NCBI RefSeq assembly: GCF_025629245.1
Contig: NZ_JANZXN010000014.1
Coordinates: 376-64,375 of the forward strand
DNA from: Natronobiforma cellulositropha
GTDB lineage: Archaea > Halobacteriota > Halobacteria > Halobacteriales > Natrialbaceae
Length of the DNA stretch: 64,000 bases
Direction: 5' to 3'
Both the position numbers and the translations under genes were made by a program. Shown piece after piece: positions 1 through 64,000 of this stretch (position 1 is the first letter of the stretch; every line of letters begins with the position of its first letter). The notes beneath the pieces were generated by a model. It did not search any database and was not told the DNA's origin. It worked only from the letters and a program-made list of their open reading frames with translations.

Positions 1-434
1 AGCCGTTCTTGGTACCCAAGGTCGTACTTCTCCTTGAGTTCCTTGCCGACCGGAATCTCGAGCCGCGACCGTTCGCCCATTTCGAGCGTGTACTGGTCGT
101 TGCGAACGTATGTCCGCAACGTTCGACCGTCGTCCTCGTTGCCCCAGTAGCCGGGTGGGGAACACTTCTCGCCGTCTTCTTTCAGTGAGAAGAACGACTT
201 CCACGCACTCTTGCTCTTGCGAATGAGCTGTTGGGCGGTGGCGCTCCCGAGAACACCGACGTACTGTTTGCGGTAGTCGGCGGTGTCCCAAATGCTTTCG
301 CCGTCGAAGTACTGTTGGCGTCGTTCGTAGGTGAGTTCGTTCCAGAGGCTGGCTGAAGCGTCCAACAGTTCGTGCAGTAGCTCCCGGTCCTGTTCGGATC
401 GAGGGCGAACGACGAACTGATTGGTCCGCTTCAT
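1..434 (-). CDS. tnpB: IS605-type transposase / RNA-guided nuclease TnpB, N-terminal part, cut by window edge
   Basis: An open frame runs from an ATG at 434 off the left edge of the window (144 codons visible, no stop). The product begins [20 protein letters not shown] and continues through WNELTYERR and [11 protein letters not shown]. This is the usual N-terminal (WED/REC side) pattern of haloarchaeal IS1341-type TnpB proteins. The RuvC and zinc-finger half lies outside the window, so activity cannot be judged. It differs from the second TnpB in the window (32880-34013) and is not a recent copy of it. A short divergent ORF (488-631) and a terminal hairpin (664-683) lie upstream, the arrangement expected at the left end of such an element. 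Confidence 0.85.
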
Positions 435-487
435 CAACTACGTGTTGGACCGAAATGCACATAAATGTTCCGTTCATGTGATACTGT

Positions 488-631
488 ATGGTCGCTATCC
501 GAATCGAGTTCGGTGACGAGGAACAGTATGAACGCCTGAAAGAACTGAAAAAACATCGCGGGCTAACGTGGAAGGGGTTGCTCCTCGAAGGCGAGAAGCG
601 TGTCCGCGAGGAGACCCCAGACGGCCAGTAG
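488..631 (+). CDS. Small hypothetical protein divergent from tnpB
   Basis: A 47-residue ORF from ATG 488 to TAG 629-631, beginning MVAIRIEFGDEEQYERLKEL. A short beta-like start (VAIRIEF) is followed by a charged helical stretch (EEQYERLKELKKHRG) and a second helix (LTWKGLLLEGEKRVREE). This size and pattern recall small ribbon-helix-helix or antitoxin-like proteins, but no family is certain. It sits 53 bp from the divergent tnpB start and inside the terminal hairpin at 664-683. It therefore appears to be carried by the insertion sequence, possibly as a self-regulator. The function is inference from position only. Confidence 0.55.
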   Translation: MVAIRIEFGDEEQYERLKELKKHRGLTWKGLLLEGEKRVREETPDGQ

Positions 632-663
632 TCGGTGGTTGTTCGGCAGTGCCTACCGCTCGA

Positions 664-683
664 CCCCCGCCTGAAGACGGGGG
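664..683. repeat. Terminal hairpin of the partial IS605-type element
   Basis: A 6-bp perfect stem (CCCCCG / CGGGGG) with an 8-nt loop, just outside the small divergent ORF. Subterminal hairpins of this kind are the TnpA-recognised ends of IS200/IS605 elements. Here the hairpin probably marks the left end, with the boundary close to position 690-700. Confidence 0.5.
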
Positions 684-860
684 CATGCGCTTTATTCTGT
701 GTCATACCGCCCCGTTTCTCCGACCGCAGCAAAAGCCCTGCGGAAACGCCCGCCCCCTCCGAAATCATCGGGGAATTCACTCGAGCGTCGAGACGGCTCA
801 CCCGTCCGATCACGGTCTCCCGTTCGGGCGATCACCGGCTGACGAATCACAATCTGGGTG
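684..860. other. Intergenic stretch with no recognisable gene
   Basis: About 175 bases between the IS end and the first lipoprotein stop codon. I see no convincing ORF, promoter or strong dyad. The overlapping frames on both strands have shadow-like composition. Confidence 0.4.
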
Positions 861-1295
861 TCACACCCGACACCGGGTGTGGACGTCGGTGGTGTCGACG
901 GCGCCACCGTCCTCGTCGCGCAGGACGATGGTTCGCTCCTGTCTGTCGGTTCTGTCGCCTGCGGAGACCTCGAAGTTCGTGACGTTCCGCTCGTCGACGT
1001 CCTGCGTCCGGACTACCTCGCCGTCGGGCGTTTGCACCTCGATCAGCCCGATTTCGTCCGGATCGACCTCGAGGTGGACGTGGAGACAGCGCCCCGTGTC
1101 GTCGTCACACGGCCCTCCGTCCGCGGCGGCCCCGGTCGCGCTGCTGATGACGAACGACTCAACGGCGTCCGTCTCGAACGGCAGTCCGCCGGTCGTGCAC
1201 GACCCGTAATCGACGATACAGCCCGCAAGCGCCGGGACGGCAGTCGCGGCGAGGAAGGCTCGACGTGGGAGTGGGCGCTCGGGGACATCAGACAT
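861..1295 (-). CDS. Tat-exported lipoprotein, tandem copy 1
   Basis: A 144-residue protein. The N-terminus MSDVPERPLPRRAFLAATAV has a twin-arginine motif (R11-R12), a short hydrophobic stretch and a lipobox ending at Cys26 (ALAGC), so it should be exported by Tat and lipid-anchored on the outside. The mature part has further cysteines (Cys33, Cys63, Cys70 and one near the C-terminus) and an Asp-rich beta-like domain. No known domain is recognised. It is a tandem duplicate of the gene at 1556-1990, 695 bp away on the same strand. The two proteins differ at only 11 of 144 positions, ten of them within residues 28-69. The function is unknown. Confidence 0.8.
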   Translation of the reverse strand: MSDVPERPLPRRAFLAATAVPALAGCIVDYGSCTTGGLPFETDAVESFVISSATGAAADGGPCDDDTGRCLHVHLEVDPDEIGLIEVQTPDGEVVRTQDVDERNVTNFEVSAGDRTDRQERTIVLRDEDGGAVDTTDVHTRCRV

Positions 1296-1555
1296 ATGGG
1301 AGGGGTGCGGCCCACCAACTAATTACCTTTTCTAATTTGTGAATACCGTCAAAGCTAAGCAGGTGCTTTCCCGTACACGAGCTGAGACAGAGAATACAAC
1401 CGGCGAGCGCCGGTATGGCGGCCGCGGCGAGGAGAATACGGTGATGCACCGGCTGTTTTGGAGGAAAGAATACTTAATATCTAATTATTATATTTATTAT
1501 GTGTGCGAATTAAATCCGATCGGCAGAGGTGCGCACTCGATTCGTCGTCTGGGTG

Positions 1556-1990
1556 TTACAGCCGACACCGGGTGTGGACGTCGGTGGTGTCGACGGCGCC
1601 ACCGTCCTCGTCGCGCAGGACGATGGTTCGCTCCTGTCTGTCGGTTCTGTCACCTGCGGAGACCTCGAAGTTCGTGACGTTCCGCTCGTCGACGTCTTGC
1701 GTCCGGACTACCTCGCCGTCGGGCGTTTGCACCTCGATCAGCCCGATTTCGTCCGGATCGACCTCGAGGTGGACGTGGAGACAGGTTTCTGTGTCGTCGT
1801 CACACGGCCCGCCGTCTGCGGCGGCCCCGGTCGTGGTACTGGTGATGAACGAGTCGACGGCGTCCGTCTCGAACGGCGGTCCACCGATGGTGCACGACCC
1901 GTAATCGATGATACAGCCCGCAAGTGCCGGTACGGCAGTCGCGGCGAGGAAGGCTCGACGTGGGAGTGGGCGCTCGGGGACATCAGACAT
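1556..1990 (-). CDS. Tat-exported lipoprotein, tandem copy 2
   Basis: A 144-residue paralogue of the gene at 861-1295, with the same twin-arginine signal, the same lipobox Cys26 and the same C-terminal half. The sequence around the variable segment reads IIDYGSCTIGGPPFETDAVD, against IVDYGSCTTGGLPFETDAVE in copy 1. The AT-rich upstream regions are only loosely similar (CTAATTAC versus TGATTAG just before each start), so each copy may have its own promoter. Near-identity from residue 70 onward with divergence upstream suggests recent duplication followed by selection or partial gene conversion. No homologous family is recognised. Confidence 0.8.
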   Translation of the reverse strand: MSDVPERPLPRRAFLAATAVPALAGCIIDYGSCTIGGPPFETDAVDSFITSTTTGAAADGGPCDDDTETCLHVHLEVDPDEIGLIEVQTPDGEVVRTQDVDERNVTNFEVSAGDRTDRQERTIVLRDEDGGAVDTTDVHTRCRL

Positions 1991-2062
1991 GTGGGAGGGG
2001 TACGCCCCTCCAATTGATTAGTTTTTCAATTTACAAATTCCGTCAGAACCCAACAGACCGTC

Positions 2063-3253
2063 TCAGACGCCCTGGCCCATCAGGTGGCTGCGCAACACGT
2101 CGGCCTCCTTGGTCCCCGCGGCGGTGTTGACGATGACGACCGTCTCGTCGCCGTCGAAGACGCCCTGCTCGCCGAGTTCCCACGCGCCGCTGGCGGCCGC
2201 CGCTGCACTCGGTGTCGACTCGAGTCCCTCGCCCTTCGCCACCGCGACGGCGGCCTCGAGAATTGCCGGATCGTCCGTCGCGACCGCGCCGCCACCGCTC
2301 TCGCGCAGCGCCTCGAGGACGAGCGCGCTCTCTGTGGGGTCTGGAATCTCGATCTCACCGCAGATCGTATCCGGATACTCCACGGGGTCGTGCCTCGTCG
2401 CCCCACTCTCGAACGCCTCGGCGATCGGCGCGCAGTCGGCCGCCTGGGCGGCGTACAGCGCCGGGCGCTCGTCGATCCACCCCAGACGCTCGAGTTCGCG
2501 CGCTCCCTTGGCCATTCCGACGACGCCGGTGCCGTGGCCCGTCGGAGTGACGATGGCGTCGGGGACCGTCCACTCGAGCTGTTCGACGATCTCGTAGAGC
2601 AGCGTCTTGCGACCTTCGTGGCGGTACGGCGTCTCGAAGGCGCGCAGGTCGTGCCAGCCCTCCTCGGCGAGCGCCTCCTCGTAGGCGGCGGTCGCCTCGT
2701 CGATCCGGCCGCCGACGACGGTCATGTCGCCGCCGTGGACGTTGATCATCGCCTTGCTCGAGAAGCCCGACCGTGCGGGGACGAACACGTGTGACTCGAG
2801 GCCGGCCCGGCCAGCGTAGGCGGCGGCCGACTGCCCGGCGTCGCCCGCTGTGGCGAGTCCAACGTCGCTCGCACCGAGTGCGCGCGCGGCGGTCACCGCG
2901 ACCGCCTGGTCCCGGTCTGCGACCGTCCCCGTCGGGTTTCGCCCCTCGTCTTTGACGAACACGCGGGCGACACCCAGCTCGGCGGCGAGTTTCGGACACG
3001 GCACCAGCGGCGTCGCGCCCTCGTAGGTCGTCACCGCCGTCTCTTTCGCGAACGGCAGCAGTTCCTCGTAGCGCCACATCGTCGCGACCGGGCGCGACTC
3101 GAGGGTCTCCCGCTCGAGCGTGATCGCGTCGTAATCGTAGCGCGCGTCGAGCGCGCCACCGCAGTCGGGACAGCGCTGAACCCCGGTGTCGGCGGCGACG
3201 GCCGTCTCACAGTCGACACACTCGAGGCCGACGAACGCGTCGGTAGTCTCCAT
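2063..3253 (-). CDS. Threonine synthase-like fold-type II PLP protein lacking the PLP lysine
   Basis: A 396-residue protein with the layout of archaeal threonine synthase: an N-terminal zinc-ribbon-like CxxC pair (ECVDC, RCPDCGG), then the fold-type II PLP enzyme core. In the family the PLP lysine sits in an NPTGSFKDR motif. Here the matching segment is NPTGTVADR, residues 107-114, so the lysine is alanine (A112). The phosphate-binding STGN-type loop is also altered to TAGDAGQS. The later PTGHGTG loop is kept. The gene is intact and of full length, so it is not a simple pseudogene. It could be a pseudoenzyme, a regulatory paralogue, or an enzyme with changed chemistry. True threonine synthase activity should not be assumed from similarity. 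Confidence 0.8.
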   Translation of the reverse strand: METTDAFVGLECVDCETAVAADTGVQRCPDCGGALDARYDYDAITLERETLESRPVATMWRYEELLPFAKETAVTTYEGATPLVPCPKLAAELGVARVFVKDEGRNPTGTVADRDQAVAVTAARALGASDVGLATAGDAGQSAAAYAGRAGLESHVFVPARSGFSSKAMINVHGGDMTVVGGRIDEATAAYEEALAEEGWHDLRAFETPYRHEGRKTLLYEIVEQLEWTVPDAIVTPTGHGTGVVGMAKGARELERLGWIDERPALYAAQAADCAPIAEAFESGATRHDPVEYPDTICGEIEIPDPTESALVLEALRESGGGAVATDDPAILEAAVAVAKGEGLESTPSAAAAASGAWELGEQGVFDGDETVVIVNTAAGTKEADVLRSHLMGQGV

Positions 3254-3307
3254 ACCGGGGGTTTCGACCCGCAGGACAAAACGCCTCTCATCGCGTGCTC
3301 GCGTCCG

Positions 3308-4159
3308 TTACCCACGGATGGCGAGCGGGACGAACATGATCGCCGCGACGGCGACGCCAGCACCAAGCGCACGCGTGCCCGCCATCGGATCGAACGCCCC
3401 GACCGCCAGAACGGCCGGGATCACCACGAGTCCTGCGAACGCGAGGATGCCGACGGAGTACCACCGCGCTCGTGGGGCGCGTGCGTCCTCGAGTACGGTC
3501 CAGACGGCGAGTGCGCTCGCCGTCCCGACGACCGCCGCGAGCGCGTCGCGGTCCAGACAGATGCCCGCTGCGAGACAGGACGCCTGTGGGGTCGCACTCG
3601 AGAACGCGCCGAGTGCCGTCCCGACGACGGCCACCGCTGCGCCGACGCCGAACGCGAGGCGTGGATCACCACGGGCGACTCGCGTCACTGCGACGAGGTA
3701 GGCGACGCCGAGGGCGACGCCGGCGATTACGTCGACGGCGTAGTGGACGCCGAGGACGATCCGGGTGAGACCGACGACGACCACGATCACGCCTGCGAGC
3801 ACGAGCCGCTGTCTGCGTGTTCCGACCCGGTCGAACGTGAGCGCGAGCGCACCGTAGACGATGGCGGTTCCCGTGGCGTGGCCGCTCGGAAAGCTCGTCG
3901 TCTGGGTCGCGATCAGGTGGAGGTCCGCCGGCGGGCGCGGAACGGCGAAGATGGCTTTCGTCGCCGCGACGAGCGCTAAGCCGCCGAGTACCAGCGCGAA
4001 GGTGTACGCGCCGCGCTCGCGCCCGCCGAACCAGTAGGCGAGCGCACCGACGAGGAGCAGAAACCAGACGTCGCCCAGCACCGTGAGGAGTTCGACGACC
4101 GGCAGCGCCCACTCCGGGACGAGCGACTGTGCGGTCTCGATCTCTCCGACGTCACGCAT
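3308..4159 (-). CDS. PAP2-superfamily membrane phosphatase
   Basis: A 283-residue integral membrane protein. All three PAP2 active-site motifs are present: K68...R75-P76, PSGH at 91-94, and R133...H139...D143 (TRIVLGVHYAVD). It should dephosphorylate a lipid phosphate or polyprenyl diphosphate at the membrane face. Hydrophobic segments lie around residues 20-45, 50-75, 95-110, 118-150 and in the C-terminal third. The neighbours are unrelated housekeeping genes, so the substrate is open; a role in polyprenyl-phosphate recycling is one inference. Confidence 0.85.
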   Translation of the reverse strand: MRDVGEIETAQSLVPEWALPVVELLTVLGDVWFLLLVGALAYWFGGRERGAYTFALVLGGLALVAATKAIFAVPRPPADLHLIATQTTSFPSGHATGTAIVYGALALTFDRVGTRRQRLVLAGVIVVVVGLTRIVLGVHYAVDVIAGVALGVAYLVAVTRVARGDPRLAFGVGAAVAVVGTALGAFSSATPQASCLAAGICLDRDALAAVVGTASALAVWTVLEDARAPRARWYSVGILAFAGLVVIPAVLAVGAFDPMAGTRALGAGVAVAAIMFVPLAIRG

Positions 4160-4254
4160 ACTCCTGGAGAGTACTCCGTAGCCCCTCTTCTGGTTTTCCC
4201 CGGCGGACTCGGCCCCGTGCCTGCACCGGCTGCGTTAGCCTCGGTCCCGTGCGG

Positions 4255-4971
4255 TCACAACAGCCCGCGACAGCGCCCGAGCGGTGGAAACCAGCGGACG
4301 GACTCGGCCGCCTCGTCCCAGACACCGGGGTAGAACGCGTCCGGATCGGTCACGAGCGGCGACTGAAAGTCCCGGCCGTACATCCCGTTGACCGTCGCAC
4401 CCGCCGCGAGTCTGGTGAACGCGGGCAGTACCAGCACGTCCGCACCGCGGTAGGCGTCCGGCCCGTAGAGGAAACACGGCCGCTTGCGTCCGTCGACCGA
4501 CAGCGCCGGGTGGTCGTGGCCGACGATGTAGCGCACTCCCTCGAGCGACGGCCGTTCGTGGCCGTGACAGACCACTGTCTCGCCGTCTGCGAGACGGTAG
4601 GCCGCAGACTGTTCGCCGTCGTAACACCCCTCGAGCATGGTGTCGTGGTTTCCCGGCGTCACCTGCAGGCGCGCACCCGCCGCCGCGACCGTCGCCTCGA
4701 GTCTCGAGAGCGAGCGCTCGACACCCGGCGGGAGCCACGAGAACGAGTGGAGCAGGTCGCCCGCGACGACGACGGTGGCGGGTTCGACCCGTGTGAGTGC
4801 GTCGGCGAGTCGCTCGAGCACGTCGGAATCGTCGTCGAGCGGAGCCTCGACGCGCGAGACCGCCCCCCGGCCGAAGTGGATGTCGGCGAGGACGAGCGCG
4901 TCGGCCCCCGGGACGGAGACGGCACGCTCGAGCGGGGTAAACGGCAGGTCGACCGCCGTTCCGGCGGTCAT
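4255..4971 (-). CDS. Metallophosphoesterase (SbcD/MJ0037-like)
   Basis: A 238-residue calcineurin-like phosphoesterase. The metal-binding motifs appear in order: D30-x-H32 (LADIHFG), G71-D72, G107-N108-H109-D, and GHDH at 151-154. Family members are dinuclear metal phosphodiesterases, often linked to DNA repair helicases. The start codon overlaps the stop of artA by four bases (ATGA, 4968-4971), so the two genes are probably translated from one message. No functional link between the products is evident. Confidence 0.85.
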   Translation of the reverse strand: MTAGTAVDLPFTPLERAVSVPGADALVLADIHFGRGAVSRVEAPLDDDSDVLERLADALTRVEPATVVVAGDLLHSFSWLPPGVERSLSRLEATVAAAGARLQVTPGNHDTMLEGCYDGEQSAAYRLADGETVVCHGHERPSLEGVRYIVGHDHPALSVDGRKRPCFLYGPDAYRGADVLVLPAFTRLAAGATVNGMYGRDFQSPLVTDPDAFYPGVWDEAAESVRWFPPLGRCRGLL

Positions 4972-6026
4972 TCGGCGCTGTCGGCGTGTCCGTCCACTGC
5001 GGGCGCGTCGGTGTCCGCCTCACCCGCACCGAGGGCCGCTTCGAGGTCGTACTCGGTACCGGTGAGGACGAACAGCGCCTCCTCGAGCGGTCCGAACACC
5101 TCGGGGAGCACCTTGATCACGAGGTAGGTGATCGCGAGTAAGGCGACGACCGAGAGGGTCTGGGCGATGAAGTTGTGGGCGACGAGAAACGAGGTCCGCT
5201 CCGGGACCGACCCCATCCACTCGGTCGTGACGTAGATCAGCGGCTCGTACTGGAACCAGCCGTGCGGGGTCGCGAGACCGACGAAGACGTTCCGCGCGAG
5301 GTTGAGAATCCAGATGACGCCGACGGCCAGCGCGAACGCCGCCAGTTTTCGCCGCAGCGGCGCGCTCACGGAGGCGATCAGGCCGCCGAAGATGGAGATG
5401 CTGCCGATGCCCGTACACGCGAGGACGATGTAGGTCGTCCGTCCGGTCGCGGTCTCGTCGGGGTCGAAGTTGAACCGGCTCAGGTAGCCGTTGGCTCCCT
5501 CGTTGAGACCGGGGCTCGAGCCGAGCAGTTCCATCCCGTAGTGGGTCTGGGCTGCCGTGGTCTCGATCAGCCACTGGCGGAAGACCGGCACCGTCTCGGC
5601 GGGGAAGTAGATGATACCCATGATGGCGATGGCACGGGTGAGCACGAGCAGGGAGGTGCGCCCGCGAACCAACAGCAGGCCGACGTAGACGAACAGCGGC
5701 AGCGCGGCGAGGCTCAGGATCGTCTGGAGCGGGCTCTGTGCCTCGTAGAAGAAGTGCGGGGCGACCCACAGCCAGAAGAACCCGAAGAGGACGCTCCCCC
5801 CTGCGGCGACGTAGGTCGCGACCTCGAGCTGGCCGCGGTACTCGAGCAGCGCGGCGAAGACGAACAGGCCGATGACGATCCAGCCGAGGGCGTCCGAGAC
5901 GGCGAGCGTGTAGGACTCGGGGAGCGCCAGCGGCGTCACCACCGGCTCGAGTTGCGCGGCGTCGGGGAGGGCGAGGGCGGTGGGAACCGGCGACACCTCG
6001 AGTGCCGCGGTGGACGACATACTCAC
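4968..6026 (-). CDS. artA: Archaeosortase A
   Basis: A 352-residue multi-spanning membrane protease/transpeptidase of the exosortase superfamily. The catalytic set can be read directly: Cys204 in ACTGIGS, Arg245 in NLARNVF and His284 in LVAHNF, each at a transmembrane edge. In haloarchaea ArtA removes the PGF-CTERM tail of S-layer glycoprotein and other surface proteins and attaches a prenyl-derived lipid. About eight hydrophobic segments are visible, followed by a short acidic cytoplasmic tail. It is first in a two-gene unit with the overlapping metallophosphoesterase. No PGF-CTERM substrate is visible in this window. Confidence 0.93.
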   Translation of the reverse strand: MSMSSTAALEVSPVPTALALPDAAQLEPVVTPLALPESYTLAVSDALGWIVIGLFVFAALLEYRGQLEVATYVAAGGSVLFGFFWLWVAPHFFYEAQSPLQTILSLAALPLFVYVGLLLVRGRTSLLVLTRAIAIMGIIYFPAETVPVFRQWLIETTAAQTHYGMELLGSSPGLNEGANGYLSRFNFDPDETATGRTTYIVLACTGIGSISIFGGLIASVSAPLRRKLAAFALAVGVIWILNLARNVFVGLATPHGWFQYEPLIYVTTEWMGSVPERTSFLVAHNFIAQTLSVVALLAITYLVIKVLPEVFGPLEEALFVLTGTEYDLEAALGAGEADTDAPAVDGHADSAE

Positions 6027-6158
6027 TATCCGAGGTGAGGGAGGCGAGTGCTATCAACCTGACGCTCGTCGCTGGATACGGTCGGGCCGGACAGCGCCGC
6101 TCGAAGAGCGACCCCGACGACTGCGTACCTTTTTGAACCGCTCGGCCGAAGTCGGGGC

Positions 6159-6938
6159 ATGGTCGACGTCCTCGACAACAAGCGGGCCGCGACGCGGTTT
6201 CGGATCCTCGTCCAGATCGCCGAGCGCCAGCCTGCAGTGAGTCAGGGAGAGATCGCCGGGCACGTCGGCGTCACGAGCCAGGCCGTCAGCGAGTACATCC
6301 GTGAACTCGTCGAGGACGGACTCGTCGAGAAGGAGGGACGCTCGCGCTACCGAGTGACCAAAGAGGGCGTCGACTGGCTGTTTCAGGCCGCGAGCGACGT
6401 CCGCCGGTTCGCCGACCACGTCACCGAGGACGTGCTCGAGGCGATGAACGAAGACGCCGCCATCGCCACCGACGAGATCGGCGAGGGCGACACCGTCTCC
6501 CTGACCGTCAGCGACGGGTTACTCCACGCGACGGCCGGCGACGAGGGACCAGCAACCGGCGTCGCGACGACGGCTGCGACAGCCGGAACCGACGTCGGAG
6601 TCACCGACTTCGAGGGCGTCATCGACCTCGATCCAGGCTCTGTCACCGTCTTTCAGGTGCCGACTGTCCGCACCGGTGGGAGCCGACGCGTCGACGGGGA
6701 GGCGGTCGCCGCCGCCTGTGCCGATGCCGACCTCGTCGTCGCGACCGGCGTCGAGGCGGTCGTCACGCTCCGCGAGCGGGGAATCGACCCTGCCGTCACG
6801 TTCGCCGTCGGCGACGTGGCTGCCGACGCCGCAGAGCGTGGACTGCTGGTGTGTGCGCTCGCGACCACCGACGCCGTCGGCCGTGTGACCGACGTCCTGC
6901 GCGACGCTGGTGTCGCATACGAAGTGCGCGAAGGCTGA
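6159..6938 (+). CDS. Winged-helix transcriptional regulator with C-terminal sensor-like domain
   Basis: A 259-residue protein. Residues 1-75 form a MarR-like winged helix (RFRILVQIAERQPAVSQGEI, then a recognition helix VTSQAVSEYIRELV and a wing ending RYRVTKEG). The rest, about 180 residues, alternates beta and alpha segments and contains VGVTDFEGVIDLDPGSV. This architecture is conserved in haloarchaeal MarR-like regulators of unknown ligand. It is divergent from artA with 132 bp between them. Its target is unknown; the shared intergenic region makes artA or its own promoter possible. Confidence 0.75.
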   Translation: MVDVLDNKRAATRFRILVQIAERQPAVSQGEIAGHVGVTSQAVSEYIRELVEDGLVEKEGRSRYRVTKEGVDWLFQAASDVRRFADHVTEDVLEAMNEDAAIATDEIGEGDTVSLTVSDGLLHATAGDEGPATGVATTAATAGTDVGVTDFEGVIDLDPGSVTVFQVPTVRTGGSRRVDGEAVAAACADADLVVATGVEAVVTLRERGIDPAVTFAVGDVAADAAERGLLVCALATTDAVGRVTDVLRDAGVAYEVREG

Positions 6939-6986
6939 GTGGCCCTGGTGGTCTGGCGTCCGTCACCGCTCGGAGACAATCCGCTG

Positions 6987-6997
6987 TATTTATATTT
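6987..6997 (+). promoter_or_regulatory. TATA box for the HalOD1 gene
   Basis: A TATTTATATTT stretch centred about 27 nt before the ATG at 7019. This is the spacing expected for a leaderless haloarchaeal transcript. Confidence 0.6.
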
Positions 6998-7018
6998 CCG
7001 TTCGTGGCCACGCGAGAT

Positions 7019-7294
7019 ATGGACCCCGACACCCCCGTGAGCATCACCGTCATCGAAGCGGTCGCCGAGACCGAAGGCGTCGAACCGGCTGCGCTCGAGC
7101 CGCCGCTGTACGACGTGATCGAGACGAGTGCCCTCGACGCACTGTTTCGTGACGCATCGGGACGTTCCGGTGCGCCGTCGCTCGAGTTCGTCTACCGCGG
7201 CCACGTCGTCTCCGTCTCCGGTGACGGTGACGTGCGGGTGACGCCCGCTCACCCCGCCGCCTCCACGGTGAACGACGGTCTCGCCAGCGACTGA
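7019..7294 (+). CDS. HalOD1 output-domain protein
   Basis: A 91-residue stand-alone HalOD1 domain, a haloarchaeal output module predicted from its frequent fusion to receiver domains. Typical features are LYDVIETSALDALF in the first half and LEFVYRGHVVSVSGDGDVRV near the end. It is monocistronic, with its own TATA box and a very short or absent leader. The molecular activity of HalOD1 domains is not established. Confidence 0.8.
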   Translation: MDPDTPVSITVIEAVAETEGVEPAALEPPLYDVIETSALDALFRDASGRSGAPSLEFVYRGHVVSVSGDGDVRVTPAHPAASTVNDGLASD

Positions 7295-7334
7295 GAGCCG
7301 CTGTCGGTCCTCGCCCTCCGCCCCGGTGGCCGCG

Positions 7335-7931
7335 TCACTTCGCGTGCTCTTTCGCGGTCACGTACGCCTCCTGAATACGGCGAAACGACGCTTCGTCGCC
7401 GCCGTGGTCCGGATGCACGTCCTTGACCCGGTCGCGGTAGGCCGCTCTGACCTGCGCTTGATCGGCCGTCGCCGGTAACCCGAGCGCCTCGTAGGCGACC
7501 GCGACCGGGTCGCGAGCGTCACGCAGTTCGCGCTCGAGTTCGGGAACGTCGAACGGAAGCCTGCCCCCGAGGTGGTGGCCCGGCATCTCGTGTTCGACGA
7601 GGATTGCGTACGTCCCGGTCGCGTTGCCGATTCTGAAGTACGCCTGGGCGTCGAAGGTGACTGCGACGTCACGCGTTGGTAAGTAAAAGGCGACCCGTTG
7701 GCCGGCGACCTCGGCGTCCTCGACGTACCGCTCGCCGATCCGTTCGAGATACGTGCGAATCTCCGCGCGTCGTCGGGCGTCGCTCGAGTAGGCCGTCTCG
7801 GCCGGCTGTCGACTCGGGAACAGCCGCTCGCCGACGAGGAACAATCCGGCAGCGAAGACGCTGAAGAGACCGCCGAGTACCAGTCCGGCGAGGACAGACG
7901 GCGGAATCGACTCCACGACGTTCGCGGGCAC
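7335..7931 (-). CDS. Membrane-anchored J-domain protein
   Basis: A 198-residue protein with one N-terminal transmembrane segment (residues 10-35, VLAGLVLGGLFSVFAAGLFL), a middle domain of about 100 residues of unknown fold, and a C-terminal J domain (residues 146-198). The J domain keeps the HPD tripeptide at 173-175 that stimulates DnaK ATPase. It has no zinc finger or client-binding domain, so it is a specialised co-chaperone acting at the membrane rather than a full DnaJ. Confidence 0.82.
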   Translation of the reverse strand: MPANVVESIPPSVLAGLVLGGLFSVFAAGLFLVGERLFPSRQPAETAYSSDARRRAEIRTYLERIGERYVEDAEVAGQRVAFYLPTRDVAVTFDAQAYFRIGNATGTYAILVEHEMPGHHLGGRLPFDVPELERELRDARDPVAVAYEALGLPATADQAQVRAAYRDRVKDVHPDHGGDEASFRRIQEAYVTAKEHAK

Positions 7932-8028
7932 GGGTACGTCTACGCAATCTCGGCTAAAGAATCGCTCGCTCGTCCCGGCGCCGCCGGGGCACAGTCGGCG
8001 TGTTCAGCAGCTATCGCAGACGCCGGCG

Positions 8029-8802
8029 TCAGCCGATGTACCGAAGGTCGTCGTCGCTCGGCATCTCCATCGCCTGCTGCTTGCGCTCCATCTCCTGAAT
8101 CTTGCCGATGACGTCTTCCATCTCGTCGGCACGCTCGTCGAGCGAGTCGTACTCGAAGTCGAGTGCGAGTACCTCCTCGAGTACGTTGAGCACGGCACGG
8201 GCGCTCTTCGGGTCGACGAGGTAGCCGCTCGTCTCCCCCATCAGACACGTCGCGTCGAAGCCGCGGCGCGAACCGAGACCGAGCAGCAGTCCGCTGACAC
8301 CGACGATACCGCCGGCGGGTTCGTTCTCGCGGAACTCGACGCCGACGGTCTCGAGGTCCTCGACGAGCGACTCGTCGTTGACCGCCCCGATGACGGCGTA
8401 CTCGTCGATGAGTTCGCCCGTCGGGACGCCGCCCAGCGCGAACACCTCGCTCGAGTCGAACTCGGCGGCGACGTCGAGAAAGGCGTCGGTCAGCACGTAG
8501 TGACCCTGTGTCGTCTGCGCCTGGTGGTCGCCCGTGAGGACGAGGAGGTCCCGGCCGCCGTCTCCGGGTTCGACCGCGTGTACGTTCGCGCAGGTCAACG
8601 ACGACACACCGCCTTCGACGGTGACCTGTGGGGGAAACTCCTGTGAGTAAATCCGGCGAACGAGCGTCGTCTCGTCTTCGTACTCCTCTAAAATGTGGTC
8701 TGCGGCGAGTTTACCGACGTGGCCGACTCCCGGAAGCCCCTCGACGAACACCGGGTCGTCGAGTGTCACTGACGAGACGTCGTCGATCTCGAGTTCGTCC
8801 AT
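8029..8802 (-). CDS. Proteasome assembly chaperone family (PAC2) protein
   Basis: A 257-residue PAC2-family protein. The N-terminal signature FVEGLPGVGHVGKLAADHIL is clear, and LVLTGDHQAQTTQGHY and GLGSRRGFDATCLMGETSGY follow. The C-terminus has a charged helical tail (EMEDVIGKIQEMERKQQAME), probably a short coiled coil. Archaeal members are annotated as proteasome assembly chaperones by similarity to eukaryotic PAC2. It is the last gene of a same-strand run with nop10, aIF2-alpha, S27e and L44e, a conserved haloarchaeal order. Confidence 0.88.
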   Translation of the reverse strand: MDELEIDDVSSVTLDDPVFVEGLPGVGHVGKLAADHILEEYEDETTLVRRIYSQEFPPQVTVEGGVSSLTCANVHAVEPGDGGRDLLVLTGDHQAQTTQGHYVLTDAFLDVAAEFDSSEVFALGGVPTGELIDEYAVIGAVNDESLVEDLETVGVEFRENEPAGGIVGVSGLLLGLGSRRGFDATCLMGETSGYLVDPKSARAVLNVLEEVLALDFEYDSLDERADEMEDVIGKIQEMERKQQAMEMPSDDDLRYIG

Positions 8803-8805
8803 ACG

Positions 8806-8988
8806 CTACTCGCGATTGCGACGCTTAAGAGCGCGTCGGTACTCGCCGTGGCGGTCCGCCGGGTCGAACGGTGCCGGAGCGCTGTTGGCCGCCCGTTCGC
8901 CACACACGGGGCAGGTCGCAGAGAGCGTGTACACCGGCCGATCGTGGGCGGATCGCCACGCGCTGCACACCCGGATGTCCGACTTCAT
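8806..8988 (-). CDS. nop10: H/ACA RNP protein Nop10
   Basis: A 60-residue zinc-ribbon protein beginning MKSDIRVCSA, with the CPVC pair at residues 26-29, the second half of the ribbon, and a basic tail GEYRRALKRRNRE. Nop10 binds Cbf5 in the H/ACA ribonucleoprotein that makes pseudouridine in rRNA. It starts directly after the aIF2-alpha stop codon and ends three bases before the PAC2 start, so it is part of one operon. Confidence 0.92.
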   Translation of the reverse strand: MKSDIRVCSAWRSAHDRPVYTLSATCPVCGERAANSAPAPFDPADRHGEYRRALKRRNRE

Positions 8989-9786
8989 CTACTCGTCGTC
9001 GCTGTGTCGCTCGCGGTGGAACTCGCCCGTCCCGCCTTCCGCTGCGATGGCGGTGACTGCCCGGTCTGCACTCTCCTCGAGTTCGGCCTCGGCGACCTTG
9101 TAGTTCGGCGCGCGGACCTTGATCCGGTACTCGGGTGCGCCGACGTAGGTTACCTCGAGGTCGACGCCGTCGGGGAGGTCGCCGTTTCCTTCCGCGGCCT
9201 TCAGCGCCTCGCGGATGCCCTCGACACCGGTCTCGGAGGCGTTCTCTAGGTCGACGTAGCCGGTGACGTTGACGTAGGGAACGGAGACGTTCTCGCGTGC
9301 GGTCTCGATGATCGCGGCGGCGTCCTCCTCGGCGATGTCGATGCGCTCGAGCGCCTCTTCGCCGTGGATGGCCGCCTGTTTGAAGGCGTCGTAGAGGCTG
9401 CCGAACGAGCCGAGGAGTTCGTCGGCGACGCTCACGTAGTGGTCGTCGACCTCTTCGCCGAAGGCGAGACCCATCCAGTTGTCGGCCTTCTGCTCGTTCT
9501 TCCACTCCTGGATCTTATCGGAGTGTTGGTGGTCGTTGACGTCCTTGAGCGAGAGGTCGATCTGTTCGTGGGACTCGTCGACCTCGAGGACCTTACAGAC
9601 GACGATCTGGCCCTCGCGGACGTGATCGCGGACGTTCTTGATCCAGCCACTCGCGACCTCGGAGATGTGGATCAGACCGCGTTTGTCCTGGTACTCCTCT
9701 AAGTCGACGAAGACACCGAAGTCTTCGATCTCGTCGATCTTGCCGACGACGAGGTCGCCGGGGTTCGGCCAGCCGCCGTACTTCAT
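8989..9786 (-). CDS. eif2a: Translation initiation factor aIF2, subunit alpha
   Basis: A 265-residue protein with an N-terminal S1/OB RNA-binding domain (residues 1-85: [20 protein letters not shown], then the [11 protein letters not shown] strand), a helical middle domain and the C-terminal alpha-beta domain that binds aIF2-gamma ([14 protein letters not shown]). It is the alpha subunit of the heterotrimer that delivers initiator Met-tRNA to the small ribosomal subunit. It overlaps S27e upstream by four bases (ATGA at 9783-9786) and abuts nop10 downstream. Confidence 0.95.
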
Positions 9787-9956
9787 CGTGCTTCGACGGT
9801 CTCGACGACCTCGTGGTCGATGTCCGCCTTACCGCCGGTCGGACGCGCGAGCGTCGTCCCACAGACGGCGCAGGCGACTTCGGTCGAGGCTTTCCCGAAG
9901 ACGATCTGTTCGTTCTCACAATCACCGCACCGGACGAGGTAGAAATTTCCTGCCAT
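9783..9956 (-). CDS. rps27e: 30S ribosomal protein S27e
   Basis: A 57-residue zinc-binding ribosomal protein starting at ATG 9956 ([20 protein letters not shown]). Zinc ligands Cys10, Cys13, Cys29 and Cys32 are present. A longer in-frame extension upstream lacks family similarity and would overlap L44e, so the shorter start is used. It overlaps aIF2-alpha by four bases and follows L44e with a 4-bp gap. Confidence 0.95.
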
Positions 9957-9960
9957 GTGT

Positions 9961-10245
9961 TTACTCCTGGAACTCGAGTCGGCCTGCGCGCCATCCCTTG
10001 CGGAGGTGAGCCTTGCCGCACTCACCGCAGCGGTACTTCAGGTCGGCCTTCTTCGTTGGTTTGTCACCACTCGGGACCTTCGAGAACTTCCCGGAGTTCC
10101 CGATCGTCGAAACCTGCCGTCGTCGTTGGCGGTCTGCGACCTGTTTCATCCCCGTCTGGCGGCCCGTTCGGACCTTCTCGACTTCGTGTTCGTGGTGTGC
10201 CTTACAGTGTGGGCAATACGTGTTGAACCGGCGTGGCATCTGCAT
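9961..10245 (-). CDS. rpl44e: 50S ribosomal protein L44e
   Basis: A 94-residue basic zinc-binding ribosomal protein. The start at 10245 gives [20 protein letters not shown], the conserved haloarchaeal beginning. Zinc ligands are Cys11 and Cys14 plus the later CGEC pair. It is first in the L44e-S27e-aIF2-alpha-Nop10-PAC2 run; the promoter must lie within the 146 bp shared with the divergent gene at 10392. Confidence 0.95.
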
Positions 10246-10391
10246 GGTATCTCTTGGTGTGCGCTTGGACACCCCCGCTTAAAACCCGTTTGGTTTTTCT
10301 CCCGCCACGTCTGCGAAGGGGTCACACGCCCGGTGGTCGGCTCGCCCCTTCCTTCGAAGCGCTTAATTCCCCGTCGGTCGAACCCCCGCCC

Positions 10392-10658
10392 ATGAGACGG
10401 CTCATCATCAACGGCGACCCCGGCATCCGAAAGGACGCCGTCATCGAGTACGAAGGGGAGGAGCTGACGTGCTTCGGGATCAGCCGCAATGGAGAGTGGC
10501 ACGGACCCGAACGCGTCCAGCTGTGGTGTACGGTCGGTGACGAGAGCGAGCGCGAAGATTACGACTTCCGAAACTTCGTCCCGCACTTCCTCGAGGTCGA
10601 CCACGCCGACGCCGAAGAGATCACGGTCATCCAGGCGAAAGGCCCGCTCGCGATCTGA
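10392..10658 (+). CDS. HAH_0734-family conserved haloarchaeal protein
   Basis: An 88-residue soluble acidic protein starting MRRLIINGDPGIRKDAVIEY, divergent from the L44e operon. It matches the small, widely conserved haloarchaeal family usually called HAH_0734. No catalytic motif is visible and the function is unknown. Confidence 0.75.
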   Translation: MRRLIINGDPGIRKDAVIEYEGEELTCFGISRNGEWHGPERVQLWCTVGDESEREDYDFRNFVPHFLEVDHADAEEITVIQAKGPLAI

Positions 10659-10878
10659 ACGCACTCTCACGTCCGTTTTCGCTTCTCTCGCGGGTCGCTG
10701 TGGACCCGCCGTCTCGGTTCGACTCCCTTCGAGCGACGTCCTCGTCACCGCTCGAGTTGCCGTCGTCGAGCCGCGTCCGCTCGAGTACCACGCCCCGGGG
10801 GAGCGCCCCTCGCGGTAGAAACACGCATACGGCGGTCGAATCACAACCCTTAACTAGTGGTCTGGGTTAGAAGGAACC
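10659..10878. other. Intergenic region upstream of tRNA-Met
   Basis: About 220 bases with no supported gene. The tRNA promoter must lie near its right end; CACAACCCTTAACTAG at about 10842-10857 is the only AT-rich candidate. Confidence 0.4.
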
Positions 10879-10953
10879 AGCGGGATGGGATAGCCAGGAG
10901 ATTCCGGCGGGCTCATAACCCGCAGATCGGTAGTTCAAATCTACCTCCCGCTA
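10879..10953 (+). tRNA. Initiator tRNA-Met (CAU)
   Basis: The sequence from AGCGGGATGGGATAGCC to CTACCTCCCGCTA folds as a full cloverleaf of 75 nt without an encoded CCA. The acceptor stem AGCGGGA pairs with TCCCGCT, keeping the A1-U72 pair. The anticodon loop is CTCATAA with a GGG/CCC-rich stem typical of initiators, and the T arm carries GTTCAAAT. It matches the archaeal initiator tRNA pattern. Its 3' 21 bases are repeated twice downstream (11078, 11214), which marks it as an integration target. Confidence 0.95.
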
Positions 10954-10954
10954 C

Positions 10955-11019
10955 TTTTCACGAATTCAACGACGAACACCGAGCAGGGCGAGGTGTGAGT
11001 CCCTCCGAATTCGTGAAAA
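10955..11019. repeat. 13-bp inverted repeat just downstream of tRNA-Met
   Basis: TTTTCACGAATTC at 10955-10967 and its perfect complement GAATTCGTGAAAA at 11007-11019 flank a 39-bp spacer. It begins two bases after the tRNA and could be a processing/termination hairpin or a binding site left by an integrated element. Confidence 0.55.
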
Positions 11020-11077
11020 TGGTATGTGGTTGTTCGAACGAGAGAAGACCGTGAGCGAAGCGAGCGGTCTTCGCGTT

Positions 11078-11098
11078 GTTCAAATCTACCTCCCGCTA
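11078..11098 (+). repeat. tRNA-Met 3'-end duplicate (att-like site 1)
   Basis: The last 21 bases of the tRNA gene (GTTCAAATCTACCTCCCGCTA) recur here with no mismatch, 145 bp downstream of the original. Duplicated tRNA 3' ends are what site-specific integrases leave as attL/attR. Confidence 0.75.
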
Positions 11099-11489
11099 CG
11101 TTTCGAGGCGAACACAACCGAGGAACGAAGTGACGAGTGCCGTGAGCCTCAGAAAGCGCACTAGATTTGAATAAGACGAGACGCGCGCAGCGACGCGAGC
11201 ACGTTTCGGCGTGGTTCAAATCTACCTCCCGATACGTTTCGAGGTGAGCAACAGCGAAACCGTGGCCACGGCGTCGCCCACTCGAGTACACCGCCCTTCC
11301 CGAACGAACGGTCGGTCGAACTCCGACGATTTAATCAGATCCTTACCTATCATATGCTATATTATTATGTGCTCGTACACCGTGTACACCCGAGTCGTAA
11401 CCCCGCTGTTCGCCAGCTACCGCTGTTCGCTCCGGTAATTGCGACACCTGTCGCGGCTGTGTCTACGGGTTTCAGCGTCGGATCACAAT
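11099..11489. other. Gene-free region with integration remnants
   Basis: Apart from att-like site 2 there is no credible gene here. No integrase remnant is visible. The right part (11330-11400) is AT-rich (ATCATATGCTATATTATTATG), unlike surrounding coding DNA, and may belong to the upstream control region of the ABC operon. Confidence 0.45.
11214..11234 (+). repeat. tRNA-Met 3'-end duplicate (att-like site 2)
   Basis: A second duplicate of the 21-base tRNA end with one mismatch (CCCGATA for CCCGCTA), 136 bp after site 1. Both duplicates are followed by similar sequence (CGTTTCGAGGYGARCA), so the repeat unit is longer than the tRNA match alone. Confidence 0.7.
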
Positions 11490-11497
11490 CTATATAC
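11490..11497 (+). promoter_or_regulatory. TATA box of the oligopeptide ABC operon
   Basis: CTATATAC lies about 27 nt before the ATG at 11521, giving a leaderless or near-leaderless message for the five-gene operon. Confidence 0.6.
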
Positions 11498-11520
11498 TCA
11501 TTTGGTTTCATTACCGGACT

Positions 11521-13356
11521 ATGTCCCACAATCGGTTTGCTGGCGTTTCTCGTCGGGCGCTTGTCAAGGCCGCAGGTGTCGCCGGTCTCGCCGGTCTCGC
11601 CGGTTGTTTCGACGCAGACGGTGGACGAAGCCTCGAGAACGGGTCCGACGGGGTGACGCTCGACCAGCGGGAGATTCACCCCGAGTGGGTCCACGCGGTC
11701 TCCGCCGAGGCGAGCGAGTTGAGTCCATACCGAGCGACCGATTACGCCTCCGGCCTGCGGACGACGCTCCTCCTCGACGGTGCCTACACGCTCGACGAGG
11801 ACGACGAGTTCTACAGCTTCTGGGTCGAGTCCTACGAGAACCGCGGGGAGGAGTCCTACGCCTTCACGCTCCGTGACAACCTCGAGTGGGGAAACGACTA
11901 CGGCCAGCAGACGGCCGACGACTGGGTGTGGTTCTACAACCACGTCGTCACGCCCGAGGAGAACTGGGTGGGCCATCCAACCCGCGACGACTGGTCGAAC
12001 GTCGTCTCCGTCGAGCGCGAGTCCGAGTTGACGTTCGTCGTCGACCTCGAGAAACCCGATCCGTTGTTCGTCCGGCGGCCGACGATGTGGGGGACGCAGA
12101 TCCTCCCGAGCGAACTGACCAAACCCTACTACGAGCGCTGGGTCGACGGCGACGGCGACGCCGGCCACGAGCTGAACACCGCAGACGAAGTCCTCGAGTT
12201 TCAGTACGCAGGAAATCTGGGACCGTACACGTTCGACCGCCGCGAGATCGAAGACCGGTTCGTCGTCCAGCGAAACGACGACTACTACCGCCGCGGGACG
12301 GAACCGGACGCGGACGACTGGGAGGACGCACCGTACTTCGAACGGTACGTGATGCGCATCCTCCCGGAACAGAGCACGCGCCTCGCCGAGCTCAGAACCG
12401 GCGGCATCACGTACACGGAACTGCCCGCCGACGAAGCACACGCACTCGAGAACGAATCCGCAGTCGAGACCGTCACGACGCCGACGCCGTTTCTGCGCCT
12501 CGCGGCGTACAACCAGCGTGAGAACGGCTGGGAACCGTTTCGAAACCAGTCGGTCAGGCAGGCGTTCAGCATGGCGGTCGAGAAGACATCGATCGTCGAG
12601 AACATCTTCGACGGAAACGCTGACGTCGCTCACACGTTCCAGCCCACCTACTCCGAGTTTTACGACGACTCGCACGTTCGTGAGTTCGGTGAGGGTGAGA
12701 GCTACGACCCCGAGGCGGCCCGTTCGATCCTCGAGCGCGAACTGCCGTCGGCCTACGGCTACGACGGCGACGTGCTGCTCGATGCCGAGGGCTCGCAGGT
12801 CGCGCTCACGCTCGTCTACCAGACTGGCGAGCGCGTCTATCGCGACTCCGGCCGGTACATCGCCGCCGCCATCGAGGATTTGGGCGTCGCGGTCGAACAG
12901 CGGGCGGTTCCCGGTGACGTCCTCCTCGAGCGCTACGCCTACCAGGAGAGCGACAGCGGCATCCCGACGCTGAACGCGGGCAGCCGTGACCGCTACACGA
13001 GTGACGTCGAGTGGGACATCATGTGGTCGCTCAGTCTCAACACGTTCCCGCGCTCGCCGGAGAACATCGGCGCGTTCTTCACGGAGGCGGGGACGGCGAA
13101 CTTCATGGGCTACGTCCCCGCGGGGGATCTCGAGGGGTTGCTCGAGGAGGCGGCGACGGCACCGGACATCGAGCGTCGACGCGAGCGCTTCGGCGAGGTG
13201 TTCGGTCTGTTGAGCGAGGAGCAGCCGGCGAATTTCATGATCTTCGACAATACGATCCACGGCTACCACCGAAACGTCGTCCTGACCGAACCGGTCTCCC
13301 CGTCGTGGGGGTACAAACGCCACACCTACTGGGCGAGCGAGGACCCACACGGATAA
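11521..13356 (+). CDS. ABC transporter substrate-binding lipoprotein (oligopeptide/dipeptide type)
   Basis: A 611-residue extracellular solute-binding protein, family 5 (DppA/OppA type). It has a Tat signal (R11-R12, SRRALVK) and a lipobox with Cys29 (LAGLAGCF), so it is anchored on the outer face of the membrane. Internal family features include the FQYAGNLGPYTF region and VEQRAVPGDVLLERYAYQ. It is first gene of a tightly packed operon with two permeases and two ATPases. Family substrates are peptides, nickel chelates or sugars; the sequence alone does not decide. Confidence 0.88.
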   Translation: MSHNRFAGVSRRALVKAAGVAGLAGLAGCFDADGGRSLENGSDGVTLDQREIHPEWVHAVSAEASELSPYRATDYASGLRTTLLLDGAYTLDEDDEFYSFWVESYENRGEESYAFTLRDNLEWGNDYGQQTADDWVWFYNHVVTPEENWVGHPTRDDWSNVVSVERESELTFVVDLEKPDPLFVRRPTMWGTQILPSELTKPYYERWVDGDGDAGHELNTADEVLEFQYAGNLGPYTFDRREIEDRFVVQRNDDYYRRGTEPDADDWEDAPYFERYVMRILPEQSTRLAELRTGGITYTELPADEAHALENESAVETVTTPTPFLRLAAYNQRENGWEPFRNQSVRQAFSMAVEKTSIVENIFDGNADVAHTFQPTYSEFYDDSHVREFGEGESYDPEAARSILERELPSAYGYDGDVLLDAEGSQVALTLVYQTGERVYRDSGRYIAAAIEDLGVAVEQRAVPGDVLLERYAYQESDSGIPTLNAGSRDRYTSDVEWDIMWSLSLNTFPRSPENIGAFFTEAGTANFMGYVPAGDLEGLLEEAATAPDIERRRERFGEVFGLLSEEQPANFMIFDNTIHGYHRNVVLTEPVSPSWGYKRHTYWASEDPHG

Positions 13357-13468
13357 CTCGAGCCGTGTCCCTCCACAACGGCTCGAACGGCGGTCTCGGT
13401 CCCGTTCGGCGACTGAACAGGTGTTCGTCCCCTCGCCCACAGCGATATCGAGGTGGGTCGCCGTGAGT

Positions 13469-14443
13469 ATGGCGTGGTTCGTCGGCCGACGGCTGGTGTG
13501 GGCGCTGTTCGCGACCTTCCTGGTCGTGACGCTCACCTTCGCCCTGCTGGCGGCCTCACCGAACCCGGAGACGAGTCAGGCGGCCTGGCAGGCCGCCCAG
13601 GACGGAAGCGATCCGGAAGAGGCGCGCGCACTGGTCGATCAGCAACACGGCGCAGGTGACTCGCTCACGACGCAGTACGTCTCCTACATGGTCTCGATGT
13701 TCTCCCTCGACTGGGGACAGTCGACGACGTACAACGAAGACGTGACGTCGGTGATCGCGAACGCCTGGGTCTACTCGGCGATCACCGTCATCCCCGCGAC
13801 GATCATCGCCGTCGTCGTCGGCTTCGGCATCGGTCTCTACTCGGCGACCCACCAGTACACCACCGCGGACTACGCGGCGACGCTCGTCGCCTTCTTCGGC
13901 GTCAGTATTCCGAACTTCTGGTTCGCCATCGTCCTCATGCTCGTCTTCGGGGAGCTGCTCGGACTCACGCCGATCAGTTACGACAGCGAGGTCCCGTTCT
14001 GGTCGCTCGAGCACCTCTCGTATCTGGTCTTACCGATCACGGTGCTGGCGACGGCCGCGGTCGCCTCCGAGATGCGCTACGCCCGCGCGGAGGCGCTCGA
14101 GTACGTCTCGGCGACGTGGACGAAGACGGCGCGGGCGAAGGGGCTGAGCGAGACCGCCGTGACGATCCGGCACGTCTTCCGGCCGGCGACGGTGCCGCTC
14201 GTGACGATTCTGGTCGCGGACCTCGTCGGCATCATCTTCGCGACGGCGTACGTCGTCGAGGTGATCTTCGGCATCCCGGGTCTCGGCTACGTGAGCTACC
14301 AGGCGCTGGTGCGCATGGACACCCCGCTCGTCCTCGCGACGACGCTCATTCCGGTGTTCGTCACCATCGTCGCGAACCTGTGCCAGGACCTCGCCTACAC
14401 CGTCCTCGACCCGCGAATCGACTACGAGGGGCGATCACCGTGA
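13469..14443 (+). CDS. ABC transporter permease (DppB type)
   Basis: A 324-residue inner-membrane permease from ATG 13469 (MAWFVGRRLVWALFATFLVV). GTG 13463 is an in-frame alternative two codons upstream; the far-upstream ATG would add unlike residues. Six transmembrane segments and the EAA loop typical of DppB (YVSATWTKTARAKGLSETAV) are visible. The stop overlaps the GTG start of the next permease (GTGA, 14440-14443). Confidence 0.9.
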   Translation: MAWFVGRRLVWALFATFLVVTLTFALLAASPNPETSQAAWQAAQDGSDPEEARALVDQQHGAGDSLTTQYVSYMVSMFSLDWGQSTTYNEDVTSVIANAWVYSAITVIPATIIAVVVGFGIGLYSATHQYTTADYAATLVAFFGVSIPNFWFAIVLMLVFGELLGLTPISYDSEVPFWSLEHLSYLVLPITVLATAAVASEMRYARAEALEYVSATWTKTARAKGLSETAVTIRHVFRPATVPLVTILVADLVGIIFATAYVVEVIFGIPGLGYVSYQALVRMDTPLVLATTLIPVFVTIVANLCQDLAYTVLDPRIDYEGRSP

Positions 14444-15633
14444 CGGCGAGCACCGACACCACTGCCGACCGGGAGCGAGCGCCGACACTCGAGCCGATCG
14501 ACTGGGAGGTGGTGGCGAGCGAGCGGGACGCCCATCGCGCCCGAGTCACCGCTCGCTCGCTGGTGACCGCCGCGTGTTTCCTCGGTCTCCTCGCCGCCTG
14601 GGCGTTCGACCACGTCGCCCGGGCGAGCCACGAGCCGTTTCTCACGCTCGCGACGGGTGTCGCGTTCCTCGGAGAGGACGGGGTCCTGACGGCGTCACCG
14701 AGCCACGTCGACTGGCTGTTCGGGTTGACGCTGCTCGTCGGCGTCCGCTACGCGCTGGTCCCGCTGTGGGAGAATCCGCGGCTGACGCGCTACTACTGGC
14801 GGCGGATCGCACGCAACCGACTCGGAGTCTACAGCCTGTACTTCCTGGCTGGCGTCTTTCTCGTCGGTCTGATCGGACCGCTGGTGCTCGGCGATCCGGA
14901 ACCACAGTGGGACCTCGGCCACACCCCGCCGGTCGGCTTCGGGGGTACGTTCGCCCACCCGCTCGGGACGACTCGAAACGGTGAGGGGATCCTCGAGATC
15001 GTCGTCGCGGGCGCTCGCGTGAGCATGCAGGTCGGGCTGATCGCGACGACGATCAGTATCGGTCTCGCGACCGTGGTGGGGACGACGGCCGCGTTCGTCG
15101 GCGGCCGGGTCGACGACCTGCTCATGCGCGGCGTCGACCTGTTGATGACGTTTCCGACGCTGTTTTTCATCCTCTTTCTCGTCTACATCTACGGCGGCAA
15201 CCTGTTCGTGCTGGTGCTCATTCTCGCGTTCACCACCTGGGGCGGCCAGGCGCGTCTGATCCGGAGCGAGGCCCTCCAGCGACGCGAGGAGGCGTACATC
15301 GACGCTGCCCGCGCGGCCGGTGGCGGGCCGTGGTACGTCATCCGACGCCACGTCGTGCCGAACGTCTCGAACACGGTCGTCACCGGGGCGACGCTGTTGA
15401 TCCCCATCGTGATCCTCTTCGAGGCGGTCGTCGCCTTCCTCGGCTTCGGCGACCCCTCGGTCTGGTCGTGGGGACGGATCATCGCCGACGGCCGTGAGAG
15501 CCTCGCGAGCGCCTGGTGGGTGTCGACGATTCCCGGACTGGTCTTGTTCCTGACCGTGCTCGCGTTCAACTTCCTGGGTGACGCCCTCAGAGACGCTCTC
15601 GATCCGAGACACGAGGTGAACCGCGGGCGATGA
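14440..15633 (+). CDS. ABC transporter permease (DppC type)
   Basis: A 397-residue permease starting at GTG 14440, which overlaps the previous stop. The N-terminal 115 residues form an extra region with two hydrophobic segments before the usual DppC start (RRIARNRLGVYSLYFLAGVF). The core has the gate region GARVSMQVGLIATTISIGLA and the EAA loop YIDAARAAGGGPWYVIRRHV. Together with the DppB partner it forms the membrane channel. Its stop overlaps the ATG of the next gene by four bases. Confidence 0.9.
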   Translation: MTASTDTTADRERAPTLEPIDWEVVASERDAHRARVTARSLVTAACFLGLLAAWAFDHVARASHEPFLTLATGVAFLGEDGVLTASPSHVDWLFGLTLLVGVRYALVPLWENPRLTRYYWRRIARNRLGVYSLYFLAGVFLVGLIGPLVLGDPEPQWDLGHTPPVGFGGTFAHPLGTTRNGEGILEIVVAGARVSMQVGLIATTISIGLATVVGTTAAFVGGRVDDLLMRGVDLLMTFPTLFFILFLVYIYGGNLFVLVLILAFTTWGGQARLIRSEALQRREEAYIDAARAAGGGPWYVIRRHVVPNVSNTVVTGATLLIPIVILFEAVVAFLGFGDPSVWSWGRIIADGRESLASAWWVSTIPGLVLFLTVLAFNFLGDALRDALDPRHEVNRGR

Positions 15634-16700
15634 CCGACGACTCACTCCTCTCGATCCGCGACCTCAGGGCGCAGTTTCACACCGACGAGGGCGTCGTCCG
15701 CGCCGTCGACGGCGTCAGCTTCGACGTCGGCCGCGGCGAAACCGTCTGTCTCGTCGGCGAGAGCGGCAGCGGAAAGACGGTGACCGCCGAGTCGATCACG
15801 CGCCTGCTCGCGACCCCACCAGGACGGATCGTCGGCGGTGAGATCCGCTTCGACGGCACCGACGTGACCTCGATGGCCGAAGACGAGTTACGCACGATCC
15901 GTGGCTCGAGGATCGCCCACGTCTTCCAGAACCCGCAAGGCTCGCTCAACCCCGTCTACAGCGTCGGCGCACAGATCGGCGAGGCGATCCGTGCCCACCG
16001 GCGCGTCTCGAGACGCCACGCCAGAGCGCGCGCGATCGACCTCCTCGAGTCCGTCGGCATCCCCGACCCGGCCGCCCGCGTCGACGACTATCCACACGAG
16101 TTCTCGACCGGCCAGAAACAGCGCGTCGCCATCGCGATGGCGCTCGCCTGCGATCCCGACCTCCTGATCGCCGACGAACCGACGACCGCCCTCGACGTGA
16201 CGGTCCAGGCCGACATCCTCGACCTCCTCGCGTCGCTGCAGGCCGAACGCGGGATGTCGATCCTCCTCGTCACCCACGACCTCGGCGTCGTCGCTCGACT
16301 CGCAGACCGCGTCGTCGTCCTCTACGCGGGGACGGTGCTCGAGCGCGCCGACGTCGTCGACCTCTTCGAGCGTCCGGCACACCCGTACACGCGCGCGCTC
16401 CTCGAGTGTCTCCCCGGCGTCGACGGGGAGGTCGAACCGATCGGCGGCACCTTACCGAGTCCGATCGACCCGCCCGACGGCTGTCGCTTCGCCCCGCGCT
16501 GTCCACACGCGATCGAAGAGTGCCACGCTGGTGGGCGGCCACCGCCTTCCACCGTCGGCGACGACCACGTCGCCTCCTGTCTGGGCTATCACCGCGAGTA
16601 TCGGGGGGCGATCGACCTCGAGCGCCACCCCACAGCCGAGGAGACACAGCGTGTCAGCGACCGCCCGGACGCTGGCATCGACGGAGGTGGGCCGCGGTGA
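15630..16700 (+). CDS. ABC transporter ATPase (DppD type)
   Basis: A 356-residue ATPase. Walker A is GESGSGKT near residue 46, the signature is STGQKQRVAIAMAL, Walker B is LLIADEPT, and the H-loop is LLVTHDLG. The C-terminal oligopeptide-transporter extension is present with clustered cysteines (DGCRFAPRCPHAIEECH), which bind an Fe-S cluster in some homologues. It overlaps both neighbours (ATGA at 15630, GTGA at 16697), suggesting tight translational coupling. Confidence 0.92.
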   Translation: MTDDSLLSIRDLRAQFHTDEGVVRAVDGVSFDVGRGETVCLVGESGSGKTVTAESITRLLATPPGRIVGGEIRFDGTDVTSMAEDELRTIRGSRIAHVFQNPQGSLNPVYSVGAQIGEAIRAHRRVSRRHARARAIDLLESVGIPDPAARVDDYPHEFSTGQKQRVAIAMALACDPDLLIADEPTTALDVTVQADILDLLASLQAERGMSILLVTHDLGVVARLADRVVVLYAGTVLERADVVDLFERPAHPYTRALLECLPGVDGEVEPIGGTLPSPIDPPDGCRFAPRCPHAIEECHAGGRPPPSTVGDDHVASCLGYHREYRGAIDLERHPTAEETQRVSDRPDAGIDGGGPR

Positions 16701-18043
16701 CCGACGGCCCGATTCTCGAGGTTACCGGTCTCGAGAAACACTACCCGATCCGGAAGGGGCTGTTGAACCGCGAGGTCGGCCGCATCAGGGCCGTCGACGG
16801 CGTCGACTTCTCGATCGATCACGGCGAGACGTTCGGTCTCGTCGGCGAGTCCGGCTGTGGGAAGTCGACGACTGCGGCCATGGTCCTCGGTCTCGAGGAA
16901 CCGACTGGGGGGACGGTTCGCTTCGACGGACGGGCGCTCGACGACCTGACCGGGCGAGAGAGACAGCGTTTCCGGCGCCGGACCGGGGCGGTCTTCCAGG
17001 ATCCGGACTCGAGTTTCGACCCCCGGATGACCGTCGGCGAGTCGGTCGCCGAACCGCTCGTCGTCAACGGACTCGCCGACCGCGAGCGACGCCGAGCGCG
17101 CGTCGAGGGCGTCCTCGAGCGCGTCGGACTGCGTGCGAGCGACGCCGACCGCTACCCACACGAGTTCAGCGGCGGCCAGAAACAGCGTCTCGCGCTCGCC
17201 CGTGCGCTCGTCACCGACCCGGACCTGCTGATCGCCGACGAACCGGTCTCCTCGCTCGACGTCTCGGTACAGGCGGACATCCTCTCGCTGTTGCGGACGC
17301 TCACCGAGCGCTTCGGCCTGAGCGTGCTGTTCATCAGTCACAACCTCGGGGTCGTCCGCTCGCTCTGTGATTCGATCGGCGTGATGTACCTGGGCGAACT
17401 CGTCGAGTGTGGACCCGCCGAGCGCCTGTTCGCAGACCTCTGCCACCCCTACACGCGTGCGCTGGTCTCCTCGATTCCCGTCCCGGACCCGACCCAGCGC
17501 GATAGCGGCCGCGTGCGCCTCACCGGCGACCTGCCGAGTCCCGCGAACCCGCCGCCTGGCTGTCGCTTCCACACGCGGTGTCCGGACGTCATCCAGCCCG
17601 AGGCTGTCGACCTCGAGGGGCGCCACTGGCGTCGACTCGTCGACGTGCTCCACCGGCTACGTACGCGTGAGGTCGATCCCGAAGCGATCCGCGACGCCGT
17701 CATCGTCAACGACCCGACCGTGAGCGATCCGGCGGCCGTCGACCGGGAGGCGTTCACGACCCGACTGCGCGCTGAGTTCGACCTGCCGCCGTCGCTCGCT
17801 GATGCCCACGCCGACCGAGCACTCGAGCACACCGCCAGCGCCCTCTACGACGGCGACCTCGACGGGGCGGCCGACCACCTCGCCACCGCGCTCGAGAGCG
17901 TCTGTCTGTGTGAGCGCCCGACACTCGAGCACCGCGACGGGCGCACAGGCCACCGCGTCGCCTGTCACCTGCTCGAGGATGCCGACCGGGCGTCACCTGC
18001 CGGTGGAGCGCCAGCCGAGAGTGAGCCACGGCCGCGGCGCTGA
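16697..18043 (+). CDS. ABC transporter ATPase (DppF type) with C-terminal insertion
   Basis: A 448-residue ATPase starting at GTG 16697. Walker A is GESGCGKST, signature SGGQKQRLALARAL, Walker B LLIADEPVSS and H-loop LFISHNLG. The oligopeptide C-terminal motif begins normally (GCRFHTRCPDVIQPE) but is followed by about 90 residues not found in bacterial DppF before the closing cysteine segment (TGHRVACHL). The inserted part is acidic and helical. It is the last gene of the operon. The insertion splits the C-terminal Cys cluster in sequence and may be a haloarchaeal addition. Confidence 0.88.
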   Translation: MTDGPILEVTGLEKHYPIRKGLLNREVGRIRAVDGVDFSIDHGETFGLVGESGCGKSTTAAMVLGLEEPTGGTVRFDGRALDDLTGRERQRFRRRTGAVFQDPDSSFDPRMTVGESVAEPLVVNGLADRERRRARVEGVLERVGLRASDADRYPHEFSGGQKQRLALARALVTDPDLLIADEPVSSLDVSVQADILSLLRTLTERFGLSVLFISHNLGVVRSLCDSIGVMYLGELVECGPAERLFADLCHPYTRALVSSIPVPDPTQRDSGRVRLTGDLPSPANPPPGCRFHTRCPDVIQPEAVDLEGRHWRRLVDVLHRLRTREVDPEAIRDAVIVNDPTVSDPAAVDREAFTTRLRAEFDLPPSLADAHADRALEHTASALYDGDLDGAADHLATALESVCLCERPTLEHRDGRTGHRVACHLLEDADRASPAGGAPAESEPRPRR

Positions 18044-18162
18044 GAGGCGTTCCACTCGAGAACAGGCGTGGACAGACGGGACAGCCATCGGATCGAGCGC
18101 CACCGGCGGGCTGCATCGAGGCGACGCCGAGTGGAGAACCAGTGAGTGTATCCAGGCCGCGT

Positions 18163-18732
18163 TCAATCGTCGCCGAACTCGTCGACGATCACGACCTCGC
18201 CGTCGACGACGTCGACGTTGATCAGCGTCTTGACGTGGTAGCCCGCGTCTTCGACTCTGTTCTCGCCGCCGGTCTTCTTGATGACGGCGACCGTATCGAC
18301 GACGACGGCACCGATCTCGTCGAGCGCTTCGAGCACCGCGGCGAGCGTCCCGCCGGTCGAGAGCACGTCGTCTAAGACGAGCACGCGCTCGCCCTCGCGG
18401 ACGTCGTTGATGTACATCTCGTTCTCGGAGTAGCCCGTCCGCTGGGAGATGGCGACCTCGCCCTCGAGTCCGTACTCGCGCTTTCGAATCACCGTCAGCG
18501 GAATGTCCGTCATCAACGAGACGGCCGTCGAGATGTGGATGCCCATCGCTGCGGGCGTGACGATCCGGTCGACTTCCTCGAGGTTCGCCTTTCGGGTGAT
18601 GCGGATGACGATCTCGCGAAGCAGCGTCGGCTCGAGTTTGGGAACGCCGTCACTGATCGGGTGGACGAAGTAGTGATAGCCGTTCTTCTCGATGATCGGC
18701 GCGTCGAGTAACGAGCGCTTCAGCTGATCCAT
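18163..18732 (-). CDS. hpt: Hypoxanthine/guanine phosphoribosyltransferase
   Basis: A 189-residue type I phosphoribosyltransferase starting [20 protein letters not shown]. The PRPP-binding motif is [13 protein letters not shown] around residues 124-136, and an aromatic-rich hood lies at the N-terminus ([14 protein letters not shown]). It recycles hypoxanthine or guanine to IMP/GMP using PRPP. Archaeal enzymes of this subgroup resemble adenine phosphoribosyltransferase, so base preference rests on family assignment. A longer frame upstream has no family similarity, so ATG 18732 is used. Confidence 0.88.
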
Positions 18733-18824
18733 GCCGTGGGTGGTTCGGTGAGCGAGTAAAAGCTGACGGTCGCCGTCGCGTCGCCGACTGTACGCGTCGG
18801 TTGCCGCAACTGCCGGTCGTGGGT

Positions 18825-19397
18825 TCAGTCGTCCGTGCCGTAGCTCAACTCCGGCGGGTGGTCGCCGTGGCCCAGCCGCATGTTTCGCTCGTGGTAGATG
18901 TGTGCCGCGGCGGTCACGGTGAACGTGAAGGCGATGACCGTCGCCCACACCAGATCCGAGAGGACGGTCAGCGGATAGATTCCCATCCAGAGCGCCGCGA
19001 CCAGCGCACAGCTCACCGCACCCAGCGAGAGGTACAGCTCTCGCCAGGCGAACTCCCGGCCGGGAACGATCTCGAGGTAGATGCTGAGATCGGCGGCGCG
19101 GTCGGTCGCCTCGATGAGACCGCGGTCGGCGTCGAAGACGAGAATACCGGACTGATCCATCTTCGGGAGGTGCGTCTGCTGGAGCGTGGTGTAGACGCGC
19201 TTTCGCTGTTCGGGGGTCACCTCCTCGAGCGTCGTCTCGTACTCCCAGGCGGCGACCTGCTGGGCGAGATCACCCAGCTCGACCGCGCTGTCGTCCTGTT
19301 TCAGGTACTGGAGGACGTACCGACGGCGCTGATTGCGAAGTACCTCGAAGATGTCTCCTTTCGAGAGCGGTTCCGTCTGTGTGGGACTCTTCATCAC
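18825..19397 (-). CDS. DUF7344-type winged-helix protein with two membrane helices
   Basis: A 190-residue protein. Residues 10-110 form a winged-helix domain of the haloarchaeal DUF7344 type ([20 protein letters not shown], then [20 protein letters not shown]). Two transmembrane helices follow (about 125-145 and 150-170), then a short tail. This is the usual plan of membrane-linked haloarchaeal HTH proteins. The second Met is an alternative start. The target and signal are unknown. Confidence 0.78.
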
Positions 19398-19640
19398 CTC
19401 TGTTCACCTCGATCTGCGTCCGAACGAGCCGCAGGTCCAACCCATTAATTCGTGTCAGGAACGCCTTCTATATAATTCTCGTGACCAACTCATCAGCCGA
19501 TTTGTAAATCATTACTCTGTTGGTAATAATTTATCGCTACCGGGAGACGGCGCCACGATGGCTGGCCGAATACACGTCACCTGATAGCCAACCGATGGCG
19601 TCGGTCGCGACGACCGCACGCATAGCTGACAGCTCTTCGA
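19398..19640. other. Intergenic region upstream of the DUF7344 gene
   Basis: About 240 bases with no ORF I trust. It is AT-rich for this genome (CTATATAATTC near 19470, TAATAATTTATCG near 19530), which fits a promoter region for the minus-strand gene, but no clear operator is visible. Confidence 0.4.
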
Positions 19641-20795
19641 CTACTCGAGGACGACCGCCACCGACGCCGCGACCTCGCGCGCCAGTCCCGCCTTCGTCCC
19701 CTCGTAGCGCGCCGCGTCGTTCGCGTGGACCAACAGCGCCCGCGTCCGGTCCTCGCCCATCACGCTCGCGTCGTTGGCGACGACGAACGCACAGCCGACG
19801 CGCTCGAGCACCCCGCGCGCCGCTTCGATCATCGCCGCCTCGTCGGCGCCGGTCTCGGCTTTGAAGCCGACGATCGCCAGGTTGGGGTGGCGCTCGCGCA
19901 CCGCATCGAGCAGTTTCGGCGTCGGCTCGAGTTCGAGCGTCAGCTCCTCACCCGAGCGGATCTTCTCCTCGTGCGCCTCGAGTGTGTAGTCGCTGATGGC
20001 GGCGACCGAGACCAGCGCGTCGGCGGCGGCACAGACCTCGACCGTCGCCTCCCGCATCTCCGCCTCGCTCTCGACGCGGCGGACGTCGGCGTAGGGCACC
20101 TCGCCGCCGTCGTGGACGAGCGTCACGTCCGCGCCGAGGACGTAACACGCCCGTGCGACCGCCCGCCCGGTCTTGCCCGACGAGCGGTTGGTCAGCACCC
20201 GAACCGGATCGACCGCCTCGCTGGTCGCCCCCGAGGTGACGACGACGTGTCGTCCCTCGAGCGGCCGTTCACCCACGGCGCGCGCGACGCCGGAACAGAT
20301 CGCCTCCTCGCTCGCGAGTTTCGCCTTCCCCTCCTCGAGCCGTGGCTCGACGAACTCGACGCCCCAGGACTCGACGCGCTCGAGTGCCTCGAGCACGCCC
20401 GGGTGGTCGTACATCGGTTCGTGCATCGCAGGGGCGATCACCACCGGGAGACCCGCGCCGAGCGCCGTCGTCGCCGTCGTCGTCACCGGCGTGTCGTCGA
20501 CCGCGGCCGCGATCTTGCCGACGGTGTTCGCCGTCGCGGGCGCGACCAGGAGCGCGTCCGCCCAGCCGTCGTAGCCACAGAGTTCGACGTGTTCGACCCG
20601 GCCCGTAATCTCCGTGACGACCGCCTCGCCGGTCGCGAACTCGAGCGCCCAGGGGTTGATGATCCCCTGCGAACTGTCGGTCGTGATGGCTCTGACCGAC
20701 GCTCCGTGTCGGCGCAGTTCGTGTGCGAGTTCGACCGTCTTCACCGCGGCGATCGACCCGGTGACGCCGAGTGCGACGTTGACTCCCTCGAGCAT
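19641..20795 (-). CDS. coaBC: Bifunctional phosphopantothenoylcysteine decarboxylase / phosphopantothenate-cysteine ligase
   Basis: A 384-residue protein. The N-terminal flavoprotein domain (CoaC, residues 1-175) has GVTGSIAAVKTVELAHELRR, the active-site region LLVAPATANTVGKIA and the substrate-recognition PAMHEPMY loop. The C-terminal CoaB domain begins about residue 185 with VVVTSGATSEAVDPVRVLTN and contains ALVSVAAISDY and IVGFKAET. It catalyses the two central steps of coenzyme A synthesis. It stands alone on the minus strand. Confidence 0.93.
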   Translation of the reverse strand: MLEGVNVALGVTGSIAAVKTVELAHELRRHGASVRAITTDSSQGIINPWALEFATGEAVVTEITGRVEHVELCGYDGWADALLVAPATANTVGKIAAAVDDTPVTTTATTALGAGLPVVIAPAMHEPMYDHPGVLEALERVESWGVEFVEPRLEEGKAKLASEEAICSGVARAVGERPLEGRHVVVTSGATSEAVDPVRVLTNRSSGKTGRAVARACYVLGADVTLVHDGGEVPYADVRRVESEAEMREATVEVCAAADALVSVAAISDYTLEAHEEKIRSGEELTLELEPTPKLLDAVRERHPNLAIVGFKAETGADEAAMIEAARGVLERVGCAFVVANDASVMGEDRTRALLVHANDAARYEGTKAGLAREVAASVAVVLE

Positions 20796-20842
20796 TCGCC
20801 TCTCGGTAGGAGAGTCAGCGGTTTAGGGGTATGGATTGGGAC

Positions 20843-21214
20843 TCACTCGGCCGCCGACCGGCCAACGAGGACGAGCACGACGAGCGAGAAGAGCGCCATG
20901 ATCGCCTGCGAGACCGCGGCAACGGGCCGGTCGACGTCGCCGCCAGTTGCGAGCGAGATCACGTCGGTAATGCCCTGGAAACTGCCGACGAGACCGAGCA
21001 GCGCCAGCACACCCAGGCCGTAGACGGCGACCGCGCGCCGGTCGGTGTTCCGTCCCACCTGTCCGAGCGCGACGAACGCCACGCCGAAGATCGACGGGAT
21101 GAGTGCCGTCGCGCTCGCGAAGTCAGAGAGTGCGTAGGCAACCACGCCGAGTACGACCAGGGCGGTACCGATGGCGATCCCCGCGGTGTACGTCGTGTCG
21201 TCGATGTCGCTCAT
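20843..21214 (-). CDS. Small conserved membrane protein, four helices
   Basis: A 123-residue protein with four hydrophobic segments (about residues 10-28, 34-52, 63-80, 98-118) and short loops, starting MSDIDDTTYTAGIAIGTALV. No catalytic residues or known domain are recognised. Proteins like this are common and poorly described in haloarchaea. Confidence 0.7.
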   Translation of the reverse strand: MSDIDDTTYTAGIAIGTALVVLGVVAYALSDFASATALIPSIFGVAFVALGQVGRNTDRRAVAVYGLGVLALLGLVGSFQGITDVISLATGGDVDRPVAAVSQAIMALFSLVVLVLVGRSAAE

Positions 21215-21332
21215 ATCGCATCTCTTGACCTAGCAGACGAGTATAGCTTTCGCTCGCTCTCGACGGCTGTTCTCACACCCTCACACGAGCCTCGCGCTCG
21301 CTCGAGTGCGTCCACCGAACCTCGCCCCGTTA

Positions 21333-22064
21333 CTACTCGACGCTCGGGTGCATCGTGGGTTCGTCCTCGAGCGGGTCGGCGAAGCGCTCGAGGACCGTCT
21401 CCCGGGCGCGCTCGTCGCGGGAACGACGCTCCTCGTCGTCGATCTCTTCGATCGCCGGCGGCACCTCCCGGCCGCGGCCGGTGAAGTAGCCCTCCGGGGC
21501 GACCCAGTCGTGGTAGAAGGGCGTCCCCGAGTCGTGGATCACCGCGAGACCGACCTTCGCGCCGTGGCCCGCGGAGACGACCGTCTGGTGTGGCTCGCCC
21601 GCGATCCGTCCGGCGGCGTACACCCCGTCGACGCCCGTCCGCCCGGTCTCGTCGACCTCGAGGAAGTACTTGCTCCCGGCCTGGCGGCGTTCGACGCCGA
21701 GACCGACGAGGTACTCGCTGTCTGGCCAGGAGGCCGCGACGACACGCCGGGCCGTCAGCGGGTCGCCACCGTCGGTTTCGACGGCGAACCCCGCCTCGGG
21801 GTCGTCCGCCTCGAGCGCGCTCACCTCGCTCACCCGTCCCAACTCGAGTGTCGCCCCCGCCGTCGCCGCCTGCTCGCGGACCAACTCGAGGTAGCGTCTG
21901 GCGTCGACGCCGTCGGGAAAGCCGGGGTAGTTCTCGAGGCTGGCGTTCCGTGCGAGGATCGACTCGCCGCCGTCGACGACGACCGTCTCGAGTCCGGCGC
22001 GGGCGGTGAAGATGGCGCTCGCGAGACCCGCGACGCCACCGCCGACGATGCATACGTCTCTCAT
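21333..22064 (-). CDS. FAD-dependent oxidoreductase of the thioredoxin-reductase superfamily, short form
   Basis: A 243-residue flavoprotein starting at ATG 22064 (MRDVCIVGGGVAGLASAIFT) with a complete dinucleotide-binding GxGxxG motif and the second FAD motif GVYAAGRIAGEPHQTV. It is shorter than thioredoxin reductase (about 320 residues): the NAD(P)-binding domain and the CxxC redox pair are absent. It may accept electrons differently or act as an oxidase; the partner is unknown. An upstream frame extension has no family similarity. Confidence 0.75.
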   Translation of the reverse strand: MRDVCIVGGGVAGLASAIFTARAGLETVVVDGGESILARNASLENYPGFPDGVDARRYLELVREQAATAGATLELGRVSEVSALEADDPEAGFAVETDGGDPLTARRVVAASWPDSEYLVGLGVERRQAGSKYFLEVDETGRTGVDGVYAAGRIAGEPHQTVVSAGHGAKVGLAVIHDSGTPFYHDWVAPEGYFTGRGREVPPAIEEIDDEERRSRDERARETVLERFADPLEDEPTMHPSVE

Positions 22065-22170
22065 GGTGTCCCGTTGTGCGGGCGTGGTATTCAAACGTGG
22101 TGGGTTCCCACCGGGACCGTGGTGCGTCCCCGCTCGAGATGGAGGGGGAGTCACCCGGCCGCTCGAGCGC

Positions 22171-23733
22171 TTACAGGCTCTCGAAGAGCGCTACGACGTC
22201 ACCGAAGCCGACACTGCCGCTCCCGGAGAAGTCGAAGGCGTCGACGTTCCCCTGGACCGCTGGCTCGTCGAGGTGTTCGAAGAAGACGACGACGTCGTCG
22301 CTGTCGAGTCGTCCGTTGCCGTTCAGGTCACGGTAGAGACCGTCCCCGTCGACGTCGCGTGCGGTGTACTCGCCGACCTCGATGCCGTCGTCCTCGCTCT
22401 CTCCTGCATCCTCGAGTTCGACCACCCGTCCGAGAAACAGCACGGTGTTCGTCTCGCGGTGGCGGATGAGAAACAGGAACGGCCGGTCGGCGACGAACTC
22501 GAACGCCGGGGCTGGCGGCTCAGACTCGTCGCCGACGATGACGGCCGTCGCCGCTGCGGCCTCCGTTCCGAACTCGTCGACGCCGATGAACGTCTGCTGG
22601 AAGACGTCGTCGATGTAGAGCGTGTGGTCGTCCCCCTCGAAGTCTTCGGGCATCTCGTCCTCGTCGACCATCCCCGAGAAGTTCGCCGTCGACGGTTCGA
22701 AGGCGGCTTCGACGCCGAGCGCCTCGAGCGTCTCGACGAGCGAGAAGTCCGATTCGAAGGAGAACTGAGGGAGCGAGACGCTCCCGTAGGTCGGCTCGAG
22801 TGCCTCGAGCATCGTCTCGAGCGTCGCCCCGTCGAGCGACGCCTCGACCGCCTCGAACTCGCCTTCGGGTGGGAGGAGACAGACCATGTCGACCTCTTCG
22901 CCCGCGTACGGCAACGAGACCACCTGTGTGCCGTCGACCTCGGCGTAGGGGAGGCGTTCGGTCTCGGCGTGGTGCATCAGCTTCGCCGTCACCGTCTCGC
23001 CGGTGAGCGTCGTGAACGGTGCCTCGGCGGTCAACTCCTCGAAGAACGGCCGCTGCCAGTCGGCTGCGAAGTAGACCGCGTTCGTCAGCACGAGTCGGGT
23101 GAGTTCGTCGAGACTCCCCTGCGGGAGGAGGTCCTCGATTCGCTCTTCGGTCTGCGCTTCGACCCAGGCGTTGATCTCCTCGCGGGCGGCTTCGGGGTCC
23201 GCCCCGTAGTCGACCTCGTTCATCCCGGCACCGTAGTGTGTCGAGAGGCGCTCGAGGAACGCCTCCGAGAACGGGTAGCCCGCCTGGCCCCAGAGCGCGT
23301 TCGCCGTGCTGAGCGAGAGTTCTCCCGGCGGTGCTACCTCGTCGTCCCAGTCTTCGCCGCTGCTTTCTTCGTCGTCCGTCGACACCGACTCGAGGAGGTC
23401 GTCTAGCTGGCCGTAGACGGCGTGGAGTTCGTCCTGCTCGTAGGGGAATCGGAGCGCGTCGGCGAGTTCGATCTCGGTCTCTCCGCGCGCACCGGCCCAG
23501 GTCATCGCGAGGGCGATCGAGGCGCTGTACGGCGACACCAGCAGGTTCGCTCCGGGGTCTTCGGCCACCAGTTCGTGGTGGACATCGAGACCGAAGGCGC
23601 TCACGGACGCGCCAAGTTCGCCCACCGTAGCGGAGCCACTCGAGCCCTCCGTTGCCGTCGCGTAACTCGAGAGGAACAGTCCGACCAGTGCGGCCGACGA
23701 TCCGGACAGTACCCGTCGTCGGTTTAATTCCAT
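22171..23733 (-). CDS. Serpin-family protease inhibitor with C-terminal dockerin-like tail
   Basis: A 520-residue secreted protein. An N-terminal signal-like segment (residues 1-28, NRRRVLSGSSAALVGLFLSS, a Tat-like start) is followed by a full serpin domain (about 40-440). Serpin marks include LVSPYSASIALAMTWAGARG, LVLTNAVYFAADW, VSLPQFSFESD and the hinge GTEAAAATAV (389-398), whose small residues are those of inhibitory serpins. The reactive loop after the hinge is acidic and proline-rich, and the domain closes with PFLFLIRHRETNTVLFLGRV. The last 60 residues hold two Asp/Gly-rich calcium-binding repeats (DVDGDG...DLNGNGRLD and FDFSGSGSVGFGD) like a type I dockerin. Likely role: inhibiting extracellular serine proteases. 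Confidence 0.85.
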   Translation of the reverse strand: MELNRRRVLSGSSAALVGLFLSSYATATEGSSGSATVGELGASVSAFGLDVHHELVAEDPGANLLVSPYSASIALAMTWAGARGETEIELADALRFPYEQDELHAVYGQLDDLLESVSTDDEESSGEDWDDEVAPPGELSLSTANALWGQAGYPFSEAFLERLSTHYGAGMNEVDYGADPEAAREEINAWVEAQTEERIEDLLPQGSLDELTRLVLTNAVYFAADWQRPFFEELTAEAPFTTLTGETVTAKLMHHAETERLPYAEVDGTQVVSLPYAGEEVDMVCLLPPEGEFEAVEASLDGATLETMLEALEPTYGSVSLPQFSFESDFSLVETLEALGVEAAFEPSTANFSGMVDEDEMPEDFEGDDHTLYIDDVFQQTFIGVDEFGTEAAAATAVIVGDESEPPAPAFEFVADRPFLFLIRHRETNTVLFLGRVVELEDAGESEDDGIEVGEYTARDVDGDGLYRDLNGNGRLDSDDVVVFFEHLDEPAVQGNVDAFDFSGSGSVGFGDVVALFESL

Positions 23734-23877
23734 GACTCGTTGTTGATTTTAACCCCACATAACTGTTCGGGGATTGTCTGTTTCGGTGGATGATCACTCC
23801 CCGGTTCCCGACCCAGCGACGGACGGCTGTGGACCCCGATAGCAATCCTTACAGTCGACTCGAGTCATAGCGAACGC

Positions 23878-24399
23878 GTGGATAGAATCGTCCTCAGCAC
23901 GGTCGTCTACCGCACCCCCGAGGAGACCTTTCCCTACCTGTCTGCGTTCGAGCGCTACCCTCACTACGCCGAGCACCTCGAGTCGGTCACCGCCCGCGGC
24001 GATGGGGGTCCCGGCACCGAGTACGACCTGCGCCTGGCCTGGTGGAAACTCCACTACACGGCCTACTCGAGGGTGACGGCGATCGAGGAGCCGACCTCGC
24101 TGCGCTGGGAGTTACGGAAGAACCTCGACGCCGAAGGTGAGTGGCGGATCGAACCCGAACCCGAGGCGGCCCCCGAGGACGAGGAGACGGCGAGTCGGAT
24201 CTACTTCTCGGCGAGTTACGACCCGCACTCGGCGAACGAGGACGCCATCTCGCTCCCCCGGTTCGTCTCGCTCGACTGGGCGATTCGGAAACTCCGCCCG
24301 CGGCTGCTCGCCGAGGCCGAGCGCGTCGTCCGCCGCCTCGTCGCCGACGTGGAAGGCACGCCTCGGGACGTCGAACTGGTCGTCCACGAATCGCCCTGA
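23878..24399 (+). CDS. SRPBCC (START/polyketide-cyclase-like) family protein
   Basis: A 173-residue protein from GTG 23878. It has the hydrophobic-ligand fold pattern of SRPBCC proteins: STVVYRTPEETFPYLSAFER at the start, a central strand YDLRLAWWKLHYTAYSRVTA, and a long C-terminal helix (LRPRLLAEAERVVRRLVADV). It has no catalytic motif, and the ligand cannot be inferred. It is followed after 86 bp by the trkA-type gene. Confidence 0.75.
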   Translation: MDRIVLSTVVYRTPEETFPYLSAFERYPHYAEHLESVTARGDGGPGTEYDLRLAWWKLHYTAYSRVTAIEEPTSLRWELRKNLDAEGEWRIEPEPEAAPEDEETASRIYFSASYDPHSANEDAISLPRFVSLDWAIRKLRPRLLAEAERVVRRLVADVEGTPRDVELVVHESP

Positions 24400-24485
24400 C
24401 CCGTTCGAATCTCCTCTCTGGCACCTGATGGCAACTCACTTAGCGCTCGCCCGAGAACGACGGCTATGCAACGGGTGACCCGCTC

Positions 24486-25823
24486 GTGTACGTGATCGTC
24501 GTCGGTGCGGGGGAGGTCGGCTCGAACATCGCCGCCAGCCTCGCAGACGACCACGACGTCGTCGTCGTCGACCAGGACTCCGCACGCGTCGAGGCGATCA
24601 CCTACTCGCTCGACGTGCTCGCACTCGAGGGTGACGGCACCTCGCTCTCGACGCTCGAGGAGGCCGGTGTCGAAAAGGCCGACATGGTGATCGCGAGTAC
24701 CGACCGCGACGAGACCAACATCGTCGTCTGCGGGACGGCGAAGACGGTCGACGATCCGTTCACCATCGCCCGGGTGAAGAAGACGGACTTCCTCGAGACG
24801 TGGACCCGCTCGAACACCGCCTTCGGCGTCGACTTCATGGTCTGTACGGACCTCCACACCGCCGAGGCGGTGGTCAGAATCACCGGCTTGCCGGGCGCAC
24901 ACGACGTCGACACCTTCGCCAACGGGCTGGTCCACATGGCCGAGTTCGAAGTCGACGAGGAGAGTCCGATCGCCGGCCATACCGTCTTCGAAGCCGACCG
25001 CTTCGAGTCGCTGACGTTCGCCGCACTCATCCGACCCGACGACATCGTCATCCCACGCGGTGACACCATCATCCAGCCCGAAGACAACGTCGTCGTCATC
25101 GGGAGCCCCGAGAGCGTCCGCGGCTTCGCCGGCTCGCTCACCCCGGAGCCGACGCTCGAGCAGGCGAACGAGATCGTGATCGTCGGCGGCGGCGAGATCG
25201 GCTACCAGACCGCCCGCCTCTTCGAAGAAGAGGGACTCTCACCACGGCTGATCGAACGCGACCACGACCGCGCACGAAAACTCGCAGAGACGCTCCCGAA
25301 CACGCTCGTCTTAGAGAGCGACGCGACCGACATCGACTTCCTCGTCCGCGAACACGTCGACGAGAGCGACATCGTCGTCGCCGCCCTCGACAGCGACGAG
25401 AAGAACCTCCTGGTGAGCTTACTCGCCAAACGTATCGGCGTCGACCGCACCGTCGCCGTCGTCGAGTTCGGCGAGTACGTCGACCTCTTCGAGACCGTCG
25501 GCGTCGATGTCGCCGTCAACCCCAGAGTCGTCACCGCCGAAGAGATCACCCGCTTCACCCGGAAAGAACACACCGAAAACGTCGCCATCCTCGAGTCCGA
25601 CCGCGCCGAAGTGCTCGAGATCGAAGTCGACCGCGACAGCGTCCTCTTCGGCAACCGCATCATGGACGCGATGGCCGACCTCCCCGACGCCATCGTCATC
25701 GGCGCGATCACCCGCGACGGTGAGCTGATCACCCCGCGCGGCGAAACCGTCGTCGAACTCGGCGATCACGTCGTCGTCTTCGTCGACACCGAGGTGCTCG
25801 AGGCGGCGGCCGACGCGCTGTGA
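24486..25823 (+). CDS. trkA: Trk potassium-uptake system NAD-binding protein (TrkA, double)
   Basis: A 445-residue cytoplasmic protein from GTG 24486. It has two RCK units: Rossmann NAD-binding domains starting at IVVGAGEVGSNIAASLADDH and IVIVGGGEIGYQTARLFEEE, each followed by a TrkA-C domain (about 135-220 and 360-445). Such proteins gate a TrkH-type potassium transporter in response to NADH/NAD or ATP. No trkH gene is in the window, so its membrane partner lies elsewhere. Potassium uptake is central to salt-in osmoadaptation. Confidence 0.92.
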   Translation: MYVIVVGAGEVGSNIAASLADDHDVVVVDQDSARVEAITYSLDVLALEGDGTSLSTLEEAGVEKADMVIASTDRDETNIVVCGTAKTVDDPFTIARVKKTDFLETWTRSNTAFGVDFMVCTDLHTAEAVVRITGLPGAHDVDTFANGLVHMAEFEVDEESPIAGHTVFEADRFESLTFAALIRPDDIVIPRGDTIIQPEDNVVVIGSPESVRGFAGSLTPEPTLEQANEIVIVGGGEIGYQTARLFEEEGLSPRLIERDHDRARKLAETLPNTLVLESDATDIDFLVREHVDESDIVVAALDSDEKNLLVSLLAKRIGVDRTVAVVEFGEYVDLFETVGVDVAVNPRVVTAEEITRFTRKEHTENVAILESDRAEVLEIEVDRDSVLFGNRIMDAMADLPDAIVIGAITRDGELITPRGETVVELGDHVVVFVDTEVLEAAADAL

Positions 25824-25878
25824 GCCGAGGTCGGCGTGGCGTGGCTCGAGGCCAGTTCCTGCCGCTCGAGTGGCCGTT

Positions 25879-26460
25879 CTACTCCGGCGGCGAGCCGCCG
25901 TAGCGCATGAAGACGTAGACGAGCGAGAGCGTCGAGATCATGCCCGCGATGCTCGCGATGACGAGCGTCCACGCCGCGTCGGGAACGAGGTCGACCGGGC
26001 CGGTCGCCATCTGGGCCGCGTCCGGGTCGACGATAATTTCGGCCGTCATCTCTGGATGGGGCGTACAGATGTACGGGTACGTACCCTCGACCTCGAAGGT
26101 ATGTTCGTAGGTGTTGCCCTGTCCAGCGAGTTCAGGGTGGCCTTCCCAGTCTGCGCCTTCGGGCTGTGCACCTTGATCCGGAGTCACGTCGTGTTGAATT
26201 TCTCCCTCCCAGACCCACTCGACGGTGGTTCCGGGTTCGATCGTCAGTGAGTCCGGCTCGAAGTAGTTGTCGCCGACGATGACCGTCTCGGTCTGGCCGC
26301 CTTCCTCCTCCTCGCCGTCATCGTCGTCACCGTCGTCACCGTTTTCGTCGTCCTCCTCTGCGAGCGCACCCTGGCTCGCACCGGCCGCCGCGGCGACACC
26401 GGCGCTGCCGACCAGAAAGCCACGTCGCGAGAGTGATTCGTCGTCCTCGAGTGGGTTCAT
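25879..26460 (-). CDS. Halocyanin-like blue copper protein with C-terminal membrane anchor
   Basis: A 193-residue protein. An N-terminal Tat signal (SRRGFLVG, R12-R13) is followed by a strongly acidic linker (residues 35-53) and a plastocyanin-type domain (about 58-150). Type 1 copper ligands are His90, Cys132, His135 and Met138 (ICTPHPEM). A single transmembrane helix at about 160-185 anchors it with the copper domain outside. Such proteins act as small electron carriers. It lacks the lipobox usual in halocyanins, using the helix instead. Confidence 0.88.
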   Translation of the reverse strand: MNPLEDDESLSRRGFLVGSAGVAAAAGASQGALAEEDDENGDDGDDDDGEEEEGGQTETVIVGDNYFEPDSLTIEPGTTVEWVWEGEIQHDVTPDQGAQPEGADWEGHPELAGQGNTYEHTFEVEGTYPYICTPHPEMTAEIIVDPDAAQMATGPVDLVPDAAWTLVIASIAGMISTLSLVYVFMRYGGSPPE

Positions 26461-26606
26461 GGCTGGTCGTTAGAAACGCCCGCTACTGAAATCTTCGGTT
26501 CCGTCGTTCGGATCCGACTCTCGAGTCTCGGCCCGCGAAACCTCCTCGAGCGCCGTCTCCGGTCTCGGCCGGCCAGCTCACACTGGGCTCTCGAGCCGTT
26601 GCGCAC

Positions 26607-27674
26607 CTACAGCGTGTAGTCGTGCTCGCCGTCTTCGCTCTCGAGGAATGCCTCGAGTAACTCGATCACCGCGACGATGTCGTCGACGTGGGCGACCTCG
26701 GTCGGGGTGTGTAGGTAGCGCGTCGGGACGGAGATGGCTCCGACGGGCTTCGCGCCGTGGGCCTGCTGGAAGCCCGCGGTGTCGGTGCCGCCAGCGGGGA
26801 GGATCTCGAGCTGGTAGTCGATCTCCTCGGTCTCGGCGACGGCACGCAGCCGCCGGTGGACCTTCGGGTTGGTGATGACGCTCGAGTCTTTCAGCTTGAT
26901 CGCCGCGCCCTCGCCCAGCCTGGTCACGTACTCACCCGCGTCGAAGCCGGGGACGTCGTTGGCGACGGTCACGTCGAGGGCGATCGCGAGGTCCGGGTCG
27001 ACGTCGACGCCGAGCGCTCGCGCGCCGCGCAGGCCGACCTCCTCCTGGACGGTCGCCGCGAAGTGGATCGTCACGTCGGGATCGTCGATCCGGCGGGCGG
27101 TCTCGAGCATCGCGAAGAGACAGACGCGGTCGTCGAGCGCCTTGCCGGTCACGGTCTCGCCGACGCGCGTGGTCCGCTGCTCGAGCGTCACGAGGTCGCC
27201 GGGTGAGACGCGCGCTTCGGCCTCGTCGGTGGGGAGACCGAGGTCGACGTAAACGTCTTCGACTCTGGCTTTCTTCTCGCGTTCGTCGTCGTCGAGGGTG
27301 TGTGGCGGCGGTGAGCCGATCACGCCGGGGAGGTCGCCCTCGTCGGTGTGGACCGTCACCCGCTGGGCTTTCAACACGCGGGCGTCCCACCCGCCGAGGG
27401 CGTCGAGCTCGAGGAAGCCGAAGCCGTCGTCGTTCCCACGGACGTGGCGGACCATGAAGCCGATCTCGTCCATGTGTGCGCCGACGACGACGGCGTACTC
27501 GGAGGTCCCCTCGAGCGTGCCGACGACGTTGCCCATCGCGTCGGTCTCGACGCGGTCGACCGACGCCTCGAGGTCCTCGACGACGAGCTCGCGGATGCGG
27601 TCCTCGTAGCCGGGAACGCCGCTCGTCTCCGTGAGTTCGACCAGTCGTGAGAGGTCGAACGGAAGCTGTGACAT
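26607..27674 (-). CDS. M42-family zinc aminopeptidase
   Basis: A 355-residue peptidase starting at ATG 27674 (MSQLPFDLSRLVELTETSGV). M42 marks include VVVGAHMDEIGFMV (metal His and Asp), GKALDDRVCLFAML (second metal Asp), VQEEVGLRGA (catalytic Glu pair), AIALDVTVANDVPG and the final histidine-containing YLHTPTEVAH. M42 members form self-compartmentalising tetrahedral aminopeptidases or endoglucanase-like proteins that trim peptides in the cytoplasm. It is monocistronic. Confidence 0.9.
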   Translation of the reverse strand: MSQLPFDLSRLVELTETSGVPGYEDRIRELVVEDLEASVDRVETDAMGNVVGTLEGTSEYAVVVGAHMDEIGFMVRHVRGNDDGFGFLELDALGGWDARVLKAQRVTVHTDEGDLPGVIGSPPPHTLDDDEREKKARVEDVYVDLGLPTDEAEARVSPGDLVTLEQRTTRVGETVTGKALDDRVCLFAMLETARRIDDPDVTIHFAATVQEEVGLRGARALGVDVDPDLAIALDVTVANDVPGFDAGEYVTRLGEGAAIKLKDSSVITNPKVHRRLRAVAETEEIDYQLEILPAGGTDTAGFQQAHGAKPVGAISVPTRYLHTPTEVAHVDDIVAVIELLEAFLESEDGEHDYTL

Positions 27675-28018
27675 ACCCGCCCGTGTGTAGTCGACCGTGA
27701 TAAACACGCGGAATCGTGCGGTTCACGTCGACGGCTGGCAGCGTCGGTACGGCCCGGGGGTGGCAGCGTCGGTACGGTGCGGGGGCTGACAGCCTCGGTG
27801 TTGTTTGAGGGACGACAGCACCGGTGCGAGCTGAGGACCGATTCGAGTCTACCAAACTGTTTGGGGACCATCGGTATCAGTCGGGGAAACCAACGCTTCT
27901 GTGCGGGGGTGAGACGTCCCAGTACCAACGTCCGAGCGTCCGGCCCGGCCGGTCCGCCGTCCCCCTTTTCGATTCTGCCCACCCGGTTACACCGACTGTC
28001 CCGTCGGAGCAATCCCCG
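27675..28018. other. Intergenic region with a short imperfect tandem repeat
   Basis: No credible gene in 344 bases. From about 27734 to 27800 a unit of roughly 26-27 bp (GGCAGCGTCGGTACGG plus a G-rich tail) is repeated about two and a half times. The right part (27940-28010) leads into the plus-strand membrane hydrolase gene and should hold its promoter. Confidence 0.5.
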
Positions 28019-28534
28019 ATGCAGCCGATCGTTCACCTCGCTGTCGGCTACCTCTGTTACGCCGCCGTCGCGCGCTGGCGCTACGAGCGCGTCCCGCGGG
28101 ACGCCCCGGCAGCCGTCGCCATCGTCGGCGCAGCCCTCCCCGACCTGCTCGACAAACCGCTGGCCGCCCTCGGCGTCGTCCCCGTCGGGCGGACGGTCGG
28201 CCACTCGCTGCTGTTCGCGATTCCCCTGCTCGCTGCCGTCTGGCTCCTCGCTCGAGCGAGCGAGCGCGAGACACTCGCCCTCGCGTTCGCCGTCGGCTAC
28301 CTCTCTCACCTCGCGAGCGACGTCCCCTGGCACCTCCTCTCGGGTGACTACGACGAACTCGGCTTCCTGCTCTGGCCGGTCACGCACATGCCCGCCTACA
28401 CCGGCGTCAAGCCACTCGCCAGCGTCGCCGGACTCGAGGTGACGACGCTCTGGCTCGAGGCGGTGATCTTCCTCGCGGGCGTCGCGCTCTGGTGGCACGA
28501 TGGACGGCCCGGACTCGCCCGGTTCTGGCGCTAG
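28019..28534 (+). CDS. YdjM/DUF457-type membrane-bound metal-dependent hydrolase
   Basis: A 171-residue membrane protein starting MQPIVHLAVGYLCYAAVARW. Conserved histidines and aspartates are placed as in the LexA-regulated YdjM family: His6, LPDLLDKP, VGRTVGHSLLF and HLASDVPWHLL. Four to five hydrophobic segments are seen. The family is annotated as putative phospholipase- or hydrolase-like on motif grounds. Its stop overlaps the stop of the P-type ATPase by four bases (convergent). Confidence 0.75.
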   Translation: MQPIVHLAVGYLCYAAVARWRYERVPRDAPAAVAIVGAALPDLLDKPLAALGVVPVGRTVGHSLLFAIPLLAAVWLLARASERETLALAFAVGYLSHLASDVPWHLLSGDYDELGFLLWPVTHMPAYTGVKPLASVAGLEVTTLWLEAVIFLAGVALWWHDGRPGLARFWR

Positions 28535-31032
28535 TCGTCCGGCGTCTCCGGTTCGACCGCGGAGAGGCGCATCGCGTTGCCGGTCACGCCGAGGCTCATC
28601 CCCATGTCGCCGACGACGACCGCGTGGACGATGGTGACGAGACCGAACGGCGTCCCCGCCGCGAGGACAGCCTTGACGGCGAGACTCGAGCCGATGTTCT
28701 GGCGGATGACACGCCCCGCCTGCCGCGAGAGGTCGAACAGGTACGGCAGGCGCGTCAGGTCGTCGCCCATCAGCGCGACGTCCGCGGTCTCGAGGGCGGT
28801 GTCGGTCCCCGCGGCCCCCATCGCGATGCCGACGCTCGCGCTCGCCAGTGCGGGCGCGTCGTTGATGCCGTCGCCGACCATCGCGACCGGGCCGTGTTCG
28901 CGCTCGAGGCGTTCGATCCACTCGAGTTTCTCCTCGGGGAGCAGTCCGGCGTGGTACGCCTCGATACCGACGGCCGAGGCGATGGCCCGCGCGGTCCCCT
29001 CGTTGTCGCCGGTGAGCATGACGGTCTCGATGCCCGCCGCCTCGAGTTTCGCGACCGTCCACGCCGCCTCCGGGCGGACCTGGTCGGCGACGGCGAGCAG
29101 GCCGAGCGGGCGCGCTTCGGTGCCGACGAGGACGACCGTCTTCCCCTCGTCCTCGAGCGCCGGGACGACCGACGAGAGCAGGTCGAGACACGCCCCCCGC
29201 GAGCAGCGCTCGTCCGTGGTGTGCGCTCCCGCCAGCACCTGCCCGCCGTCGGTCGCGTGAACGTGCGAGAGGTCGGGACCCTCGAGGTTGGCGAACAGCC
29301 CCGGCTTGCCGACGTAGTGGGTGACGCCGTCGAGGTCTGCGCGCACGCCCCGTCCCGTCAGCGCCTCGAACCCGTCGACGCTGATCTCCTCGCCGATGCC
29401 GCGGTCGTCTGCCGCGGCGACGACCGCCTCACCGATCGGGTGCTCGCTCCGGCGTTCGATCGCCGCCGCGCGGGCGAGTACCGTCTCCTCGTCGGTCCCG
29501 TCGAGGGCGACGACGTCCGTCACGCGCAACTCGCCGGTGGTCAGCGTGCCGGTCTTGTCGATGGCGAGGACGCGGCTCTCACCGGCGGTCTCGAGGTGGC
29601 GACCACCTCTGATCAGTACGCCGTTTCGCGCGGCGCTCGTCAGCCCCGAGACGACGCTCACCGGTGTCGAGATGACGAGCGCACAGGGACAGGCGACGAC
29701 GAGCAGCGCGAGTCCACGCAGGAACCAGGTGTTCCAGTCTCCGCCGCCGGCGAGCGGCGGCACCACGGCCAGGGTGAGTGCAGCGAGGACCACGACGGGC
29801 GTGTAGACGCGCGCGAACCGGTCGACGAACTGTTCGCGCTCGGTCCGCTCGCGTGTCGCCTCCTCGACGGTGCGCACGATCCGGGCGACCGTCGACTCGC
29901 GCGAATCGCTCGTCACCTCGATCTCGAGGTAGCCCGACTCGGCGATCGTTCCGGCGTAGACCTCACTGCCTTCGGAAACGTCGACGGGGACGCTCTCGCC
30001 GGTGATCGGGGCCTGGTCGACCGAACTCGCCCCCGACCGAACCACACCGTCGGCCGGGAGTTTCTCGCCGGGGCGGACGACGACGAGGTCGCCGACCTCG
30101 AGCGCCGAGACGGGGACGTGCGCCTCGTCGCCGTCGGCCCGCCGAACCGTCGCCGTCTCCGGTGAGAGCGCCAGTAACTCGCGCAGCGAGTCTCGCGCCC
30201 GGTCCATCGAGTAGCGCTCGAGCAACTGGGCGACGCTGAAGAGCACGGCGAGCATCGCGCCCTCGAAGGGGTGGCCGGTGAGCACGGAGCCGACGATACC
30301 CGCGCTCATCAGGAAGTCGATGTCGAGGCTCAGGTTCCGCGCCGAGTAGAGACCGTTGCGCAGGATCGGCGTGCCGGCGAGGGCGATTGCCACGAGAAAG
30401 CACAGGTCGGAGACGGACACCGCCCCGGCGGGCGCGAGCGTGAACGCGACCGCGTTTGCCGACGGGACGAGGAAGTGTACGGCCATGCCGACGGCGAGCG
30501 CGATCCCACCGAGGAGCGTCGCAATCGCGCGTCTGCTCCGCAGAATCGGTGCCGACGGAGCGAGTCGGGTCTCCGTTCGCTCCTCGAGTACCGACGCCTC
30601 GTAGCCGGCCGACCCCACCGCCTCACAGAGCGTGCGCTCGTCGACCGGCTCTCCGAGCGTGACCTCGACGCGCCCGGTCGCCGGGTGTGTCTCGACTCCT
30701 TCGACGCCCGGCACGCCCTCGAGCGCTCGCTCGACGTTCCTCGCACACGACGCACAGTCCATCTCGGGTACCGAGAGGTCGACTCGCGAGGCGGGCATCT
30801 CGACGGCGTAGCCCGCAGCCTCGACGCGTTCGCGTACCATCCCGCTCGAGACGCTCGCGTCGGTGTACACCACGAGCCTCGCGCTGGCGACGTGTGCCTC
30901 GGCGTCGTCGACGCCGTCGAGTGTCTCGACGCCCTTCGTCACTTTCCCGGCACAGGAAGCACAGTCCATCTCGGGGACGCGAAACTCGAGCGTCCGCGCC
31001 CCGCCATCCGTCGAATCCGTTCGCCGCACCAT
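28531..31032 (-). CDS. P1B-type ATPase for Zn/Cd/Pb export
   Basis: An 833-residue heavy-metal pump. Two N-terminal HMA domains carry MDCASC pairs (Cys24/27 and Cys93/96). The core has TGES at 344-347, the membrane metal motif CPC at 448-450, the phosphorylated Asp492 in DKTGTLT, the SEHP motif and GDGINDAP. The last transmembrane segments contain AVKAV and DMGMSLGVTGNAMRL, the Lys and Asp-x-Gly pattern of P1B-2 pumps that prefer Zn, Cd or Pb over Cu. It should expel these ions across the cell membrane. The HTH_10 regulator gene lies upstream on the same strand, 113 bp away, and is a candidate controller. Confidence 0.92.
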   Translation of the reverse strand: MVRRTDSTDGGARTLEFRVPEMDCASCAGKVTKGVETLDGVDDAEAHVASARLVVYTDASVSSGMVRERVEAAGYAVEMPASRVDLSVPEMDCASCARNVERALEGVPGVEGVETHPATGRVEVTLGEPVDERTLCEAVGSAGYEASVLEERTETRLAPSAPILRSRRAIATLLGGIALAVGMAVHFLVPSANAVAFTLAPAGAVSVSDLCFLVAIALAGTPILRNGLYSARNLSLDIDFLMSAGIVGSVLTGHPFEGAMLAVLFSVAQLLERYSMDRARDSLRELLALSPETATVRRADGDEAHVPVSALEVGDLVVVRPGEKLPADGVVRSGASSVDQAPITGESVPVDVSEGSEVYAGTIAESGYLEIEVTSDSRESTVARIVRTVEEATRERTEREQFVDRFARVYTPVVVLAALTLAVVPPLAGGGDWNTWFLRGLALLVVACPCALVISTPVSVVSGLTSAARNGVLIRGGRHLETAGESRVLAIDKTGTLTTGELRVTDVVALDGTDEETVLARAAAIERRSEHPIGEAVVAAADDRGIGEEISVDGFEALTGRGVRADLDGVTHYVGKPGLFANLEGPDLSHVHATDGGQVLAGAHTTDERCSRGACLDLLSSVVPALEDEGKTVVLVGTEARPLGLLAVADQVRPEAAWTVAKLEAAGIETVMLTGDNEGTARAIASAVGIEAYHAGLLPEEKLEWIERLEREHGPVAMVGDGINDAPALASASVGIAMGAAGTDTALETADVALMGDDLTRLPYLFDLSRQAGRVIRQNIGSSLAVKAVLAAGTPFGLVTIVHAVVVGDMGMSLGVTGNAMRLSAVEPETPDD

Positions 31033-31145
31033 CTGTCTCTGTGCGATCTAGCAGCCGCGGCCGGATACAGGTTATTTGGCGCACGCCAACTCACAGTTCG
31101 TCACCGGCCACGAGCGGTCGCTGGCGCGGCGGTCCCCGCCGGCCG

Positions 31146-31886
31146 TCACCGCGTCGCGGCGAGTGACTCGAGTGCGTCGGCTTCGACGAACGCCGTCGCG
31201 AGCGCGGCTTCTGCACGGCGCAGCCGGTAGGAGAGCGTCGAGCGGGGCACCGCGAGCGTGTCGGCGAGTTCCGAGAGGTCGGTCCGACGCGGTGTCTCGT
31301 AGTAGCCGTGCTCGACGGCGGCGTGGAGTGCCCGGCGCTGCTCCTCTGGAAGGTCCTCTCGCTCGTCGCTCGTCCGTTCCGGATCGAGTTCGGTCAGCCT
31401 GAGCATCTCCATGCCCGCACACTCGCCGACCTCCTCGCCGAGTGCGTCGAAGAAGGTGTAGACTGGCGTCTCGCTCGGGAGGACGATCCGCCAGCGGTAG
31501 CGACGGCGCTCGCGGTCGGTCTCGAAGAGCAGGCCCTCACCGAGGTGCTCGAGGGCGACGTGAGGGACCGACGTACAGGCGTCGGTGCGCTCCCAGTAGG
31601 TGTAGACGACGAGCGTATCCGCCGAGCGGTCGAGCACCTCCGTCTCGCAGTCGGCCCCACAGTCGTCTTTGACGAGACAGTCGGCACAGTAGGCGGGCGT
31701 CTCGTAGGCCCGCTCGAGCGCCTCGAGCGCCTCCTGCGACCCGGTCGCGTGGTCGACCCGCCAGAGGCTCTCGGGGGTGACGTGACACGACAGGGAGCGG
31801 ATCGTCGCAGCCGGATACGCCTCGAGGACGTCGGCGACCGAGTCGGTCCCGGGTTCGTACTCGAGGGCGAAGACGAACTCTCGCAT
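31146..31886 (-). CDS. Cysteine-rich HTH_10 (Bat-like) transcriptional regulator
   Basis: A 246-residue protein starting at ATG 31886 (MREFVFALEYEPGTDSVADV). The C-terminal 60 residues are the HTH_10 domain (RRALHAAVEHGYYETPRRTD, LAVPRSTLSYRLRRAEAALA). The middle has a cysteine cluster within YCADCLVKDDCGADCE, four cysteines in 13 residues, well suited to bind a metal or Fe-S cluster. It lies immediately upstream of the Zn/Cd ATPase on the same strand. That it senses metal and controls the pump is inference. A much longer frame runs upstream into the insertion sequence but has no family similarity. Confidence 0.85.
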   Translation of the reverse strand: MREFVFALEYEPGTDSVADVLEAYPAATIRSLSCHVTPESLWRVDHATGSQEALEALERAYETPAYCADCLVKDDCGADCETEVLDRSADTLVVYTYWERTDACTSVPHVALEHLGEGLLFETDRERRRYRWRIVLPSETPVYTFFDALGEEVGECAGMEMLRLTELDPERTSDEREDLPEEQRRALHAAVEHGYYETPRRTDLSELADTLAVPRSTLSYRLRRAEAALATAFVEADALESLAATR

Positions 31887-31981
31887 GGCTCTCGAGAGGG
31901 TCTCGAGAGGCAAAGGGTTCCCGCTCGGCGCACGGAAGCGGGTTCTTTCTCGCTCGAGCACGTCCGTTCGCCACCGACGCG

Positions 31982-32026
31982 ATGTACGCCGTGACCTCGT
32001 GGCTGGGCGGTCTGTGGGCGTTCTAC
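31982..32026 (+). pseudogene. 5' fragment of a small membrane protein gene, split by the IS605-type element
   Basis: From ATG 31982 the frame reads MYAVTSWLGGLWAFY and then runs into the left end of the insertion sequence. Joining base 32026 directly to base 34177 restores an open frame with the 3' fragment: the fusion GLWAFY-LEYTHRPVHTAASA is in phase and has plausible composition. The intact gene would code for about 172 residues. The Bat-like regulator is divergent to the left. Confidence 0.65.
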
Positions 32027-32045
32027 AGAGAAAACAAGGCGAGTG

Positions 32046-32066
32046 CCTCGGGGCTTGACCCCGAGG
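32046..32066. repeat. Left-end hairpin of the IS605-type element
   Basis: Perfect 8-bp stem CCTCGGGG / CCCCGAGG with loop CTTGA, 19 nt inside the inferred left boundary. Identical to the right-end hairpin and in the same orientation. Confidence 0.8.
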
Positions 32067-32079
32067 GTGAAGCCGACAC

Positions 32080-32586
32080 TTAGACGTGTTCTGTCCGCTC
32101 GATGTACCGCTCAATCGTTTCTGTTGAGACTGTTCCTGCCGTTCCGATGTAGTACCACTGTTCCCAGAATCCACCACCCCACAGATACTCCTCCAAGAAC
32201 GACTCGTGCTGTTCCCACATCTCCCGCGCCGTGATGCTCTTGACAGTTCGTACAATCTCGCTCGGGGCGTGTCGTTCGAGAATCTCTGATTCTCGTGATG
32301 ACGAAAGACTTCGTCTTTCGAACCACTTCGGATGGGCTGACAAGAACAGGTGTACGTGGTCGGGTGAGATGTGGAGTCGTTCGAGAGACACAGTCTCTCG
32401 TGATCCCGAAAATCTACGATTTTCGGACGACGACAGTATCCCGTAATCGTACTCGTCGCACACGTTGCGAAAACTCGCTTCCAGCGAATCCTCGATGGGT
32501 TCGAGAATCGAGTGGCGGTATTTCGGACACCACACGAAGTGGTAGTTGACGTTGTACACCGTGTGATTCGACCGCTTCTCGCCCAT
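32080..32586 (-). CDS. tnpA: IS200-type Y1 transposase TnpA carrying two in-frame palindromic inserts
   Basis: A 168-residue HUH transposase. It starts MGEKRSNHTVYNVNYHFVWC, has the metal-binding HUH pair in SPDHVHLFL, and ends with the helix STETIERYIERTEHV that should hold the nucleophilic tyrosine. IS200-type TnpA proteins are usually about 130-135 residues. Here two inserts of 18 residues each are present: residues 53-70 (reading SSENRRFSGSRETVSLER, just before the HUH motif) and residues 89-106 (reading FERRSLSSSRESEILERH). Both come from copies of one palindromic element, and subtraction gives 132 residues. The inserts flank the active site, so activity is doubtful. Confidence 0.88.
   Translation of the reverse strand: MGEKRSNHTVYNVNYHFVWCPKYRHSILEPIEDSLEASFRNVCDEYDYGILSSSENRRFSGSRETVSLERLHISPDHVHLFLSAHPKWFERRSLSSSRESEILERHAPSEIVRTVKSITAREMWEQHESFLEEYLWGGGFWEQWYYIGTAGTVSTETIERYIERTEHV
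32269..32322 (-). repeat. Palindromic insert, copy A (inside tnpA)
   Basis: A 54-bp in-frame insert of two perfect 19-nt hairpins (stems of 8 bp, loops of 3 nt) at 32277-32295 and 32302-32320, joined by a 6-nt spacer TGATGA. Stems are CGAGAATC/GATTCTCG and CGAAAGAC/GTCTTTCG. It is in the opposite orientation to copies B and C. Read in the tnpA frame it adds 18 codons without a stop. Confidence 0.85.
32377..32430 (+). repeat. Palindromic insert, copy B (inside tnpA)
   Basis: A 54-bp insert with hairpins at 32382-32400 (CGAGAGAC/GTCTCTCG) and 32407-32425 (CGAAAATC/GATTTTCG), spacer TGATCC. The outer flanks TCGTTCG and CGGACGA extend the overall dyad. The stem has compensated changes relative to copy C (both arms carry GAGAGAC/GTCTCTC instead of GAAAGAC/GTCTTTC), so pairing is preserved. 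Confidence 0.85.
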
Positions 32587-32639
32587 ATCGAACCCACTCC
32601 ACCAACACAGTTAAGTATATCCAAAATATATACATAGGT
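32587..32639. promoter_or_regulatory. Divergent promoter region between tnpA and the DUF2080 gene
   Basis: A 53-bp AT-rich gap holding TTAAGTATATCC and AAAATATATACATAGG. These supply TATA-like boxes for the two divergent units, so both transcripts would have short leaders. Confidence 0.5.
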
Positions 32640-32795
32640 ATGGTGAATCGCTTTGAAATCGACGGCGAGGAAGTTCTCGACGGTGAGGTCAAACCGTTCG
32701 GGAACAGTGCCCACGTCACCGTTCCTAAACGCTGGCGTGGGGCCGACGTGAAAGTCGTCCGAACCTCAGAACCCGCCAAACAAGACGAAGAATGA
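32640..32795 (+). CDS. DUF2080-family transposase-associated protein
   Basis: A 51-residue protein, MVNRFEIDGEEVLDGEVKPF then GNSAHVTVPKRWRGADVKVV. The VKPFGNSAHVTVPKRWRG core is the mark of DUF2080 proteins, small AbrB-like accessories carried next to tnpB in haloarchaeal IS605/IS1341 elements. They probably bind DNA and may control transposase expression. Its stop codon overlaps an ATG (32792-32794) that is the likely original start of tnpB. Confidence 0.85.
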   Translation: MVNRFEIDGEEVLDGEVKPFGNSAHVTVPKRWRGADVKVVRTSEPAKQDEE

Positions 32796-32826
32796 CAGGC
32801 TCACAGGCTCACAGGCTCACAGGCTC
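32795..32826 (+). repeat. Four perfect 8-bp tandem repeats at the tnpB start
   Basis: ACAGGCTC repeated four times, directly after the ATG at 32792-32794. Because 8 is not a multiple of three, copy number sets the tnpB frame. With four copies the ATG frame ends after 24 codons at TGA 32864-32866. With two or five copies ATG would read straight into tnpB, beginning MTGSQAL and reaching VKTLDFQLNIQSDN. Confidence 0.9.
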
Positions 32827-32879
32827 TCGTCAAGACTCTGGACTTCCAACTCAACATCCAGAGTGACAACAAGAGCCTG

Positions 32880-34013
32880 TTGTACGACGCCACGCTCGAA
32901 GCCCGCTCGGTGTACAACGAAACCATCCGTCTCGCCAAAGAAGGTGTGGACTGGAATACGATTCCCGACCGCGTGGCAGACGACGCCAACCTCGTGAAGA
33001 ACACGACTCAGCGCGTTGTCGCCAAGGCTCTCGGAGCGATGGAGAACTACTACGAGTACGACGACTTCGGGCTCCCGAGCCACACCAAGGACGGTGCGTA
33101 CCCGCTTCGTGCGAACTACGAGGAGGGGTACAATTTGTCGCTCACCGACGATGGCAACGTGGCGTTCCGAATCAGCGCGAAACCGTACAACCACGTCAAG
33201 GGCGTCCTCGAAGGGAGTGACGCTCACCTCGATATTCTCCAGACCGCACTCGAAAGTGACGAGTGGAAGATTGGGACGGCGGAGGCCCTGTTCCACAACG
33301 ACACTCCTGAGTTGCACGTCAACGTCACCAACACCGGACAAACAGTTCGGGACAAGCAGGACTCACGGACGGTTGTCGGCGTGGACGTGAATGAGGACAA
33401 CGTGGCTCTCACCGCACTCTCCGAGGGTGGCGTCGAGGACTCGTTGGTCATCGACTTCCCCGAAATCAAGTTCGAGCGCCACCGCTACTTCACGATGCGG
33501 AAGCGCGTGCAGAACGCCGGGAAAGACAGCATCCACGACACGTTGGAAGGGCGCGAAGAACGGTTTGTCCGCGACCGACTCCACAAGGTATCTCGGCACA
33601 TCGTGGAGTGGGGCCAACAGTTCGAGAAGCCGTGCATCGTCTTTGAAGACCTCAAAGAGATGCGCGACAGTATCGACTACGGCACGCGAATGAACCGACG
33701 CTTGCACCGCCTCCCGTTCCGCGCCCTACAGTTCTATACGTCGTACAAGGCGTCGTTCAAGGGCATCCCGACCTCGTGGATTGACCCTGCGTACACGAGC
33801 CAGCGGTGTCCGATGTGCGGACATACGGAACGTGCGAACCGTCACAAGAAGCGGTTCAAGTGCAAAGACTGTGGTCATCAAGACCACAGCGACCGTGGTG
33901 CAAGCGTTAACATCGCCGTGAAAGGCGTGAAGAAACTCGATTGGAATGTGCCTGCTCTCAACAGTCTTCCCGTTGTTCGGAAGGTGTCGTTCGAAAGACG
34001 GAGTCTTTCGTGA
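32880..34013 (+). CDS. tnpB: TnpB RNA-guided nuclease, out of frame at its start and truncated at its end
   Basis: A 377-residue open frame from TTG 32880. The in-frame sequence just upstream (VKTLDFQLNIQSDNKS) is the normal TnpB N-terminal strand but has no start codon, because of the 8-bp repeat tract. RuvC residues look intact: Asp in VVGVDVNED, Glu in IVFEDLKEM and Asp in HSDRGASVNIA. The zinc finger (RCPMCG, KCKDCG) is also present. The frame stops at TGA 34011-34013, which lies inside palindromic insert copy C. Without that insert the frame would continue from codon CGA 34041 to TAA 34134-34136 and end RGYQADGRMGVSD. TTG initiation is possible but would drop the first strand; the gene may be off in this strain. 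Confidence 0.85.
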   Translation: MYDATLEARSVYNETIRLAKEGVDWNTIPDRVADDANLVKNTTQRVVAKALGAMENYYEYDDFGLPSHTKDGAYPLRANYEEGYNLSLTDDGNVAFRISAKPYNHVKGVLEGSDAHLDILQTALESDEWKIGTAEALFHNDTPELHVNVTNTGQTVRDKQDSRTVVGVDVNEDNVALTALSEGGVEDSLVIDFPEIKFERHRYFTMRKRVQNAGKDSIHDTLEGREERFVRDRLHKVSRHIVEWGQQFEKPCIVFEDLKEMRDSIDYGTRMNRRLHRLPFRALQFYTSYKASFKGIPTSWIDPAYTSQRCPMCGHTERANRHKKRFKCKDCGHQDHSDRGASVNIAVKGVKKLDWNVPALNSLPVVRKVSFERRSLS

Positions 34014-34040
34014 TCACGAAAATCTTCGATTTTCGGACGA
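33987..34040 (+). repeat. Palindromic insert, copy C (inside tnpB 3' end)
   Basis: A 54-bp insert (18 codons) with hairpins at 33992-34010 (CGAAAGAC/GTCTTTCG) and 34017-34035 (CGAAAATC/GATTTTCG), spacer TGATCA. It sits between a GTG codon and CGACGGCAG. The reading frame on both sides is the same, but the spacer TGA is read in frame and stops tnpB. Confidence 0.87.
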
Positions 34041-34147
34041 CGACGGCAGGCATCGGGGGCTGTGGACGCCCCGACCGTGACCCGCCCGACCGTTCGAGGC
34101 TATCAGGCCGATGGTCGGATGGGAGTGTCCGACTAAACCACGGGAAG

Positions 34148-34168
34148 CCTCGGGGCTTGACCCCGAGG
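34148..34168. repeat. Right-end hairpin of the IS605-type element
   Basis: Same 21-nt hairpin as at 32046-32066 (CCTCGGGG, CTTGA, CCCCGAGG), 8 nt before the inferred right boundary at 34176. In tnpB elements this region also forms the 3' end of the guide RNA scaffold, with the guide read from the flanking host gene. Confidence 0.75.
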
Positions 34169-34176
34169 CAGTTCAC

Positions 34177-34650
34177 CTCGAGTACACACACCGGCCGGTT
34201 CACACCGCCGCGTCGGCGGCGCTCGCCATCTTCGGTCTGCTGGTCGTCGTCGACCCGTGGTTCGCCGTCGTCGCCATCGGCGCGTACCTCCTCCCACCGC
34301 TCGTGCTGTACACGCTCGAGGAGCGACCACGCCGGCCGGGGGGACGCGAACCGGACTCCCCACCGGCCGCATCTGACCGCCCGGATGAACCGGGCGGGAC
34401 CGACGGGTACGGGTCGGCAGACGGCGATACGGACACCGACGGGGACACGGATACCGACGGGGACACGGATACCGACGGGGACACGGATACCGACGGGGAC
34501 ACGGACACGGATACCGACGGGGACACGGACACGGATACCGACGGGGACACGGACACGGATACCGACGGGGACACGGATACGGACGGCGATACCGACAGCG
34601 GAACCGGCGGGCAGGCGAGCCTTCGTCGGGACCGACGGGACGAGCACTGA
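34177..34650 (+). pseudogene. 3' fragment of the split membrane protein gene with Asp-Thr repeat tail
   Basis: Continues the gene begun at 31982. It reads LEYTHRPVHTAASAALAIFG, then two membrane helices (about AALAIFGLLVVV and FAVVAIGAYLLPPLVLY), then a hydrophilic tail of 100 residues. The tail is dominated by Asp-Gly-Asp-Thr-Asp-Thr repeats and ends SLRRDRRDEH. An ATG at 34111 inside the insertion sequence is in frame and could give a hybrid product, so some expression is possible. No known family is recognised for the intact protein. Confidence 0.6.
34422..34596. repeat. Tandem coding repeat (18- and 24-bp units)
   Basis: GGGGACACGGATACCGAC is repeated with interspersed 24-bp versions that contain an extra ACACGG. 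All units are multiples of three and code for Asp-Gly-Asp-Thr-Asp-Thr. Unit copies are nearly identical, so length variation by slippage or recombination is likely. Confidence 0.85.
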
Positions 34651-34744
34651 CGGGACCGCGGTCGGCCGGTTCGAACCTGTCCGTTTCGCTGACCTTGGGA
34701 GAATCCTGCACTGACCTTATCCGTCCTGGTGAACTGGTTCGTTC

Positions 34745-37435
34745 ATGAGTGACCGGGTGAGAAACGCCGACGGCCGTGCTCAGAGTGAGGTATGCGAGGG
34801 GGGCGCAGGCCGGGACTATCACACGCTCGTCGACGCGGTCGACGACGGACTCTACCAGCTCGACGCCGACGGCTACTTCGTCACGGTGAACGACGCGATC
34901 GTCGAACGCAGTGGCTACGCCCGGTCGGAACTCATCGGTGAACACGTGTCGGTACTCCTCGAGCCAGCCACGATCGACCGGATCGAGACCGAAATCCAGC
35001 GCCGCCTGACGGGCGAGCGCGAGACCGACCGTATCGAATTCGTCCTCGAGGCAGCGACCGGCGAGGTGGTCGCCTGCGAACTGACGATCAGCCTCCTAGT
35101 CGACGACGGGACGTTTCGGGGGACGGCTGGCGTCGTTCGCGAGATCACCGACCGGTCCGGCCGCGACCGGGTCCGTGAGCAGTGGGAGCGACGCACCGAG
35201 CAGGTTCGCCGTCGAGAACGGTGTGAGGCGATCCTCGAGACGATCGACGACGGGGTCTACGTCCTCGACGCCGACCGCCGCTTTACGATGGTCAACGACG
35301 GCTTCGCCAGCCTGGCTCGCGTCGATCGGTCGGACCTCGTCGGCCGCCACGTTTCGACCGTCTTCGGTACGGAGTTCGACGCGCTCGAGCGTGCGCACGC
35401 CACCGGTGAGGAGTCGTCGGCCGCACCGTTCGAGGGGACGATCCACCGCGGCGACGGCGAGGAACTCGTCGTCGAGAACCGCTCGACGGTTCTCACGTCT
35501 GGACCGCTCGAGGGCGAGCGCATCGGCGTCGTCAGGGACATCTCGGGACGGAAAGCACGCGAGCGGACGCTCGAGGAGTCAGAACAGCGCTACCGCACGC
35601 TCGCGGAGTACTTCCCGAACGGAATCGTCACGCTGTTCGACCACGACCTGCGCTACACGCTCGCCAGTGGACAGGGCTTCGCGAAGATCCCGGTCGAAGC
35701 GGCCGATCTCGAGGGGCGCCACTTCAGAGATGTTTGGCCGCCCGAAACCGCCGACGAACTCGAGCCGATCTTCCTCGCGGCGCTCGCAGGGACGGAGCGC
35801 TCGGTCGAACTCGAGTACGCGGGCCGTGAGTGGGTCGTCCGTGCCGTTCCGATCACCGACGAGCGAGGCGACACGTTCGCCGGGATGACGATGGCCCAGG
35901 ATATCACCGTCCAGAAAGACCGCGAGCGCTACCTCCGGGACGCGAAGGCGAAACTCGAGGCGGCGACCGAGGCGGGTGCGATCGGCACCTGGGAGTGGGA
36001 CATCGAGGCGGACCGGATGGTCGTCGGCACGTCGTTCGCCGACACCTTCGGCGTCGACCCTGACGCGGCCGAGACCGGCGTCCCACTCGAGCAGTTCATC
36101 GCCTCGATTCACCCCGCCGACCGCGAGCGGGTCGTCGCGAGCGTCGAGCGAGCGGTCGAAACCGGTGGGGCGTACGAAGAGGAGTATCGCGTCCGTGACG
36201 CCGACGGCGACCTCCGCTGGGTGGTCGCGCGCAGTTCCGTCACGTACGACGACGCGGGCGACCCGCAGACGTTCCCCGGTGCGCTCGTCGACATCACCGA
36301 CCGGAAGAACGCCGAAGAGGAACTGAAGCACCACAAACGCCAGCTCGAGACGCTGTTCGAGGTGTTGCCCGTCGGTGCCGTCGTCGCGAGAGCGGACGGC
36401 TACCTCGTCGAGGCGAACGAGACAGCCACAGAGATCTGGGGTGGCGACGTCTTCGACGCGGAAGCCGTCTCGGAGTACGACCGGTACACCGCCTGGTGGC
36501 CCGAGAGCGGCGACCGCGTCCAGCCGGACGAGTGGACGATGGCGCAGGTCTTACGCGGCGAGGAGGTCACCGAGCCGAACGTCTACGAAATCGAGGCGGT
36601 CGACGGGACGCGAAAGATCATCATGGAACACGGCATGCCGGTTCGAGACGACGATGGCGACGTCCAGCTCGGGGTCGTCACCCTCTCAGACATCACCGAA
36701 CGCCGCGAGTATCGCCGCCGCCTCGAGACAGCCGTCTCGAAACTCGAGGCGTCGAACGAACGCCTCGAGCAGTTCGCCTACGCCGCCAGCCACGACCTCC
36801 AGGAGCCGCTCCGGATGGTCTCGAGTTACCTCCAGCTCGTCGACAGCCGGTACCGTTCGGACCTCGACGAGGAGGGTCGGGAGTTCCTCGCGTTCGCCAT
36901 CGACGGTGCCGACCGGATGCGCGAGATGGTCGACGGCCTGCTCGAGTACGCCCGCGTCGACACGCGTGGCGACCCGCTCGAGCCGGTCGACCTCGAATCC
37001 GTCTTCGACGCGGTGGTCGGCGACCTCGCGGTCGGTATCGACGAATCCGGTGCCGTGGTGACGTCCGAATCGCTGCCCTGTGTCTACGGCGATGCGAACC
37101 AGCTTCGGCAGGTCTTTCAGAACCTGCTCAGTAACGCGATCACCTACGCCGGAGACGAGCCGCCACGAATTCACGTCTCTGCGGAGCGACACCGCTCCGA
37201 GTGGCTCCTCTCCGTTCAGGACGACGGAATCGGCATCGACCCGGCCGACGAAGACCAGGTCTTCGAGATCTTCCAGCGCCTCCACAGCCGCGACGAGTTC
37301 GACGGCTCGGGTATCGGGCTGGCGCTGTGTAAACGGATCGTCGAGCGCCACGGCGGCGAGATCTGGGTCGACTCCGCACCCGGCGAGGGGGCGACCTTCT
37401 CCTTCACCCTCCCGGCCGTCGACGACGACCAGTGA
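34745..37435 (+). CDS. Multi-PAS sensor histidine kinase
   Basis: An 896-residue soluble kinase. Five PAS domains can be placed: about residues 20-130 (YHTLVDAVDDGLYQLDADGY), 155-270, 285-400, 410-525 (TEAGAIGTWEWDIEADRMVV) and 530-660 (LETLFEVLPVGAVVARADGY). The HisKA domain follows (about 675-745) with phospho-accepting His in YAASHDLQEPLRM. The HATPase domain shows the N box NLLSNAITYAG, G1 DDGIGIDP and G2 GSGIGLALCKRIVERHGG. There are no transmembrane helices, so it senses an internal signal such as redox, light or small ligands. No response regulator is adjacent. Confidence 0.92.
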   Translation: MSDRVRNADGRAQSEVCEGGAGRDYHTLVDAVDDGLYQLDADGYFVTVNDAIVERSGYARSELIGEHVSVLLEPATIDRIETEIQRRLTGERETDRIEFVLEAATGEVVACELTISLLVDDGTFRGTAGVVREITDRSGRDRVREQWERRTEQVRRRERCEAILETIDDGVYVLDADRRFTMVNDGFASLARVDRSDLVGRHVSTVFGTEFDALERAHATGEESSAAPFEGTIHRGDGEELVVENRSTVLTSGPLEGERIGVVRDISGRKARERTLEESEQRYRTLAEYFPNGIVTLFDHDLRYTLASGQGFAKIPVEAADLEGRHFRDVWPPETADELEPIFLAALAGTERSVELEYAGREWVVRAVPITDERGDTFAGMTMAQDITVQKDRERYLRDAKAKLEAATEAGAIGTWEWDIEADRMVVGTSFADTFGVDPDAAETGVPLEQFIASIHPADRERVVASVERAVETGGAYEEEYRVRDADGDLRWVVARSSVTYDDAGDPQTFPGALVDITDRKNAEEELKHHKRQLETLFEVLPVGAVVARADGYLVEANETATEIWGGDVFDAEAVSEYDRYTAWWPESGDRVQPDEWTMAQVLRGEEVTEPNVYEIEAVDGTRKIIMEHGMPVRDDDGDVQLGVVTLSDITERREYRRRLETAVSKLEASNERLEQFAYAASHDLQEPLRMVSSYLQLVDSRYRSDLDEEGREFLAFAIDGADRMREMVDGLLEYARVDTRGDPLEPVDLESVFDAVVGDLAVGIDESGAVVTSESLPCVYGDANQLRQVFQNLLSNAITYAGDEPPRIHVSAERHRSEWLLSVQDDGIGIDPADEDQVFEIFQRLHSRDEFDGSGIGLALCKRIVERHGGEIWVDSAPGEGATFSFTLPAVDDDQ

Positions 37436-37508
37436 GACCGACGCGGGGACCGCCGCTCGCGTCGCCGCGACCCATACGTTCTCGAGGCGGCCTTCCCAAG
37501 AGCCGCCC

Positions 37509-38435
37509 ATGACCGACCACGCGAACGCTGGCTACCGTCGCCTCTTCGAGGAGTTCTCCGTCGGCCTGTTCTTCCCGATCACGACCACTTCTGAGCCCGT
37601 TCCGCCGCTCGAGGACCAGCTCGAGCTCGCGCGCTACGCCTGCGACCTCGGCTTCGACGCGCTCTGGTTTCGCGACGTGCCGCTGTTCTGGCCGCCCTTC
37701 GGCGACGCGGGCCAGGTGTACGACCCCTGGGTCTTCCTCTCGCACATCGCTGCCCACACCGAGGAGGTCGCGCTCGTCACCGGATCGATCGTCCTCCCGC
37801 TCAGACACCCGCTACACGTCGCGAAGGCCGCCGCATCGGTCGACCGCCTCTCCGATGGGCGGCTCGTCCTCGGCGTCGCCAGCGGCGACCGCCCGCCGGA
37901 GTTCCCCGCCTTCGGCGTCGAGGAGGCTGCGCGCGGTGAGCTGTTTCGCGAGAGCATCGACGTCCTCCGGACCGTCTGGGCCGAGCCGTACCCGGAACTC
38001 GAGACCTCGCTCGTCGACCTCGACGGCTCGATGGACCTGCTGCCGAAGCCGACGGCCGAGACGCTCCCCCTGCTCGTCACCGGCCACGCCCAGCAGTCGC
38101 TCGAGTGGATCGGTGACCACGCCGACGGCTGGGTCTACTACCAGCGCGATATCGCGGACCTCGAGGACCAGCTCGCCGAGTGGCGCGAGGTCTCTGGTGG
38201 GGAGAAACCCTACGTGCAGGTGCTCCACGTCGGACTCGAGGACGACCCGACCGCCGGTCCGGAGCCGGTCCACCAGGGCTACGCCGCCGGGAGCGAGTGG
38301 TTCGCAGAACACCTCCGCTCACTGGCCGACTGCGGTGTCGACCACGTCGTGATCAACATCCGGCGGACGGCCGACGGCCGCGGCCCGCGGGACGTCCTCG
38401 AGCGGTTCGCGAGCGAGGTACTCGAGGCGGTGTGA
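37509..38435 (+). CDS. LLM-class (luciferase-like) flavin-dependent oxidoreductase
   Basis: A 308-residue protein starting at ATG 37509 (MTDHANAGYRRLFEEFSVGL). It has the bacterial luciferase-like TIM-barrel pattern (LGFDALWFRDVP, GSIVLPLRHPLHVAKAAASV, RLVLGVASGDRPPEFPAFGV, LLVTGHAQQSLEWIGDHADG). It resembles the TIGR03571 subgroup of FMN or F420-dependent enzymes. The substrate is unknown. Confidence 0.82.
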   Translation: MTDHANAGYRRLFEEFSVGLFFPITTTSEPVPPLEDQLELARYACDLGFDALWFRDVPLFWPPFGDAGQVYDPWVFLSHIAAHTEEVALVTGSIVLPLRHPLHVAKAAASVDRLSDGRLVLGVASGDRPPEFPAFGVEEAARGELFRESIDVLRTVWAEPYPELETSLVDLDGSMDLLPKPTAETLPLLVTGHAQQSLEWIGDHADGWVYYQRDIADLEDQLAEWREVSGGEKPYVQVLHVGLEDDPTAGPEPVHQGYAAGSEWFAEHLRSLADCGVDHVVINIRRTADGRGPRDVLERFASEVLEAV

Positions 38436-38464
38436 GCGTCACTGTGGCGTCTCTTGGGGAGCGA

Positions 38465-39616
38465 TTACAGCCCCTTGCCGAGTAACTCTCGAGCGATGAT
38501 GTTCTTCTGAATCTCGCTGGTTCCCTCGTAGATCTGGGTAATCTTCGCGTCGCGGTAGAAGCGCTCGACCGGGAAGTCGTTGACGTAGCCCGCCCCGCCG
38601 TGGATCTGGACGGCTTCGTTCGCGACCTCGACGGCGACGCGAGAGGCGTACTCCTTGGCCATCGACGCCAGCCGGGTGATGTCCTCGCCCTGGTCGACCT
38701 TCCAGGCGGACTTGTACGTCAGCAGGCGGGCCGCTTCGGTCTTCGTGTGCATGTCGGCGAGTTTGTGCTGGATCGCCTGGAAGTCGCCGATGGGACGGCC
38801 GAACTGTTCGCGCTCTTCGGCGTAGGCGAGTGCGGCCTCGCTCGCGCCCCGGGCGATGCCGACGCCCTGTGCGGCGACGGCGGTCCGCGTCTGGTCGAAG
38901 AAGTGCATCTGCTGGAGGAACGCGGCGTTCTCGGTGCCGACGAGGTTCTCCTCGGGGACGCGAACGTCGTCGAAGACGAGTTCGGCGGTGTCGGACGCCC
39001 GGATACCGAGCTTTCCGGTGATCTTCTCGGCGCTGAAGCCGTCGCGGTCTGCCTCGACGATCAGCTGTGAGAAGCCGTTGTACCGCCCCTCAGCGTCGGG
39101 GTCGGTCTTACAGAGCACGACGAAGAAGTCGCCGACGGTCCCGTTCGTGATCCACATCTTGGTGCCGTTGACGACCCACTCGTCCCCATCTCTCTCGGCG
39201 GTCGTCGACACCGAGGAGACGTCGGAGCCGGTGTCCGGCTCCGAGATCGCCGCCCCGGAAATCATCTCTCCGAGTGCGACCGGCTCGAGAAAGCGCGCTT
39301 TCTGCTCGTCGGTGCCGAACTCGAGGATCGCCTCACAGCCGAACGAGGAGGCGACGATCGAGAGCGCGATACCCGGATCGACGGCGAACAGTTCCTCGAC
39401 GATCAGCGTCGTATCGAGAATCGAGTAGCCCGCTCCGCCGTACTCCATCGGGATGTACGACCCCGTCAGCCCCATCTCTGCGGCCCGTTCGACGATCTCG
39501 TGGGGAAACTCCTCGGCGACGTCGTACGCCTGTGCGTGCGGTTCGATCTCGGCTTCGGCGAAGCGCCGAACCTCCTCGCGAATCTGTCGTTGTTCCTCGC
39601 TGAGTCCGAACTCCAT
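38465..39616 (-). CDS. Acyl-CoA dehydrogenase
   Basis: A 383-residue flavoprotein beginning [20 protein letters not shown]. Family features include [33 protein letters not shown], and the catalytic-base region [13 protein letters not shown] near the C-terminus. It oxidises acyl-CoA to enoyl-CoA and passes electrons to ETF. It is divergent from the fused hydroxyacyl-CoA dehydrogenase/enoyl-CoA hydratase gene 104 bp away, which supplies the next two beta-oxidation steps, so shared control is likely. Confidence 0.92.
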
Positions 39617-39720
39617 GGCTGCCTATTCTACCTGAACGATCACAATAGTTGTGCCTGGCAGTAAACGTTCTCCAGGTTTATTTCCTGAGCGGGGGAAACG
39701 TTGAAACGGGTTCCCGGTGG

Positions 39721-41700
39721 ATGGACCGTATGGAACTCGAGGATATCAACACCGTCGCAGTTCTCGGTGCGGGGAACATGGGCCACGGCATCGCCGAGGT
39801 CGTGGCGCTCGCGGGCTACGACGTGTCGATGCGCGACATCACCGAGGAGTTCGTCCAGGACGGCTACGAGTCGATCGAGTGGTCGCTCGGCAAACTCGTC
39901 GAGAACGACCGCCTGAGCGAGGCGGAGGCGGACGCGGCCCTCGAGCGCGTGACGCCGCTGGTCGACGTCGAGGAGACCGTCGCGAACGCGGACGTCGTCA
40001 TCGAGGCCGTCCCCGAGCGGATGGACGTCAAGAAGGAGGTCTACGAGGAGGTCGAGTCGCACGCACCCGACCACACCATCTTCGCGACCAACACCTCCTC
40101 GCTGTCGGTGACGGAACTCTCCGAGGTCACCGACCGCCCCGAGCGCTTCTGTGGGATGCACTTTTTCAACCCGCCGATCCGGATGCCGCTCGTCGAGGTC
40201 ATCAGCGGCGAACACACCACAGAAGAGACGCTCGAGGTGATCGAAGCGCTCGCCGAGGACATCGGAAAGACGCCGGTACGCGTCCACCGCGACGAACCCG
40301 GCTTCATCGTCAACCGGATTCTCGTCCCGCTGATGAACGAGGCGGCGTGGCTCGTCCACGAGGGCGAGGCGACCGTCGCCGAGGTCGACTCGACCACCAA
40401 GTTCGACATGGGCCTGCCGATGGGCGCGTTCGAACTCGGCGACCAGGTCGGCAACGACGTCAGCTACCACGTCCTCGAGTACATGCACGAGGTGCTCGGC
40501 GAGGCTTACGAGCCGTCGCCGCTGTTGGTCGAGAAGGTCGAGAACGAGGAACTCGGCAAGAAGACCGGCCGCGGCTTCTACGACTACGAGGACGGTCCCG
40601 GCGCGGAGATTCCGTCCGACCAGGGCAGCGAGGAGATCCAGGCGCGACTGCTCGCCACGATGGCCAACGAGATTGCGAAACTGATCGACGGCGACGTCGC
40701 CTCGCCGGCGGCCATCGACGAGGCGGTCACCCTCGGCGGCGGCTTCCCCGATGGCCCCGTGAAGATGGCCGACGCCTACGGGCTCGGCGACCTCCTCGAG
40801 ACGCTCGAGCGCGCCTACGACGACCACGGCCACGAACGCTACGCCCCCGCCGCCTACCTCGAGACGCGTGCGGGCGAGGGCGGCTTCTACGAGGTGGGCG
40901 AGGACGAGACGGTCGCGTTCGAGACCATCACCGTCGAGTACCCGGCCGAGTACGTCGCCAGACTCGCCATCGACCGCCCACACCGCATGAACACGATCAG
41001 CACGGAGGTGCTCGAGGAACTCTCGGCGGCGATCGACGACCTCGAGACCGACGACGACGTGCGTGCAATCCTCCTCACCGGCGAGGGCGACCGCGCCTTC
41101 TCGGCGGGGGCCGACGTCCAGAGCATGGCTGCCGGTGGCGGCGACGCCATCGAGGGGATCGAACTCTCGCGGACGGGTCAGCGCGTCTTCGGCAAACTCG
41201 AGTCCTGTGACCTGCCGGTGGTCGCCGCCATCGACGGCTACTGTCTCGGCGGTGGGATGGAACTCGCCACCTGCGCGGACATCCGCATCGCGAGCGAGCG
41301 CGCCCAGCTCGGCCAGCCGGAGCTGAACCTCGGGCTCATTCCCGGCTGGGGTGGCACCCAGCGCCTCGCCCACCTCGTCGGCGAGAGTCGGGCGAAGGAG
41401 ATCATCCTCACCGCCGAGCGCTACGACGCCGAGACGATGGCCGACTACGGCTTCCTCAGCGAGGTCGTCCCGGCCGAGGACCTCGATGCGCGCGCGCTCG
41501 AACTCACCGCTCAGCTCGCCGGTGGCCCGCCCATCGCCCAGCGCTTCGTCAAGCGCGCGATGCTCGCCGGCCGCGACGACACCGACGCCGGACTCGAACT
41601 CGAGGCGACCGCGTTCGGCCACCTGATGGCGACCGAGGACCTGATGACGGGGATCACGGCCTTCATGAGCGACGACGACCCGGAGTTCTCGGGCAGGTGA
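39721..41700 (+). CDS. Fused 3-hydroxyacyl-CoA dehydrogenase / enoyl-CoA hydratase
   Basis: A 659-residue bifunctional enzyme from ATG 39721 (MDRMELEDINTVAVLGAGNM); ATG 39730 is an alternative. The N-terminal half is the NAD-binding hydroxyacyl-CoA dehydrogenase (GAGNMGHGIAEV, NTSSLSVTELSEVTDRPERF, GMHFFNPP, FDMGLPMGAFEL). The C-terminal part from about residue 405 is enoyl-CoA hydratase (AFSAGADVQSMA, DGYCLGGGMELATCADIRIA, LGLIPGWGGTQRL). The domain order is the reverse of bacterial FadB and is usual in archaea. With the divergent acyl-CoA dehydrogenase it covers three consecutive beta-oxidation reactions. No thiolase is in the window. Confidence 0.93.
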   Translation: MDRMELEDINTVAVLGAGNMGHGIAEVVALAGYDVSMRDITEEFVQDGYESIEWSLGKLVENDRLSEAEADAALERVTPLVDVEETVANADVVIEAVPERMDVKKEVYEEVESHAPDHTIFATNTSSLSVTELSEVTDRPERFCGMHFFNPPIRMPLVEVISGEHTTEETLEVIEALAEDIGKTPVRVHRDEPGFIVNRILVPLMNEAAWLVHEGEATVAEVDSTTKFDMGLPMGAFELGDQVGNDVSYHVLEYMHEVLGEAYEPSPLLVEKVENEELGKKTGRGFYDYEDGPGAEIPSDQGSEEIQARLLATMANEIAKLIDGDVASPAAIDEAVTLGGGFPDGPVKMADAYGLGDLLETLERAYDDHGHERYAPAAYLETRAGEGGFYEVGEDETVAFETITVEYPAEYVARLAIDRPHRMNTISTEVLEELSAAIDDLETDDDVRAILLTGEGDRAFSAGADVQSMAAGGGDAIEGIELSRTGQRVFGKLESCDLPVVAAIDGYCLGGGMELATCADIRIASERAQLGQPELNLGLIPGWGGTQRLAHLVGESRAKEIILTAERYDAETMADYGFLSEVVPAEDLDARALELTAQLAGGPPIAQRFVKRAMLAGRDDTDAGLELEATAFGHLMATEDLMTGITAFMSDDDPEFSGR

Positions 41701-41896
41701 ACCACCAGACGTCGGTTCGCCCGTCGGCCCGCTCGCTCACACCCCGTCTGCGGCCGCTGGTTCCGGCCGCTCGAGCAGTGGCACGCTCACTGTCCACACC
41801 TGTTGGCGCAATTTCATTTGGGCGCGAGATTTATCACCCATACCCACCATGTATCGGCCGTGTCAGGACTCGACGAGAGAGAAGGAGGGTCGACCG
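41701..41896. promoter_or_regulatory. Region upstream of the HalX response regulator
   Basis: About 195 bases without a gene. TTTCATTTGGGCGCGAGATTTATCACC at 41813-41839 contains a TATA-like TTTATC about 65 nt before the ATG at 41897, so this mRNA may have a leader. Confidence 0.4.
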
Positions 41897-42469
41897 ATGA
41901 GTGACGACCCCGAGGTTCTCGTCGTCGACGACGAGGCCCGCCTCGCGGACCTCTTTGCGGCGTGGATCGGTCAGCAACGTCCCGTCGCGGTCGCCTACGA
42001 CGGTGAGTCTGCCCTCGAGAAGATGTGTTCGTCCGTCTCGGTCGTCTTACTCGACCGGCGTATGCCGGGACTGTCGGGTGACGAAGTACTCCAGGCGATC
42101 AGAGAGGAGGGCTACGACTGTCGCGTCGTCATGGTGACGGCAGTCGACCCGGACTTCGACATCATCGAGATGGGCTTCGACGACTACCTCGTCAAACCCG
42201 TCTCGAAGGAGGAACTGCTCACCATGATCGACTCCGTCTCGAAGCGCTCGTCGTACGAATCCGAGATTCAGGAGTACTACGCGCTGGTCTCGAAGAAGGC
42301 GCTGCTCGAGTCGGAGAAGGCAGAACACGACCTCGCGACCAACGAGGAGTACCAGGAACTCACCGACCGCGTCGACGAACTCCGCTCGAGACTCGACGAC
42401 ACCATCTCGGAGATGTCGAGCCACGACGACTTCGTCGGCGCGTTCCAGGATCTCCAGACGGAGAACTGA
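41897..42469 (+). CDS. HalX-domain response regulator
   Basis: A 190-residue protein starting MSDDPEVLVVDDEARLADLF. The receiver domain (1-115) has the acidic pocket D11-D12, phospho-acceptor Asp53 in LLDRRMPG, Thr81 and Lys100 in YLVKPVS. The C-terminal HalX domain (about 120-190) is a helical coiled-coil-like segment (ALLESEKAEHDLATNEEYQE, LRSRLDDTISEMSSHDDFVG). HalX regulators lack a classic DNA-binding domain. It is convergent with the PAS/GAF kinase at 42496, its most likely partner by location. Confidence 0.9.
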   Translation: MSDDPEVLVVDDEARLADLFAAWIGQQRPVAVAYDGESALEKMCSSVSVVLLDRRMPGLSGDEVLQAIREEGYDCRVVMVTAVDPDFDIIEMGFDDYLVKPVSKEELLTMIDSVSKRSSYESEIQEYYALVSKKALLESEKAEHDLATNEEYQELTDRVDELRSRLDDTISEMSSHDDFVGAFQDLQTEN

Positions 42470-42495
42470 TCGCCGGACTCGTCGCTTCTCTTCAC

Positions 42496-44466
42496 TCACG
42501 CGCTCTCGCGGACGACGAACTCGAAGCGGGCACCACCGTCCTCGCTCTCCGTCGCGACGGCCGACCAGCCGTGGCCGGTCGCGACCTCTCGGACGACCCA
42601 GAGACCGATTCCGAGCCCCGACGTCGAGGTCGTAAACGACGACTCGAAGACGTGTTCACGGATGTCCTCGGGCATCCCTCGGCCGTCGTCTTCGACGTAG
42701 AAACCGATCGCTCCCTCGCTCGCGGACGACCCGAGGGGGGTGGCGGGGTTCGTCTCGATGTCGACCTCGGTCTGTGTGGGCGACTCGAGCGTCCCGACCC
42801 GGACGGTGACCGTCGGGCCACCGTGTTCGACCGAGTTTCGAAACAGGTTCTCGAGGAGTCTGAGTACGCGCGAGCGGTCGGCGTCGACGACCATCGACTC
42901 ACCCGCTTCGATCGAGAGCGTCGCATCGCCCGTCGAGACGTTCTCCCACGCCTCGGTGACGAGGTCGCCCAGTTCGAGCGGCGTCGGTTCGACCGCACCC
43001 TCGCCTTCGCGGGCGATGGCGAGCACGTCGGCGATGATCGCCTCCATGCGGTCGAGACCCTCCTCGATCTGTGAGATGTACTCGAACGACTCGGTCTGCT
43101 CGAGCAACTCGAGGTAGCCCTGTGAGACTCCGAGTGGGTTTCTGAGGTCGTGGCTGACGATCCTCGCGAACGCGTCGAGGCGTTCGTTCTGCTCTCTGAG
43201 CGTCCGTTCGCGTTGCTTCCGTTCGGTCACGTCGCGGACGACGCCAACCGAGCCACGGTACTCCTCGTCGTGGGTGAGGACGGCGATCTGGGTCTCACAC
43301 GGGATCGTTTGCCCCGCTTTCGTCTCGAGGGTGACCTCGATCGTATCCGTCGTCCGGCCGTCTGCGAGCAGCGTCTCGACCGTCTCCGTGCCGGCGTCGA
43401 CGCTCTCCGCGCCGAACAGCAGGGAGATGTGCTCGCCGAGGACGCCCTCGCGGGTGTAGCCGGTCATCTCGAGCAGCGCGTCGTTGACGGTCGTCACGTA
43501 CCCCTCGTGGCTGAGGACGTACATCCCGTCGCCGGCGGTCTCTACCAGGCGCTCGTACCGGCGTAGCGTCCGCTCCTGTTGCTCGAGTTGGCCGCGAACG
43601 GCGACCGACTCGAGGGCGTACGACGCCGTGGCGGCGATCGACCGGATCGCCTCCCTGCTCGCCTCGGTGAGTCCGTCGCGAGCGTAGACGACGAGGACGC
43701 CGTAGAGTTCGTCGGTCGTCGCCAGCGGTGCCGCAGCGACCGCCTCGACGCCACGCTCGAGGGCGGTCTCGCCGAGCGGGACCGCCTCGGCGTTCTCCGC
43801 GAGCCGGCCGACCGTCTGTAACTCCCGGCTGTGGAGCGTCCGCTCGAGCAGTGGCTGGCTCCCGTCGCCGATGGCGAACGTCCGGTGGATGGGCCACTCG
43901 ACCGTCGCCGCGTCGGTCAGCCAGGGGACGATTTCGCGCTCACCGCGGTCGTACTCGCCGAGCCAGGCGAACGCGAAGCCGGGTGTGGCCGTGAACGCCT
44001 CGCGGATCTCCCGTTCGATCGTCCCCGGCGAGGTCGCATCCGCCAGCCGACGCTTGACGTCCCCGACGAACCGCTCGAGCGGCGTCTCCCGGCGCTCGGT
44101 ACTCGCCGCGATGGCGCTCGCGAGCGTCTCGGTCGGCCCGAACCGTGCTGGCGTCGCTCCGTCGCTCCCGCCCCGTGCGTCGACGACCTCGGCGAGTGCG
44201 GCGAGTTCCGCCTCGTCGTCGCTCCAGTGGACGAACGCGGGCGTCCCGGGGTGTGCCGCGTCGATGCGCTCGAGCAGCCCGGCGACGTCCGCGACGGTCG
44301 AGGCGTCGATGACGACGATGTCCACCGTCTCGTGTGCGAGTCGCTCGCGAGCGATGGACGTGCTCTGGGCGACGACGACGTTCACCGATACGTCTGCGAG
44401 CGCGCGCGTCACCGCGGCTCTCGTCGAGCGGGCGCTGCTAACGCAGAGTACTCGTGGCCGACTCAT
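42496..44466 (-). CDS. Sensor histidine kinase (receiver-like, GAF, PAS, HisKA, HATPase)
   Basis: A 656-residue kinase starting at ATG 44466 (MSRPRVLCVSSARSTRAAVT). Residues 1-110 resemble a degenerate receiver domain. A GAF-like region follows (about 145-290, containing TATPGFAFAWLGEYDRGERE), then a PAS domain (about 305-420, LVETAGDGMYVLSHEGYVTT), HisKA with His in ARIVSHDLRNPLG, and HATPase with NLFRNSVEHGG, DDGRGMPEDIRE and GLGIGLWVVREVATGHG. It has no membrane segments. It is convergent with the HalX regulator gene. Confidence 0.9.
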   Translation of the reverse strand: MSRPRVLCVSSARSTRAAVTRALADVSVNVVVAQSTSIARERLAHETVDIVVIDASTVADVAGLLERIDAAHPGTPAFVHWSDDEAELAALAEVVDARGGSDGATPARFGPTETLASAIAASTERRETPLERFVGDVKRRLADATSPGTIEREIREAFTATPGFAFAWLGEYDRGEREIVPWLTDAATVEWPIHRTFAIGDGSQPLLERTLHSRELQTVGRLAENAEAVPLGETALERGVEAVAAAPLATTDELYGVLVVYARDGLTEASREAIRSIAATASYALESVAVRGQLEQQERTLRRYERLVETAGDGMYVLSHEGYVTTVNDALLEMTGYTREGVLGEHISLLFGAESVDAGTETVETLLADGRTTDTIEVTLETKAGQTIPCETQIAVLTHDEEYRGSVGVVRDVTERKQRERTLREQNERLDAFARIVSHDLRNPLGVSQGYLELLEQTESFEYISQIEEGLDRMEAIIADVLAIAREGEGAVEPTPLELGDLVTEAWENVSTGDATLSIEAGESMVVDADRSRVLRLLENLFRNSVEHGGPTVTVRVGTLESPTQTEVDIETNPATPLGSSASEGAIGFYVEDDGRGMPEDIREHVFESSFTTSTSGLGIGLWVVREVATGHGWSAVATESEDGGARFEFVVRESA

Positions 44467-44659
44467 ATCACTCGAATGGTGTCCCCCTCTCATTCCCCCC
44501 GTCCGTCCTCGCCGAACCGATCGTACAGCGAGTGCACCGATCGGCGTCCGATCGTCTCCCTATTCAGCCGAAGCGGGTATAAATGTCGTGTTCTCTGTAC
44601 AAGAGGTCTCCCTGTGAGATAATCTCCTGGAACGTGACTCCCCGCGTGAGCGCCCCCGG

Positions 44660-45817
44660 TCAGGGCGCCTGCCGGTAGATGAGGTTCCGCTGAATCTCGT
44701 TGGCACCCTCGTAGATGACCGGAATCCTGGCGTCACGGAAGAGCTGCGAGATGCGCCGCTCGGCGAGAATCGACCGGCCACCGTGGAACTGCATCCCCTG
44801 TTCTGCCACGCTCGTCGCCGCCTCGGTCGCCCTCGTCTTCGCCAGCGCCGCCCAGTAGCCCGCCTCGTCGTTCGCGGCGACCTTCTCGCAGGCGCGCCAG
44901 GCCAGCGCTCGAGCGCTCTCGAACTCGAGGAGCATGTCCGCGAGTCCGTGCTGGACCGCCTGGAACTCGTTGATGGTGCGGCCGAACTCCTCCCGGCCGT
45001 GGACGAACTCCCAGGTCTCTTCGATCGCCGCGGCGGCGATCCCGAGGCTGTGGCCCGCGACGATCACGCGGCCGTGGTTGAAAAACTCCGCGAGCATCAT
45101 GAAGCCCGCACCCTCGTACCCGACCAGGTTCTCGGCGGGAATCCGGCAGTCGTCGAAGGTCACGTGCGCCTGCTTCGAGGCGCGCATCGCGATCTTCTCG
45201 GGGATGTGCTCTGCGTGGTAGCCCTCGGTGTCGGTCGGGACGATGAACACCGAGTGGTTGCCGTAGCGGTTGTTCTCGTCGTCGCCGGTCCGGGCGTAGA
45301 CGCTGATCCAGTCGGCTTCGACGCCGTTGCCGATCCAGTACTTCTCGCCGTTGAGTACCCACTCGTCGCCGTCGCGTTCCGCGCGCGTCGTCATGCCCGC
45401 CAGATCGCTCCCGGTCTCCGGCTCCGAGACGGCGAGCCCCGAGAGCTGCTCACCCTCCGCGACCGGCCGGATGTACTGTTCACACTGCTCGTCGCTTCCG
45501 TACTTGTAGGTCATCTCGCAGCCGAAGCTCGCCAGCTGTAAGGTCAGCGCGATGCCCGCGTCCGCCCGGTAGAACTCCTCGGTGAGCGCCAGCAGCTCCG
45601 GCAACTCGAGTCCGCGGCCACCCCACTCCTCGGGGATGTCCTGGGCGACCAGCCCCGCCTCCTGTCCGGTCTCGAGCACCTCCCACGGGTACTCTCCGGA
45701 CTCGTAGTACTCGGCCGCCACCGGCTCTATGTGCTCGTCGGCGAACGCTCGAGCCTCGGCTTTCACGTCCTGGGCGTGGGCTGGGACGATGCTGTCGTCG
45801 AGAAGGTCCATAGGCAT
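44660..45817 (-). CDS. Acyl-CoA dehydrogenase family protein
   Basis: A 385-residue paralogue of the enzyme at 38465-39616. Features include SEPETGSDLAGMTTRAERDG, GEKYWIGNGVEADWISVYAR and the catalytic region VIYEGANEIQRNLI. Sequence divergence from the first copy suggests different acyl-chain preference. An alternative start two codons downstream (MDLLDDS) is possible. It is monocistronic. Confidence 0.9.
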   Translation of the reverse strand: MPMDLLDDSIVPAHAQDVKAEARAFADEHIEPVAAEYYESGEYPWEVLETGQEAGLVAQDIPEEWGGRGLELPELLALTEEFYRADAGIALTLQLASFGCEMTYKYGSDEQCEQYIRPVAEGEQLSGLAVSEPETGSDLAGMTTRAERDGDEWVLNGEKYWIGNGVEADWISVYARTGDDENNRYGNHSVFIVPTDTEGYHAEHIPEKIAMRASKQAHVTFDDCRIPAENLVGYEGAGFMMLAEFFNHGRVIVAGHSLGIAAAAIEETWEFVHGREEFGRTINEFQAVQHGLADMLLEFESARALAWRACEKVAANDEAGYWAALAKTRATEAATSVAEQGMQFHGGRSILAERRISQLFRDARIPVIYEGANEIQRNLIYRQAP

Positions 45818-45945
45818 ACTACTCCTACGTAATTAGTCGTGATATACTCCAGGGAACCGCTCCTCGATTTGAACGCCGGTGAACGCTCGAGCGGTTTCGA
45901 ACCGGGTCGCCGTCTGCCAGCTAGCCGTCGGTGACTTCGGCGCGT

Positions 45946-46329
45946 TCAGCCGGGGAAGCCGGTGAGCAGCCAGTCGCCGTCGGTCGCGTCGTCGCCGCCC
46001 TCACTCAGACTTGGCGAACTGACGAGGACGAACGCGCTCTCGTCGTCGCCGTTTCTGATCTGGCGCGTCGACTCGGGGGGAATCGAGAGCGCGTCGCCGG
46101 TCTGCATCTCGACTTCCTCACCGTCGACGACGACGGTCGCCGCTCCCTCGATCAGGACGTACACCTCCTCGTGGCCGTTGTCCGTGTGATCGTGGGGCTG
46201 GCTCTTCCACTCGGCGTCACACCGGACGACCGTCACGCCGACCTGTTCGGTCTCGAGTGGCTCTCTGAGAAAGTGCATCGCGTTCGAGACCTGATCGACG
46301 TCCGCGTAGTTGACCTTCGTGTACGGCAT
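45946..46329 (-). CDS. Cupin-domain protein
   Basis: A 127-residue single-domain cupin. The metal-binding motif 1 can be read as HDHTDNGHEEVYVLIEG and motif 2 as GDALSIPPESTRQIRNG. Motif 1 keeps three histidines and the glutamate, but in motif 2 the usual histidine is replaced by Thr/Arg, so metal binding may be weak. Function cannot be set from sequence. Confidence 0.8.
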   Translation of the reverse strand: MPYTKVNYADVDQVSNAMHFLREPLETEQVGVTVVRCDAEWKSQPHDHTDNGHEEVYVLIEGAATVVVDGEEVEMQTGDALSIPPESTRQIRNGDDESAFVLVSSPSLSEGGDDATDGDWLLTGFPG

Positions 46330-46404
46330 GGTTGTCTGTACCTTCGCCGGCGCGATAGTAAAACTACGCTCCTCGATCGCCGAGTGAGCAGCAGCGTCCC
46401 GACA

Positions 46405-46833
46405 CTACTCGCTGGTGCCGATCGGATCGAAGCTGTCGACCGGCGTCACCGAGTAGTCGACCGTCAGCGCGTCCCTCGTCGCCCGGATCTTCCCGACGAA
46501 CGTCGAGATGTCCTCGAGCGACCCCTCGAGGACGAACAGTTCCATACAGTAGTGGTCGCCGACGTGACTGTGGAAGTTCGACGCGACGAGCTCTTCGTGT
46601 TCGTGACGCAGGTGGATCATCCGCTCTTCGACGCTCGTCGTCTCGTAATCGAAGGTGACCGTGACGATGCCCATCAGGTCGCGGTCCTCGAGGCGGGCGT
46701 CCTCGAACTCCCCCAGCAGGTTGCGACTCGCCTCGCGGATGACCTCGCTTCGGCCGGTGTAGCCGTGTTCCTCCGCGAACTGGTCGATCCGTGCTAAGAG
46801 TTCGTCCGGCATCGAGACGCTGACGACTGCCAT
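46405..46833 (-). CDS. nikR: Nickel-responsive regulator NikR
   Basis: A 142-residue protein from ATG 46833 ([20 protein letters not shown]). The ribbon-helix-helix DNA-binding domain spans residues 1-48 and the ACT-like nickel domain the rest. All four nickel ligands of the family are present at matching spacing: His77, His88, His90 and Cys96 ([10 protein letters not shown]). It should repress nickel uptake when nickel is plentiful. No nickel transporter is in the immediate neighbourhood; the oligopeptide-type ABC operon at 11521-18043 belongs to a superfamily that includes nickel importers, but a link is speculative. Confidence 0.93.
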
Positions 46834-46854
46834 GTAATAACCCAGCGGTCTCGA

Positions 46855-46864
46855 ACTATTAAGG
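46855..46864 (-). promoter_or_regulatory. TATA box of nikR
   Basis: On the minus strand AAACCTTAATAG is centred about 26 nt before the ATG at 46833, as for a leaderless transcript. No clear nickel-box dyad is visible. Confidence 0.5.
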
Positions 46865-46963
46865 TTTATCATCACCACGCCACGTGGCGGGCTCGAGCGA
46901 GTCCCCTCCGGCCGCTGCCGCCAGATACACCTTCACTCCTGGCGTGGGTTCGCTCACGACGCG

Positions 46964-47746
46964 ATGTACCTGCCACACCAGACCTGGCCCGACCTCGCCG
47001 CAGCGCCGACGCCGTCGCTCGCGGTGGTGCCGCTCGGCTCGACCGAACAACACGGCCCACACCTCCCCGAGGGGACGGACTACCTGATCGCCCGCGCACT
47101 CGCGAGGGCAGCGACGGAGCGAACCGGCCACTACTGTACGCCGCCGATCACCGTCGGCGTCAGCCCCCACCACCGCCAGTTTCCCGGGACGACCTGGGTC
47201 GACGCGCCGGTCTTTCGCGACTACGTCGAGAGCCTCTCGCGCAACCTCACCTACCACGGCGTCGACCGCATCGTCTACGTCAACGCCCACGGCGGCAACG
47301 TCGTCCACCTCCGCGAGGTCGGCCGCCGCCTGCGCGACGACGGCGTCGCCTTCGCCTGCGAGTGGATGTGGGACGAGTCGATTCCCGGCCACATCGAGAC
47401 CGCCTTCGACGCACCCGGTCCCCACGGCGGCCCGAAGGAGACGGCCATGATCATGCACATCGCCCGTGACCTCGTCCGCGAGGACCGCCTCGAGGACGCC
47501 CGCGACGGCGGCGCCGTCGACTTCTCGCTCGAGGAGCTGCGCGTCCACGGCGCCACCGTCGTCTACGACGCCCTCGAGAACTCGGCCAACGGCGTCTTCG
47601 GCGACCAGACCGAGGCCACCCCCGACATCGGCCGCGACCTCTTCGAGGCGGCGACCGACCAGCTCGTCGCCCTCCTCGAGTGGCTCGACGGCCAGCCGTT
47701 CGAGGCGCTTTGCCCGCCCGCCCCCGTCGTCTCCACCTGTGAGTGA
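46964..47746 (+). CDS. Creatininase-family amidohydrolase
   Basis: A 260-residue protein starting MYLPHQTWPDLAAAPTPSLA. Family motifs are LGSTEQHGPHLPEGTD near the start and VNAHGGNVVHLREV in the middle; Glu, His and Asp in these bind two metals. GPHGGPKETAMIMHI follows. Members act on creatinine, formamides or mycofactocin precursors; the substrate here is unknown. Divergent from nikR. Confidence 0.88.
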   Translation: MYLPHQTWPDLAAAPTPSLAVVPLGSTEQHGPHLPEGTDYLIARALARAATERTGHYCTPPITVGVSPHHRQFPGTTWVDAPVFRDYVESLSRNLTYHGVDRIVYVNAHGGNVVHLREVGRRLRDDGVAFACEWMWDESIPGHIETAFDAPGPHGGPKETAMIMHIARDLVREDRLEDARDGGAVDFSLEELRVHGATVVYDALENSANGVFGDQTEATPDIGRDLFEAATDQLVALLEWLDGQPFEALCPPAPVVSTCE

Positions 47747-47900
47747 CGGCTCTCGCAGCAGGCGCGGACACGGGTCCCGTCTGGCCCGTTCACGCTCGTC
47801 CTTCTCGACATTGTTTCAGCCGAACCTACCGGCAACGATTCCTGCAGCCAACAGCTATATACGTACCCCCGGACTCGTGCTCACCAACAGCCGACCAACC

Positions 47901-48338
47901 GTGATTTCGACTCTCGCGCGCTCGGACCGGTCTCTGCTCGCCCTCTCGCTCGCGTTCTTCGCCGTCGCGGGCGTTACGAACACGACCGTCACGGCCAGCT
48001 ACCAGACACTCGTCGCCGTCACCGTCGCCGTCGCTGGCGTCTACGGTCTCGCGACCTACGCCCGTACGGTCGACCGCCGGACGCTCGCACTCGTCTCACT
48101 CGGGCTCTGGCTCACGTTCCTCGCCGTCGCCGCCTTCCACCTCGTCGGCGTCGCTGCCATCGCTGGCGCGCTCTCGGTCTCTGTGAGTACCGCCAGCCCA
48201 GTGCTGACGGCGGCGACGTGGGCGACGCTGATGGGCGCGAGCGCCTCGAGCGCCTTCCTCGGCCTGCGCGAGTACGGCGCACAGGCGGGTGCGGACGCTC
48301 CCGAAGACCGCCTCCTCGAGCAGGACCTAGACCTCTAA
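47901..48338 (+). CDS. Small membrane protein, four helices
   Basis: A 145-residue hydrophobic protein from GTG 47901; GTG 47877 is an in-frame alternative that fits the TATA-like CTATATAC near 47855. Four transmembrane segments are seen (LLALSLAFFAVAGV, TLVAVTVAVAGVYGL, LALVSLGLWLTFLAV, AAIAGALSVSVSTA and onward). The end is acidic. No family is recognised. Confidence 0.6.
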   Translation: MISTLARSDRSLLALSLAFFAVAGVTNTTVTASYQTLVAVTVAVAGVYGLATYARTVDRRTLALVSLGLWLTFLAVAAFHLVGVAAIAGALSVSVSTASPVLTAATWATLMGASASSAFLGLREYGAQAGADAPEDRLLEQDLDL

Positions 48339-48370
48339 GCGACACCGGACTCGTCGCTCGCCTGAGCCGA

Positions 48371-49060
48371 TCACTCGAGGCGGTAACTCACCGAAATCCC
48401 CTCACCGAGGGGCACCACGAGCGTCTCGAACGCCGGATCGCTCCGCACCCGTTCGAGGAACCGACCCACGCCCCGCGTCACCTCGCTTACCTCCCGCTCG
48501 CCGCGCTCGAGTGCACCTAGCTCACCCGCCTCGGCCATCTCGAGCAGCGTGTCGAACTCGAGTGAATCGGACTGCAACATATTGTCCGCGACGATCACGC
48601 CGCCGACCGGCACTTTCTCCCGGACCGCCTCGAAGGCGTCGACGTAGCGCTCTTTCTGGTGGTCGATCAACACCAGGTCGAACGGCCCATCGTAACGCTC
48701 GATCGTCTCCATCGCGTCGCCGAGTTCGTAGTGCGCCAGGCCGTCGTAGCCACCCGCCGCCAGGAAGTCGGGTGCGCGCTCGAGTTCGTCCTCGTCGAAC
48801 TCCGTGAGGACGATCTCGCCGTCGTCGGGCAGCGCCGCCGCCAGCCAGTACGCCGAGTAGCCGTAGCCGGAGCCGAACTCGAAGATCCGTTGCGGGCCGA
48901 CCAGTCGCGCGAGCAGCCGACAGAACGCGCCGACCTCCGGGCCGACGTGCGGAAAGCCCTCTCGACGCGCGAACGCGTCCATCTCCCGGAGCGTCTCGTC
49001 GGGTTCGGGACCGGTCTGTGCGACGAAGCGAGCGATCTCGTCTGTGAGGACGGTGGCCAT
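48371..49060 (-). CDS. SAM-dependent O-methyltransferase
   Basis: A 229-residue methyltransferase starting at ATG 49060 (MATVLTDEIARFVAQTGPEP). The SAM-binding motif I is RIFEFGSGYGYSAYWLAAAL, the acidic loop is LTEFDEDELER, and LVLIDHQKERYVDAFEAV is the post-II region of catechol-type O-methyltransferases, with the metal-binding Asp. GVIVADNMLQ follows. The substrate is probably a small hydroxylated compound but cannot be named. Confidence 0.87.
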   Translation of the reverse strand: MATVLTDEIARFVAQTGPEPDETLREMDAFARREGFPHVGPEVGAFCRLLARLVGPQRIFEFGSGYGYSAYWLAAALPDDGEIVLTEFDEDELERAPDFLAAGGYDGLAHYELGDAMETIERYDGPFDLVLIDHQKERYVDAFEAVREKVPVGGVIVADNMLQSDSLEFDTLLEMAEAGELGALERGEREVSEVTRGVGRFLERVRSDPAFETLVVPLGEGISVSYRLE

Positions 49061-49167
49061 ACACCCTCGTTCTCGCCGGTGGGCGATAGGTCTGCCCCGC
49101 CCACGATCTCTCAACTCGGCTGTCTGTCACCACAATTTTTAGGCCACCCTCGCCGTACACTCACCCC

Positions 49168-49605
49168 ATGTCACCAGAAGACTCCCTGCTCGAGTGCGTC
49201 GACAACGTCCTCTACGAACCGACGCAGGTCCACGACCACGGCATCGACCTCACCGTCAGCGCTGTCTACGACGTGAGCGAGCCTGGACGGCTCGACTTCG
49301 GCGGTGACGAACTCGAGGACGCCGGACTCGAGCCACGCGAGACGACGCTCAGAAACCCCGACGACGAGTACGGCTGGTGGGACCTCTCGGCCGGCCAGTA
49401 CGTCTTCCAGCACAACGAGTTTCTCACCGACACCACAGAGCCGTTGCTCGTCCAGCCGCGGAACGAACTGCTCGCCCGCGGCGGCTCACACCCGACCGTC
49501 CGCGTCTTCGGCCACCTGCCGCTGTTCCCGCTGACGGTCGCCGACGGGGGCCTACGGATCAAAGAGAACGCACGGATTTCGACGCTCGTCTCACTGACCG
49601 ACTGA
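49168..49605 (+). CDS. dCTP deaminase / dUTPase-family protein
   Basis: A 145-residue protein with trimeric dUTPase/Dcd-like fold features: VHDHGIDLTVSAVYDV matches the family motif around the substrate-binding aspartate, and GLRIKENARISTLVS the C-terminal part. It is shorter than typical bacterial Dcd (about 190 residues). Haloarchaeal proteins of this form are annotated as dCTP deaminases. It should limit dUTP and provide dUMP for thymidylate synthesis. Confidence 0.75.
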   Translation: MSPEDSLLECVDNVLYEPTQVHDHGIDLTVSAVYDVSEPGRLDFGGDELEDAGLEPRETTLRNPDDEYGWWDLSAGQYVFQHNEFLTDTTEPLLVQPRNELLARGGSHPTVRVFGHLPLFPLTVADGGLRIKENARISTLVSLTD

Positions 49606-49606
49606 C

Positions 49607-50197
49607 TCAGGGATCTGCCGGGTGCGCGTTCGTGCCCGCCGTCGGCCCGTCGGCGAGCGTCAGTCGCATCTGCTGGTCTCGGCCGCCCCGGCCGACGGGT
49701 TCGAACCCGAGCCCACGGTAGAGCGCGAGCGCCGCCCGGTTGCGCCGCTCGACGTCGAGCACGAGCGCCTCGCGGCCGTTCGCGGCCGCCACCCCGACGA
49801 CGTGTCTGCAGAGTTTGGTGCCGATACCACGCCCCTGTACCGACGGGTGGACGAACACCGCTAGCTCCGGGGCTGCCCGCTCGAGCGGCGTGTACAGACA
49901 GTGGCCCACCACCCGCCCGTCGAGTTCGGCGACGGCGTGGTAGCCGTCTTCGAGCAGCGTCTCGAGCCAGTTGCGCAACCGGACCGGCGTCAGCGGCGGA
50001 ATCCCCTGCGCACAGTCGGTCGCCTCGAACGCCTCGTACATCTCGGACAGTCCCGCGTGATCCGCCGCCTCGTAGGGGCGAATGCACAGCCCGCTCCCCG
50101 CCGCGTCGACGGTTCGGCCGCCTGCCGACGGGCGACCCACTGCTCGCTCGCGTCGCGTCCGCACTCCGCTCGAGGGATTCGACTCGGTGAGGGTCAT
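49607..50197 (-). CDS. GNAT-family N-acetyltransferase
   Basis: A 196-residue protein. The acetyl-CoA-binding motif A is visible as LAVFVHPSVQGRGIGTKLCR, followed by LVLDVERRNRAALALYRGLG. The N-terminal 35 residues are an extra low-complexity stretch, and initiation may be internal. It is convergent with the dCTP deaminase gene with one base between stops. The substrate is unknown. Confidence 0.82.
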   Translation of the reverse strand: MTLTESNPSSGVRTRRERAVGRPSAGGRTVDAAGSGLCIRPYEAADHAGLSEMYEAFEATDCAQGIPPLTPVRLRNWLETLLEDGYHAVAELDGRVVGHCLYTPLERAAPELAVFVHPSVQGRGIGTKLCRHVVGVAAANGREALVLDVERRNRAALALYRGLGFEPVGRGGRDQQMRLTLADGPTAGTNAHPADP

Positions 50198-50281
50198 TAT
50201 CTGGAGGTCGGTGCTACGGGTGGATACCTCCCCACGCCCGTTCTCGGGGACCGGGAACGACCGTCAGGGCCACTGATCGTC

Positions 50282-50340
50282 AGGCCGACTGGCTGGTCAC
50301 CCCCCCCCCCATCAGGCCCTCTGGCTGGTCACCCCCCAGG
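50282..50340. repeat. Direct repeat with an 11-base C tract
   Basis: CTGGCTGGTCACCCCCC occurs twice, about 42 bp apart, each preceded by CAGGCC. In the first copy the C run is 11 bases long (50300-50310). The tract lies 75 bp before the start of the sugar-phosphate isomerase-like gene, where slippage could alter promoter spacing. Confidence 0.7.
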
Positions 50341-50384
50341 CCGGGACCGACAACCACTCCGCACTGGAACGAGTGCACTCGAGC

Positions 50385-51179
50385 ATGCAACTCGGTCTGA
50401 CCGTCGGCGACTCCCTCGAGCGAATCGACGCACTCGGCGAGCACGCCGACACCGGCGCGGAGGCGACGCCCGACCTCTCGGTCGACTTCGTCGAACTCGG
50501 CATCGGCGAGGGCGTCGACCCCGACAGCATCGACGAGCGACGACTCGAGCGCGCACTCGAGCACGCGGGGACCGACCTCTGCGTCCACCTCCCCTTCCAG
50601 CAGGTGCTCGCGACGACAGTCCCCGAGATCGACGAGGGTATCGTCGCCTACCAGCGCCGCTTGCTCTCCTGGGCAGGGGGCGTCGGTGCGCAGAAGGCCG
50701 TCCTCCACGCGACCGCCCGCGACCCCTACGACACCGACCAGCGCCCGGTCTTCGCCGAGCAGCTCGCCGCCATCGCCGACGCGGGCCGCGACGCGGGCGT
50801 CGAGGTCGTCGTCGAGAACGTCGGCCACCAGAAACGCGGCCTGCAACTGTCGGTCCTCGCCAACCTCGCTCGAGAGACCGACACCGCGGTCTGTTTCGAC
50901 GTCGGCCACGCCTACATGGAAGACGGTGACGACGGTGTCGAGCGCTTTCTGAAACGCGACGGCGACCTGATCTCACACCTCCACGTCCACGATGCCCGCC
51001 GACGCGGCGACACCCACATCCCGATCGGTGCCGGCGAGATCGACTACTCGCTCGTCACGGACCACCTCGCGGGTTTCGACGGCACCGTCGCCATCGAAGT
51101 GTTCACCGACGACCACGCACTCCTCGCCGACAGCGCCCGACGCGCACGGGCGACGCTCGAGACGGACGACTCACAGTGA
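50385..51179 (+). CDS. Sugar phosphate isomerase/epimerase-like TIM-barrel protein
   Basis: A 264-residue protein of the xylose-isomerase-like AP endonuclease 2 superfamily, starting MQLGLTVGDSLERIDALGEH. Metal-ligand positions are recognisable in VVVENVGHQ (Glu), VCFDVGHAY (Asp/His) and ISHLHVHDARRRGDTHIPIG (His, Asp). The C-terminus has VAIEVFTDD. The activity may be sugar isomerisation or nuclease; the family does not decide. Another start at GTG 50373 is less likely. Confidence 0.8.
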   Translation: MQLGLTVGDSLERIDALGEHADTGAEATPDLSVDFVELGIGEGVDPDSIDERRLERALEHAGTDLCVHLPFQQVLATTVPEIDEGIVAYQRRLLSWAGGVGAQKAVLHATARDPYDTDQRPVFAEQLAAIADAGRDAGVEVVVENVGHQKRGLQLSVLANLARETDTAVCFDVGHAYMEDGDDGVERFLKRDGDLISHLHVHDARRRGDTHIPIGAGEIDYSLVTDHLAGFDGTVAIEVFTDDHALLADSARRARATLETDDSQ

Positions 51180-51230
51180 CGCTCGCCCGTTAGGGACCAA
51201 CGCTACACCCACAGCGGGCGACGTTCCAGT

Positions 51231-51758
51231 ATGAAGCTCGCACACGTCTCCACACTCGAGGACTTCGGCACCCGCTCGCTCGTCGTCCACGGCATCATGG
51301 TGCTCGCCTTCGTCAACGCCATCCTCGCGGGCCTGCTCCTCGAGAGCCAACTCGGTCTCGTCTCGTTCGTCGCCCTGCTCAACTTCACCGCCGGACTCTG
51401 GGTCGCCCACTCCATCCACTCACTCGGCAACGCGAGCGGCGACTACGACGGTGTGGTGAACGAACTGTTCTCGAGCGACGCCGACGCGGCCGACACCGAC
51501 GGTCTCGACACCGGCCGTCTCGGCCGTCTCCTCGCACTCATCGCCGCCGTCACCGCGGTCGCCCTGCTGACCTCCGCGAGCGTCCTCTCCGGGGTGCTCC
51601 TCTCGACCGCCGTCGTCGCCGTCGGCGCGATCGCGCTCGTCACCGCCATCGTCGGCTTCCTCATCGCCCTCGGTGGAGCCTACGACGAGGCCGAGCGCCA
51701 GCGCCTCGGTGAGACGGCGGGATGGAGTGAGGATGGAGACGGGGTGGGGCTCGAGTGA
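51231..51758 (+). CDS. Hypothetical membrane protein
   Basis: A 175-residue protein starting MKLAHVSTLEDFGTRSLVVH. Two hydrophobic segments in the N-terminal half (VHGIMVLAFVNAILAGLLL, LVSFVALLNFTAGLWVAH), an acidic loop and a third and fourth hydrophobic stretch in the C-terminal half. No known domain. It follows the TIM-barrel gene at 51 bp. Confidence 0.65.
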   Translation: MKLAHVSTLEDFGTRSLVVHGIMVLAFVNAILAGLLLESQLGLVSFVALLNFTAGLWVAHSIHSLGNASGDYDGVVNELFSSDADAADTDGLDTGRLGRLLALIAAVTAVALLTSASVLSGVLLSTAVVAVGAIALVTAIVGFLIALGGAYDEAERQRLGETAGWSEDGDGVGLE

Positions 51759-51775
51759 GGTGGATGTGGTCGCTC

Positions 51776-52609
51776 TCAGGCCGGTGGAACGAGCAGTACG
51801 TTTCCGTTCGCCCGAGCGACGAGGTCCTCGGAGACGCTGCCGAGGAGGAGTCTTCGCAACCGGCTGTGGCCACGTGAGCCGACGAGAATCGTGGTCGGGT
51901 CGACGGCGCCTTCGACGGCGAGCAGTTCGTCGGCCGGGTCGCCGCTGCGAACCTCGGTTCGAGTATCGATTCCCCACCCCTCGAGCCGGTCGGCTAGCTG
52001 GTCCAGTTGCGCTTGGGGGTCGTCGTCGCCCGGCGCAGGGTCCTTCGGCGTCTCGACGTGAACGATCGTCGCCTCCCGCGTCGCACGGTGGAGGTACGAG
52101 AACGCGTCGAACGCGCGCTCGGCGTTCTCCGAGAAGTCGGTCGCGTACAGCATCCGCTGGAAGAGGTGCTGTCTGACGACCGACGGCGTCTCGGTCTCCC
52201 GCTCGATTCGGTTGACGAGCAGCGGTGTCTCGGTCGTCCGCGCGAGGTTCCGCGCTGTCGACCCGATGACGCGATTCTCGAGCGGGCTCTTCCCGCGTGA
52301 GCCAACGACCGTCAGACCTGCCCCGACTGTCTCGGCGATGCCGCGGATCCGTCGGTGGGGTGTCCCGCGGACGACGTGTACCTCGACGTCGAAGCCGGCG
52401 TCCTCGATGACGCGCTCGTAGCTCCTGATCGAGTTCTTCCGTCGTCGCTCGAAGTCGATACCGGGCATACCCGCGTGGACGTTCGACGGGACGACCGTCA
52501 CGAGGTGCATCTCGTCGACGCCGATCCGGCCGAGACACTCGAGACAGGTCTCGTTCTGGATGGTTGCCTCGCTGGCAGCCGAGAGGTCAGTGGCGAGTAC
52601 CGCTTTCAT
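51776..52609 (-). CDS. Universal stress protein, two tandem UspA domains
   Basis: A 277-residue protein starting at ATG 52609 (MKAVLATDLSAASEATIQNE). Two UspA domains: 1-145 (ending VVGSRGKSPLENRVIGSTAR and PLLVNRI) and 150-277 (starting RMLYATDFSENAERAFDAFS, ending ILVGSRGHSRLRRLLLGSVS and VLLVPPA). Both keep the ATP-binding G-2x-G-9x-G-type loop. Usp proteins help survive stress; the trigger is unknown. Divergent from the sulfur cluster that begins at 52848. Confidence 0.9.
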   Translation of the reverse strand: MKAVLATDLSAASEATIQNETCLECLGRIGVDEMHLVTVVPSNVHAGMPGIDFERRRKNSIRSYERVIEDAGFDVEVHVVRGTPHRRIRGIAETVGAGLTVVGSRGKSPLENRVIGSTARNLARTTETPLLVNRIERETETPSVVRQHLFQRMLYATDFSENAERAFDAFSYLHRATREATIVHVETPKDPAPGDDDPQAQLDQLADRLEGWGIDTRTEVRSGDPADELLAVEGAVDPTTILVGSRGHSRLRRLLLGSVSEDLVARANGNVLLVPPA

Positions 52610-52847
52610 ACCTGTCGTAGGCTCCGACAGCATAATATTGTTTGGGTGGCCCAATACCGGTGGTGGGGTGAGATCGACTGGCTGAGGTGGCAGCCCTCCA
52701 CCCGTTCGGACAGTCGGCCGTCACTGACTCGTCGGTACGCTCGTCAACGCGTGCCTGGCCGACTTGTTCACCGACTGGTGTCGTGGCTCTATTCTCGTAA
52801 CGTATCTGAATATCTCCGTTGGATAGCTATATCATACGCTACGGTAA
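52610..52847. other. Intergenic region between the stress protein and sulfur cluster
   Basis: About 238 bases with no gene. TATTCTCGTAACGTATC and GGATAGCTATATCATACG at 52790-52840 form an AT-rich segment and may contain a second promoter. Nothing else is evident. Confidence 0.45.
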
Positions 52848-52859
52848 TATTGTACAATA
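52848..52859. promoter_or_regulatory. Perfect 12-bp dyad operator upstream of the sulfur cluster
   Basis: TATTGTACAATA is a perfect palindrome, ending about 12 bp before a TATA-like GTTATACG (52871-52878). Similar sites precede trx, tusA and the rhodanese gene. An activator-type position is suggested by its location upstream of the TATA box. Confidence 0.75.
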
Positions 52860-52912
52860 GTCCCAAAAGCGTTATACGCCCTCTCCGGGTAGAGGAGAGT
52901 GAGTAGCAATCT

Positions 52913-52957
52913 ATGATCCGTACACACTCGGCTGCCGACGGGGGGTCGGAAGAATGA
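52913..52957 (+). CDS. Possible 14-residue leader peptide (uORF)
   Basis: ATG 52913 opens MIRTHSAADGGSEE and stops at TGA 52955-52957, overlapping the start of the next gene (ATGA). It may couple translation to the small membrane protein gene. It is too short for a coding call on composition. Confidence 0.3.
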   Translation: MIRTHSAADGGSEE

Positions 52958-53100
52958 TCGAACCCGTGGCGCTCCCCGCGCCGATACAGGCGGTGCTCCT
53001 CGTGGCCGTCATCCTCGTGCAGGCGGTCGTCCTCTACGCGGGGTATGGTGTCGTCGAACGAGTCGCAACGCCACTGATCGAGATGATCACGGACGCCTGA
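52954..53100 (+). CDS. Tiny membrane protein (DUF7512-like) in the TauE unit
   Basis: A 48-residue protein, MIEPVALPAPIQAVLLVAVI followed by LVQAVVLYAGYGVVERVATP and LIEMITDA. One transmembrane helix (about residues 12-33) and an amphipathic end. It lies three bases before the TauE start, in the same operon. Small proteins of this form recur next to sulfite exporters in haloarchaea and may act as subunit or regulator. Confidence 0.7.
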   Translation: MIEPVALPAPIQAVLLVAVILVQAVVLYAGYGVVERVATPLIEMITDA

Positions 53101-53103
53101 TCG

Positions 53104-54129
53104 ATGGAGATACTGGGACTCACCCCGGCCCTGCTGGTGCTGTTCGTGAGCTTTGGCTTCATGGTGGGGGTGCTGTTCGGGTTCTTCGGAATGGGTGGCT
53201 CCTTTTTGATCACGCCAACCCTGTTGATCCTCGACTACCCTGCCTCCGTCGCGATCGGAAGCGGGCTGGCGTTTTACTTCGGAACCTCGGTGATCGCCGT
53301 CCTGAAACACTACGACGTCGGGCAGGTAGACTACAAACTCGGGGCGATTCTGTTCGTCGTCCTCTCGGTCGGGATCGAGCTCGGGAGCCGACTCGTCTTC
53401 GGTCTCGAGGCACTCGGCATCGCCAACCTCGTCACGGGTGTCGCCTACGTCGTCCTGCTGGCGGGGATCGGCGCACTGTTCTTGCACCGTGCGTACACGC
53501 TCGACGACGCCGAGGGAACCGCCGAGGACGTCGACGACGACATTCCGGCGATCGGCCAGCAGATCCAGTCGTACACCATCCCGCCGATGATCTCGCTGAC
53601 CTCCGGTGGCCGGGCCTCACTCTGGACGATTTCGGGTGCCGGTGGGAGCGTCGGTCTCGTCTCGGGGCTGATCGGCGTCGGCGGCGGTTTCATCCGTATG
53701 CCCGCGATCTACTACCTCATCGGAACGCCGTTGACTGCTGCAGTCGGGACCAGCCTGTTCGCCGGACTCTTCTCGGGCGCGTTCGGGACGTTCACCTACG
53801 GGATGTCCGGTAGCGTCGACCTGACGGTGGTCTCCCTGCTACTGGTCGGCAGTGCACTCGGTGCGCGGATCGGCTCGGCGTCGACCACGATCGTCGACGA
53901 GGACGACGTGATCGTCTACTTCGGGCTGATGATGGTGTTCGCGAGTATCGGCATCGCGATCTCCGAACTCGCGAACTGGCTGGGTACGGGCGCGCTCGAT
54001 CTGGTGAGCGTCTTCTTACTCGTCGGCTCGTCGTTCGCCGTCGCGTTGCTCATCCTCTACCAGGCCCTCGCGGCGGTCGGCCGCGACGACGCGAGAATGC
54101 GGCCGACTACCGACGGGGGCGACCGATGA
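53104..54129 (+). CDS. TauE/SafE-family anion exporter (sulfite-type)
   Basis: A 341-residue membrane protein. Two repeats with the family glycine motifs are seen: GVLFGFFGMGGSFLITPTLL near residue 25 and VGLVSGLIGVGGGFIRMPAI near residue 190, each in a set of about four transmembrane helices. The linker around 120-165 is cytoplasmic and acidic. TauE/SafE proteins move sulfite, sulfonates or sulfoacetate. With the sulfur-handling genes downstream, sulfite or sulfane export is likely. Confidence 0.88.
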   Translation: MEILGLTPALLVLFVSFGFMVGVLFGFFGMGGSFLITPTLLILDYPASVAIGSGLAFYFGTSVIAVLKHYDVGQVDYKLGAILFVVLSVGIELGSRLVFGLEALGIANLVTGVAYVVLLAGIGALFLHRAYTLDDAEGTAEDVDDDIPAIGQQIQSYTIPPMISLTSGGRASLWTISGAGGSVGLVSGLIGVGGGFIRMPAIYYLIGTPLTAAVGTSLFAGLFSGAFGTFTYGMSGSVDLTVVSLLLVGSALGARIGSASTTIVDEDDVIVYFGLMMVFASIGIAISELANWLGTGALDLVSVFLLVGSSFAVALLILYQALAAVGRDDARMRPTTDGGDR

Positions 54130-54203
54130 ACTCCACCGGATATCCGTTCCCGGCCGAACTGACCGGTACCCAGACGGCACAGACCAACCGTACACGACCG
54201 TGA
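54126..54203 (+). CDS. Possible 25-residue coupling ORF between tauE and antiporter
   Basis: ATG 54126 overlaps the TauE stop (ATGA) and the frame ends at TGA 54201-54203, which overlaps the GTG start of the antiporter (GTGA). The product MNSTGYPFPAELTGTQTAQT has no recognisable feature. A chained start-stop arrangement suggests translational coupling rather than a functional peptide. Confidence 0.3.
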   Translation: MNSTGYPFPAELTGTQTAQTNRTRP

Positions 54204-56053
54204 ACCTCCTCGCAATCGTCGCGCTCGTACTCGCCCTCGGTGTCGCCTCCCGTGTCCTCGCGGACCGGGTGCGGATCCCGAGCGTCCTCTTTCTGATCGT
54301 CGCCGGAACCGCGATCGGTCCCGAAGTCCTCGGAATCGTCCCTCGAGAGGCGTTCGGAGACGGTCTCTCGGTGATGGTCGGCGTCAGCGTTGCGATCATC
54401 CTCTTCGAGGGTGGCTACCACCTTCGCCTCGAGAAACTCCGAGAGAGTCCGACCGCGCTGACCCGCCTGGTCACCGTCGGCGCGGCGATCACCTGGCTCG
54501 GGACGGCCGCTGCCGTCGTCGTCTTCCTCGAGACGAGTCTCGAGGTTGGACTCCTGGTCGGTGCACTCCTGATCGCCACCGGTCCGACGGTGATCGGTCC
54601 CATCCTGCAGGTCGTCACCGTCCGCGACCACGTCGCGAGCGTCCTCGAGGGCGAAGGCGTGATCAACGACGTCACGGCGGCGATCCTGGTCGTCGTCGTC
54701 TTCGAGGTCCTCGTCGCCGGGAACGGAACGCCGGCCGCTCTCGTCGGCAATTTCGCGGTGCGGCTGTTCGTCGGCCTCGCGGTCGGGGCGCTCGTCGCAG
54801 GTCTCGTCTGGCTGGTGCTCACTCGCACCCGATCGAGACCCTGTGCGGCACCGCTGCACGCCCGGCTAATCGTCCTCGCCGGCGTCGTCCTCGCCTACGC
54901 CGGCGCCGAGACGGTCGCCAGCGAGACCGGCATCGCCGCCGCCGCGATGGCCGGGTTCGTCCTCGGCAACGTCGAACTCCCGTACCACGAGGCGGTCATC
55001 GATTTCCTCGACGACCTCTCGGTCGTCGTTCTCTCGTTCATCTTCGTCGCGCTGGCGGCGTTGATCGATTTCGCAGACATCCGCGCGCTCGGACTCGCCG
55101 GTCTCGCCATCGTCGTCGCGATCACGCTGGTACTCCGGCCGGCCGTCGTCTACCTCTCGACGACCGACGCGCGGTTTACGACTAACGAGCGCCTCTTCCT
55201 GAGCGCCGTCGGCCCGCGCGGGATCATCCCTGCCAGCGTCGCGACGCTGTTCGCCGTCGAGTTACAGGCGCTGGGTCGGCCACAGGAGGCTCAGTTGCTC
55301 GCCGGCACCGTCTTCCTCATCATCTTCGCGACGGTCGTCCTCCAGGCCGGTCTCGCACGACAGATCGCGAACGCACTCGAGGTATCACCCATGCGCACCA
55401 TACTCGTCGGCGGGGGCCGAGTCGGTCTCTCGCTCGCAGAACGGCTCGAACAGGACGGAGAGAACGTACTACTCGTCGACCACGACCCGGGAGCGGTCGA
55501 GACGGCCCGTACACGTGGCCTCCGGGCGCTCGAGGGCGACGGCACCGATGCCGACGTCTTGGCGCGTGCCGGCGCGGACGAGGCGAAGACGGTCATCGCG
55601 ACCACGCCGGACGACGACGTCAACCTGCTGGTCTGTCAGCTCGCACGGACGACGTTCGACGTCGAGCGCGTCGCCTCGCGGGTCAATCAGCCCGACAACG
55701 TCGACGCCTTCGAAGCACTCGACATTCACGCGATCGACCTCTCGATGGCGACCGCGTGGTCCCTCGAGAACGTCCTCGAGCGCCCGTCGCTGTCGGCGTG
55801 GATGAACGAACTCGGCCGCACCGGCGACGTCCAGGAGATCGAAGTGACGGCGGCGGACCTCGTCGGCAAGACCATCGCCGACCTCAACGCCGAAATTCCG
55901 GACGGCTGCATCGTCGGACTGCTCACCCACCGCGACGGCGAGACGGAGGTGCCGACCGGCGACCACGTACTTCGCGAGGGTGATCGCGTCACGTTCCTCG
56001 GACAGGCCGGGGGTGTCCACCGCGCTGTCAAGCGGTTCCACCCACACGACTGA
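54200..56053 (+). CDS. CPA1-type cation:proton antiporter with RCK (TrkA) domains
   Basis: A 617-residue protein from GTG 54200. The N-terminal 390 residues form the Na+/H+ exchanger domain (about 12 helices): VRIPSVLFLIVAGTAIGPEV, ATGPTVIGPILQVV (the ND-type core is ATGPT here) and AVGPRGIIPASVATL. Residues 395-530 are a TrkA-N NAD-binding domain (ILVGGGRVGLSLAERLEQDG) and 535-617 a TrkA-C domain. It should exchange Na+ or K+ for protons under nucleotide control. Placement after tauE suggests pH or ion balance during sulfur transport. Confidence 0.9.
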   Translation: MNLLAIVALVLALGVASRVLADRVRIPSVLFLIVAGTAIGPEVLGIVPREAFGDGLSVMVGVSVAIILFEGGYHLRLEKLRESPTALTRLVTVGAAITWLGTAAAVVVFLETSLEVGLLVGALLIATGPTVIGPILQVVTVRDHVASVLEGEGVINDVTAAILVVVVFEVLVAGNGTPAALVGNFAVRLFVGLAVGALVAGLVWLVLTRTRSRPCAAPLHARLIVLAGVVLAYAGAETVASETGIAAAAMAGFVLGNVELPYHEAVIDFLDDLSVVVLSFIFVALAALIDFADIRALGLAGLAIVVAITLVLRPAVVYLSTTDARFTTNERLFLSAVGPRGIIPASVATLFAVELQALGRPQEAQLLAGTVFLIIFATVVLQAGLARQIANALEVSPMRTILVGGGRVGLSLAERLEQDGENVLLVDHDPGAVETARTRGLRALEGDGTDADVLARAGADEAKTVIATTPDDDVNLLVCQLARTTFDVERVASRVNQPDNVDAFEALDIHAIDLSMATAWSLENVLERPSLSAWMNELGRTGDVQEIEVTAADLVGKTIADLNAEIPDGCIVGLLTHRDGETEVPTGDHVLREGDRVTFLGQAGGVHRAVKRFHPHD

Positions 56054-56583
56054 CGACCTCGTCTCGAGCGACGTAGAGTTCCAACATCGTGCAACATGAA
56101 CAACGCTTGTGACGGGGCGACACCGACTCGTCGTAGACCCGTGGCGTCGTCGGTCACGAGTAGCTAGGATTTCCCCCGTCGAGTTCGCCGTCGGAACCGA
56201 CACCGTCGACGCCTGTGACGAATTCACGACCGTCGAGGCACTCGAAACGGTCGCTGCTGTGTACACACGGCTTCCGGAAGCGCTCGCCCGGCTGTGTGAC
56301 TGGTCGTGACCGGGGACCGTCCGCCACCACTGCCGGGGCAATATTGCTGAAGTTGCGGAATATTGGTGGTGTCGCGTACCCGGGGTCCCGTGGACCACTA
56401 CGAGCCGCTCGAGTACGTATCCTCTCTCAAGCGTCGACCGCCAGTCACTTGCTGGAGCGCACAATCTCGTGGTAGACGGGATATAACCCGATCTGTGTGT
56501 GTCTTCTCCTTCACTCTGAGCCACCGGTCCGCCTATCATCCAGACGTTACCATGTGTCTTCGCCGCTCTCGTAGGTGTGTCTG
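56054..56583. other. Large intergenic region with dyads and one doubtful ORF
   Basis: About 530 bases. A plus-strand frame at 56109-56309 (GTG start, 66 residues) ends CDWS and includes TVEALETVAAVYTRLPEALA, with no family match; I regard it as possible at best. The region contains GCAATATTGC (56338-56347, perfect 10-bp palindrome), a nearby GAATATTGG, and the promoter of trx at its right end. Confidence 0.4.
56109..56309 (+). CDS. Doubtful short ORF
   Basis: A 66-residue frame from GTG 56109 to TGA. The C-terminal half (FAVGTDTVDACDEFTTVEAL) has acidic composition like real haloarchaeal protein, but there is no recognised domain and no clear promoter. It could be a gene remnant. Confidence 0.2.
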   Translation: MTGRHRLVVDPWRRRSRVARISPVEFAVGTDTVDACDEFTTVEALETVAAVYTRLPEALARLCDWS

Positions 56584-56595
56584 TATTGTGCAAGA
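56584..56595. promoter_or_regulatory. Operator-like site upstream of trx
   Basis: TATTGTGCAAGA matches TATTGTACAATA at 10 of 12 positions and lies about 10 bp before the AAAACCTTTAACC element (56601-56613), which looks like the TATA region; the ATG is at 56638. Confidence 0.6.
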
Positions 56596-56637
56596 TATGC
56601 AAAACCTTTAACCGCTGTCGGTGCTTACGGGAACGTG

Positions 56638-56997
56638 ATGGCAACAGATGCACACACCGGACCGGTCGACGGCTCGGCCGACGAACCACTCCACGTAGCA
56701 AACGCGAACCACCTCGATTCGATCGTCGACGAACACGACGTCGTGCTCGTCGACTTCTTCGCGACGTGGTGTGGTCCGTGCCAGTTGCTCGAGCCGGTCC
56801 TCGAACAGCTCGCGAACGAAACCGATGCGACGATCGCGAAAGTCGACGTCGACGCGAACCCGGCACTGGCAGGGTCGTACGGCGTCCGTGGCGTGCCGAC
56901 GCTCGCACTCTTCGCCGACGGCGAACAGGTCGAACAGCACACCGGCGCCTTGCCCGCACACCAGCTCAGCGCACTGATCGAGGGGTACACGGACTGA
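56638..56997 (+). CDS. trxA: Thioredoxin
   Basis: A 119-residue thioredoxin with a 25-residue N-terminal extension, starting MATDAHTGPVDGSADEPLHV. The redox site WCGPC is at residues 44-48 (FATWCGPCQLLEPVLEQLAN), and the cis-Pro segment GVRGVPTLALFADGE is present. It reduces protein disulfides or persulfides. The TrxR-like flavoprotein starts two bases after its stop codon, so the pair forms an operon. Confidence 0.93.
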   Translation: MATDAHTGPVDGSADEPLHVANANHLDSIVDEHDVVLVDFFATWCGPCQLLEPVLEQLANETDATIAKVDVDANPALAGSYGVRGVPTLALFADGEQVEQHTGALPAHQLSALIEGYTD

Positions 56998-56998
56998 G

Positions 56999-58036
56999 AT
57001 GGCCGGGACACCAACCACTACACGGCCGGTTCACGACCTCGTAATCGTCGGATCCGGCATCGCCGGCCTCTCGGCGGCCGTCTACGCTGCACGGGCGGAC
57101 TTCGACCCGCTCGTCATCGAGGGACCGGAGCCGGGCGGCCAGCTGACGCTGACGACCGACGTCGAGAACTACCTCGGGTTCCCCGAGGGTGTCGGCGGCA
57201 CAGAACTGATCATGCGCGGGAGAGACCAGGCCGAGCGATTCGGCGCCGAGTTCGTCCACGGCGTTGTCGAGGGCGTCACTCTCGAGACGCGTCCGTTCGA
57301 ACTCCGACTCTCCGACGGGGAGGCGGTTCGGACGCACGCGCTGATCGTTGCCACTGGCGCCAGCGCCCGCTGGGTCGGTGCCGAAAACGAAGACTCGCTG
57401 ATGGGTTACGGCATCTCGACCTGTGCGACCTGTGACGGTGCGTTTCACCGCGGCGACGATGTTCTCGTGATCGGCGGCGGTGACTCTGCGATGGAAGAGG
57501 CACTCTTCCTCGCGAAATTCGCCGACAGCGTCACCGTCGTCCACCGCCGCGACGAACTACGCGCCTCCGAGGTGATGGTCGAGCGTGCTCGAAACCACGA
57601 GGACATCACGTTCCACTGGAACGCCGAACTCCTCGCGGTTCACGGCTCACGAGAAGCAGGCGTCACCGGTGCAACGCTCGTCTCTCACCCCAATGGCTAC
57701 CCGAAAGCACGGATCGATGACGGACTCGAGGTCGAACGCGAGGTCGTCGACACCGACGGCATCTTCTACGCCGCCGGCCACGTCCCCAACACCGACTTCC
57801 TCGAGGGGACGCCGGTTGACGTCACTCTCAGCGGCCACGTCGAAACTCTCGAGGGGACGACGACCGAGACGACCGTCGAGGGCGTCTTCGGTGCCGGTGA
57901 CGTGATCGACCCGAACTACCGACAGGCGATCACGTCCGCCGGCACCGGCAGTATGGCCGCTCTCGATGCCGAGGGGTGGCTCGACCGTCGGAGTGAACGC
58001 GCGACACCGTCGGTCGCTGCGGGCGCTGACGACTAA
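56999..58036 (+). CDS. trxB: Thioredoxin-reductase-like flavoprotein
   Basis: A 345-residue NAD(P)H-dependent flavoprotein. FAD-binding GSGIAGLSAAVYAARA near residue 18, redox-active Cys142 and Cys145 (TCATCDGAF), NAD(P)-binding VIGGGDSAMEEALFLAKFAD and the second FAD motif GVFGAGDVIDPNYRQAITSA. Placement after trx with 1 bp gap makes thioredoxin its probable partner. Reduction of the sulfane-carrying thioredoxin in this cluster is an inference. Confidence 0.92.
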   Translation: MAGTPTTTRPVHDLVIVGSGIAGLSAAVYAARADFDPLVIEGPEPGGQLTLTTDVENYLGFPEGVGGTELIMRGRDQAERFGAEFVHGVVEGVTLETRPFELRLSDGEAVRTHALIVATGASARWVGAENEDSLMGYGISTCATCDGAFHRGDDVLVIGGGDSAMEEALFLAKFADSVTVVHRRDELRASEVMVERARNHEDITFHWNAELLAVHGSREAGVTGATLVSHPNGYPKARIDDGLEVEREVVDTDGIFYAAGHVPNTDFLEGTPVDVTLSGHVETLEGTTTETTVEGVFGAGDVIDPNYRQAITSAGTGSMAALDAEGWLDRRSERATPSVAAGADD

Positions 58037-58109
58037 TTCGTTCGTTTCTCGCTGACTGTGACCGATGCCTTCACGAGTCGAGTTCTGACGTGTCTCGAAC
58101 GTGCGGTGT

Positions 58110-58697
58110 TCAGACGAGGAGCTGAACGTCGGACTCCGCCATGTGCTGGAGTGCGGTCGCTGCGCCGACACCGGTGGTCACGCCGTCGTAGAAGTCTGAC
58201 TCGTCGTATCCCATCAGTTCGATCGTCATCTGACAGGCCTGCAAGTCGACGCCCTGCTCGAGCGAGAGATCGATCAGTTCGTCGATCGTGGCCGTGCCGT
58301 TCTCGTCGATCTTCTTCTGCATCATCCTCGTCGCCACCGCGTCCATGCCAGGTACTGCAGCGATCGCATTCGGGAGCGGCATGTTCGGGTTGCCGACGGC
58401 GCTCAGTTTGAGACTCTTCGACTTCTCTTCGTGGAGGATGTCGAGCCCCCAGAACGTGTGAAAGACGACGACCTCCCAGTCGAAGGCAGCAGCCGTACTC
58501 GCGAGAATCAGCGGCGGGTACGCCATGTCGAAGCTCCCCTGGGTGGCGATGATGGTCATCTTCTTTCCGCCGCCGTCGTTCAGCTCGGCGACAGACGACT
58601 CGAGTTCTTCGACGCGCTCGCGGAGTGTACGCAGTTCGGCGGCGTCGAACTCGGGATCTGTGTCGTCGACTGCTGCCGGTGGGTTGTCCGTACTCAT
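58110..58697 (-). CDS. DsrE2-family sulfur carrier protein
   Basis: A 195-residue protein starting at ATG 58697 (MSTDNPPAAVDDTDPEFDAA). A predicted coiled coil (residues 20-45, LRTLRERVEELESSVAELND) precedes the DsrE domain: MTIIATQGSFDMAYPPLILA, FDWEVVVFHTFWGLDIL, and the conserved Cys in DLQACQMTIELMGY. DsrE2 proteins pass sulfane sulfur between TusA and other partners at the membrane. It directly follows tusA (1 bp between stop and start), so the two are one operon. Confidence 0.88.
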   Translation of the reverse strand: MSTDNPPAAVDDTDPEFDAAELRTLRERVEELESSVAELNDGGGKKMTIIATQGSFDMAYPPLILASTAAAFDWEVVVFHTFWGLDILHEEKSKSLKLSAVGNPNMPLPNAIAAVPGMDAVATRMMQKKIDENGTATIDELIDLSLEQGVDLQACQMTIELMGYDESDFYDGVTTGVGAATALQHMAESDVQLLV

Positions 58698-58698
58698 C

Positions 58699-58944
58699 TT
58701 ACACTGTCTTCTCCACGTAGTGGGTGTAGTGGTCACCTTCCTCGACCTGGCCGAGGAGTTCGACCCCATCGGTGCCGTCGGCCCAGCCCCGAATATCGCT
58801 CATGCTCCCCGAGTCGGTCGCGACTACCTCCAGGATGTCGCCGGTCTCGAGGTCGTCGATGGCCTGTTTCGTCTTGACGATGGGCATCGGGCAAGACAGT
58901 CCTTTCACGTCGAGCGTCTCCGTCGTATCGTATTCCGAACTCAT
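58699..58944 (-). CDS. tusA: TusA-family sulfur carrier
   Basis: An 81-residue protein with the family signature LDVKGLSCPMPIVKTKQAID; the sulfur-carrying Cys is residue 18 (CPMP). The rest is a two-layer alpha-beta fold. TusA proteins bind sulfur as persulfide and deliver it. It is co-transcribed with the DsrE2 gene. A TATA-like AATATAG lies about 24 nt before the ATG on the minus strand. Confidence 0.92.
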   Translation of the reverse strand: MSSEYDTTETLDVKGLSCPMPIVKTKQAIDDLETGDILEVVATDSGSMSDIRGWADGTDGVELLGQVEEGDHYTHYVEKTV

Positions 58945-58972
58945 GATCGATTTGCGTGCTCTATATTGGAGC

Positions 58973-58984
58973 TACTACACAATA
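58973..58984. promoter_or_regulatory. Operator-like site upstream of tusA
   Basis: Read on the minus strand TATTGTGTAGTA matches TATTGTACAATA at 9 of 12 positions and lies directly upstream of the CCAATATAG promoter of tusA-dsrE2. Confidence 0.5.
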
Positions 58985-59012
58985 TCGTCTCCGGCCACAA
59001 AAGGATGCCGGT

Positions 59013-59024
59013 TATTGTACAAAA
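59013..59024. promoter_or_regulatory. Operator-like site between tusA and the rhodanese gene
   Basis: TATTGTACAAAA matches the 12-bp dyad at 11 of 12 positions. It lies in the 245-bp divergent region and may serve either or both genes. Confidence 0.6.
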
Positions 59025-59120
59025 CTCGAACACCCGTGGGTCTCGAGCAGCGCCGGTGGGTGTTCATGAGGGTGTTTGTGGCTAGCTTGTACGAATATGT
59101 CTCTGTTCGGCGGAAAGTAG

Positions 59121-59132
59121 TATTGTGCAATT
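59121..59132. promoter_or_regulatory. Operator-like site upstream of the rhodanese-lactamase gene
   Basis: TATTGTGCAATT matches the dyad at 10 of 12 positions, about 18 bp before a CTCTTAAG promoter-like stretch (59150-59157); ATG at 59190. Confidence 0.6.
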
Positions 59133-59189
59133 TTGGCTTTTCTACACAAACTCTTAAGTGGCCACAGCCGGTACGGATACCTGTACAAC

Positions 59190-60383
59190 ATGACCGACAT
59201 GGACTTTCCAACGCCTGCCGTCGACGTCGATTCGGTGACGCCGGCGGAGTTGAAAGGACGGATCGACGCGGGTGAGGACATCGTGCTCCTCGACGCGCGC
59301 ATGGGGTCGGACTACGAGGAGTGGCACATCGACGGCGAAACCGTCGACTCGGTCAACGTCCCCTACTTTCACTTCTTAGACGAGGACCTCGACGAGGACG
59401 TTCTCGAGGGCGTTCCAGACGACCGTAGCGTCACCGTCCTCTGTGCGAAAGGCGGTGCCAGTGAGTTCGTCGCCGGGGCACTGAAAGAGCGTGGCTACGA
59501 CGTGAACCACCTCGCGGACGGAATGAACGGCTGGGCACGCATCTACGAGACCGTGGTGGTCGAGCGCTACGACGGTGCGGGAACGCTCTATCAGTACCAG
59601 CGTCCGTCCTCCGGTTGTCTCGGATATCTCCTCGTCGCCGGTGACGAAGCAGCCGTAATCGACCCGTTACGGGCGTTCGCAGATCGCTACCTCGAGGACG
59701 CCGACGCACTCGGCGTCGATCTGAAATACGCGATCGATACGCACGTCCACGCAGATCACGTCTCGGGGGTTCGAACCCTCGTCGAGGCGGGTGTCGAGGG
59801 CGTCATCCCCCTGGCCGCCGTCGACCGTGGCGTCACCTACGCCGACGAGGTACGCCTCGCTGCTGACGGCGACGAGTTCCAGGTCGGCGACGCGACGATC
59901 GAGACGATCTACACCCCGGGCCACACCTCCGGGATGACGTCGTACCTGCTCGATGGTGGGCTGCTCGCGACGGGCGACGGCCTGTTCGTCGAGAGTGTCG
60001 CCCGGCCCGACCTGGAGGACGGGAGCGAGGGCGCTGCAGACGCCGCCACGCAGCTCTACGAATCCCTCCAGACACGCGTCCTCACCCTGCCAGCGGACAC
60101 CCTGATCGGCGGTGCCCACGTCAGCGACTCGGCCGTCCCCGCCGCCGACGGCACCTACACGGAGTCGATCGGCCGACTCGAGGAACAGATGGACGCGTTG
60201 ACGATGTCCGAGGACGCGTTCGTCGAACTGGTCTGCTCCGATATGCCACCCCGCCCGGCCAACTACGAGGACATTATCCAGACGAACCTCGGCCAGCGGG
60301 ACGTCGACGACGAGACCGCGTTCGAGCTCGAACTCGGTCCGAACAACTGCGCCGCCAGCCAGGAGTCGCTGGCCAGTGACTAA
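59190..60383 (+). CDS. Rhodanese-metallo-beta-lactamase fusion (persulfide dioxygenase-like)
   Basis: A 397-residue protein starting at ATG 59190 (MTDMDFPTPAVDVDSVTPAE). Residues 1-120 are a rhodanese domain with active Cys85 in LCAKGGAS. Residues 125-340 are a metallo-beta-lactamase domain with metal motif HVHADH at 185-190 and His244 in TPGHTSGM. ETHE1-type persulfide dioxygenases have this fold, and domain fusions with rhodanese exist in bacteria. The predicted job is to move sulfane sulfur to a thiol and oxidise it to sulfite. It starts an operon with the two YeeE-type genes. Confidence 0.88.
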   Translation: MTDMDFPTPAVDVDSVTPAELKGRIDAGEDIVLLDARMGSDYEEWHIDGETVDSVNVPYFHFLDEDLDEDVLEGVPDDRSVTVLCAKGGASEFVAGALKERGYDVNHLADGMNGWARIYETVVVERYDGAGTLYQYQRPSSGCLGYLLVAGDEAAVIDPLRAFADRYLEDADALGVDLKYAIDTHVHADHVSGVRTLVEAGVEGVIPLAAVDRGVTYADEVRLAADGDEFQVGDATIETIYTPGHTSGMTSYLLDGGLLATGDGLFVESVARPDLEDGSEGAADAATQLYESLQTRVLTLPADTLIGGAHVSDSAVPAADGTYTESIGRLEEQMDALTMSEDAFVELVCSDMPPRPANYEDIIQTNLGQRDVDDETAFELELGPNNCAASQESLASD

Positions 60384-60403
60384 CTCTACTCCACCCCTGT
60401 CGA

Positions 60404-60961
60404 ATGGTGACTGAACTCTTCGGCTCGACGCCGTACGAATCGCTGTTCCCCGCCGGCATCAGCCGGTACGCCGTCGGCGGCATCCTCGTCGGTCTCGGCG
60501 CTGCCGTGATCTACCTGGGGACCGCTATTCACGCCGGCGCGAGTACGTTTCTCGAGTCGACATTGTCGTACGTCTCCTCCCTGTCACGGTTCCAGCGGTA
60601 CCGCAACACTCGAGACTGGCGTCTCGTCTTCACGCTCGGCATCGTCGCGGGCGCGTTCGTCTACGCGCTGACGTTCCAGTCCGGACTGGTGTCGAGTTCC
60701 CTCTACCAGCCAGGAACTACCGGTGAGCTCTACGAGGCCGGTAGCCTGACGCTCTGGTCGACCGATGTCCAGCCCTGGCGGCTGTTCGTCGGCGGTATTC
60801 TCGTCGGCATCGGGACGCGGATCGGCAAGGGCTGTACGTCTGGCCACGGCGTCTGCGGCGTTGGATCGGCTTCGAAGACGTCGATCGTGGGCGTGCTGAC
60901 GTTCCTCATCGTCGCCATCGCCACCGCGCACGTCGTCCTCGCGCTCGAGGTGAGTCCGTAA
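60404..60961 (+). CDS. YeeE/YedE-family thiosulfate transporter, first half
   Basis: A 185-residue membrane protein beginning MVTELFGSTPYESLFPAGIS. The family motif GKGCTSGHGVCG is at about 142-153 and should carry the cysteine involved in thiosulfate passage. Four or five helices are seen. The second half is encoded by the next gene, two bases downstream, so the functional unit is a two-subunit transporter. Confidence 0.87.
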   Translation: MVTELFGSTPYESLFPAGISRYAVGGILVGLGAAVIYLGTAIHAGASTFLESTLSYVSSLSRFQRYRNTRDWRLVFTLGIVAGAFVYALTFQSGLVSSSLYQPGTTGELYEAGSLTLWSTDVQPWRLFVGGILVGIGTRIGKGCTSGHGVCGVGSASKTSIVGVLTFLIVAIATAHVVLALEVSP

Positions 60962-60963
60962 CG

Positions 60964-61422
60964 ATGGCTGACCGACATCCACTCTTCGGCCCGTCGATCT
61001 TCGTTGGCGGTCTCCTCTTCGGCTTCGGCCTCGGCTTCAGCCACATGGCCCGCCCCGAAGTCGTCTTACACTTCCTCCAGTTCGAGGACTTCGGGCTACT
61101 GTTCGTCATGGGCGGTGCAGCAGTGATCACTGCCATCACGTTCACCCTGTTGCCACGACTGCTCGAGCGTGCACCGCTGACTGGCGACACCTACAGCCGC
61201 CGATTGAAATCCTTCGACCGGAACGTTCTGGTCGGGGGAACGATCTTCGGCGTCGGCTGGGGCCTGTCGGGAATCTGCCCCGGCGCGGCCTACGCCAGTC
61301 TCGGTGTCGGCAACGTCGCAATCCTCTGGGCGCTCGCCGGGATGTTCGTCGGTGCGTACGTACAGGGCTACTGGCGAAGCCACCGTGGTCCCTCGAGTAC
61401 GTCACCGACGGGTGCCGACTGA
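60964..61422 (+). CDS. YeeE/YedE-family thiosulfate transporter, second half
   Basis: A 152-residue membrane protein starting MADRHPLFGPSIFVGGLLFG, with four helices and the motif GLSGICPGAAYASLG (about 105-120), the counterpart of the cysteine motif in the first half. Together they match the two halves of the single-chain YeeE transporter. Confidence 0.87.
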   Translation: MADRHPLFGPSIFVGGLLFGFGLGFSHMARPEVVLHFLQFEDFGLLFVMGGAAVITAITFTLLPRLLERAPLTGDTYSRRLKSFDRNVLVGGTIFGVGWGLSGICPGAAYASLGVGNVAILWALAGMFVGAYVQGYWRSHRGPSSTSPTGAD

Positions 61423-61664
61423 CTTTCCTTCGTTATCGACGAGCTACCCGAGACCGTCGCCACCGTCTGGCCGAATCGAACGCCCAGCGACGGCCGGGAG
61501 CGCAGCCATCGCTACGACGATTCCCGTCGCACGCCCGAGTGTCGGCAGGATTCCCCGGACAACGTCGCCTCTCGAGGGGGTGTACGGGATCGCTCAGCGC
61601 GACAGATCTTCATTGTGCGACGGAACCCCGTTTATGTGTTGTGCGGCTGAAGGAACCTGCAGCC
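61423..61664. promoter_or_regulatory. Intergenic region and promoter of halorhodopsin
   Basis: About 240 bases with no gene. CATTGTGCGACGG (61611-61623) resembles the sulfur-cluster operator half (ATTGTGCAA at 8 of 9), and TTTATGTG (61631-61638) lies 10 bp after it, about 30 nt before the ATG at 61665, giving the same geometry as at trx. No classic Bat-type site is obvious. Confidence 0.45.
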
Positions 61665-62540
61665 ATGCATCCAGCGACCACACTCGCCTTCGACGCGCAG
61701 TCTCTGATCGCTCAGGCCGGTCTGGAAGACCCCGAACTGTTCGAGTACGTCTTCGGTGGTGACAACACCCTGCTCGCGCTCTCGTTCGTCCTCAACATTG
61801 CACTCGCGGGACTGACGATCCTCGGAATCGTCTATCTCGGGCGGAACCTGACCGACCCGCGGGCGAAGCTGATCGCAATTGCGCTGATGTTGATCTCGGT
61901 CGTCTCGATCTCGAGTTACACCGGACTCACGTCAGCACTGACATTGGGGGTCGTCGAGATGCCCGCGGGCCATCCCGCCGCAGGATCGACGACCGCCGGT
62001 GAGGACGGTGTGTTGACCATGTGGGGACGCTATCTCACCTGGACGTTCTCGACGCCCTTTATCCTGATCGCACTGGGATTGATCGCTGGCTCGGACTGGG
62101 TCAAAATCCTCACGACCTGTGCGTTCACCATCGCGATGTGTGTTACGGGACTGGCGGCCGCGCTGACGACCTCCTCGTTGCTCCTGCGCTGGTGGTGGTT
62201 CGTGCTCGGAACGATGTTCTTCCTCGTGATCGTCTATGTCATCCTCGTCGATTGGACCGCGGAGGCGGCGACGACGGGAACCGGGGATCTCTTTCGGACG
62301 CTCAAGATCCTCACCGTCGTCGGCTGGTTCGGCTATCCGATCCTCTGGGCACTCGGCGTGGAGGGATTCGCGCTCCTCGACGTGACGGTGACGTCGTGGG
62401 GGTACAGCATCCTCGACATCATCACCAAGTACATCGTGACGTTCGTCGCCATGGCGTACATCGTCGACGAACCGGCGTCGATCACCGGTGGTCCCGACTA
62501 CGGTGCCAGTCTGCGCCGTCCCGCCTCGGGCGACGACTGA
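61665..62540 (+). CDS. hop: Halorhodopsin, light-driven chloride pump
   Basis: A 291-residue seven-helix retinal protein starting MHPATTLAFDAQSLIAQAGL. The Schiff-base lysine is Lys255 (SILDIITKYIV). The helix C motif RYLTWTFSTPFILIA gives Thr125, Ser129 and Ala136 where bacteriorhodopsin has Asp, Thr and Asp; this TSA set is the mark of halorhodopsins. EMPAGHPAAG between helices B and C and DWTAEAATTG between E and F are also typical. It imports chloride in the light. The lycopene cyclase and Brp/Blh genes that make retinal follow directly. Confidence 0.95.
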   Translation: MHPATTLAFDAQSLIAQAGLEDPELFEYVFGGDNTLLALSFVLNIALAGLTILGIVYLGRNLTDPRAKLIAIALMLISVVSISSYTGLTSALTLGVVEMPAGHPAAGSTTAGEDGVLTMWGRYLTWTFSTPFILIALGLIAGSDWVKILTTCAFTIAMCVTGLAAALTTSSLLLRWWWFVLGTMFFLVIVYVILVDWTAEAATTGTGDLFRTLKILTVVGWFGYPILWALGVEGFALLDVTVTSWGYSILDIITKYIVTFVAMAYIVDEPASITGGPDYGASLRRPASGDD

Positions 62541-62627
62541 GAGTGTTCCTCTCCGGTATGGATCGCTGGCAATACGACTGCGGCCGCTACGATATGCACA
62601 GCACCGCCCCCTCAGGTGGGTGATCCG

Positions 62628-63431
62628 ATGGCGCCCGTTGGTTCGCTCACGATGATCTCGCTCACGTACTTCGGCGTTCACCTGGCGTTCATCTTGCCGC
62701 CGATCCTGGTTCTGGGATGGCTGGCACGGCGTCGTCCCGACGCGTGGTGGGGAGAGCGCCCGCTTTCCGGTCTCGGGATCATTGTCGTGCTCGCACTCGT
62801 CTACACGACGCCGTGGACGAACCACCTGATCCCCCGCGGCGTCTGGTGGTACGGGGAGGGTGTCGTGATCGCGACCGTCTGGCACACACCGATCGAAGAG
62901 TACCTCTTTTTCGCCCTGCAGCCAGTTTTGACCGCCTTCTGGCTCTTTCAGGTGCCTGTGATCGCCGACCGGCCACTCTCGATCCGGCTCTCCCATCGGC
63001 TCCTGGGGGTCGCCGGTGGAGCGGCACTCGCCGGTGTCGGCTGGCTGCTTACCGATACCGCGTCGACGTACTACCTCGGCTGGCTGTTGCTCTGGGCCGG
63101 ACCGGTGTTCGCGATCCAGTGGGGCTTCGGTCTCACCTACCTCTGGGAGCTTCGCCGGTCGCTACTGGTCGCAGTCGCGGTTCCAACCGTCTACCTCTGG
63201 CTCGTCGACTGGATCGCACTCGAGCGCGGCGTCTGGGCCATCTCGGAGACACACACGATCGGTTTCGCACCGCTCGGGGTGCCCGTCGAGGAACTACTGT
63301 TCTTTCTGGTGACCAACCTCTTCGTCGTCCAGGGAATCGTCATGTACATGTGGCTGCTCGAGTGCCGTGAGGACGTTCCGTCACTCACCGACGCACGAGG
63401 TCGTCTCGGCGCGGGTTCCGATGAGCGCTAA
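62628..63431 (+). CDS. crtY: Lycopene beta-cyclase (CrtYcd-type, fused)
   Basis: A 267-residue membrane protein with two lycopene-cyclase domains in one chain. Both halves have the PxEE-type motif: TPIEEYLFFALQP (first) and VPVEELLFFLVTN (second), with about seven helices. ATG 62628 is used; GTG 62616 and ATG 62652 (MISLTYFGVHLAF) are in frame, and 62652 looks most like family N-termini. It turns lycopene into beta-carotene, the precursor of retinal. Its stop overlaps the blh start by 11 bases. Confidence 0.9.
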   Translation: MAPVGSLTMISLTYFGVHLAFILPPILVLGWLARRRPDAWWGERPLSGLGIIVVLALVYTTPWTNHLIPRGVWWYGEGVVIATVWHTPIEEYLFFALQPVLTAFWLFQVPVIADRPLSIRLSHRLLGVAGGAALAGVGWLLTDTASTYYLGWLLLWAGPVFAIQWGFGLTYLWELRRSLLVAVAVPTVYLWLVDWIALERGVWAISETHTIGFAPLGVPVEELLFFLVTNLFVVQGIVMYMWLLECREDVPSLTDARGRLGAGSDER

Positions 63432-64000
63432 GCGACGCCCGTCCGAAACGGTCGACACCGGGGCTGCCTGTCGACTCGCGGCCCGCCTCTGCCTCGGCTG
63501 CGGACTGCTCACCGTTGGCTGCGCCCTGGCGGTGCTCACCCTCGTCGGACCGCCGCCACTCACCTCCCAGTACGTTCCGCTGGCACTCAGCGTCGTGCTC
63601 TTCGGACTCCCCCACGGCGCGGTCGACCATCTCGTATTACCGCGGGTTCGAGGCGACCCGGTCACCGCGCGCTCGGTCGCAGCAATCGGTGCCCTCTACC
63701 TGACGGTCGGCTCCGCGTACGCTCTCGTCTGGATTCTCGCTCCCGTCGTCGCGTTTACCCTGTTCATCCTCGTGACGCTCGTCCACTGGGGGCAAGGAGA
63801 CGTCTACGTCCTCGTCGCGCTCTTCGACGCCGACCACCTCGAGACGCGGGCCAGTCGGCTACTCACGCTGGTCGTCCGGGGCGGACTCCCGATGCTCGTC
63901 CCACTGGTCGCGTTTCCCGGGCAGTACGCGGCCGTCGCCGGAACACTCATCGGGCTGTTCGACCCGGCGGCGGCGTCGACGACCGAGACGGCGTTCACGC
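63421..64000 (+). CDS. blh: Brp/Blh-family beta-carotene 15,15'-dioxygenase, cut by window edge
   Basis: Open from ATG 63421 (MSAKRRPSETVDTGAACRLA) to the end of the window, 193 codons. Family metal-site motifs are present: GLPHGAVDH at 62-70 and VHWGQGD near 122-128. Multi-spanning helices follow. It cleaves beta-carotene to two retinals for rhodopsin. It overlaps crtY by 11 bases and closes the retinal-supply operon behind halorhodopsin. Confidence 0.92.
   Translation, partial: MSAKRRPSETVDTGAACRLAARLCLGCGLLTVGCALAVLTLVGPPPLTSQYVPLALSVVLFGLPHGAVDHLVLPRVRGDPVTARSVAAIGALYLTVGSAYALVWILAPVVAFTLFILVTLVHWGQGDVYVLVALFDADHLETRASRLLTLVVRGGLPMLVPLVAFPGQYAAVAGTLIGLFDPAAASTTETAFT

Follow-up and report, generated by a model that had tools for sequence, protein, structure and literature searches.

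The window that we analysed, a 64,000-nucleotide stretch of DNA from Natronobiforma cellulositropha, contains an IS605-type element that is bounded by a palindrome at its left end (32045..32067) and another at its right end (34147..34169). Both palindromes are uninterrupted, and neither is assigned a strand. At other loci, the left-end palindrome is a landing site of the same double-hairpin element that is inserted in this window, and the right-end palindrome is occupied by that element in L269, L246, L232, L242, and L281. The tnpA gene (Y1_Tnp, PF01797; 32080..32586, minus strand) is a 168-aa open reading frame that retains the HUH motif as HVH and includes two inserts, copies A and B. The tnpB gene (Cas12f1-like_TNB, PF07282; 32792..34013, plus strand) has a frameshift near its start, at an 8-bp tandem repeat, and is cut by a third insert, copy C.

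Copy A, a 54-bp segment on the plus strand at 32272..32325, belongs to a canonical subfamily with the arrangement TCGTT-hairpin-TGATGA-hairpin-AACCA, and its hairpins lie at 32277..32295 and 32302..32320, also on the plus strand. Copies B (54 bp, 32377..32430; hairpins at 32382..32400 and 32407..32425) and C (54 bp, 33987..34040; hairpins at 33992..34010 and 34017..34035) belong to a symmetric subfamily that is characterized by a TGATCA spacer and GTCGTY/RACGAC ends, with B having the TGATCM form of the spacer and a GACGA end. The spacers read TGATGA in A, TGATCC in B, and TGATCA in C. Copies A and B are in frame in tnpA, and C lies in tnpB. As described in a first-pass annotation of this DNA, each of the three copies consists of two perfect hairpins, with 8-bp stems and 3-nt loops, joined by a 6-nt spacer. 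The coordinates given there for B and C are exact, while those for A (32269-32322) are off by 3 nt. The accompanying description of A as inverted relative to B and C holds only weakly: members of this near-symmetric subfamily score about equally on both strands, so the orientation of B and C is barely defined and no strand is assigned to either copy or to its hairpins. When folded as ssDNA, A, B, and C form stronger structures than their dinucleotide shuffles, with z values of -3.1, -4.4, and -2.9, respectively.

The 8-bp repeat at the beginning of tnpB (ACAGGCTC) is present in four copies after the start codon (32792-32826). The tnpB genes of relatives have at most two copies (41 nt, compared to 57 nt in the window), and the extra repeats shift the reading frame. 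Judging from its sequence, the tnpB of the window is therefore probably either inactive or subject to phase variation. At the other end of the gene, copy C falls in the final 190 nt of the IS (33987-34169). This is the region that we presume to encode the TnpB guide RNA scaffold, and copy C may therefore alter that RNA.

Insertion sites and their empty counterparts

Alignment of tnpA genes reveals that both tnpA sites are empty in relatives, where they read ATCCGAAG^CACGCCCCG at site A and ATACTGTCG^CTCCACATC at site B. In this alignment, inserts A and B are each exactly 54 nt long and nothing is duplicated. Likewise, site C is empty in about 24 tnpB relatives, where it reads GGTG^CGACGG. All three insertions are at G^C junctions. 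A chromosomal intergenic locus is filled in genomes G060 and G061 and empty in G065 and G056. No target duplication was found at any empty site, whether in tnpA, in tnpB, or at the intergenic locus. The first-pass annotation had calculated that tnpA without its inserts would encode 132 residues, and the TnpA proteins of relatives are exactly 132 aa long. It had also stated that C places a TGA codon in the tnpB frame, and the TnpB proteins of relatives that lack C end in ...RGYQADGRMGVSD. Relatives with uninterrupted sites for A, B, and C thus confirm that the segments are inserted and not ancestral, and local duplication within this element does not explain them. The unit is dispersed, of an insertion type, and duplication-free. 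Because the empty sites are exact, the process of insertion is testable.

The copies in tnpA and tnpB could conceivably be old parts of a single IS605 lineage that are carried along with the IS and are not independently mobile. In favour of this, about 20 tnpA genes, which come from several families, have B-site inserts whose stems are nearly identical, and inserts are also present at the A site of Natrinema and Haloquadratum. We regard such an origin as quite improbable. Filled and empty copies are interleaved on the tnpA tree, near-identical sisters differ by B, and copies of the same family are found at unrelated intergenic sites, one of which has an empty orthologue. On a tnpA tree computed without the insert columns, the presence of B requires 10 changes, of which at least 5 are forced by supported branches. 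L365, which has B, and L392, which does not, differ from one another at 2 nt in 399, and the tnpA of the window differs at 4 nt from that of G047, which has neither A nor B. The B insert has recently and repeatedly been gained, precisely lost, or exchanged between IS copies; its patchy distribution could also come from precise excision or from recombination among IS copies. Such recurring gain or loss at a single tnpA codon amounts to a natural assay for movement and excision. Copies outside of IS elements may be mostly old.

A dispersed family of double hairpins

The consensus of the family is TCGTT-hairpin-TGATGA-hairpin-AACCA, with stems that are usually 8-11 bp long and loops of 3 nt, and nearly all copies have a length of 54-66 bp. 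Family variants may also have TGATCA as the centre and RACGA as the right boundary. Across 142 distinct copies, the unpaired TCGTT, TGATGA, and AACCA segments hardly vary, whereas the stems do, with changes that are compensated. The compensated stem changes that had been noted in the window are borne out among the dispersed copies, in which there are 45 double-change cells compared to 16 in shuffles. The loops flip and change freely (GAA/TTC, GGA/TCC, AAA/TTT), and a comparison of the B insert among 17 tnpA copies reveals almost invariant stems and hypervariable loops.

A covariance-model search, which had been put forward as a check on the original description, finds 13 distinct copies in the 3.76-Mb genome (E below 1e-4). 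Among 61 genomes from the same taxonomic family, 55 contain copies, with roughly 1-14 per sampled genome. Within the order, 57 of 81 sampled genomes contain a strict sequence pattern, whereas it is present in 0 of 312 genomes from the rest of the phylum; as a control, the reversed pattern produced zero matches. The symmetric TGATCA subfamily, to which B and C belong, is also dispersed in Haloquadratum. Every significant match among plasmid records is haloarchaeal, viral contigs yielded a single match, and phage records yielded no match.

Within a copy, the two stems are in effect always different. Identical stems would be expected in 11.9 of 169 copies and in 4.3 of 108 distinct stem pairs, and none was observed in either set; the first six stem nucleotides are shared in 2 of the 108 pairs, compared to 19.9 expected. 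With respect to targets, the logo indicates a preference for CGNNG^CG, and 11% of target sites are situated in inverted repeats whose arm length is 8 or above, compared to 2.7% of control sites. IS605-end palindromes harbor 9 of 101 unbiased copies, for example at GCCTCGGGG^CTTGACCCCGAGGC, the palindrome that is uninterrupted at both ends of the window's IS605 element.

Conserved unpaired segments, strong folding, a mostly intergenic location, and the resemblance of GTGATGA to a C box are features that might also be expected of host regulatory or RNA elements (a terminator, RNA stabiliser, operator, or C/D-type RNA) that are conserved for their function. Such a role is very improbable, however, since flanking genes (17 convergent, 36 tandem, 9 divergent) are oriented as in control gaps, tnpA, tnpB, and kinase-like genes all harbor copies, the empty sites known from tnpA and tnpB are clean, and an Rfam scan of the region produced nothing near a cut-off, let alone above one. 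Terminator-like placement was rejected because flanking orientation does not differ from the control, and a C/D-box RNA was rejected because there is no D box and the TGATCA subfamily has no C box.

MITEs share their terminal inverted repeats with an autonomous transposon and are often flanked by a target duplication. The double hairpins have no target duplication, and their ends are unlike those of the host IS. They resemble in kind the REPINs, or REP-BIME doublets, that accompany RAYTs in bacteria (PMC3116915): both are short, dispersed, non-autonomous palindromic doublets whose unpaired tags are conserved, whose stems change in a compensatory manner, and which may fold as a clover. The paired inverted units with their conserved tags are seen here in 142 copies. 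Unlike REPINs, the haloarchaeal element is archaeal, always has two differing stems, and, within the sampled family, numbers only about 1-14 copies per genome. In place of a GTAG tag beside the palindrome, its tags are TCGTT, TGATGA, and AACCA, and no dedicated RAYT-like gene was found that would correspond to the cognate RAYT/Y1 with flanking REPs.

The CGTC-tagged REPs, to which Rickettsia palindromic elements have been linked (PMC3733652), are similar in having 8-9 bp stems, head-to-head dimers, a CCA-like tail, heterodimers that are favoured in some families, no associated transposase, and, in some species, insertion in palindromes. The haloarchaeal element differs from them in that it has no unpaired CGTC (the CG is within the stem), its loops are 3 nt long as opposed to 4-5 nt, and its centre is TGATGA; a text search of the same paper (PMC3733652) found no haloarchaeal member. 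The first-pass annotation knew of no described haloarchaeal counterpart, which is incorrect in part: SMR-A of Haloquadratum walsbyi (PMC3119063) is similar in its described behaviour. SMR-A is likewise haloarchaeal, produces no target duplication, is enigmatic in its mobilisation, and inserts into near-terminal palindromes of IS605-type elements and PATEs. However, it is about 110 bp long, commonly has >95% identity within a type, and was described in one species (PMC3119063), whereas the present element is 54-66 bp long, has variable stems, and spans the order. The present family may account for part of the transposon-attacking repeats reported in Haloquadratum.

REPINs, CGTC-tagged REPs, Rickettsia palindromic elements, and SMR-A each have a defining feature (tags, size, or associated transposase) that the present family does not share, and we therefore place it beside them and not within any of them. 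No description of the core sequence was found in the open-access literature, and the family is, as far as we found, new for archaea. It is likely that the double hairpins constitute a family of haloarchaeal mobile elements that are very short and non-autonomous and have two different perfect hairpins, and a REPIN-like non-autonomous element is the best reading of them. By analogy with REPINs, the unit would be recognised as a ssDNA clover fold in which two independent hairpins bring the ends together, and this fold may be what selection maintains. The hairpins would be kept different because identical stems could merge into one long hairpin. The differing-hairpin rule thus points to recognition as a clover and not as a long hairpin, a question that is shared with the heterodimers of bacterial CGTC REPs.

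Insertions within coding sequences

We identified 8 distinct intragenic events, of which two are in tnpA, one is in tnpB, two are in kinase-like genes, and three are in other genes. All 8 have a length that is a multiple of three, compared to 73 of 156 other copies (47% expected; p about 0.003), in a small sample of 8 events whose intragenic calls were made with a heuristic GC3 test. The element is found inside genes almost only at frame-keeping lengths, and the original proposal of a dispersed palindromic element that tolerates in-frame coding insertion is upheld. The in-frame copies in histidine-kinase-like genes (L072, 6246; L142, 7143) lie beside a repeated VEHGST motif.

L107 encodes an intact 167-aa TnpA with copy A and another palindromic insert. 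Its copy A differs from that of the window at 2 nt, both of which are synonymous, such that the same peptide is encoded; one of the two breaks a stem pair. The B site has an in-frame TGA in 13 of 20 copies and GGA in the other 7. In the window, the spacer of copy B is read as GGA, which leaves tnpA open, whereas most relatives have the TGA stop. Copy C truncates TnpB in every filled relative except L246. Tolerance of coding insertions is thus not universal, as B and C bring an in-frame TGA in most relatives. Readthrough or splicing across the TGA in tnpA was considered, since the downstream protein sequence is conserved, and was dropped because the insertions are recent and interleaved with empty copies.

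In a predicted model of TnpA, the fold is kept and the inserts form low-confidence loops, with a modest overall pLDDT of 60. Surviving coding copies would be read as hydrophilic peptides of 18-22 residues in loops; one insert-encoded peptide in TnpA is WFERRSLSSSRESEILER. Rickettsia palindromic elements likewise insert in frame in protein-coding genes and add a peptide (PMC10969869), but they are about 150 bp long as opposed to 54-66 bp and are unrelated in sequence, and the haloarchaeal copies are mostly intergenic or in transposons. Coding insertion of palindromic elements, known mainly from Rickettsia until now, is thereby extended to archaea.

Candidate mobilising enzymes and other double-hairpin inserts

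The first-pass annotation suggested that the element may be mobilised by TnpA itself, in which case the Y1/HUH transposase of IS605 would move the double hairpins in trans, the role that RAYTs are presumed to have for REPINs. Paired hairpins and the absence of target duplication match the established chemistry of IS200/IS605 (PMC3116915), copies are present in IS605 genes and end palindromes, and the element count has a weak positive correlation with Y1 transposases (rho 0.29). Nevertheless, Y1_Tnp (PF01797) was undetected in 14 of 61 genomes, several of which are 98-100% complete and element-rich (G025 has 21 model hits, G011 has 18, G017 has 13, and G016 has 12), and the element is absent from some Y1-rich genomes, such as G120 (6 Y1) and G111 (4 Y1). 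In addition, the end hairpins of IS605 are unlike those of the element, and no TnpA recurs as a neighbour of copies; when recurrent neighbours were considered as the mobilising enzyme, TnpB was the only transposon gene found to recur beside them. Given that Y1_Tnp is undetected in element-rich complete genomes and present where the element is absent, the TnpA of IS605 is unlikely to be the driver, and the suggestion is left unsupported.

For the REPIN-like element that we favour, movement would instead occur in trans by some enzyme, most likely a hairpin-recognising single-strand nuclease of the HUH type, and IS605 elements would serve as preferred landing pads and vehicles. A bolder version, which we offer tentatively and hold to be doubtful, is that the family acts throughout this archaeal order as a hyperparasite of IS605, homing again and again to fixed positions in tnpA, in tnpB, and in the end palindromes. 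Its hairpins would then have to differ for the clover to form, and a non-Y1 enzyme would move it.

Other palindromic inserts are found in the same genes. A second double-hairpin element, unrelated to the first and 51 nt long (GCAAAGC..GCTTTGC-GTACCTC-GCGGGATC..GATCCCGC) is present in the tnpA of many relatives, where it keeps the frame; it lies at tnpA codon 22 in L107 (4745), L203 (1456), L211 (1315), and L127 (1591). An element of the present family is nested in a hairpin of the 51-nt element in L196. A third double-hairpin type (CACAAGAGC..GCTCTTGTG-CAGCC-..) is recorded in L219 (near 1794) and L232, at copy C's tnpB site in G047 and G091, and units like it are found in L315, L342, and L161. 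L384 and L383 share a frame-keeping 45-nt insert that starts with TGTCGTCAATCGGA at tnpA position 57.
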